Below are positions 1 to 35,278 of a stretch of 35,278 nt of DNA, piece after piece. Positions within the stretch are counted from its first letter, which is position 1. The number at the start of each line of letters is the position of its first letter. Made by a program: the position numbers and the translations under genes. The stretch is from Betaproteobacteria bacterium (GTDB taxonomy: Bacteria; Pseudomonadota; Gammaproteobacteria; Burkholderiales; SG8-41): positions 1 through 35,278 of the forward strand of contig JACQOJ010000076.1 of assembly GCA_016202605.1 (NCBI GenBank), written 5' to 3'. The notes beneath the pieces are model-generated. The model saw only the letters and a program-made list of their open reading frames with translations, was not told the DNA's origin and made no database searches.

Positions 1-121
1 CCTCACGGACAACTGTGTGGCACTACGTGCTCCAGCACGCAACCCACGTTATCACGGAGGCAGGCCGCCTCACACCAACAAGAAGCCATTCTGTCTAGGT
101 CGCCTGGCTCGAGGAACGAAC

Positions 122-727
122 ATGGCAGCGCAAATCAGATTGGCGCAAGGTCATGATGCCGAATCCATTGCTGCCATCTATCGACCGTTCGTCGAGACGA
201 CAGCGATTTCATTTGAAACCGAGGCTCCCGATCGGGAGGAAATGGTGCGCCGAATCACGGAGACGATGGCGTCATATCCGTGGCTGGTTTGCGAAATCGG
301 CGGTCAGGTCGCGGGCTACGCATACGCGACACGGCACCGAGTACGAGCGGCGTATCGCTGGTCGGTGGATACCTCGGTCTACGTAGGCCAGAAGTACTGG
401 CGGGGTGGTGTCGGTCGAGGACTATACGCCTCGCTGTTCGGCATCTTGGCGGCTCAAGGATTCTTCAACGCCTATGCTGGCATTACGCTCCCCAATCCCG
501 CCAGCGTGGCCCTCCATCAGTCAGTCGGGTTCAAGGGGATCGGGGTCCACCAGCGCGTTGGGTACAAGCTTGGGGCGTGGCATGACGTCGGGTGGTGGCA
601 ACTGCGGTTGAAGGCCAGTGAATCATCGCCGAGGGAACCGCGTGACCTCGCGACGGTTAGAAGCGAACCCGGATGGGAATCGCTTGTAACGAGTGGGCAA
701 ACGTTCATACGAGCGAAGGCTGCTTAA
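122..727 (+). CDS. GNAT family N-acetyltransferase (phosphinothricin/methionine sulfoximine acetyltransferase-like)
   Basis: MAAQIRLAQGHDAESIAAIYRPFVETTAISFETEAPDREEM...GVGRGLYASLF...GF.NAYAGITLPNPASVALHQSVGFKGIGVHQRVGYKLGAWHDVGWWQ is the typical PAT/Bar-like GNAT pattern; ATG at 122 fits better than the ORF-track start at 17. Confidence 0.9.
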   Translation: MAAQIRLAQGHDAESIAAIYRPFVETTAISFETEAPDREEMVRRITETMASYPWLVCEIGGQVAGYAYATRHRVRAAYRWSVDTSVYVGQKYWRGGVGRGLYASLFGILAAQGFFNAYAGITLPNPASVALHQSVGFKGIGVHQRVGYKLGAWHDVGWWQLRLKASESSPREPRDLATVRSEPGWESLVTSGQTFIRAKAA

Positions 728-737
728 CACTCTGGCG

Positions 738-824
738 ACCTAACCCGGGGGAATGGAGCCGACGCGCCTGACGGTCCATGCGATCATGTCGCCGCGGCGC
801 GCGGCTCATTCGCGGTCGTTAGGC
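738..824 (+). other. attC: integron attC recombination site (59-base-element-like)
   Basis: R'' ACCTAAC (738-744; RYYYAAC) and R' GTTAGGC (818-824; GTTRRRY); inner arms GAATGGAGCCGACGCGC (751-767) and GCGCGCGGCTCATTC (797-811) pair as an imperfect inverted repeat with two unpaired bases (G and A) on one arm, as in extrahelical bases of folded attC. Confidence 0.8.
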
Positions 825-846
825 GGCAGAATCGACCGGCCTTGAC

Positions 847-862
847 ATACCATATATGGTAT
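847..862. promoter_or_regulatory. Perfect 16-bp palindrome ATACCATATATGGTAT next to TTGACA; probable autoregulatory operator of the downstream HigBA-like module
   Basis: Exact self-complementarity; overlaps TTGACA (842-847), 14 nt before the toxin ATG. Confidence 0.65.
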
Positions 863-876
863 AGCCACAATATGAT

Positions 877-1158
877 ATGTGGCGGATCGAGGAACACCGG
901 CGCGTTGACAAGCAGCTAGACTCTGCGCCGCGTGAGACCTTGGTGCGGTATGAGAAGTGGAAGGACATAGCCATGATCTCTGGCCCCCCCGGGCTGCGTT
1001 TGATCAAGGGGTTTCACGACGAAGCCCTGTCAGGCGAGTGGGCTGGCCATCGTTCTTCTCGTCTGGGGCTGAAGTATCGGGTTATTTATCGTCTTGTTTC
1101 CGAAGAGCCGCTGTTCCAAGTCGTCTCGATCACCGCGCATGACTATCGGAGACCTTAG
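877..1158 (+). CDS. RelE/HigB-superfamily toxin of a type II TA module
   Basis: 93 aa; WRIEEHRRVDKQLDSAPRETLVRYEKWKDIA...HDEALSGEWAGHRSSRLGLKYRVIYRLV...VVSITAHDYRR fits a small ParE/RelE fold; directly followed by an XRE antitoxin. Confidence 0.8.
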   Translation: MWRIEEHRRVDKQLDSAPRETLVRYEKWKDIAMISGPPGLRLIKGFHDEALSGEWAGHRSSRLGLKYRVIYRLVSEEPLFQVVSITAHDYRRP

Positions 1159-1160
1159 AA

Positions 1161-1421
1161 ATGAAAGGGTTTCGCCCTGCGAAGAAGCGGATTGAGGTGT
1201 CGGTTGGCGAATCTGTGCGGATTGTGCGCGAGCTTCAGGAGCTAAGCCAAAATCAGCTTGCTCAGCTCACCGGAATTCCGCAGGCCACCATTTCCGCGAT
1301 CGAGAACGACCGTGTGAGCCTTGGGGTAGAGCGAGCGAAGATTCTTGCCAAGGCTTTGAAGTGTCATCCGGCAGTGCTCGTATTCCCTGGATGGGACGCA
1401 ACTGAAAAAACTGCCGCATAA
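1161..1421 (+). CDS. HTH XRE-family antitoxin (HigA-like)
   Basis: 86 aa; VRIVRELQELSQNQLAQLTGIPQATISAIENDRVSLGVERAKILAKALKCHPAVLVFP is a clear HTH_XRE; 2 nt after the toxin stop. Confidence 0.88.
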   Translation: MKGFRPAKKRIEVSVGESVRIVRELQELSQNQLAQLTGIPQATISAIENDRVSLGVERAKILAKALKCHPAVLVFPGWDATEKTAA

Positions 1422-1460
1422 CCTCTATATGGCCCCGGCCTGTCAAGGGGCGAAGCAAGA
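1416..1460 (+). repeat. Imperfect direct repeat copy A
   Basis: GCATAACCTCTATATGGCCCCGGCCTGTCAAGGGGCGAAGCAAGA, about 32/45 identical (ungapped, by hand) to 2280-2324. Confidence 0.55.
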
Positions 1461-1464
1461 CCGG

Positions 1465-1488
1465 TCAACGCCGTAGGCGTTGATTTTT
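1465..1488 (+). terminator. Rho-independent-type terminator
   Basis: TCAACGCC-GTA-GGCGTTGA perfect 8-bp stem followed by TTTTT; about 45 nt after the antitoxin stop. Confidence 0.75.
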
Positions 1489-1670
1489 CGACTGTCGTCG
1501 CGCCTCGTGCGCGATGGCTTATGCCGGTGCTGGGCGCGCTCGAGCGCGACTGCACCAAACGCACGGTCAAGGGGGACGCGCGCAACAGCGGCGCGCGCCC
1601 CTCACCGTGAACGTTCGGCACGAAGGAACGCGCGGTGCTATATTGACGGTCATACTTGGAGGCGTCCGCG

Positions 1671-1898
1671 ATGGACTGGAAACCCTACATCACTAGCGAT
1701 CCCCAGATCATGCACGGTGCCGTGTGTTTCCGGGGGACACGGATACCGGTATCCGTCGTTCTCGATAATCTCGCCGCAGGCGAAACGCCGGAGCGCATTC
1801 TCGATCAGTATCCTTCGCTAAAACCTGAGCATATTCCCGCCGCGACTGGCTACGCTGCGGACTTGGCGCGAGAACGCATCGTTCCCATCCCCGCCTAA
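1671..1898 (+). CDS. DUF433 domain antitoxin (VapB-like)
   Basis: MDWKPYITSDPQIMHGAVCFRGTRIPVSVVLDNLAAGETPERILDQYPSLKPEHIPAATGYAADLARE; canonical DUF433 motifs; GGAGG upstream of ATG 1671. Confidence 0.88.
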   Translation: MDWKPYITSDPQIMHGAVCFRGTRIPVSVVLDNLAAGETPERILDQYPSLKPEHIPAATGYAADLARERIVPIPA

Positions 1899-1907
1899 TC
1901 GCGCAGG

Positions 1908-2267
1908 ATGGCTGCCCGGTTCAAACTTGACGAGAATCTGCCCCGTGATGCTTAAGCCTTGCTTCGCGAAGCTGGTCACGATGTGTACACGGTGCTTGAC
2001 GAGCAGCTCGGAGGTAACCCTGATCTTCGAGTCTTTGAGGCCTCTCAGGCGGAAGATCGGATCCTCGTTACTTTTGATCTGGATTTCTCCGACATCCGTA
2101 TCTACCCTCCGGCAAGTCACAGGGGCGTTTGGGTATTGCGCCCGCACACGCAGAGCATCGATAACACACTTGCTTTGCCAAGGGCTGCTTTGATTGTGCT
2201 TCAGGCCGAGCCCACGCAAGGGCGGCTGTGGATTGTTGAGCCTGGCCGGGTCCGTATTCATGAGTAG
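1908..2267 (+). pseudogene. DUF5615 PIN-like toxin gene interrupted by one in-frame TAA (1953-1955)
   Basis: ATG at 1908 reads MAARFKLDENLPRDA*ALLREAGHDVYTVLDEQLGGNPDLRVFEASQAEDRILVTFDLDFSDIRIYPPASHRGVWVLRPHTQSIDNTLALPRAALIVLQAEPTQGRLWIVEPGRVRIHE; frame is otherwise intact. Confidence 0.85.
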
Positions 2268-2279
2268 CTGGCGATTCGT

Positions 2280-2324
2280 GCCTAACCCCTATGAGGCCCT
2301 GGCGTGTCAAGAGGTAAAAGAAAT
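2280..2324 (+). repeat. Imperfect direct repeat copy B
   Basis: GCCTAACCCCTATGAGGCCCTGGCGTGTCAAGAGGTAAAAGAAAT; begins with an attC R''-like GCCTAAC; similar to copy A at 1416-1460. Confidence 0.55.
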
Positions 2325-2468
2325 CCTGCCGCGAGGAAAGATCGAGCTGAAACTTCGCGGCGTCGTTCGTGCTCTTGCTGCAGCCTGACTTGGTTTCAGG
2401 CGGCGGGTTTCGCAGGCGCTGCCTGCTCCAAATACCTATCGTGGGTCAGACGCCGGCGGGCGTGGGCG

Positions 2469-2490
2469 TCTTGACGTTTTGACGTCTCAA
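2469..2490. promoter_or_regulatory. Candidate RHH operator upstream of the CopG-like antitoxin
   Basis: TCTTGACGTTTTGACGTCTCAA: repeated TTGACG half-sites plus GACGTC palindrome ending 7 nt before the ORF-track start. Confidence 0.4.
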
Positions 2491-2497
2491 CGCCATA

Positions 2498-2737
2498 ATG
2501 TCGCGTATGGACAGCCAAAAACGCGCCACCGTCTATTTCGAGCCTGACGTACACCGCGCCCTGCGCTTGAAGGCTGCGGCATCGGATCGCTCCATCTCCG
2601 ATATGGTCAATGATGCGGTGAAAGCCGCCCTGGCCGAGGACGCGGAGGATCTTGCGGCTTTCGCCAGGAGAAAGAACGAGAAGAGCATTTCCTTCGATAC
2701 GTTCGTCCAGGGCCTGAAGCGGCGTGGCCGGATATAG
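2498..2737 (+). CDS. CopG/ribbon-helix-helix antitoxin
   Basis: RATVYFEPDVHRALRLKAAASDRSISDMVNDAVKAALAEDAEDLAAFARRKNEKSISFDTFVQGLKRRGRI. Confidence 0.85.
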   Translation: MSRMDSQKRATVYFEPDVHRALRLKAAASDRSISDMVNDAVKAALAEDAEDLAAFARRKNEKSISFDTFVQGLKRRGRI

Positions 2738-2987
2738 GCTGCTGATCAAGGCCTCGGCTGCGAAGGAGCTTGAGGCAGCCGGCACCAAGGCCGATCGTCA
2801 ACGCATCGTTGACAAGGTTCGGACCCTCGTGGCGAATCCCCGGCCCCAGGGCTCGGAAAAGCTCGCCGGATACGCTGATCGTTACCGGGTACGACAGGGG
2901 AGTTACCGCATCATTGATCTTATTGATGATCAGCGCCGCGAGATAACGATCTTCAAGGTCGGCCATCGGAAGGATGTGTACCGATAA
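2724..2987 (+). CDS. RelE/ParE family toxin
   Basis: MAGYRLLIKASAAKELEAAGTKADRQRIVDKVRTLVANPRPQGSEKLAGYADRYRVRQGSYRIIDLIDDQRREITIFKVGHRKDVYR; GTG start overlaps the antitoxin stop by 14 nt. Confidence 0.9.
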   Translation: MAGYRLLIKASAAKELEAAGTKADRQRIVDKVRTLVANPRPQGSEKLAGYADRYRVRQGSYRIIDLIDDQRREITIFKVGHRKDVYR

Positions 2988-3197
2988 GCCATCCAGCCGC
3001 ATGATCCTCGATTCACAGTCATCCGCATCGTTTATCGACGGCTGCAAGAGGACTCTGCTCGAGATCTATCGCACAAAGGGAACGAATAACGAACGCGAAG
3101 TTTCGGCAATGCTGGCGGTAGCGCGCAAGCGCGCACCGCTGATTTCCGACGATAGGCCCTCGCGGTCACCTTTGTAACCCTTGTTCGGAGGCGCCCC

Positions 3198-5909
3198 ATG
3201 CCTGATGTAGCCGCGAAACCCGCTCTGGCCAGGACCGTGCTCCACGACTGGCATGCAAGCCACCAGGCCCGGATGGTCGGGTTCGGCGGTTGGGAGATGC
3301 CGGTCCAGTACGCGGACGGCATCATCCGCGAACACCTCGCCACGCGCCGCCACGCCGGCCTTTTCGACATTTCCCACATGGGGCGCTTTCGCGTGCGCGG
3401 TCCCGGCGCGGAGGAATTCCTGCTGCGCGTGCTGACCAACAACGCCCGGGCGCTGGAACCCGCCGAAGCGCACTATACGATCATCGCCAATGAAAACGGC
3501 GGCGCAGTCGATGACGCTTATCTCTACCGGCTGGCGCGCGAGGATTTCCTGCTGGTGGTGAATGCGGCGAACCGCGCCAGGGACTGGGAATGGATTCGCG
3601 GCTACCTGCCGCAGCAAGGCGTGAGCCTCGATGACGCGAGCGAGGAACTCGCGATGATATCGCTCCAGGGACCCCACGCGGAGGACATCCTCTCCGCGGT
3701 CGTGCCGCGAAACGAGCTTCCGGAGGCCAAGCGCAACCGGCTGAGCGTATCCCGCTTCGAATCCACCGAACTCATCGTGGCACGCACCGGATACACCGGC
3801 GAGAGCGTGTGCTTCGAGTTCTTCTGCGCGCGCGGCGCGGCTCCCGGCCTCTGGGAAAAGCTCGCAGGTCTCGGCGCAGTGCCCTGCGGTCTCGGCGCGC
3901 GGGATTCGCTGCGATTGGAAGCCGGGCTGCCGCTTTACGGCCACGAGTTCGGAATCGACCCCGAAGGCGCGGAGATTCCCGTTTTTGCGAACGATCTCGC
4001 GCGCTTCGCGGTTCGTCCTCCCGCGAGCGGAGATTACATCGGTCGCCCGGCGCTCGAAGCCCAGCGCGAGGAAGTTATCGAGATCCGCCGCGGCACGCTG
4101 AAGAAGCCCGTTGCGGAGCGGCTGCTCAAGCGCCTGGTCCTGCCCATCGCCGTGTTCGCCGGCCGCAAGCCGCTGCGCGCCGGCTACCGGCTTTTCCAGG
4201 GCGACCGGCAGGTCGGATACGTGACCTCCGGCACTTCGGTCCCCTACGCGAACTTCTATGGTGAAGGGCTCACCGCGGTTCCGGCCGCAGATCACGGCAT
4301 GCGGCCCATCGGTCTCGCGCTCATCGACTCCGGCATCCGTTTTCGCAACGACCGGCCGGTGACGCTCGAAGTCGATGACGGCAAAGGCGGACAGTTCACC
4401 GCCGAACTCGTCGAGCGCAACCTGTGGCCCGCCGCGCCCTACTCCCGTCCCGCCGGGAGCTTCACCCCGCCCCCACTACCCGCGCGCGTCGGGCTCGGCC
4501 GGCTCCACGAACACGCGGAAAAGCTTGCCGAGGCATCGCGCGCCAATACCGGCTGGCGCCGCGCCGAGTGCGTCAATCTCATTCCTTCCGAGCAGCCGAC
4601 CTCGGCGTTCGTCGATGCGCTGTGCACGGCCGACCCCGCCGGCCGCTACAACGAGCACAACCAGTTGAAGGCGCTCGGCCCGCACTCGCCCGAGGTGTGC
4701 TATTACAAAGGCACCGCCTTCATGATGGAGAAGGAGGAAGAACTGAAGGCCGCGCTGCGCACTTTTTTCAACTGCGCGCAGGTGGAACCGCGCGTGATCA
4801 GCGGCCAGATGGCGAACGACACCGTTTACGATGCGCTCAAGCAGTTCCGCAACCGGCATCGCAGCGGCGTCGAGCCGCGCCTGCTCGGTCCGGTGCTGGT
4901 GCACGATCTCAACAAGGGCGGGCACCTGAGCGCCCAGGTGCCGGGCGCGCTCAAGAACTATGTGCGGATCGATCCGCGGACCGGCCGGCCCGATATGCTG
5001 CACTTCCCTTTGTCCCGCGACAATCCCTATCTGATCGATGTCGAGGAGGCGAGGCGCATCATCGCCGAGCGGAAACCGGAGCTGCTCGTCTTCGGGCGCA
5101 GCGTCATCATTCAGCGTGAGCCCGTGCGCGAGATTGCCGCGTTCATCCATGCCGAGTTCGGCGCGGACAACCCGGAGCGGCCGGTGATCCTCTACGACGC
5201 CGCCCACGTGCTCGGACTGCTCGGGCCGCACTACCAGGATCCGCTTGCCGAAGGCGCCGATCTCGTGACGGGCTCGACGCACAAGACCTTCTTCGGGCCG
5301 CAGCGCGGCGTCATTCTGAGCAACATCGGTCCGGGTTCACCTTTCGTGGAGTTATGGCAGCATGTCGTAGCGCGCGCCTTCCCGGGGCACGTCAGCAACC
5401 ATCACCTGGGAACACTGCTGGGACTGCTCGGTGCGACCTATGAAATGCTTGCCTTCCGCGACGAATACCCGCGCCAGGTGATCGCCAATGCCAAAGCGTT
5501 CGCGCGCGCCCTGAGCGCGGGGGGACTCGCCTGCGAAGGCGATGCGCGCAACGATTACACGGAGACCCACCAGGTGCTGCTGAGAAGCGGGCGCGCCAAG
5601 GGGCAGTGGCTCGCGAAGCTGCTCGAAGCGAACAACATCATCACCAATCCGCAGGCCTTCTACGACGACCCGAGCTTCACCGCGGCGAGCGGCATCCGCA
5701 TGGGCGCGCAGGAAATGACGCGCTACGGCATGGAGGAGCGGGACTTCGCCGAACTGGCCACAGTGGTCGCGGAAATCGTCGGCGGAGGCGCCGGGCGTGC
5801 GGCGGGCCACTGGAAGTCGCGCGTCGTCGAATTCCGCAGCCGGTTCCGGGAAATGAGATATTGCTTCGGGCCTCAGGAGCAAGCCAGGGGCGTGACCGGT
5901 GACCAGTGA
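3198..5909 (+). CDS. Fusion protein: N-terminal GcvT aminomethyltransferase + C-terminal serine hydroxymethyltransferase-like domain
   Basis: N-term: VGFGGWEMPVQY, NENGGAVDDAYLYR, ARTGYTGE, GARDSLRLEAGLPLYGHE, QVGYVTSGTSVPY. C-term: ECVNLIPSEQPTS, GRYNEHN, SGQMAND, NKGGHLS, LYDAAHVLGLLG, TGSTHKTFFGPQRGVIL (PLP Lys), SGIRMGAQEMTRYG. One uninterrupted frame with a Pro-rich linker. Confidence 0.9.
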   Translation: MPDVAAKPALARTVLHDWHASHQARMVGFGGWEMPVQYADGIIREHLATRRHAGLFDISHMGRFRVRGPGAEEFLLRVLTNNARALEPAEAHYTIIANENGGAVDDAYLYRLAREDFLLVVNAANRARDWEWIRGYLPQQGVSLDDASEELAMISLQGPHAEDILSAVVPRNELPEAKRNRLSVSRFESTELIVARTGYTGESVCFEFFCARGAAPGLWEKLAGLGAVPCGLGARDSLRLEAGLPLYGHEFGIDPEGAEIPVFANDLARFAVRPPASGDYIGRPALEAQREEVIEIRRGTLKKPVAERLLKRLVLPIAVFAGRKPLRAGYRLFQGDRQVGYVTSGTSVPYANFYGEGLTAVPAADHGMRPIGLALIDSGIRFRNDRPVTLEVDDGKGGQFTAELVERNLWPAAPYSRPAGSFTPPPLPARVGLGRLHEHAEKLAEASRANTGWRRAECVNLIPSEQPTSAFVDALCTADPAGRYNEHNQLKALGPHSPEVCYYKGTAFMMEKEEELKAALRTFFNCAQVEPRVISGQMANDTVYDALKQFRNRHRSGVEPRLLGPVLVHDLNKGGHLSAQVPGALKNYVRIDPRTGRPDMLHFPLSRDNPYLIDVEEARRIIAERKPELLVFGRSVIIQREPVREIAAFIHAEFGADNPERPVILYDAAHVLGLLGPHYQDPLAEGADLVTGSTHKTFFGPQRGVILSNIGPGSPFVELWQHVVARAFPGHVSNHHLGTLLGLLGATYEMLAFRDEYPRQVIANAKAFARALSAGGLACEGDARNDYTETHQVLLRSGRAKGQWLAKLLEANNIITNPQAFYDDPSFTAASGIRMGAQEMTRYGMEERDFAELATVVAEIVGGGAGRAAGHWKSRVVEFRSRFREMRYCFGPQEQARGVTGDQ

Positions 5910-6125
5910 CCGGTGTGTCAATCCCGGGTATTCTGGAAAGGATCTCGGTCATGCCGACAGGAAAGGCTCGCAATCCGGCCGTCGAGCGGACAACACGATC
6001 TTGACTCGAGGATGGGATGGGGCCGTCACCCGGTTGAAATTGTCGCCGCCGAGGCGGAAAATCGGCAATCACTCTGGTATCCCCGGAACCTGGTCGAACG
6101 GCAAACCTGCCATTGAGGGCGCGTC

Positions 6126-7610
6126 ATTAGTTCAACTCCTTTAAAGCGCAAGCTCTCCGCGATCCTGGCAGCCGACGCGGTGAACTACAGCCGCCTGATG
6201 GCGGCGGACGAAGAGGGGACGCTGAAAGTCCTCTCGGCGCACCGCGCGGTGATCGACGGCATCATCGAGTTTCACGAGGGCCGCATCGTCAGCACCGCGG
6301 GCGACAGCGTGCTCGCGGAATTCGCGAGCCCGGTCGAGGCGGTGCGCTGTGCGGTGGAAGTCCAGGACGCGCTGCGCACCCGAAACGACAGTCTGCCCGA
6401 GGACAAGCGCCTGAAGTTCCGCGTCGGCGTCAATCTCGGGGACGTGATGGTCAAGGGCGACGACCTGCTGGGCGACGGGGTGAATGTCGCGGCGCGCCTG
6501 GAAAGCATCGCCGAGCCCGACGGCATCTGTATTTCGGCCAGCGTCTACGATCTGATCAGGGGCAAACTCGATCTGGGCTTCGTGGATATCGGCGAACAGA
6601 ACCTCAAGAACATCGATCATCCCATCCGGGTCTACCGGATCGACCGGGACGGCATGCCGGTGCCGAAGCCGGGCCCGGCGCGTAAAGCGTCCCGGACGAC
6701 GAGGGCCAGGTGGTTATCCGGAGCCGTGGGCGCCGCAATCGCTGCGGGCGCGGCGGCCTGGTATCTGGGTTTGCTCCCTGCGACGCCCCGGCAAGCGGAC
6801 CAGGCCCGGACCGCCGCATCCGAGCAAAAAGCCCAGGCGGAAGCCGCAGCGGCAGCCGAAGCGAAACGAGCACTGGAAGAACAGCGCCTCGCGGCCGAGC
6901 TTGCCCGCGCCCGCGCCGAGGCGGATGAAGCCAGGAAACGCGCCCAGGCGGAAACTACGGCAGCGACCTACGCGAAGCGAGCACTGGAAGAACAACGTGC
7001 TGCCGCTGCGAAGGCGTCAGCCGATGCCGAACTCGCCCGCGCCCACGCTGAGGCCGAGTCTGTCCGGCGCAAAGCGCAGGCGGAGCTGGCAGCGGCGCAG
7101 CAGGCGCGCAGTGCTGCGGAACGCGAGGCGGTGGCGCGCGCGGCGGAGTCGGCCGCGGCCGCACAGCCCGCGCAAGCGCCAAGAACAGCGCAAGAGACTC
7201 CCTCCCCGGCTCCCGCGATGGCGGCTGCTCCCGCCGCCTCAATACAGTCCCCTCCTTCCACCGCAGCCGCGGGAAATCGGTATCAAGGCAAATGGGACGC
7301 GTCGATCAAATGCGAAGCATGGAAAACCATGGATCCATTCGAGAGCGCCTTCCGCAGCAGGGTGGTAAACGGCGAGTTCCTGCTGGCGCGGGGCAAGCGC
7401 GATCAGCCGGGATTTATCGAGCTTCGCGGAACGCCCGGCGCCGACGGCACGCTCGTTCTGACCGGTCGTGGAATTACCGGCTTGCGCGCTCCGCGGCCCG
7501 CACAGCCTTACCCGGCACGACTCGAAGGAAAGTTCGAGGGCGATCGTTACCGCGGTAACGGCACGCTGGCGCGGCGACCGTGCGTGGTCGATATCTCGCG
7601 CGCGCAATAA
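6126..7610 (+). CDS. Class III adenylate/guanylate cyclase with TM segment, Ala-rich coiled coil and uncharacterised C-terminal domain
   Basis: KRKLSAILAADAVNYSRLMAADEEGTL...GDSVLAEFASPVEAVRCA...FRVGVNLGDVMVKGDDLLGDGVNVAARLESIAEPDGICISASVYD. ORF-track start 6180 would lose the metal-binding Asp; the frame extends upstream to a possible ATT start at 6126 behind GAGGG (6115-6119). Confidence 0.8.
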   Translation: MSSTPLKRKLSAILAADAVNYSRLMAADEEGTLKVLSAHRAVIDGIIEFHEGRIVSTAGDSVLAEFASPVEAVRCAVEVQDALRTRNDSLPEDKRLKFRVGVNLGDVMVKGDDLLGDGVNVAARLESIAEPDGICISASVYDLIRGKLDLGFVDIGEQNLKNIDHPIRVYRIDRDGMPVPKPGPARKASRTTRARWLSGAVGAAIAAGAAAWYLGLLPATPRQADQARTAASEQKAQAEAAAAAEAKRALEEQRLAAELARARAEADEARKRAQAETTAATYAKRALEEQRAAAAKASADAELARAHAEAESVRRKAQAELAAAQQARSAAEREAVARAAESAAAAQPAQAPRTAQETPSPAPAMAAAPAASIQSPPSTAAAGNRYQGKWDASIKCEAWKTMDPFESAFRSRVVNGEFLLARGKRDQPGFIELRGTPGADGTLVLTGRGITGLRAPRPAQPYPARLEGKFEGDRYRGNGTLARRPCVVDISRAQ

Positions 7611-7729
7611 CGCCGGCGAAGCGCGACACATGAAGGCAATCCGGAACGATGAAGTCAGCGGCGGCTCAGATCGTCCCGTAGCGCGAGCCGGCCGACGGCC
7701 GATCATCGCGAAGGTCGACGCGCAACCCC

Positions 7730-8116
7730 GTGGCCGCTGAAAAACCAGGTTCCGGCAAGTCCCGTGTGGACCGCATGATCGCGGAGGCGAATCGGGCGCG
7801 GGCCGCGCGCGAGACGGATTACCGCGGGCAGGCGCTCAAGATGTACCCGTGGATCTGCGGGCGATGCGGCCGCGAGTTCACGCACGCGAACGCGCAGCTC
7901 CTTGAAGTCCATCACCGCGACCACAACCACGACAACAATCCGCCCGACGGCAGCAACTGGGAGCTGCTCTGCACCTACTGCCATGAAAACGAACACCGCC
8001 GCTATCTGGATCACGCGGGAACCGGCGATCCGCAGTCCGGTGCGTCGCAACCGCGTGCGACATTCAAGGCGTTCGAAGACCTCGACGCGCTGCTGAAAGG
8101 GAAGGATAAAAGGTAG
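7730..8116 (+). CDS. yajD: HNH nuclease, YajD family
   Basis: ALKMYPWICGRCGREFTHANAQLLEVHHRDHNHDNNPPDGSNWELLCTYCHENEHRRYLD. Confidence 0.88.
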   Translation: MAAEKPGSGKSRVDRMIAEANRARAARETDYRGQALKMYPWICGRCGREFTHANAQLLEVHHRDHNHDNNPPDGSNWELLCTYCHENEHRRYLDHAGTGDPQSGASQPRATFKAFEDLDALLKGKDKR

Positions 8117-8132
8117 CCGCGCGCGCGCCCGG

Positions 8133-9473
8133 TCAGAGGAGCCCGCGGGCGAGTACGATGAGGATCAGCACCGGTACCACGTAGCGCAGTAGCAGCCGCC
8201 AGGCGTGCCACGCGGCGGGCGATCGCAGCCCGGAGGCGTTTCGCAACAGCGCGGGCGCAAGCGCCCAGCCGGCAAACAGCGCGATCAGCAGCCCGCTCAG
8301 CGGGAGCAGGAGATCGGAAGCGACGTGATCCGCTGCCTCGAGAATCCCGCTACCGAAGGGCCGGATCTCCGCCAGCAGGCCGAACCCGAGCGCGGAGGGA
8401 AGACCGAGGGTAAATGCGGCGAGGCCGACCGCCGCCGCCGCGGCCGGCCGCGTCCACCGCAGCCGGCGCACGAGAAAGGCCACGGGCACCTCGAGGAGCG
8501 ATACCGCGGAGGTAAGGGCGGCGGCCGAAAGCAGGAGGAAGAAAGCGAGCCCGACCACCCCGCCGCCGGGCAAAACGGCGAACACCTGCGGCAGGGTGAC
8601 GAACGCGAGCGGCGGGCCGTGCGCCGGATCGAGTCCGAACGCGAACACCGCGGGGAAGATCGCCACGCCGGCCACGAGAGAGAAAAGAGTGTCGCATGCA
8701 GCGACGGACAGCGCCGCGGGCGCGAGCCGCTGCGTTTGCGTCGTATAACTCGCGTAGGTGAGCAGTATGCCCATGCCGATGCCGAGCGAGAAAAACGCCT
8801 GGCCGAGCGCGGCGAGGTACACCTCCGGGCGCGCGAGCGCGGACCAGTCCGGCGCGAACAGGAAGACAAGGCCGCGGCGCGCGCCGTCGAGCGTCAGCGC
8901 ATAGGCCGCGAGCGCCACGACGATCGCGCCGAGCAGCGGCATGAGCACCTTGTTCGTCGCCTCGATCCCGCGCTCGATGCCCGCGGCCACCACGCCCACC
9001 GTGGTCGCGATCACGACGAACTGCCATAGCACCGGCTCGAGGGGATGCGTGATGAACGCCTCGAAATAGCCGCGTACTTCCTCCCGCGGCATGCCCCGGA
9101 ACGTGCCGCTCGCGTAGCCGGCCAGGTACCTGTAGGCCCAACCGGCGACCACCGCGTAGTAGGTGAGGATCAGGAATGCCGCCGCCATGCCGAGCCAGCC
9201 GGCGGCCCGCCAGGCCGGATGCGGCGCAAGCCGCTCGAAGGTCGCGATGGCGTCGGACCGGGCACCCTTGCCCAGCGCAAACTCGGCCAGCATCAACGGG
9301 ACGCCAAGGACCAGGACGCAAGCCACGTAGGCAAGCAGGAATGCCGCGCCGCCGTTCTCCCCGAGGACATAGGAGAACCGCCACATATTGCCCAGGCCGA
9401 CCGCGGCACCGACCGTCGCGAGGATGAATCCCGCTCGGGACCGCCACTGCTCGGCTTCTTTCGACTCGCGCAT
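8133..9473 (-). CDS. Sodium-dependent transporter, neurotransmitter:sodium symporter (SNF/NSS) family
   Basis: EQWRSRAGFILATVGAAVGLGNMWRFSYVLGENGGAAFLLAYVACVLVLGVPLMLAEFALG is the NSS N-terminal signature. Confidence 0.93.
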   Translation of the reverse strand: MRESKEAEQWRSRAGFILATVGAAVGLGNMWRFSYVLGENGGAAFLLAYVACVLVLGVPLMLAEFALGKGARSDAIATFERLAPHPAWRAAGWLGMAAAFLILTYYAVVAGWAYRYLAGYASGTFRGMPREEVRGYFEAFITHPLEPVLWQFVVIATTVGVVAAGIERGIEATNKVLMPLLGAIVVALAAYALTLDGARRGLVFLFAPDWSALARPEVYLAALGQAFFSLGIGMGILLTYASYTTQTQRLAPAALSVAACDTLFSLVAGVAIFPAVFAFGLDPAHGPPLAFVTLPQVFAVLPGGGVVGLAFFLLLSAAALTSAVSLLEVPVAFLVRRLRWTRPAAAAAVGLAAFTLGLPSALGFGLLAEIRPFGSGILEAADHVASDLLLPLSGLLIALFAGWALAPALLRNASGLRSPAAWHAWRLLLRYVVPVLILIVLARGLL

Positions 9474-9485
9474 GCACCCCGGCTC

Positions 9486-9560
9486 CTACCGCACGACGGT
9501 CACCGGCATGTTCGCCACGTGCAGCACTTTGCCCGACATGGAGCGAAGTAGAGTACCACG
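9486..9560 (-). pseudogene. Possible C-terminal remnant of a universal stress protein
   Basis: Minus-strand frame reads RGTLLRSMSGKVLHVANMPVTVVR-stop, resembling UspA C-termini (...VLHxAxxPVTVVR); no recognisable UspA sequence upstream. Confidence 0.45.
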
Positions 9561-9594
9561 CGGCGTCCCGGCGCCGCGAGCCCCGCCGCGTCGC

Positions 9595-11490
9595 TTACCG
9601 AAAGCCCAGCCGTATCCAGATCGGCAGGGCAAGCAAAGCCATGGCGAGATTCAGCCCTATCCACAAATCGCGGTCGGGAAGCCACGCCGGCGGTGTCGCA
9701 TCGACCATCCAGGTGCCGATGCCGACCAGCGCGCAGAAAACGGTAAGCGCCGCGAGCACGGTCGCAGCGAGACCGCGCACGAGGGAGGCGAGAGGCAGAC
9801 GCGCATCCTCTCCAGCCGCGCGCGCAACCGGCCCCCAGAAACCGGGCGGCCGGACCTTCTCATAGAACGCACGCAGCGACTCGGGCGTTACCGGATGAAT
9901 CCGGATGGAAGCGCCGATTCCCGCGGCAGTGGCCGCCGCCGCAACGATCAGTATGCGCAGCGGCGCGAGATCGTCCGGAACGAGCGCGAGCACCACGGGC
10001 ACGAGCAGCGCGGAAGCGATCAATGCGGCAAGCTCGCCCCAGGCCGTGATGCGCCACCACAACCACCTCAGCACGAGCATGACGCCGACGCCGGCGCCGA
10101 GCAGCAGGCTCGATTCCCAGGCTGTCTTCACCGAGTCGAGCCGGCTCATGATGAGGAGCGAAACGAGCAGGATCAGGATATTCGAAATGCGCGCCACCCA
10201 CACCAGCGAGCGCTCGCCGGGCGTCCTGCCGAGATAGCCGCAGACGAAGCGCCGGTAGATGTCGTTGGTCCAGTAGGAGGCGCCCCAGTTAAGATGCGTG
10301 TCGACGGTCGATGCCAGCGCCGCGATCATTCCGGTCAGCATCAGGCCTTTCAGTCCCGCCGGCAGGAATTCCGCGATGCCGAGCACGAAGGTTGCCTCCC
10401 GTTCGGCAACATATGAGGCGTGTCCGCGTGCCGGAGTGTCCGGAAACAGCAGCAGGAGCGCCAGCGCGATCGGCAGCCACACCAGGCTGCGCACGAGCAC
10501 CTGCGCGAACGTGAAGATCGTCGCCGCCCGCTTCGCTTCGTGATCGTCGCGGCACGCCATCGTGCGCTGCGCCAGGTAGCCGGTGCCGTCGGCGTTCACC
10601 TGGATCAGCCACTGGAGCAGAAACACGGCTAACAGCATCGCCGTGACATCGTGCGCAACGGACGGGGTGAACGCGAGGATTTCGGACGCACTGGGTCCGC
10701 TCTCCCGGCCTGATGCGTCGAACGCCGAGCGCAGCCCCGCCAGCATCGCGTCCATGCCCCCGGCTTCGCGAACCAGGAACGCGGCATAGGCGACGCTCGC
10801 GATCATCATGATGCCGAACTGCACCATGTCCGTCTTCACCACCGAGCGCAGCCCGCCCAGCGTGGAATAGAACAGCGTGATGAGCGTGATGAAGAGGAGT
10901 GACACGAAGTTGCTGGTCGCCCGCGTCCATCGCGCCGGATCGTCAGCCGGCGTTGCGGTGAGCGGCAGCTCCGCCCACTCGACAAAGCGGCGCAGCGCAT
11001 CGAACAGGCCTGCCGGCAGCCACTCGTTCCACGTGAGGAAAGGCTCGGCGATGCGCGTCGCGGCAAGGAGGACGATGGCGAGCGCAAAGCAGTTGAACAC
11101 GGTGCCGAAATAGAGCGCTTTAACCAGACGCAATGGCGCCGCGCCCCGCCCGGCATAACGCAATTCCGCCAGCTCCGCGTCGGTCAGCACGCCCGCCCGG
11201 CGCCAGCAGGCGGCGAGCACGAACGCCAGCAGGAGAAAAGAAATGGCGTAGATCCACAGCCGCCACAGCGCGAAGATGCCGCCGACCGCGACCAGCCCGG
11301 TCACGAGCAGCGGGGTGTCCGCGGCGAACTGCGTCGCCGCCATGCTGATGCCGGCGTGCCATCCGCTCAGGCTGCGTCCGGCGAGGAAATACTGTTCGGG
11401 GCTGACGGCGGCGAGGCGGCGGTCGCGCACTCCGACAACGACGACATAAGCCAGGAAGGCGGCGACGATCGCCAGGTCGAATAGCGTCAC
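9595..11490 (-). CDS. Sodium:solute symporter (SSS) family protein
   Basis: VVVGVRDRRLAAVSPEQYFLAGRSLSGWHAGISMAATQFAADTPLLVTGLVAVGGI...TMACRDDHEAKRAATIF...LMLTGMIAALASTVDTHLNWGASYWTNDIYRRF. Confidence 0.93.
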   Translation of the reverse strand: MTLFDLAIVAAFLAYVVVVGVRDRRLAAVSPEQYFLAGRSLSGWHAGISMAATQFAADTPLLVTGLVAVGGIFALWRLWIYAISFLLLAFVLAACWRRAGVLTDAELAELRYAGRGAAPLRLVKALYFGTVFNCFALAIVLLAATRIAEPFLTWNEWLPAGLFDALRRFVEWAELPLTATPADDPARWTRATSNFVSLLFITLITLFYSTLGGLRSVVKTDMVQFGIMMIASVAYAAFLVREAGGMDAMLAGLRSAFDASGRESGPSASEILAFTPSVAHDVTAMLLAVFLLQWLIQVNADGTGYLAQRTMACRDDHEAKRAATIFTFAQVLVRSLVWLPIALALLLLFPDTPARGHASYVAEREATFVLGIAEFLPAGLKGLMLTGMIAALASTVDTHLNWGASYWTNDIYRRFVCGYLGRTPGERSLVWVARISNILILLVSLLIMSRLDSVKTAWESSLLLGAGVGVMLVLRWLWWRITAWGELAALIASALLVPVVLALVPDDLAPLRILIVAAAATAAGIGASIRIHPVTPESLRAFYEKVRPPGFWGPVARAAGEDARLPLASLVRGLAATVLAALTVFCALVGIGTWMVDATPPAWLPDRDLWIGLNLAMALLALPIWIRLGFR

Positions 11491-11666
11491 GACGGCAGCG
11501 CGGAAAGATCACGAGAAGGTATCACGCGCCGCGGCCGTTGCGAATCACGCCCATGCCGGCCCGCGCGCGCCGTGCGCCGCGCCGGCGAGAAGATGCGAAA
11601 CAACTGTTGCTTTGCGAACGCCTGCACGATATAAATAGCGAAAGAGCAAAGCCCTCGAATCGCGAT

Positions 11667-12170
11667 ATGGCCCATCCCGAATTCAGACTCGCCACGCCCG
11701 CCGACGCCCACGAGATCGCGGTGATGTCGCGCTATCTCATCGAGGTCGGACTGCGCGGCTGGACGTGGCACCCGGAACGCGTTGCCAAGGCGATACGCGC
11801 GCGCGACACCACCGTGCTGGCGGCGAAGGTCAAGCAGGTGCTCATCGGGTTCGCGATCATGGAATTCGGCGACGTCAAAGGACACCTCAGCCTCCTCGCG
11901 GTGAAACCCTCGCACCAGCGCTGCGGCATCGGCCGCGAGATGATTGAATGGCTCGAAGAGGCGGCGCTCGCGGCAGGCATCTCCACGATCCAGCTCGAAC
12001 TGCGCGCCAACAATTTCGGCGCCCGCTGTTTCTACAAGATACTGGGCTTCAGGGAAACGGCGTTCATTCCCGGCTATTACCGCAATGTCGAGACGGCGGT
12101 GCGGATGTCGCGCGATATCCGCCGCGCGATCCCCAAAGCGGGTCAATTCGCCCCCGGCCGAACGATCTGA
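11667..12170 (+). CDS. GNAT family N-acetyltransferase (RimI-like)
   Basis: MAHPEFRLATPADAHEIAVMSRYLIEVGLRGWTWHPERVAKA...GHLSLLAVKPSHQRCGIGREMIEWLEEAALAAGISTIQLELRANNFGARCFYKILGFRE. Confidence 0.88.
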   Translation: MAHPEFRLATPADAHEIAVMSRYLIEVGLRGWTWHPERVAKAIRARDTTVLAAKVKQVLIGFAIMEFGDVKGHLSLLAVKPSHQRCGIGREMIEWLEEAALAAGISTIQLELRANNFGARCFYKILGFRETAFIPGYYRNVETAVRMSRDIRRAIPKAGQFAPGRTI

Positions 12171-12207
12171 CCGACGATCCGGGTCCCCTGCCCGGCGGGG
12201 AACGATT

Positions 12208-13335
12208 TCACGCCGGGGCCATTCTTGGAGCTGTTGCCGCGTCCCGCGGGCGCTCGTGGCACGCGAGCGCCCACGCTACGTGTTCGCGCACCAGCGGAGA
12301 GGGATGATCGGCGCGCGATCGGAGCGCACCGACGATTTCCGGGGACGTGCGTGCATTGCCCAGGCCCACAGCGAGGTTTCGAAGCCAGCGTTCATGGCCG
12401 AGGCGGTGAATCGCGCTGCCGAGCAACCGCGCGTGAAACTCTTCCTCGCTCCACGAAAAGAGCGCCGCGAGGCTCGCGTCGTCCAGGCCATTGCGCACTT
12501 CAAAGTCGGTTTCGGGGCTCGGCTGCGCGAACCTGTTCCACGGGCACACGAGCTGGCAGTCGTCGCAACCGTAGACGCGGTTGCCGATCAGCGGCCGCAA
12601 TTCGACCGGAATGCTGCCCCTGTTTTCGATCGTCAGGTAGGAAATGCAGCGCCGCGCATCGAGCTGGTACGGTGCGACGATCGCCCGCGTCGGGCACACG
12701 TCGATGCACTTGCGGCAGGTGCCGCAGTGCTCCTGCGGCACGCGATCCGGAGGCAGCGGCAGGTCGGTATAGATCTCGCCCAGAAAAAAGAACGATCCGG
12801 CCTCCCGGGAGAGCAGCAACGTGTGCTTGCCGCGCCAGCCCAGACCCGCCTTCCGCGCGAGTTCCACCTCCATGACCGGCCCGCTGTCGGCAAATGCGCG
12901 ATAGCCGAACTCTCCGATTTCATGGGTGATCCGGTCTACGAGCTTCTGCAGCCGCCGCCGCAGTACCTTGTGATAATCGCGGCCGAGCGCGTAGCGGGCG
13001 ATGAATGCCTTGTGCCTGTCGTCGACGACCGCCCGGCTGTCGCGCGCCTGCGGCAGGTAATTCATGCGCGCGGCGATGACACGCAGGGTACCCGGCACCA
13101 GTTCGGCGGGATGGGTGCGTTTGACGCCATGTCTTGCCATATAATCCATGTCGCCATGAAATCCCTTGCCGAGCCAGTCGATCAGACGCGTTTCGGCCGC
13201 AGACAGGTCGCAGTCGGCAATTCCCACTTCCTGAAAGCCGAGTTCCGCGCCCCAACGCTTGATGTCGCGCGCAAGCGCGGGGTACTCGATCACCGTTGAA
13301 CGCCGCTCCAGGTTTTCTTGCATAAGCCCCATCAT
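12208..13335 (-). CDS. queG: Epoxyqueuosine reductase
   Basis: GWRGKHTLLLSREAGSFFFLGEIYTDLPLPPD...HCGTCRKCIDVCPTRAIVAPYQLDARRCISYLTIENRGSIP...GNRVYGCDDCQLVCPWNRFA. Confidence 0.95.
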   Translation of the reverse strand: MMGLMQENLERRSTVIEYPALARDIKRWGAELGFQEVGIADCDLSAAETRLIDWLGKGFHGDMDYMARHGVKRTHPAELVPGTLRVIAARMNYLPQARDSRAVVDDRHKAFIARYALGRDYHKVLRRRLQKLVDRITHEIGEFGYRAFADSGPVMEVELARKAGLGWRGKHTLLLSREAGSFFFLGEIYTDLPLPPDRVPQEHCGTCRKCIDVCPTRAIVAPYQLDARRCISYLTIENRGSIPVELRPLIGNRVYGCDDCQLVCPWNRFAQPSPETDFEVRNGLDDASLAALFSWSEEEFHARLLGSAIHRLGHERWLRNLAVGLGNARTSPEIVGALRSRADHPSPLVREHVAWALACHERPRDAATAPRMAPA

Positions 13336-13800
13336 AAACCAGCCGCTTGCAGCCGCTATCTTGCAAGCGAGGCTGAAACGCTGGCGCTCGGCAGCGCGCT
13401 TGCCCGGGGCATCGGCCCGGGGATGGTGATCTACGTGTCAGGCGACCTCGGCGCGGGCAAGACGACGCTCGCGCGCGGCTTGTTGAGGGGGCTCGGATAC
13501 ACCGGACGGGTCAAGAGTCCGACGTTTACCCTGGTTGAACTTTACAAACTTTCTAGGTTATACTTGTATCACTTTGATTTTTATCGTTTCAAGGATCCGC
13601 GAGAGTTAGGCGAAGCCGGGTTTCGCGAGTATTTCAATCGGGACTCGGTGTGTCTCGTGGAGTGGCCGGAGCGGGCTGCGGCGGGCTTGCCCCCGGCCGA
13701 CGTAAGAATCGTGATGCGCGTGGCCGGAAGCGGGAGGGACGTCGAGATTTTCGCCGAGACGGAGGTTGGCAGGAGGTGTCTGGACCGGATCGAGTTGTAG
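13318..13800 (+). CDS. tsaE: tRNA t6A37 threonylcarbamoyladenosine biosynthesis ATPase
   Basis: GDLGAGKTTLARGLLRGLGYTGRVKSPTFTLVELY...YHFDFYRFKDPRELGEAGFREYF..VCLVEWPERA; start codon uncertain. Confidence 0.93.
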   Translation: MHKPHHKPAACSRYLASEAETLALGSALARGIGPGMVIYVSGDLGAGKTTLARGLLRGLGYTGRVKSPTFTLVELYKLSRLYLYHFDFYRFKDPRELGEAGFREYFNRDSVCLVEWPERAAAGLPPADVRIVMRVAGSGRDVEIFAETEVGRRCLDRIEL

Positions 13801-15176
13801 CGCCACGCCATCCGCGCGCCGCGGCCGCATCGTCACGCCCTGGATTTCATTCAAGCCGCCTCCCTGCCCTCCTCGCATCGCTATCAGCGGTGCTGACAAT
13901 CTTCTGCATTGGCCCGACCGAGGTCGCCCGCGCGCAGACTGCGGTTCAGATCGACTCGGCCCGGGTGTGGCCGGCACGCGAATACACCCGCATAACGCTC
14001 GAATCCAGGACCGCGCTTCAGCACAGGCTTTTCAGCCTCAAGGATCCCGACCGCCTCGTGCTCGACCTTGAAGGGGTCGAGATCACTGCTTCCCTTGCCG
14101 GTCTTGTGGACAAAATCGGCCCTGACGACCCGTACGTGAAGGCGGTCCGCATCGGGCGCTTCAGGCCGGGGACCGTGCGCCTCGTGCTCGACCTCAAGGC
14201 GGAAGTGAATCCGCAGGCGTTCACGCTTGCGCCCATCAGCGACTACGGTCACCGCCTGGTGCTGGATATTTATCCGCTGGTGCCGCTCGACCCGCTGCTT
14301 GCCTTCCTCGAAAAAGTGGAATCGGAACGGTCATCCGGAGCGGCGCGCCCGCCCGCCGGGCCGGCCGCGCCCGCGACGCCCCGCGCGGAGCAGCCGGTCG
14401 CGGACGGCGACCCGCAGCCGGCGCGCGCCGGATCGCCGAAAGGAGCGCCGGCCGCAAAGCGCTTCATCATCGTGGCGGTCGATGCCGGGCACGGCGGCGA
14501 GGATCCGGGGGCGCGGGGACGCGGGGGCACCTACGAGAAAACCATCACCCTTGCCATCGCGCGCAAGCTCAAGGCGAGAATAGACCGGGAACCCGACATG
14601 CGCGCCGTGCTGGTCCGCGACGGCGACTACTTCATTCCGCTGCACAGGCGCGTGGAAAAAGCGCGCCGCGTCAACGCCGACCTCTTCGTGTCGGTCCACG
14701 CGGACGCATTCATCAAGCCGCATGCGCGCGGGTCGTCGGTATTCGCGCTGTCGGAGCGCGGCGCCACCTCCGCTGCGGCGGGCTGGCTCGCAAAACGCGA
14801 AAACGAAGCGGACCTGATCGGCGGCGTCAACCTCGATATTCAGGACCCCTATCTCAAGAAGACGCTGCTCGATCTCTCGCAGACGGCGACCATCAACGAC
14901 AGCCTGAAGGTGGCCAAAGCCGTGTTGTCCGAGCTCGGCGAAATCAACACCCTGCACAAACCGCACGTCGAGCAGGCGAGCTTCGCCGTGCTCAAGGCGC
15001 CCGATATCCCGTCGATCCTGGTCGAGACCGCTTTCATCAGCAACCCGCTTGAAGAACGGAAACTCAGGGACGATGCCTACCAGACGAGGATGGCGGAGGC
15101 GATTTTTGCGGGCATCAAGCGCTACTTCGCCAAGAACCCGCCGCTCGCGCGCGAGCGGATGGCGCAAAACCCCTAG
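13776..15176 (+). CDS. amiC: N-acetylmuramoyl-L-alanine amidase with AMIN domain
   Basis: AMIN region (RVWPAREYTRITLESRTALQHRLFSLKDPDRLVLDLEGVE) plus Amidase_3 (VAVDAGHGGEDPGARGRGGTYEKTITLAIARKL...SVHADAF...PSILVETAFISNPLEE); GTG 13776 proposed. Confidence 0.93.
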   Translation: MSGPDRVVAPRHPRAAAASSRPGFHSSRLPALLASLSAVLTIFCIGPTEVARAQTAVQIDSARVWPAREYTRITLESRTALQHRLFSLKDPDRLVLDLEGVEITASLAGLVDKIGPDDPYVKAVRIGRFRPGTVRLVLDLKAEVNPQAFTLAPISDYGHRLVLDIYPLVPLDPLLAFLEKVESERSSGAARPPAGPAAPATPRAEQPVADGDPQPARAGSPKGAPAAKRFIIVAVDAGHGGEDPGARGRGGTYEKTITLAIARKLKARIDREPDMRAVLVRDGDYFIPLHRRVEKARRVNADLFVSVHADAFIKPHARGSSVFALSERGATSAAAGWLAKRENEADLIGGVNLDIQDPYLKKTLLDLSQTATINDSLKVAKAVLSELGEINTLHKPHVEQASFAVLKAPDIPSILVETAFISNPLEERKLRDDAYQTRMAEAIFAGIKRYFAKNPPLARERMAQNP

Positions 15177-15214
15177 CATGATCTTCGCCCCTGCATCAGC
15201 CCCCGCGGCGGGGT

Positions 15215-15826
15215 TTGCCGTGCGACACCAGACCGATTATCTTGACGCCGCGATCCTTTAATCCGCGACTGCTCGCCCCCGCGCTTCTACTCTTTCTATC
15301 GCTATCCTCCATATCGTCCGCCGAAGTTCCCGGCCGGGTGGTTTCCGTTCATGACGGCGACACCCTGACCGTGCTTACGGAGCAGCGCGGATCGCTGCGC
15401 ATCCGTCTCAAGGACATCGACGCCCCGGAACTCAGCCAGCCTTTCGGCAGGCGCTCCAGGCAATCGCTTTCCGAGTTGTGCTCCGGCAAGCCGGTGGAAC
15501 TCGACGTCCGCGGAACTGACCGGTATCGCCGGGCCATCGCCCGGGTCACGTGCTCGGGAACCGACGCGAATGCCGAACAGGTGCGCCGCGGCTACGCGTG
15601 GACGTTCACGCGTTACGCCGGAACCGAATCGCCGCTGCACGCCATCCAAGCCGAAGCGCGGGCGGCCCGCCGCGGCCTGTGGGGGGATCCGTCGCCCCAG
15701 CCCCCATGGGATTGGCGGCGCAAGAGCCGGCCCCACCGGGCAACGCGTCCCGCGGCGCCCGCGGATTCCGGGCCGGATCCGGCTTTTCGTTTAACATCAG
15801 GGGACGTCTCACATTCGCCAAGATGA
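15215..15826 (+). CDS. Thermonuclease/SNase-like nuclease, exported
   Basis: Hydrophobic N-terminus then GRVVSVHDGDTLTVLTEQRGSLRIRLKDIDAPELSQPFGRRSRQSLSEL...DRYRRAIARVTC...ANAEQVRRGYAW; start uncertain. Confidence 0.9.
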   Translation: MPCDTRPIILTPRSFNPRLLAPALLLFLSLSSISSAEVPGRVVSVHDGDTLTVLTEQRGSLRIRLKDIDAPELSQPFGRRSRQSLSELCSGKPVELDVRGTDRYRRAIARVTCSGTDANAEQVRRGYAWTFTRYAGTESPLHAIQAEARAARRGLWGDPSPQPPWDWRRKSRPHRATRPAAPADSGPDPAFRLTSGDVSHSPR

Positions 15827-15827
15827 C

Positions 15828-16607
15828 ATGCTGGAAGCACGGAAGATTTCCGCCGGAGTCGCCCTGACGTTGCTCGCCGGGTGCGCGTCCCTGCCCCCGT
15901 CTTCCGGGACCGTTGCGTTGCCGCACATCACGAGCTTTTCCGCGAGTCCCCCCGGTGTCGGCCTGCCGGCGGGATGGCAGCCATGGACGCTGTCAAAGTT
16001 CAAGACGCCGACGCAGTATCAACTGGTCAGCCACGAGGGCAGAACCGTGGTCAAGGCGAGCGCGCGGGCTTCAGCATCGGGACTGCTGCATCCGCTCAAC
16101 CTCGACCCGCGCGAGTTTCCGCTGCTTTCCTGGCGCTGGAAAGTCACCGCGTTGATCGCAACGGCCGACAACACGCGCAGGGAGCGCGAGGATTCGCCGG
16201 TTCGCGTCCTGGTGAGCTTCGACGGCGATACCGATAAGCTGCCGCTCGGGGAGCGCATGTTTTTCGACAACGTCCGACTGCTGACAGGCCAGCGGATGCC
16301 GTACGCGACGCTGGTGTACATCTGGGAGAACCGCGCGCCGCGGGAGACCGTGATCCCCAACGCCCACACTTCGCGCATCAGGATGATCGTCGCCGAAAGC
16401 GGACGCGACAAGGTGGGCGCGTGGCATGAAGTGACCCGCAACGTCCACGATGATTTCAGGCGCGCGTTCGGAGAAGAGCCGGGAACCATCATCGCGGTCG
16501 GCATCATGACCGACACCGACAACACCGGCGGGAACGTTGACGCCTATTACGGCGACATGCAGTTTCGGCGCGCCGCGCCGCGGAGTTTCATTTACGTCTC
16601 GGACTAA
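15828..16607 (+). CDS. DUF3047 family lipoprotein
   Basis: Lipobox LLAGC; LLSWRWKV, DSPVRVLVSFDG, IVAESGRDKVGAWHEVTRNVHDDFRRAFGEEPG.I.AVGIMTDTDNTG. Confidence 0.85.
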   Translation: MLEARKISAGVALTLLAGCASLPPSSGTVALPHITSFSASPPGVGLPAGWQPWTLSKFKTPTQYQLVSHEGRTVVKASARASASGLLHPLNLDPREFPLLSWRWKVTALIATADNTRREREDSPVRVLVSFDGDTDKLPLGERMFFDNVRLLTGQRMPYATLVYIWENRAPRETVIPNAHTSRIRMIVAESGRDKVGAWHEVTRNVHDDFRRAFGEEPGTIIAVGIMTDTDNTGGNVDAYYGDMQFRRAAPRSFIYVSD

Positions 16608-16639
16608 CTGCGGTCCCGCGCGGCCCGGGAGTTCCGCAC

Positions 16640-18043
16640 CTATTCCAGTCCCTTGACGATGTTCTCCACCACCTTCTTGGCGTCGCCGAACACCATCATC
16701 GTCTTGTCCATGTAGAACAGCGGGTTGTCCAGCCCGGCATAGCCCACCGCCATCGAACGCTTGTTGACCAGCACGGTGCGGGATTTCGCGACCTCGAGGA
16801 TGGGCATGCCGTAAATGGGGCTGCCCTTTTCGTGCGCGAGCGGGTTCACCACGTCGTTGGCGCCCAGCACCAGCACCACGTCGGTGGTGCCGAATTCGCT
16901 GTTGATGTCCTCCATCTCGAACACCTGGTCATACGGCACCTCGGCCTCCGCCAGCAGCACGTTCATGTGGCCGGGCATGCGCCCCGCGACCGGGTGGATG
17001 GCGTAGCGCACGTTCACGCCCTTGTGGATCAACTTCTCCGCCATTTCCTTCACGGCGTGCTGCGCGCGCGCCACCGCCAGCCCGTAGCCGGGAACGATGA
17101 TGACCGATTCCGCGTTGGACATGAGGAAAGCCGCGTCGTCGGCCGAGCCGGACCTCACCGTCTTCTGCTCCGCGCCCGCCGCGGCCGAGCCTTCGGCCGC
17201 GCCGAATCCGCCCAGTATCACCGAAATGAACGCGCGGTTCATCGCGCGGCACATGATGTAGGAGAGAATCGCGCCCGAGGAGCCGACCAGCGACCCGGCG
17301 ATGATCAGCATCGGGTTGTTGAGCGAGAAACCGATGCCGGCCGCCGCCCAGCCCGAGTAGCTGTTCAGCATCGAGATCACCACCGGCATGTCGGCGCCGC
17401 CGATGGGAATGATGATGAGCACCCCGAGCACGAAGGCGATCGCCGTCATTACGGCGAATGCCGTCCACGCCTTGCCGTCGGCCATGAAGAACGCGACGCC
17501 GAAGCCGATCATCACCAGCGCGAGCAGAAGGTTCAGGATATGCTGGCCCTTGAACACGACGGGCGCCGAGGAGAACGGGCGGAAGTGCTTGCCGAGTCCG
17601 GCAAGCTTGCCGAACGCGATCACCGAGCCCGAGAAGGTGATCGCGCCGACGAATGTTCCGATGAACAGCTCGAGCTTGTTGCCCGTCGGCAGCGGGTCCG
17701 GGATGCCGAAGGAAGCCGGGTTGTTGACGACGGCGATCGCGATGAGCACCGCGGCCATGCCGACGAGCGAGTGCATCGCCGCGACCAGTTCCGGCATCTG
17801 CGTCATCTGCACGCGCCGGGCGACGAACGCTCCGATCGTGCCGCCGATCGCCATCGCCATGAGTATGATATCGACCCGCCCCTTGGCGACGATCGCAAGC
17901 GTGGTGACGATGGCGATCGCCATCCCCGCCATGCCGAAATAGTTGCCCCGCCGCGCGCTCTCGGGATGGGACAATCCCTTGAGCGCCAGGATGAAGCATA
18001 CCGACGCGACGAGATACCAGAGCACCACGAGATTGGCACTCAT
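16640..18043 (-). CDS. pntB: NAD(P)(+) transhydrogenase beta subunit
   Basis: VIIVPGYGLAVARAQHAVKEMAEKL...NVRYAIHPVAGRMPGHMNVLLAEAEVPYD...ANDVVNPLAHEKGSPIYGMPILEVAKSRTVLVNKRSMAVGYAGLDNPLFY. Confidence 0.97.
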   Translation of the reverse strand: MSANLVVLWYLVASVCFILALKGLSHPESARRGNYFGMAGMAIAIVTTLAIVAKGRVDIILMAMAIGGTIGAFVARRVQMTQMPELVAAMHSLVGMAAVLIAIAVVNNPASFGIPDPLPTGNKLELFIGTFVGAITFSGSVIAFGKLAGLGKHFRPFSSAPVVFKGQHILNLLLALVMIGFGVAFFMADGKAWTAFAVMTAIAFVLGVLIIIPIGGADMPVVISMLNSYSGWAAAGIGFSLNNPMLIIAGSLVGSSGAILSYIMCRAMNRAFISVILGGFGAAEGSAAAGAEQKTVRSGSADDAAFLMSNAESVIIVPGYGLAVARAQHAVKEMAEKLIHKGVNVRYAIHPVAGRMPGHMNVLLAEAEVPYDQVFEMEDINSEFGTTDVVLVLGANDVVNPLAHEKGSPIYGMPILEVAKSRTVLVNKRSMAVGYAGLDNPLFYMDKTMMVFGDAKKVVENIVKGLE

Positions 18044-18060
18044 CTTTGATTCTCCGGAGC

Positions 18061-18094
18061 GGTGAACGGTGAACGGTAAACAGTGAACGGTGAA
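18061..18094. repeat. Short tandem heptad repeat (GGTGAAC)n-like between pnt genes
   Basis: GGTGAACGGTGAACGGTAAACAGTGAACGGTGAA. Confidence 0.75.
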
Positions 18095-18115
18095 ATCATG
18101 GTCGCATCCGCCTGG

Positions 18116-18427
18116 TCATTCCTTGCCTGCCTTCGGCTGTTTTCTCTTGAACATCTCGAGCATGCGCTGCGTGACGAGAAAGCCGCCGGCGACGTTGATC
18201 GCGGCCAGTCCGACCGCCACCGCGCCGAGCGCGGACCCGAAGTCGGTTTCGGCGGGTCCCGCCGCCAGAACGGCCCCGACGATGATCACGCTGGAAATCG
18301 CGTTGGTCACGCTCATGAGCGGCGTGTGCAGCGCCGGCGTCACGTTCCAGATGACGTGGTAGCCCACGAAAATCGCCAGCACGAATACGATCAGATTGAA
18401 GACGGTTGGATCTACGGTTCCGGTCAT
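18116..18427 (-). CDS. pntAB: NAD(P) transhydrogenase subunit alpha, C-terminal membrane part
   Basis: [40 protein letters not shown]...[25 protein letters not shown]. Confidence 0.95.
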
Positions 18428-18490
18428 TGCCTCTCCTTCGAAGCGTAAGCGCGTGAAATCATGAGTCGGAAGGTGGACCGCGACGGCGCC

Positions 18491-18523
18491 GCTCTCCCGC
18501 TCTCCCGCCCTGACGCTCTCCCG
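18491..18523. repeat. Short tandem repeat of CTCTCCCG-type units
   Basis: GCTCTCCCGCTCTCCCGCCCTGACGCTCTCCCG. Confidence 0.65.
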
Positions 18524-18524
18524 T

Positions 18525-19649
18525 TCATTTGGGCAGCGCTTCGCCGTCCATGCACATCAGCGTGCCCGCAATGATCTCGTCGCTGCGGTCGATCTTGAAC
18601 TCGCCGGTCTTGGCATCCAGCATCAGCGCGAGGAAATTCAACAGGTTCCGCGCGAAAAGCGCGCTCGCGTCGGCTGCCACCAGCGCCGGCAGGTTGGCGA
18701 TCCCGACGATGTGCACGCCGTGCTTGACGACGATCTTGTCCAGTTCGGACAGCGGACAATTCCCGCCCTGTTCGACCGCCATGTCGACGATCACCGAACC
18801 GGGCCGCATGGTCCTGACCATGTCCTCGGTCACCAGCACCGGCGCCGGACGTCCCGGAATGAGCGCGGTCGTGACGACGATGTCGGCCTGCTTGATGCGC
18901 TCCGCCACCAGCGCCGCCTGGCGTTTCCGGTAGTCCTCGCCCATTTCGCGCGCGTAGCCGCCCTGCCCTTTGGCAAGCTCCTTTTCTTCCCCGGTAAGCG
19001 GCACTTCGATGAATTTCGCGCCCAGCGACTCGACCTGCTCCTTGGTTTCCGGCCGCACGTCGGTGGCCTCCACCACGGCACCCAGGCGCTTTGCGGTCGC
19101 GATTGCCTGCAGCCCGGCCACCCCCACGCCCATCACCACGACACGCGCGGCTTTCACGGTGCCCGCGGCGGTCATGAGCATCGGCATCAACCGCCCGTAG
19201 GTGTTGGCGGCGATCATCACGGCCTTGTAGCCGCCAAGATTGGCCTGCGAGGAAAGCACGTCCATGTTCTGGGCGCGCGAAATCCGGGGCAGGGCCTCCA
19301 TTGCGAAAGCCGTCAACCCGCGTTTCGCCAGCGCTTCGATCCCTTCCCGGTTGTGCGGGCCGAGCATGCCGATCAGGACCTGCCCCGGTCGCATCTGCGC
19401 GAGTTCATCGGCGTCGGGGCCGCGAACCTTGAGCACGAGATCGGCCTGCTGGTAGACCTCCGCCGCGGAAGAGACGATCGTGGCACCCGCCGCGGCGAAC
19501 TGCTCGTCGGGTACGTTGGCGCTCATGCCGGCGCCGGCCTGAACGATAACGGCGTTTTTTCCGGCGGCGACGAGTTTCTTGACGGTCTCGGGCGTTGCCG
19601 AGATACGCATTTCATTGGGACGCGTCTCAGCCGGGATTCCGAGTTTCAT
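18525..19649 (-). CDS. pntAA: NAD(P) transhydrogenase subunit alpha, NAD-binding part
   Basis: [41 protein letters not shown]...[43 protein letters not shown]...[15 protein letters not shown]. Confidence 0.96.
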
Positions 19650-19711
19650 TGCCTGATTCTCCCTGCCTGCTGCCGCGGCACTTCAAGCGCGCCGCAACGT
19701 GATTGCGCGTA

Positions 19712-19717
19712 AGTATA
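19712..19717 (-). promoter_or_regulatory. -10 element TATACT of the pnt operon promoter (minus strand)
   Basis: Minus strand TTGATGTAGATCAA-23 nt-TATACT places the FNR box near -41.5 of a start site around 19705. Confidence 0.6.
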
Positions 19718-19740
19718 AAGGAAAACGCGCAGGCTCAAAT

Positions 19741-19754
19741 TTGATCTACATCAA
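19741..19754. promoter_or_regulatory. FNR/ANR-type binding site upstream of the pnt operon
   Basis: TTGATCTACATCAA matches consensus TTGAT-N4-ATCAA exactly. Confidence 0.75.
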
Positions 19755-19913
19755 AACTCGATTGCATGCGCGAGACGCGCGCTTCGACGATGGCCCCCTC
19801 GCGTTACAGGCTGCGGAAGACATGGGAATCCGCCCGGGACGGAGCGTCCCGGCGCAAGCAAAGCTGCCACAGGGCAGCCTCGCTGCACCGTTCGAGCCGG
19901 CGATTCTGCCGGA

Positions 19914-20816
19914 TTATTTCCTGGTGAGGCCGGAAAGCTCCTCGAACAGCAATCCCAGCGCGGCGTTGTCAAGCCCGTCGCGTCCGGTCGCACAGAGCGC
20001 GTTGAACATCTGCAGGCCCAGCGCGGTCACCGGCATGAACGCACCGACGTCGCGCCCCGCACCTTGCGCGAGCTTGATGTCCTTCAGCATCAGGCTGGCG
20101 CGAAAACCCGGCTGCAACGTGCCATCGAGCAGCCGCTTGCCGTGGTTTTGCAAGACAAAGCTCTGCGCCGAACCGCCGAGCAACGCGTCGCGCACCCGGC
20201 CGGGATCGATGTTCATCTTCCTGGCAAGGGCGAACGCTTCCGACACCGCCATCAGGGTGCCGACGATCACGAGCTGGTTGCACGATTTGCACGCCTGTCC
20301 TGCCCCGCTGGGACCGACGTGGGTGAATGTCCTGCCTATCGCCTCGAATAATGGCATGCAGCGTTCGACGATCGCGGCGTCGCCGCCGACCATGCAGGAG
20401 AGCGTGCCGTCCTGCGCGCCCTTCGGTCCGCCGCTCACCGGCGAATCGAGCATATGCGCGCGTCTCTCCCGAATCCTTTTTGCGAACTCGACGGTCGCCG
20501 TGGCCGAGATCGTGCTGCAGTCGATCACCACCGTGTCGGGTTTGAGCCCGTGGACAACGCCGTCGTCACCGAACAGCACGCGCTCGACGTCCGGTGTATC
20601 CGGCACGCACAGCAGCACGACCTCGGATGCCGTGGCGACGCCGGCCGGCGAGCCGCCGTCGGCTGCGCCTTTGCGCACGAGATCCTCCACCTTGCCGCGG
20701 CTGCGGTTATGCACCGTCACCTTGAAGCCCGCCTTGATGAGGTTGTGCGCCATTGCCGCGCCCATCACGCCGAGACCGATGAACCCGACCGGCGCGCCTT
20801 TCGTTATCGTTGCCAC
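19914..20816 (-). CDS. NAD(P)-dependent oxidoreductase, 3-hydroxyisobutyrate dehydrogenase / 2-hydroxy-3-oxopropionate reductase family
   Basis: VGFIGLGVMGAAMAHNLIKAGFKVTVHNRS...DSPVSGGPKGAQDGTLSCMVGGD...HVGPSGAGQACKSCNQLV; GTG start at 20816. Confidence 0.92.
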   Translation of the reverse strand: MATITKGAPVGFIGLGVMGAAMAHNLIKAGFKVTVHNRSRGKVEDLVRKGAADGGSPAGVATASEVVLLCVPDTPDVERVLFGDDGVVHGLKPDTVVIDCSTISATATVEFAKRIRERRAHMLDSPVSGGPKGAQDGTLSCMVGGDAAIVERCMPLFEAIGRTFTHVGPSGAGQACKSCNQLVIVGTLMAVSEAFALARKMNIDPGRVRDALLGGSAQSFVLQNHGKRLLDGTLQPGFRASLMLKDIKLAQGAGRDVGAFMPVTALGLQMFNALCATGRDGLDNAALGLLFEELSGLTRK

Positions 20817-20847
20817 ATGCCCTCCGTCCGAATGCGTGATCCAATGA

Positions 20848-21040
20848 TTGGCGACTGGAAGCCGCAGAGCTTCGCCGGATTCTCTACCAGTATCTTGCGG
20901 CGTAGCGCGTCGCTGCCCGCCAGTCCGCAATCACGCCGATCAGATCGGCGGCGTCAGGGAGATCGCGCTTGAGCGACGGGTGCGGCCAGTTCGAGGCCCA
21001 CAGCTTGCGTTCCGGCGCGGCGCGCGACCGGGTAGCGGCT
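20848..21040 (-). pseudogene. Truncated, frameshifted C-terminal remnant of an amidohydrolase (2-pyrone-4,6-dicarboxylate hydrolase-like)
   Basis: Minus frame A: APERKLWASNWPHPSLKRDLPDAADLIGVIADWRA; minus frame B: DALRRKILVENPAKLCGF; together they read as the C-terminus of a PDC-hydrolase-type amidohydrolase split by a frameshift near 20918. Confidence 0.65.
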
Positions 21041-21052
21041 GGCATTGCGGTC

Positions 21053-21838
21053 TCAGCGCTGTATGCCGCGCAGAAAAGCCGAGCGCTCCTTCGCCCCCGC
21101 CATGAGGAACGACAGATCGGAGCCGCTCAGGATAAAACGCATGCCCATCTGAATGTACTTCTCCATGATCCCGGGTTCGTAGACGCCGCCCATGCCGGGA
21201 AATTTGCCGTGCTTGCGACAGGCTTCGATGACGGCCTTGTACGCCGCCTCCACCCGAGGATCGGTGAACTGCGCGGGAATGCCCATTTCGGCGCAGAGAT
21301 CGTTGGTGCCGATAAGCAGTACGTCCACGCCTTCCAGTGCCGCGATCTCGTCGGCAAGCGCAATTGCCCCGGGTGTTTCGAGCATCAGCACGAGCAGGAC
21401 CTGCTCGTTTACCGCGCGCATCGCTTCGCCCACCGGCATCACCGCAAAGCTGAGCTGCGGCTGCCCGCCGCCGATCGAGCGGTGGCCTACCGGCGGATAG
21501 CGGCAGAACCGGACCGCCCGCTTCGCCTCCTCAATACTGTCCACGTGTGGCACGACTATGCCCTGCGTGCCGCAGTCGAGGAGGCGCGTCGCGTGGTAAT
21601 GCTCCTTGCCGGGCACCCGCACAATGGGGGTGATGCCCACCGCCAGCGAAGCCATCGAAAGTTGCGCCGCGGTGTCCACATCCATGGAGCTGTGTTCCAT
21701 ATCGATGAACAGCCAGTCGTAGCCGCAGGTTTTTGCGATCGTGGCGGTATCTACGGTGCGCCCCTGTCGCACGCCCATGCCAAGGGCAAGCCCGCCGGTC
21801 GCAAGGCGGTGCTTCGCCGCGTTCTGAATCACGCTCAT
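21053..21838 (-). CDS. HpcH/HpaI aldolase/citrate lyase family protein
   Basis: GYDWLFIDMEHSSMDVDTAAQLSMAS...VRVPGKEHYHATRLLDCGTQGIVVPHVDSIEEAKRAVRFCRYPPVGHRSIGG...IGTNDLCAEMGIPAQ. Confidence 0.93.
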   Translation of the reverse strand: MSVIQNAAKHRLATGGLALGMGVRQGRTVDTATIAKTCGYDWLFIDMEHSSMDVDTAAQLSMASLAVGITPIVRVPGKEHYHATRLLDCGTQGIVVPHVDSIEEAKRAVRFCRYPPVGHRSIGGGQPQLSFAVMPVGEAMRAVNEQVLLVLMLETPGAIALADEIAALEGVDVLLIGTNDLCAEMGIPAQFTDPRVEAAYKAVIEACRKHGKFPGMGGVYEPGIMEKYIQMGMRFILSGSDLSFLMAGAKERSAFLRGIQR

Positions 21839-22109
21839 GAATTTTCCTTTCGAGTTGTCGTGTTGATCGGGGAATCACGTCAGCCGAGCAGATGACCGCA
21901 CATCCGATTCTGATCGGAGGGATTTGGACTGTCGGGCACACGCTGTTTGCCGGATAGTATACGCAACTCTGACACCTCGCATGCATCCTGGACATCGCCG
22001 CGCACCGGCAAACGAAATCGGCCAGCAACCAGGCGGGCGCCGTCCGACGCCGTCCTTACCATGTGATTCACAATTCCAGGCAGCCGGCGAAAGGCGCTTA
22101 TAATTGGGC

Positions 22110-23873
22110 ATGCCTGAAATCCGGATTCTGCCGGAGCTGCTCATCAACCAGATCGCCGCCGGCGAGGTCGTCGACCGTCCGGCCGCCGCCCTCAAGGAAT
22201 TGCTCGAGAACAGCGTGGATGCCGGTGCCGGCGAAATTTCGGCTCAGCTTGCCGGCGGCGGGACCCTGCTCATCAAGATCGCCGACGATGGCTGCGGCAT
22301 CCCGCGCGACGAACTTCCCCTCGCCCTGGCGCGCCACGCAACCAGCAAGATCGCATCGGGCGCCGACCTCGAGCGCGTGGCGAGTCTCGGCTTCCGGGGC
22401 GAAGCGCTGGCGAGCATCGCATCCGTCTCGCGCCTCACGCTGACCAGCCGGCGCGCGGGTGAGAAGCACGCATGGACGCTCGCCGCCACCGGCCCGGAGC
22501 TCTCCGCGATCGCGCCTGCCTCGCTCGAGGCGGGCACCAGCGTGGAGGTGCGCGATCTCCATTTCAACACGCCGGCGCGCCGCAAATTCCTGAAATCCGA
22601 GGCGACGGAGTACGCGCATTGCGAGGAAGCGTTCAAGCGCGTCGCGCTCTCGCGCAACCGGGTCGGATTCACCCTGCAGCACAACGGTCGGGCGCGGTGG
22701 CGCCTCAGGCCGCAGGCCGCCGCCGACCGCGCCTGCGCCCTTCTCGGCGAGGATTTCGGCGCCGCGTCGCTCGCGCTCGATGAGACGAGCGCGGGCCCCA
22801 GGCTTTACGGCCTGATCGGCCTGCCCGCACACTCGCGCGCCGCGCGCGATGCGCAGTATTTTTTCGTCAACGGCCGTTTCGTGCGCGACAAGCTGCTCGC
22901 CCATGCCGTGCGCCAGGCGTATCAGGACGTGCTGCATCACGAGCGCCATCCTGCGTTCGCGCTGTTCCTGGAAATCGATCCCGCCCAGGTCGATGTCAAC
23001 GTGCATCCGACGAAGATCGAAGTCCGGTTCCGCGACGCGCGGAGCGTGCACCAGTTTGTCTTTCACGCGCTCAACAAGGCTCTCGCCCGCCCCGGTGCCG
23101 GAGTCGCCACCACCAGGGAAGGGACTGTCGAGGCCGCGTCGGGCGGTGTGAACGCGCCATTACCGTCATACGCGAGGCAGGACGCAATGGCGCTCGGGAT
23201 CGCGCAGACGGCCGGATTCTATGACACCCTGTTCGGCCGGCACGGCGCCCCGCTGCTTCACGAGCACCCGGAGCCGCAGGAAGCCGCGCCGCCGCCCCTG
23301 GGCTTTGCGCTCGCGCAGCTCGCGGGCATCTACATCCTGGCGCAGAACCGGCAGGGGCTGGTCATCGTCGACATGCACGCGGCCCACGAACGGATCGTGT
23401 ACGAGAAGCTCAAGGCCGCGCTCGATGACCGGAACATTCCCATGCAACCGCTGCTGGTGCCCGTCACGTTCAATGCCGACGCGCTCGACGTTGCCACGGT
23501 GGAGGAGCACCAGGACATCCTGCAGAAAATCGGCTTCGATCTTGCGGTCATATCTCCCGGCACCCTGGTCACCCGCGGTGTTCCCGCCATGCTGGGCGAC
23601 GCCGACGCGCAGACGCTGGCGCAGGACGTGTTGAGGGAAGCACGCGAGTTCGGGGCAAGCCGCATCCTTACCGAGCGCAGGAACGAGCTGCTCGCGACCA
23701 TGGCCTGCCATTCCGCCGTGCGCGCCAACCGCAGGCTTACGATCCCGGAAATGAACGCGCTGCTGCGTGAAATGGAGGAAACGGAGCGTTCCGGGCAGTG
23801 CAATCACGGGCGGCCGACCTGGCACCAGATCTCGGTCGCCGAGCTCGACAGGCTGTTCATGCGCGGACAATGA
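22110..23873 (+). CDS. mutL: DNA mismatch repair protein MutL
   Basis: MPEIRILPELLINQIAAGEVVDRPAAALKELLENSVDAGAGEI...ADDGCGIPRDELPLALARHATSKI...GFRGEALASIASVSR...PAARRKFLKSEATE; C-terminal ACHSAVRANRRL. Confidence 0.97.
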   Translation: MPEIRILPELLINQIAAGEVVDRPAAALKELLENSVDAGAGEISAQLAGGGTLLIKIADDGCGIPRDELPLALARHATSKIASGADLERVASLGFRGEALASIASVSRLTLTSRRAGEKHAWTLAATGPELSAIAPASLEAGTSVEVRDLHFNTPARRKFLKSEATEYAHCEEAFKRVALSRNRVGFTLQHNGRARWRLRPQAAADRACALLGEDFGAASLALDETSAGPRLYGLIGLPAHSRAARDAQYFFVNGRFVRDKLLAHAVRQAYQDVLHHERHPAFALFLEIDPAQVDVNVHPTKIEVRFRDARSVHQFVFHALNKALARPGAGVATTREGTVEAASGGVNAPLPSYARQDAMALGIAQTAGFYDTLFGRHGAPLLHEHPEPQEAAPPPLGFALAQLAGIYILAQNRQGLVIVDMHAAHERIVYEKLKAALDDRNIPMQPLLVPVTFNADALDVATVEEHQDILQKIGFDLAVISPGTLVTRGVPAMLGDADAQTLAQDVLREAREFGASRILTERRNELLATMACHSAVRANRRLTIPEMNALLREMEETERSGQCNHGRPTWHQISVAELDRLFMRGQ

Positions 23874-23889
23874 GGCGGGGCGACGGACC

Positions 23890-24912
23890 GTGAGCGACGG
23901 GAAAAAAACGACGGCGCCAGGCGCGGAACGGCGGGTTCGCGCCTCACGCCCCGCCCTTCACCCCAAATGGCCCCCCGCCATCCTGCTGATGGGCCCGACC
24001 GCCAGCGGCAAGACCGCGGTTTCAACAGCCATCGCCGGGAAACTGCCCTGCGAGATCGTGAGCGTCGACTCGGCCCAGATCTACCGCCAGATGAACATCG
24101 GCACCGCCAAGCCCCAACCGGAACTGCTGGCACGCGTGCCGCATCATCTGATCGACATCATCGAGCCGCACGAGAGCTATTCCGCGGCGCGCTTCCGCGA
24201 TGACGCCCTCACCGTGATGCGCGAGATCAGCGAGCGCGGAAACATTCCGCTGCTGGTCGGCGGCACGATGCTTTATTTCCAGGCGCTGCTCGAGGGACTC
24301 AACGAACTTCCCGAAGCCGATCCGACGATACGGCTGGTGATCGACAGCATGGCCGAACAATCCGGCTGGCCGTCGGTGCACAGGGAACTCGCCCGCGTCG
24401 ATCCCGAGACCGCGGAACGGCTCGAACCCAACGACGCGCAGCGCATCCAGCGGGCGCTCGAAATCTATTACATCACCGAAAAGCCGATGTCGGAGCTGCT
24501 GCGAAAACCGAAGTACGTCTATTTTCCCTACTCCGCGCTTAAAATCGCGCTCGTTCCGGGAAATCGCGAGCGCCTGCACGACCGCATCGCGCGGCGCTTC
24601 GAGGACATGCTGGAACTGGGGTTGATCGGGGAAGTGAGACACCTGCGCGACGATTACGGCCTGGACGCCGCAATGCCTTCGATGCGTTGCGTCGGATACC
24701 GTCAGGTGTGGCAGTATCTCGACGGGGAAACCGGGCTCGCCGCATTGCGCGAAAAGGGCGTCGCCGCCACCCGGCAGCTCGCCAAACGCCAGCTCACGTG
24801 GCTCAGATCGATGGCGGAGGTGACCGAATTCGACTGCCTGGATGAGGACGTGGCGGAGCAGGTGCTCGCCTACGTGGAACACTGGCTGACCGGCTTTTCC
24901 ATGGTGGCTTGA
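23890..24912 (+). CDS. miaA: tRNA dimethylallyltransferase
   Basis: ILLMGPTASGKTAVSTAIAGKLPCEIVSVDSAQIYRQMNIGTAKP...PHHLIDIIEPHESYSAARF...VGGTMLYFQALLEGL; GTG start 23890. Confidence 0.96.
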   Translation: MSDGKKTTAPGAERRVRASRPALHPKWPPAILLMGPTASGKTAVSTAIAGKLPCEIVSVDSAQIYRQMNIGTAKPQPELLARVPHHLIDIIEPHESYSAARFRDDALTVMREISERGNIPLLVGGTMLYFQALLEGLNELPEADPTIRLVIDSMAEQSGWPSVHRELARVDPETAERLEPNDAQRIQRALEIYYITEKPMSELLRKPKYVYFPYSALKIALVPGNRERLHDRIARRFEDMLELGLIGEVRHLRDDYGLDAAMPSMRCVGYRQVWQYLDGETGLAALREKGVAATRQLAKRQLTWLRSMAEVTEFDCLDEDVAEQVLAYVEHWLTGFSMVA

Positions 24913-24952
24913 GGCGGCGGCCGAACGCGCCTCCGACTCCTTGTGCCGTGCG

Positions 24953-26290
24953 TCATCCTTTGCGCTTCACCTGCGCGCCCGCCCAGCCCCTGGCAAAGAT
25001 GATTGTGAGCTCGTCGTCGAGCGCGACCTGCGTGCTGTCCCGCACGATCCTGCCGTCTCCGGTCTCCGCAATGCTGTAGCCGCGCTCCAGGACGAGCCGT
25101 GGGTTGAGGTGCTTCAGGTGGGCCTCGATACGCTCCAATAACGTCGCGGCTCCGGCGAGCCGCTGGTGCGTCGCCTCGCGCAGGCGCCGCGCCCACTCGT
25201 TTTTCTCCCGTTCGCGGGCCTCAAGATCGGGACGCGACAAGATAAGGCGCCCGGCGAGCTCCCGCGCGGCCCAGGCCTGCTCCGGCGACGAGCGCCGCCA
25301 GGCCCCGACCAGCCGCGACGCCAGATGCCGCAGCGCTTCCAGCCGGTTGCTTATGCGCTCGCCCGGATGGACCAGCCGCCGCGACAGGTAGTCGAGCCGC
25401 TGCATCCGGTCCTCCAGCGCGCGCCCGGCGATCCGGTTGAGGCGCTGGCGCCACTGTAACAGTGCGCCACACAACTCGCTGCGGTCGGGTGCTGCGAGCT
25501 GCGCCGCCGCGGTGGGCGTCGCCGCCCGCGCATCCGCCACGAAGTCGGCAATGGTGAAGTCGGTTTCGTGGCCGATGCCGGTGACGACTGGAATCGGACA
25601 GGCGTGGATCGCGCGCGCCACGATTTCCTCGTTGTATGCCCACAGGTCCTCGATGCTGCCCCCACCCCGGCACACGATCAGGACGTCGCACTCACCCCGG
25701 TCGCCCGCCACCCCCACCGCCTGCGCAATTTTTTGCCCGGCGCCTTCACCCTGCACCGGTGCCGGGTAAACGACGACCGGAAGCGACGGCATGCGGCGCT
25801 TCAACGTCGTCAACACGTCACGCAGCGCCGCGGCCTGCAGGGACGTAATCACGCCGACCCTCCGGGGAAATCCCGGCAGCGGCTTCTTGCGCGCGGCATC
25901 GAACAGACCTTCTTTTTCGAGCTTCGCTTTCAGTCTCTCGAAAGCCTCGTAAAGGGCGCCCAGGCCCGCGCGCCGCATGTTTTCGATGTTGAGCTGAAAC
26001 TTGCCGCGCGCCTCGTAGACCGTGGGATGCGCGCGCACCTCGACCTGCATCCCGTTGTCCGGAAGCCAGTCAAGATACTGAAACTTATGGCGGAACATCA
26101 CGCACTCGACCTGGGCCTGCGCATCCTTGAGCGTGAAGTAACAGTGGCCCGAATCGTAGCGTTTCAGATTGGAAATTTCGCCCCCGACCCACATTAGCGG
26201 AAGATTATCCTCCAGCAGGTTCCGTGCGAGGCGGTTGAGTTCGGTGACCGAGATGACCCGCGATGCGGCCGGCGTCGGGAGTTCAGGCAT
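24953..26290 (-). CDS. xseA: Exodeoxyribonuclease VII large subunit
   Basis: VISVTELNRLARNLLEDNLPLMWVGGEISNLKRYDSGHCYFTLKDAQAQVECVMFR...RGGGSIEDLWAYNEEIVARAI..CPIPVVTGIGHETDFTIADFVADARAATPTAAAQL. Confidence 0.97.
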   Translation of the reverse strand: MPELPTPAASRVISVTELNRLARNLLEDNLPLMWVGGEISNLKRYDSGHCYFTLKDAQAQVECVMFRHKFQYLDWLPDNGMQVEVRAHPTVYEARGKFQLNIENMRRAGLGALYEAFERLKAKLEKEGLFDAARKKPLPGFPRRVGVITSLQAAALRDVLTTLKRRMPSLPVVVYPAPVQGEGAGQKIAQAVGVAGDRGECDVLIVCRGGGSIEDLWAYNEEIVARAIHACPIPVVTGIGHETDFTIADFVADARAATPTAAAQLAAPDRSELCGALLQWRQRLNRIAGRALEDRMQRLDYLSRRLVHPGERISNRLEALRHLASRLVGAWRRSSPEQAWAARELAGRLILSRPDLEAREREKNEWARRLREATHQRLAGAATLLERIEAHLKHLNPRLVLERGYSIAETGDGRIVRDSTQVALDDELTIIFARGWAGAQVKRKG

Positions 26291-26576
26291 CGCATGATTC
26301 TATCCCAGGCCCGGTTCGGGTTTGCACGCGATCGGTTCCGGAATGCCGGAATTTCCATGCGATTCAAGCACCCGGGATGATCGCGCCGCGGGTTTTCACG
26401 GCGCCGCATCATCCACAACGGGATGCCACGCGCCACAAATACGTGATTCCCCCTCGGACTCCCCTCGGGAAAACGCTCTAACACGATGTTTTTTGGAGAC
26501 TAGTTGATCAGCATAAATTTTACTCGTGCTAATAAAATCCTATAAGAAAAATTCACTTACCGTTACTATCGACAGA

Positions 26577-26611
26577 CTATGCACACGGTTATCCACAAAC
26601 AATGTGGAAAA
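26577..26611. promoter_or_regulatory. Cluster of DnaA-box-like 9-mers in AT-rich intergenic DNA
   Basis: CTATGCACA (26577-26585, one mismatch), TTATCCACA (26589-26597, perfect), TGTGGAAAA = TTTTCCACA on minus (26603-26611). Confidence 0.6.
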
Positions 26612-26732
26612 ATTGAAAAGTCGTTTCTTGATAACCAGGTTAGCAATATCTCGTAAAGCAACTTGTGAATTCGCGCTTGCTGAAAACGTATCGGGCGGAT
26701 AAAGTTACGGCCACTTTTCACGGAGCCGGACA

Positions 26733-27341
26733 GTGTTCGCAATCATCGAAGCGGCGGGATGGCCGATCTGGCCGCTGCTGCTTTCTTCCGTCATCGCGCT
26801 CGCCATCATCGGCGAACGCTGGTGGTCGCTGCGGCAGAAAATCGTCATGCCGAAGAACCTGCTGTCGCAGGTCGTGCAGGAATATCACCAGAACGGCATC
26901 ACGGCGCAGATGCTGTTGCGGCTCGCGGAGGGTTCGCCGCTGGGACAGATTTTTGCCGCCGGGATGCGCAACGTACAGAGCACGCCCGCCATCATGAAGG
27001 AAGCGATCGAAGAAGCCGGACGCTCCGTCGCGATCGAGCTGGAGCGCTTTCTGACCAGTCTCGGCACCATCGCGGCGATCGCGCCGCTCCTGGGTCTGTT
27101 CGGCACGGTGATCGGCATGATCGAGATTTTCGGATCGCAATCGCCGCAGGGCAGCAATCCCCTGCTGCTCGCTCACGGCATTTCGATCGCGCTCTACAAC
27201 ACCGCCTTCGGGCTGGTTGTCGCCGTGCCCAGCATGATCTTCTACCGATACTACCGCGCCAAGGTCGATGCCATGCTGGTGGACATGGAACTCCAGGCCA
27301 TCAAGCTGGTGGAAATTCTCCACGGCGAACGCCGGGGCTGA
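26733..27341 (+). CDS. exbB: MotA/TolQ/ExbB proton channel family protein
   Basis: FLTSLGTIAAIAPLLGLFGTVIGMIEIFGS...NPLLLAHGISIALYNTAFGLVVAVPSMIFYRYYRAKVD. Confidence 0.93.
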   Translation: MFAIIEAAGWPIWPLLLSSVIALAIIGERWWSLRQKIVMPKNLLSQVVQEYHQNGITAQMLLRLAEGSPLGQIFAAGMRNVQSTPAIMKEAIEEAGRSVAIELERFLTSLGTIAAIAPLLGLFGTVIGMIEIFGSQSPQGSNPLLLAHGISIALYNTAFGLVVAVPSMIFYRYYRAKVDAMLVDMELQAIKLVEILHGERRG

Positions 27342-27379
27342 GAATCAGGACGGCCTCCGGGATTCACCGTACCCGCGCA

Positions 27380-27796
27380 ATGCGTTTTCGACCGCGAGCA
27401 TTCAGGGAAGAGCCGGAGATCAACTTCATTCCGTTGATCGACGTGCTGCTGGTGATCCTGATTTTCCTGATGGTCACGACGACCTATTCGCGCTACGCCG
27501 AACTGCAGATCAACCTGCCGACGGCCGATGCCGCCAAGGCCCCGGAACGCCCGGAACAGATCGACGTCGCCGTCGATGCCCAGGGCAAGTACCTGATCAA
27601 CAGGCTGCCGGTCGCCTTCCACGGCCCGGAAGCATTCAGCCAGGAACTCAAACGCGCCGCCGGCGCCATGAAGGAACCGGTTATCATCATCAGCGCCGAC
27701 GCCATCGCGCCGCATCAGTCCGTGATCAACATCATGGAGGCGGCGCGCATCGCGGGCTACGGGAAGATCACGTTCACGACCCAGGCGAAGCCATAA
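27380..27796 (+). CDS. exbD: ExbD/TolR family biopolymer transport protein
   Basis: MRFRPRAFREEPEINFIPLIDVLLVILIFLMVTTTYSRYAELQINLPTAD. Confidence 0.94.
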   Translation: MRFRPRAFREEPEINFIPLIDVLLVILIFLMVTTTYSRYAELQINLPTADAAKAPERPEQIDVAVDAQGKYLINRLPVAFHGPEAFSQELKRAAGAMKEPVIIISADAIAPHQSVINIMEAARIAGYGKITFTTQAKP

Positions 27797-27826
27797 TCAG
27801 CGAGAAGCCGCATCGACCTCACCGGC

Positions 27827-28840
27827 ATGGCATGGATCGAGCGACATTGGCAGGCCCGGACGCCGCTCACCGCCTTGCTCTACCCCTTCAGTCTCGTTTT
27901 CCGCGCAATCGTGGCTTTGCGGCGGCTGCTCTACCGTGCCAACGTCCTGCCGGTAACACAGCTGCCCGTTCCGGTGATCGTGGTGGGAAACATCACCGTC
28001 GGCGGCACCGGCAAGACGCCGCTCGTGCTGTGGCTGGTTTCGTTGTTGCGCGACCACGGCATGAGGCCGGGTATCGTCAGCCGCGGTTACCGCGGAAAAT
28101 CCGGTGCGCCACGGCCTGTAACCGCGGCGGATGCCCCCACGATCTTCGGTGATGAAGCGGTGCTCCTTGCGCAGCGGTGCCACGCGCCGGTCTGGGTCGG
28201 CGCACGGCGTGCCGCGGCCGCGCAAGCGCTGCTGGCGGCCCACCCCGACTGCAATGTCATCGTGAGCGATGACGGCCTTCAGCATTACCGGCTCGGGCGG
28301 GACATCGAGATCGCCGTCGTCGATGGCGCGCGGAGCCTGGGCAACAATTTCATGCTGCCGGCGGGCCCCTTGCGCGAACCGGCGGACCGCCTGGCCACGG
28401 TCGATGCGATCGTCGTCAACGTCAGCGGATCGGCCGCTGTCGGTTTCAAGACCGGCGCTCCGGCCGCGTTTGCGATGTCGTTCGCGGGGCGGGAATTCCA
28501 CAACCTGCTCAATCCGCGACACAAGGTCGGGCCCGAGCATTTCGCGGGTCTCGAGGTGCATGCCGTCGCGGGCATCGGCCACCCACAGCGGTTTTTCGAC
28601 CAACTGCGGCGCCTCGGTGTCAGTTTCACCGCGCATCCATTCCCCGACCACCACGCATTCTCTCCGGCCGACCTCGCTTTTCCGGGAGCCCACTGCGTCG
28701 TGATGACCGAAAAGGATGCGGTAAAATGCAGCATCTTCGCCGGCGAGAATCACTGGGTGCTGCCGGTGACGGTCGACGTCGATCGCGCCCTGGCGGAATT
28801 GATATTGCGCAGACTGAGGAAATGCACGCATGGATCCTAA
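27827..28840 (+). CDS. lpxK: Tetraacyldisaccharide 4'-kinase
   Basis: [43 protein letters not shown]...[27 protein letters not shown]...[30 protein letters not shown]. Confidence 0.96.
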
Positions 28841-29012
28841 ACTGCTCGACATATTGGCATGCCCGCTGTGCAAGGGTCCGCTGGTTTACAGGAAAGCGGA
28901 ACGGGAGTTGATCTGCAAACCCTGCCGCCTGGCCTATCCCGTCAGGGACGACATCCCGATCATGCTCGAGGATGAGGCGCGCAAACTGCCCCCGGAGGAG
29001 GAAGTTTCGTGA
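28830..29012 (+). CDS. Trm112/YcaR family protein
   Basis: [53 protein letters not shown]; overlaps lpxK stop. Confidence 0.93.
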
Positions 29013-29063
29013 GTCGGCGGTCGTAAGAGCGTGAGATGGACGGCACAGCCTCGCGATCTTTTA

Positions 29064-29103
29064 ATCTCCCGCCCTCCCGATCTGCCGATCTCCCGCCCTC
29101 CCG
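29064..29103. repeat. Short tandem repeat of (A)TCTCCCGCCCTCCCG units before kdsB
   Basis: AATCTCCCGCCCTCCCGATCTGCCGATCTCCCGCCCTCCCG. Confidence 0.7.
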
Positions 29104-29864
29104 TGAACTTCACCGTCATCATCCCCGCCCGCTTCGCGTCGGCGCGCTTTCCCGGCAAGCCGCTCGTCGACATCGGAGGCAAGCCGATGGTGGTGCACGT
29201 CGCGGAACGCGCGAGGAAAAGCGGTGCGCGCGAGGTGATCGTGGCCACGGATCATGCGGAAATCGCCGCGGCAGCCGGGCGCTTCGGCTGCGCCGTCGCC
29301 ATGACGCGGCGCGCCCACGCTTCCGGCACCGACCGCCTCGCCGAAGTCGTCACCCGGCGCCGCTACCCCGCGGGACACATCGTGGTCAATGTCCAGGGCG
29401 ACGAACCGCTGATCGAGCCGGCGCTCATCCGGGCGGTCGCCATGAATCTCGCGCGGCATCCCGAGGCGCAGATCGCGACCGCGTGCACGCCGATCCGCAG
29501 CGCGCGCGATCTCGGCAATCCCAACGTCGTCAAGGTCGTGCTCGACAACCTCGGCCACGCGCTCTATTTCAGCCGTGCGCCGATACCGTTCGCGCGCGAT
29601 GCATACGCGCGCGGCATCCGCACCGTTCCCCGCGGGTTGCCCGTGTACCGGCATCTCGGCATCTACGCCTACCGCTGCGCATTTCTGCGCCGCTTCACCC
29701 GCCTTGCGCCCGTGCCCATCGAACGCTTTGAAGCGCTGGAGCAGCTGCGCGCGCTCGCTCACGGGTTCCGCATCAGTGTCGCCGTGACGCGCGCGGCGCC
29801 GCATCCCGGAGTCGACACGCCGCGCGATCTGCAGCGCGTGCGCAGACTGCTGCGCCAGCGGTAG
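29103..29864 (+). CDS. kdsB: 3-deoxy-manno-octulosonate cytidylyltransferase
   Basis: [51 protein letters not shown]...[15 protein letters not shown]...[17 protein letters not shown] 29103 preferred because upstream codons translate the repeat. Confidence 0.95.
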
Positions 29865-30065
29865 ACCCGCGCGCGCCGCAGGGCGAATGCGGCGGGCGAG
29901 CGGATCCATGAGCCGATGTCCACCGGCGTTTCGTGCCACGGCGAAAACGGCTATACTTTGCGCCCCGGTGCACGCGTCCGGACACCGGTTCCGAAGGTTC
30001 GCTTCCCGCGGCGGTCGCAGCGCACGGCGGATGGGAACCCCAACAACAATGCCTGACATCAATCC

Positions 30066-30731
30066 ATGCGCATTCTACTGTTAGGCTTGCCGGGCTCCGG
30101 CAAAGGCACCCAGGCCCAGTTCCTGATCGAGAAATACGGGATTCCCCAGGTTTCGACCGGCGACATGCTGCGCGCCGCGATCAAATCCGGCTCGCCGCTC
30201 GGCCTCGAAGCGAAAGAATACATGGACCGCGGCGCGCTTGTTCCCGACCATATCGTGATCGAGCTGGTCAGGCAGCGCATCCAGGAATCCGACTGCGCCA
30301 GGGGCTTCATCTTCGACGGCTTCCCGCGCACCCTCCCGCAGGCCGAGGCACTGCGCGCGGCGGGCGTCGATATCGACTTCGTGATCGAGATCGAGGTCGG
30401 GGACCAGGAAATCCTGCGCCGGATGAGCGGCCGGCGCGTGCATCCCGGCTCGGGGCGCACTTATCATGTCGAGTACAACCCGCCCGAAGTGCCGGGAAAA
30501 GACGACGTGACCGGCGAGCCGCTGGTGCAGCGTGCCGATGACAACGAGGAGACGGTCAGGAAACGCATCGAGACCTATCACGCCCAGACCAAGCCTTTGG
30601 TGAATTATTATCTCAACTGGACGGCTGGCGGCGATCCGCGCGCGCCGCAATACGTGAATATCTATGGCGGCGGCTCGGTCGAGCACATCCGGGACAAGAT
30701 CTTCGCCGCGCTGGCCGCGAAACACGCGTGA
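30066..30731 (+). CDS. adk: Adenylate kinase
   Basis: [46 protein letters not shown]...[17 protein letters not shown]...[19 protein letters not shown]. Confidence 0.98.
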
Positions 30732-31102
30732 AAAAGCTTTCCGATTTCACCGACGCCGAGCGCTGGGTCGTTGAAACTGCGCTCAAGGAACGCTACGGGG
30801 AGCGCGTGGAGGTGGAACTCGCGGACAGCGAGATCAGGCTCGACCCCGCGTCCGGCGAAGTCGCGGTCTGCCCGACGTTTTACTGGGAGCGGCGCGACGT
30901 CGAATTCGTGGTATTCAAGGTGGCCGAGGGCCGCTACCGCAGCCAGTTTTATTATTCGCTCGCCGAACAGTACGGAACGGGCCGCGACTACGACGATCTC
31001 GCGGAATGCGTCGTCACCACGCTCAGGCTCCAGGCCGATCATGAGAAGGACCGTGCCGGCGCCACATCCGGCAAGACCGGCAAGGACCTTGCACAGGGCT
31101 GA
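30728..31102 (+). CDS. Conserved-looking hypothetical protein translationally coupled to adk
   Basis: 124 aa; GTGA overlap with adk stop; [65 protein letters not shown]. Confidence 0.75.
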
Positions 31103-31207
31103 AGCCGGCGCCCCTGCGGCCTGCGGAGCGCTCCGACTAACAAGCTGATTTTCTTGGGTTTGCCCCGGAAGGTGGGGTAAAATGCTGTTTTTGTCCTGCG
31201 TGCTCCC

Positions 31208-32470
31208 GTGGCCCAGCGCAATGCTCTTTACGCACAATCCGGCGGTGTCACCGCGGTGATCAACGCCACCGCTTGCGGCGTTATCGAGACCGCGCGCAGG
31301 CACCGGGCAAGGATTCGCAAGGTCTACGCCGGGCGCGATGGCATCATCGGCGTGCTTACGGAACACCTGATCGACACCTCCAGGGAAACACCCGCTGCCA
31401 TCCGGGCGCTGCGCTACACACCCGCCGGCGCGTTCGGCTCGTGCCGCTACAAGCTCAAGGGACTGGAAGAAAGTCGCGCGCAATACGAACGATTGATCGC
31501 CGTGTTCCGGGCCCATGACATCGGTTACTTCTTCTACAACGGGGGCAACGATTCCGCCGACACCGCATGGAAGGTCTCGCAACTGGCGGGCAGGCTCGGC
31601 TATCCGCTCGTTTGCATCGGGATTCCCAAGACGGTCGATAACGACCTTGTCGGCACGGACAATTGCCCGGGTTTCGGATCGGTCGCCAAGTACGTCGCGA
31701 CCAGCATGCGCGAGGCGGGATACGACGTCGCCTCGATGGCGCGCACGTCAACCAAGGTTTTCGTGCTCGAAGTCATGGGACGGCATGCCGGGTGGATCAC
31801 GGCGGCATGCGGCCTGGCTGCCGAGAAGGCGGGCGACGCCCCGCACATCCTGCTGTTTCCGGAAGTTGCATTCGAGCCGGAGCCTTTTCTCGCGCGCGTC
31901 GAGGCGACAGTGAAGAAGCACGGCTTCTGCGCCATCGCGGTCTCGGAGGGACTCCGCTACCCGGACGGCAAGTTTCTTTCCGAGTCCGGCGTGCGCGATG
32001 CCTTCGGGCACGCGCAGCTGGGCGGCGCCGCCCCACGCATCGCAAGCCTGGTCAGGAACCGTTTCGATTACCGCTGCCATTGGGCCGTGGCCGACTATCT
32101 CCAGCGCGCGGCCCGCCACCTCGCCTCCAGGGTCGATGTCGAGCAGGCCTATGCCGTGGGCAAGGCGGCGGTGGAACTCGCCGTCACGGGCCGCAACGCG
32201 GTGATGCCCGTCATCGTGCGCAAGTCAAATCGTCCCTACCGCTGGACGATAGGTGTCGCCGAACTCGAGGACATCGCAAACCGGGAAAAAAAGGTACCGC
32301 GCGATTTCATCACGCGCGACGGCTTCCGGATCACCGCGAAATGCCGCGAATATCTGGCGCCGCTCATCCAGGGCGAGGATCCGCCGCCGTTCCGGAACGG
32401 GCTCCCCGTTTACGCGAAGCTCAGGAACGTCACCGCGCCCAGGAAACTGGCCGGTGAGTTCAAGATCTAG
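31208..32470 (+). CDS. pfp: 6-phosphofructokinase, pyrophosphate-dependent type
   Basis: RNALYAQSGGVTAVINATACGVI...YFFYNGGNDSADTAWKVSQL...CIGIPKTVDNDLVGTDNCPGFGSVAKYVATS...EVMGRHAGWITAACGLA; Lys in PKTVDND and Asp in GGND are PPi-PFK features. Confidence 0.93.
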   Translation: MAQRNALYAQSGGVTAVINATACGVIETARRHRARIRKVYAGRDGIIGVLTEHLIDTSRETPAAIRALRYTPAGAFGSCRYKLKGLEESRAQYERLIAVFRAHDIGYFFYNGGNDSADTAWKVSQLAGRLGYPLVCIGIPKTVDNDLVGTDNCPGFGSVAKYVATSMREAGYDVASMARTSTKVFVLEVMGRHAGWITAACGLAAEKAGDAPHILLFPEVAFEPEPFLARVEATVKKHGFCAIAVSEGLRYPDGKFLSESGVRDAFGHAQLGGAAPRIASLVRNRFDYRCHWAVADYLQRAARHLASRVDVEQAYAVGKAAVELAVTGRNAVMPVIVRKSNRPYRWTIGVAELEDIANREKKVPRDFITRDGFRITAKCREYLAPLIQGEDPPPFRNGLPVYAKLRNVTAPRKLAGEFKI

Positions 32471-32487
32471 AAACCATCCGCTTTCTT

Positions 32488-32709
32488 ATGACGCTGGAGC
32501 GGGCAAGACAATTATTGAAGGTGCAGGCGGACTTCGGCGGATTTTATAATGCCAACTCGTCGAAGCTGATCCTCTCCGAGGTCATGAAGGAGCACGGACA
32601 GCAGGCGGTCGATCAACTGATCGCGGAACTCGGCCTGGATCAGGTTTTCGGATTCAAACGGGGCACGCGCTTCGAAGGCGGCCTGGCGCTGGACCCTGAC
32701 AGCAATTAG
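32488..32709 (+). CDS. Small conserved-looking protein between pfp and hppA
   Basis: 73 aa: MTLERARQLLKVQADFGGFYNANSSKLILSEVMKEHGQQAVDQLIAELGLDQVFGFKRGTRFEGGLALDPDSN. Confidence 0.7.
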   Translation: MTLERARQLLKVQADFGGFYNANSSKLILSEVMKEHGQQAVDQLIAELGLDQVFGFKRGTRFEGGLALDPDSN

Positions 32710-32775
32710 AGTTCTTTCAACAAGGCAAAACGGCCAGCCGTCGTCAAGAATGGCCGGCAATTAACGGGAGTCATC

Positions 32776-34824
32776 ATGTCGTATGGTCTGTCATTCGCGC
32801 TACTCTGCGCCATCGCCGGCATTGGATACGGCTTTTATTCGATCAAATGGATCCTGGCCCAGCCGAGCGGCAACGATCGCATGCGCGAAATCGCCGCGGC
32901 GGTCCAGCAGGGCGCCGCGGCCTACCTGGGACGCCAGTACAAGACCATCGCCATGGTCGGCGTCGTCCTTTTCCTGGTGATCGGTTTCGGTCTGAAATCG
33001 TGGCCGACCGCGGTCGGTTTCGTCATCGGCGCCCTGCTCTCGGCCGCGGCGGGCGTGATCGGCATGAATGTATCGGTCCGGTCGAACGTGCGCACCGCGG
33101 AGGCCGCGCGCAAGGGACTCAACGAGGCGCTGGCCATTGCGTTTCGCGGCGGCGCCATCACCGGGATGCTGGTGGTGGGACTGGGACTCCTGGGGGTCAC
33201 TGCGTTTTTCTGGGTGCTGCTCGGAAGCGCGATGCATGGCGCCTCGATGAAGGAGATCCTGCATCCGCTGGTCGGTCTCGCCTTCGGCGGGTCGCTCATT
33301 TCCATTTTCGCCCGTCTGGGCGGCGGCATTTTCACCAAGGGAGCCGATGTCGGCGCGGACCTTGTGGGCAAGGTGGAAGCCGGCATTCCGGAGGACGATC
33401 CGAGGAATCCGGCGGTCATCGCCGACAACGTGGGCGACAACGTCGGGGATTGCGCGGGCATGGCGGCTGACCTGTTCGAAACCTATGCCGTCACGATCAT
33501 CGCCACCATGCTGCTGGGCGCGCTGCTGTTGTCGAAACCCGAGGTCGCGCCGCTCGCGGTCGTCTACCCGCTGGTGCTGGGGGGGGTTTCCATCATCGCC
33601 TCGATCATCGGGTGTTATTTCGTAAAGGCGCAACCCGGCAGGAAAATCATGAGCGCGCTTTACAAAGGCGTGGTCGTCTCGGGCCTGCTCGCCACCGTCG
33701 CTTTCTATCCCGTCACCGTCTGGCTGATGGGCGACATCGGCACGCAATATCCGGAGCTCTCGGTAATGAAGCTCTTCGGCGCCGCGGTAGTGGGACTCGT
33801 GCTGACCGCCCTGATGGTGGTGATCACCGAATACTATACGGCCACGGAGTTCTCACCCGTGCGCCATGTCGCCGCGGCGTCCACGACCGGACACGCGACC
33901 AACATCATCGCCGGTCTCGGCGTATCGATGAAAGCGACGACCTGGCCGGTGATCGCCGTGTGCGCGAGCATCTGGGCGGCCTACGCGATGGCCGGGCTCT
34001 ACGGCATCGCGATCGCCGCGACCTCGATGCTCTCGATGACGGGCATCATCGTCGCGCTCGACGCCTACGGGCCGATCACCGACAACGCCGGCGGCATTGC
34101 CGAGATGGCGGATATGCCCAAGGAGGTGCGCGCCATCACCGACCCGCTCGACGCGGTCGGCAACACCACCAAGGCGGTCACCAAGGGCTATGCGATCGGA
34201 TCGGCGGGTCTCGCGGCGCTGGTGCTCTTCGCGGATTACACGCATGCGCTGGAGGCGGCCGGGAAAACGATCACGTTCGACCTGTCCAATCACATGGTGA
34301 TCATCGGCTTGTTCATCGGCGGACTGGTGCCTTATCTCTTCGGCGCGATGGCGATGGAGGCGGTCGGCCGCGCGGCGGGTTCCGTCGTCGTGGAAGTGCG
34401 CCGCCAGTTCAAGGAAATCGCGGGCATCATGGAAGGCAAGGCCAAGCCCGACTATTCGCGCGCGGTGGACATGCTTACGCGCGCGGCGATCAAGGAAATG
34501 ATCGTGCCATCGCTGCTGCCGGTCCTGATTCCGGTCGTCGTCGGCATCACGCTCGGCCCGCAGGCTCTGGGCGGCGTGCTGATGGGTTCGATCGTAACGG
34601 GGCTGTTCGTCGCGATCTCCATGACCACCGGCGGCGGCGCCTGGGACAACGCCAAGAAATACATCGAGGACGGCAATTACGGCGGCAAGGGCAGCGATGC
34701 CCACAAGGCCGCGGTGACGGGCGACACCGTGGGCGATCCCTACAAGGACACCGCCGGCCCGGCCGTGAACCCGCTGATCAAGATCATCAACATCGTGGCG
34801 CTGTTGATCGTGCCCCTGTTGTAA
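32776..34824 (+). CDS. hppA: Membrane-bound H+-translocating pyrophosphatase, K+-independent type by motif
   Basis: [56 protein letters not shown]...[10 protein letters not shown]...[24 protein letters not shown]...[33 protein letters not shown]. Confidence 0.97.
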
Positions 34825-34831
34825 AACCATT

Positions 34832-34926
34832 GGCCACGCAGATCACGGAGAACACAGAGAGTTCAGAAGCCCGAAGCAGTGTGGTCAGATCTGCATTTCT
34901 CTGTGAACTCCGTGCTCTCTGTGGCC
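34832..34926. repeat. About 95-nt imperfect palindrome (hairpin-type intergenic repeat)
   Basis: Left arm GGCCACGCAGATCACGGAGAACACAGAGA; right arm TCTCTGTGAACTCCGTGCTCTCTGTGGCC (reverse complement GGCCACAGAGAGCACGGAGTTCACAGAGA). Confidence 0.8.
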
Positions 34927-34941
34927 CACCTTTAGCTTGCC

Positions 34942-35278
34942 ATGAAATATTCGTTTGAAGACCGCAAGGTCGTCTGCAAAGGCGACTGCTGGATCGCGCC
35001 TGATGCGATCGTGATCGGCTCCGTCGTGCTCGAAAACAACGCGAGCGTCTGGTTCGGCTGCATCGTGCGCGCGGACAACGATGTCGTCACCATCGGCGAG
35101 AACTCCCAGCTGCAGGACGGCTGCGTGCTGCACGTCGATCCCGGTTTCCCCGTCACCATCGGCAGCAACGTGAGCGTAGGCCACATGGCGATGCTGCACG
35201 GCTGCACCATCGGCGACGGCAGCCTGATCGGCATCAAGAGCGTGATTCTCAACGGCGCGAAGATCGGCAGGAACTGCC
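34942..35278 (+). CDS. Gamma-carbonic anhydrase family / left-handed beta-helix hexapeptide protein, truncated by window end
   Basis: MKYSFEDRKVVCKGDCWIAPDAIVIGSVVLENNASVWFGCIVRADNDVVTIGENSQLQDGCVLHVDPGFPVTIGSNVSVGHMAMLHGCTIGDGSLIGIKSVILNGAKIGRNC. Confidence 0.92.
   Translation, partial: MKYSFEDRKVVCKGDCWIAPDAIVIGSVVLENNASVWFGCIVRADNDVVTIGENSQLQDGCVLHVDPGFPVTIGSNVSVGHMAMLHGCTIGDGSLIGIKSVILNGAKIGRNC

Follow-up and report, generated by a model that had tools for sequence, protein, structure and literature searches.

The locus described here raises the question of whether one betaproteobacterial reading frame encodes two enzymes of glycine metabolism, aminomethyltransferase (GcvT, the T protein) and serine hydroxymethyltransferase (SHMT), as a single chain and, if so, what such a chain does. 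The initial annotation of the window (the whole 35,278-nucleotide stretch of DNA analysed) had made this reading from the letters alone, and proposed that the fusion could couple production of 5,10-methylene-tetrahydrofolate (methylene-THF) to serine synthesis.

Domain architecture and active-site residues

The frame spans positions 3198 to 5909 of the forward strand, stop codon included. It begins with ATG, has no internal stops and comprises 903 codons, hence a 903-residue protein. Direct reading places a Shine-Dalgarno sequence (GGAGG, 3187-3191, +) 6 nt upstream of the ATG. The protein consists of a complete GcvT, a Pro-rich linker (RPAGSFTPPPLPARVG, residues 417-432; 4446-4493, +) and a complete SHMT. 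All of the motifs quoted in the initial annotation are found in it and, as also stated there, the window contains neither gcvH nor gcvP. The linker varies in both length and sequence among relatives.

The GcvT folate-binding domain covers residues 15-252 (3240-3953, +; Pfam PF01571, GCV_T, E 1.3e-76), and the protein passes the TIGR00528 gcvT equivalog cut-off (252.2 bits for a cut-off of 235.85). The C-terminal barrel region (4158-4409, +) is divergent: PF08669 (GCV_T_C) scores 19.6 bits at residues 321-347, under its cut-off, and the strands of the region are seen in the structural model. Alignment to 1woo identifies Asp106 (3513-3515, +) as the catalytic aspartate, equivalent to Asp96 of Thermotoga maritima and Asp97 of Escherichia coli. 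This residue is invariant in 19 of 19 fusions and in all 55 rows of ordinary GcvT; the set D106, N122, Y199, E202, R235 and R239 is likewise unchanged in the 19 fusions. An Arg after SHMG and an insertion after RTGYTGE are signatures of the clade in this half.

The SHMT domain occupies residues 454-856 (4557-5765, +; Pfam PF00464, E 1.2e-25, 90.4 bits against a cut-off of 27). Lys696 in STHKT (5283-5285, +), the PLP Schiff-base lysine, is invariant across all SHMT rows, and Arg834 is the carboxylate-binding arginine. Together with S464, Y484, E486, Y503, S535, H576, D667 and H670, these two residues are unchanged in 19 of 19 fusions. The divergence noted in the initial annotation was borne out: this half is about 27% identical to the GlyA of its own genome and scores 205 bits with NCBIfam PRK00011, whose cut-off is 335, indicating that it is not an ordinary GlyA. 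A Gln is found in all fusions at the position of E. coli SHMT Asn347, which we take to be a folate contact, and constitutes a signature of the clade; the position of Lys346 is occupied by Tyr, Pro or Ser. These changes suggest that the folate contacts differ.

Divergence of this order had led to the suggestion that the C-terminal half might be a PLP-dependent aldolase or transaldolase, joining glycine to another aldehyde rather than acting as an SHMT. The low identity to GlyA and the Gln at the folate-contact position would agree with such an activity, and among PDB structures L-threonine transaldolase (7k34) ranks next after the best match; however, that best match, in both sequence and fold, is the SHMT of Methanocaldococcus jannaschii (4bhd/4uqv), which scores 152 bits as opposed to 81 for 7k34. 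In addition, Glu486 and Tyr503, which correspond to Glu57 and Tyr65 of E. coli, are invariant, and the subfamily supplies the only SHMT of several genomes (see below). An aldolase or transaldolase therefore appears unlikely. Identity with fluorothreonine transaldolase is likewise disfavoured by the score with TIGR04506 (116.7 bits for a cut-off of 650).

An AlphaFold2 monomer model was obtained from a 30-row alignment, one row from a plasmid collection having been excluded. The model (pLDDT 88.9, pTM 0.80) aligns with whole GcvT structures (1yx2, 1woo) at TMt 0.86-0.89 and with whole M. jannaschii SHMT structures (4bhd, 4uqv) at TMt 0.87-0.89, each half thus matching a complete enzyme. Confidence is low at residues 484-492, a stretch that takes in the RYNEH loop; in known SHMTs the corresponding loop packs at the subunit interface, a feature that a monomer model cannot display. 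The 903 open codons, the two Pfam domains, the TIGR00528 score and the match to both folds all argue that the fusion frame is real.

Distribution and phylogeny of the fusion

A scan of GTDB species genomes, combined with whole-genome searches, identified the same co-linear architecture in at least 22 other assemblies from Pseudomonadota, Desulfobacteraceae, Myxococcota, Actinomycetota and Clostridia, the finer affiliations including alphaproteobacteria, Acidimicrobiia, Thermoleophilia, Lachnospiraceae and Oscillospiraceae. The proteins are 44-68% identical and collinear end to end. Alignment over the full length of 18 further fused proteins revealed no stop or frameshift at the linker, and two clostridial examples lie on single contigs of 4.04 Mb (G781) and 3.39 Mb (G875). 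An artefact of assembly or gene calling, or a decayed gene, might be suspected because the window belongs to a fragmented metagenome-assembled genome (MAG) and one member of its genus has only a 292-residue fragment at a contig edge. That fragment, nonetheless, is an open frame 87% identical to the fusion (its downstream neighbours differ), and the recurrence of this domain order in many assemblies made independently, including the two single-contig genomes, indicates that the fusion is not an artefact, an explanation that can be practically dismissed.

The fusion was not found in three other members of the window's genus. It, or its T half, occurs in 2 other genomes of a 291-genome draw from the window's class; a draw of 399 genomes from the phylum yielded it in none except the window's own genome, and a draw of 294 from the class around G299 yielded it in 5, G299 included. 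Such rare and patchy occurrence suggests spread by horizontal transfer.

In phylogenetic trees, the SHMT halves group with their stand-alone relatives in a single clade (support 100/100), located beside, not inside, the sampled archaeal-type groups and far from ordinary GlyA. The T halves and a few lone T proteins also form one clade (97/92). The two trees agree in dividing into two main branches, one proteobacterial/Acidimicrobiia, with the window inside it, the other comprising Desulfobacteraceae, Myxococcota, Thermoleophilia and Clostridia. Two lone T proteins are nested in the fused branches: one (L030) stands alone inside the same type of operon as the fusions; the other (L005) is found in a related genome (G031), where no SHMT half follows in the approximately 300 nt to the contig end. 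Their position suggests that they may have lost the SHMT half secondarily. A third T protein (L024) is merely cut by a contig end. Stand-alone forms of the SHMT half are found in other phyla. From these sequences, a single early fusion event would be the simplest reading.

Two side observations concern SHMT genes elsewhere. In a WOR-3 locus (L022:7980-12283), a stand-alone SHMT of the subfamily is followed by genes that, by eye, resemble those for a glycerate 2-kinase and, before it, a GntP-type permease, a hint of a route between serine and glycerate. An archaeal-type SHMT of Aenigmarchaeota (L064:7998-9224) is split into two frames of 225 and 178 amino acids, possibly by a frameshift or a sequencing error.

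Genomic context and the link to glycine cleavage

In distant bacteria the fusion is often the first or second gene of a glycine-cleavage operon. The order in Vescimonas fastidiosa (NZ_AP023416.1) is a tandem glycine riboswitch, the fusion, gcvH, gcvPA, gcvPB, lpdA and the gene for 5-formyl-THF cyclo-ligase. The fusion gene, encoding 881 residues, is annotated publicly as GcvT only. 5-Formyl-THF is a known side product of SHMT, and the cyclo-ligase thus fits the presence of an SHMT in the operon. The arrangement fusion-gcvH-gcvPA-gcvPB(-lpd) recurs in other Clostridia and in one deltaproteobacterium (L012), and the two single-contig genomes have riboswitch, gcvH, fusion, gcvPA, gcvPB. A glycine riboswitch precedes the operon in 11 clostridial loci (L014, L015, L016, L017, L018, L021, L028, L031, L087, L159, L160). 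The replicon that carries the whole V. fastidiosa operon (L087) is 861 kb long and is listed as a plasmid.

The proteobacterial loci examined have the fusion outside gcv operons and have no riboswitch; none was found near the window gene, and conserved neighbours were not found in this branch, the flanks differing even in the genus mate. Two adjacent genes for sodium-coupled transporters of the SNF and SSF families (8133-9473 and 9595-11490, both -) lie near the fusion in the window, and a sodium-dependent transporter gene is also found upstream of the V. fastidiosa operon (L087:4019-5347), perhaps by chance.

Gene content was used to ask how far each half is the only enzyme of its kind in a genome. 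GcvP is present in every one of the 18 genomes checked that carry the fusion or one of its halves. No GcvT other than the fusion passes the cut-off in G291, G295, G299, G300, G781, G846, G875, G890 and G984-G988; among these, G291, a Rhodospirillaceae MAG from the window's branch, has gcvH, gcvPA and gcvPB together without gcvT. The fusion also provides the sole SHMT above cut-off in G058, G298, G299, G984, G985, G986 and G988. The first of these belongs to the window's class and is 93% complete; a second, ordinary gcvT adjoins its gcvP. In G301-G304 and G306, which span CSSED10-310, WOR-3 and Acidobacteriota, the one SHMT above cut-off is a stand-alone relative of the SHMT half; G306 corresponds to a chromosome-level record (CP070686.1). 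Finally, G031, a 93%-complete genome with GcvP, has no GcvT other than its lone T protein. Since most of these genomes are drafts, single absences are weak evidence and it is the overall pattern that counts. Combined with the presence of GcvP, this pattern argues that each half of the fusion does its ordinary job.

The window's own genome gives a mixed picture. It is a 2.8-Mb MAG of 156 contigs, 73.66% complete. Of the canonical second copies that the initial annotation had in mind, an ordinary glyA, adjoining nrdR and rib genes, is present. A GcvT domain also occurs in an open frame of 1029 residues; beyond this frame and the fusion, no further GcvT was found in this 73.66% of the genome. GcvP was not found in the same sequence; the missing quarter is the simplest reason. 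Two matches to the GcvH family were rejected as glycine-cleavage partners because they cluster with heterodisulfide-reductase-like and lipoate-assembly genes. They look like LbpA proteins of what we take to be the sHdr sulfur-oxidation pathway. By eye, the cluster (L090:242-13564, contig C140) contains heterodisulfide-reductase-like genes with two LbpA-like, two radical-SAM-like and two lipoate-ligase-like genes, which suggests that the organism oxidises sulfur. Elsewhere in the window, genes for a pyrophosphate-dependent phosphofructokinase (31208-32470, +) and a membrane pyrophosphatase (32776-34824, +) adjoin, a pairing of pyrophosphate-based glycolysis, and positions 17-727 (+) encode an arsinothricin N-acetyltransferase of the ArsN1 family B, above the NCBIfam cut-off.

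The LbpA-like proteins, the GcvP not found beside them, the position of proteobacterial fusions outside gcv operons and the ordinary gcvT next to gcvP in G058 would all be accommodated if the proteobacterial T half served another C1 donor, either of the methylamine type or a sulfur-oxidation protein that binds lipoate, instead of glycine cleavage. This is rendered very unlikely by the presence of GcvP in G058 and in all five of the other full-fusion genomes of the branch that were checked (G291-G295). Of these five, G291 and G295 lack any further GcvT above cut-off. The lone T protein of G031, a relative, and the quarter of the sequence missing from the window's own genome also speak against it. 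The methylamine-type donor entertained in the initial annotation gained no support.

Proposed function and relation to known systems

The above data lead us to propose, with a probability of roughly 0.77, that the fusion is a bifunctional T-protein/SHMT of the glycine cleavage system, both activities being predicted. According to this proposal, GcvP would load the aminomethyl group of glycine onto lipoyl-GcvH; the T half would take it from there, freeing ammonia and transferring the carbon to THF as 5,10-methylene-THF; and the divergent, archaeal-related, PLP-dependent SHMT half would use the methylene group to turn a second glycine into serine, releasing THF, upon which the cycle could repeat. 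The net reaction would convert two glycines and NAD+ to serine, CO2, NH3 and NADH, or the reverse. For local delivery of methylene-THF, the direction of flux and the presence of GcvP and GcvH in the window's organism, we infer rather than observe. Coupling of methylene-THF production to serine synthesis, as advanced in the initial annotation, is strengthened by the operon, riboswitch and sole-copy evidence; that annotation as a whole is partly supported. Counting against a bifunctional enzyme are the GcvP not found in the window's own genome, its ordinary glyA, the location of proteobacterial fusions outside gcv operons, the changes at Asn347 and Lys346, and the score of the SHMT half under the NCBIfam SHMT cut-off.

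Two sites on one chain would keep production and use of methylene-THF together, so that less of it may build up and less formaldehyde be lost. In published in vitro work on the E. coli glycine cleavage system, the release of formaldehyde from methylene-THF fell almost to zero once SHMT was added (PMC7227101), a result that gives such coupling a plausible benefit. True channelling, in which methylene-THF would pass from the T site to an SHMT site within one chain or oligomer and never leave the protein, is a tentative possibility; it would make the interconversion of glycine and serine a direct one, carried out by a distinct module that is under riboswitch control in Clostridia. In a variant of the bifunctional explanation, whose likelihood overlaps with that of the whole and for which we consider the chances about even, both halves are active and tethering serves only fixed stoichiometry and co-expression, methylene-THF exchanging freely with the cell pool. 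The variable linker agrees with simple tethering, and the existence of T halves alone (L030 in its operon, and L005) and of SHMT halves alone in other phyla implies that strict dependence on the fusion is not needed; on the other side, the halves, once fused, have remained so in lineages belonging to several phyla, and the main branches of the two trees agree.

Glycine cleavage and SHMT together convert two glycines to one serine in photorespiration and glycine fermentation, and they run in reverse in the reductive glycine pathway of C1 fixation. It has long been asked whether methylene-THF moves between the two by way of the bulk pool or locally; a natural single-chain version found in several phyla makes this testable, its lone-half relatives serving as controls. 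The fusion is also a ready-made part for synthetic C1 pathways, and its recognition corrects the public annotation of the V. fastidiosa protein. No description of a GcvT-SHMT fusion, as a glycine cleavage variant or otherwise, was found in the open-licence literature, older or closed papers being a possible exception; this new arrangement of two well-known enzymes, its spread and its operon thus appear undescribed in the literature searched.

With GcvT (TIGR00528; 1yx2 of Bacillus subtilis, 1woo of T. maritima, 3a8i/3a8k of E. coli), the fusion shares the fold, the catalytic Asp and the folate-pocket residues, as well as the gcvH/gcvP operon in relatives and the clostridial glycine riboswitch. 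Unlike GcvT, it has a C-terminal SHMT domain, an Arg in place of the usual Glu after SHMG, a one-residue insertion after RTGYTGE and a longer C-terminal barrel region. The alpha subunit of sarcosine oxidase, proteins of the dimethylglycine-dehydrogenase type and TMAO demethylase likewise join a GcvT-fold domain to an adjacent C1 step; in these the partner makes the C1 unit, whereas in the GcvT-SHMT fusion it consumes it. Only the GcvT domain of the fusion matches them, and identity with TMAO demethylase (142.7 bits against 1100) or sarcosine oxidase alpha (115.2 against 1164) was rejected. Plasmid genes for sarcosine oxidase alpha often adjoin glyA.

The active-site residues of the SHMT half (PLP lysine, Ser, Tyr, Glu, His, Asp and Arg) are also those of ordinary bacterial GlyA. 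An SHMT-like fold and some of the motifs of the archaeal-type group recur in L-threonine transaldolase (7k34) and fluorothreonine transaldolase. Closest is the archaeal-type SHMT of M. jannaschii, which shares GPQ replacing GPR after the PLP lysine and the SNHH motif. That enzyme probably uses a methanopterin carrier, whereas the partners of GcvT use THF. The SHMT half differs from it in forming a separate, well-supported clade on a long branch, in the Asn347 to Gln change, in an insert upstream of the GGHLSAQ motif and in being joined to GcvT.
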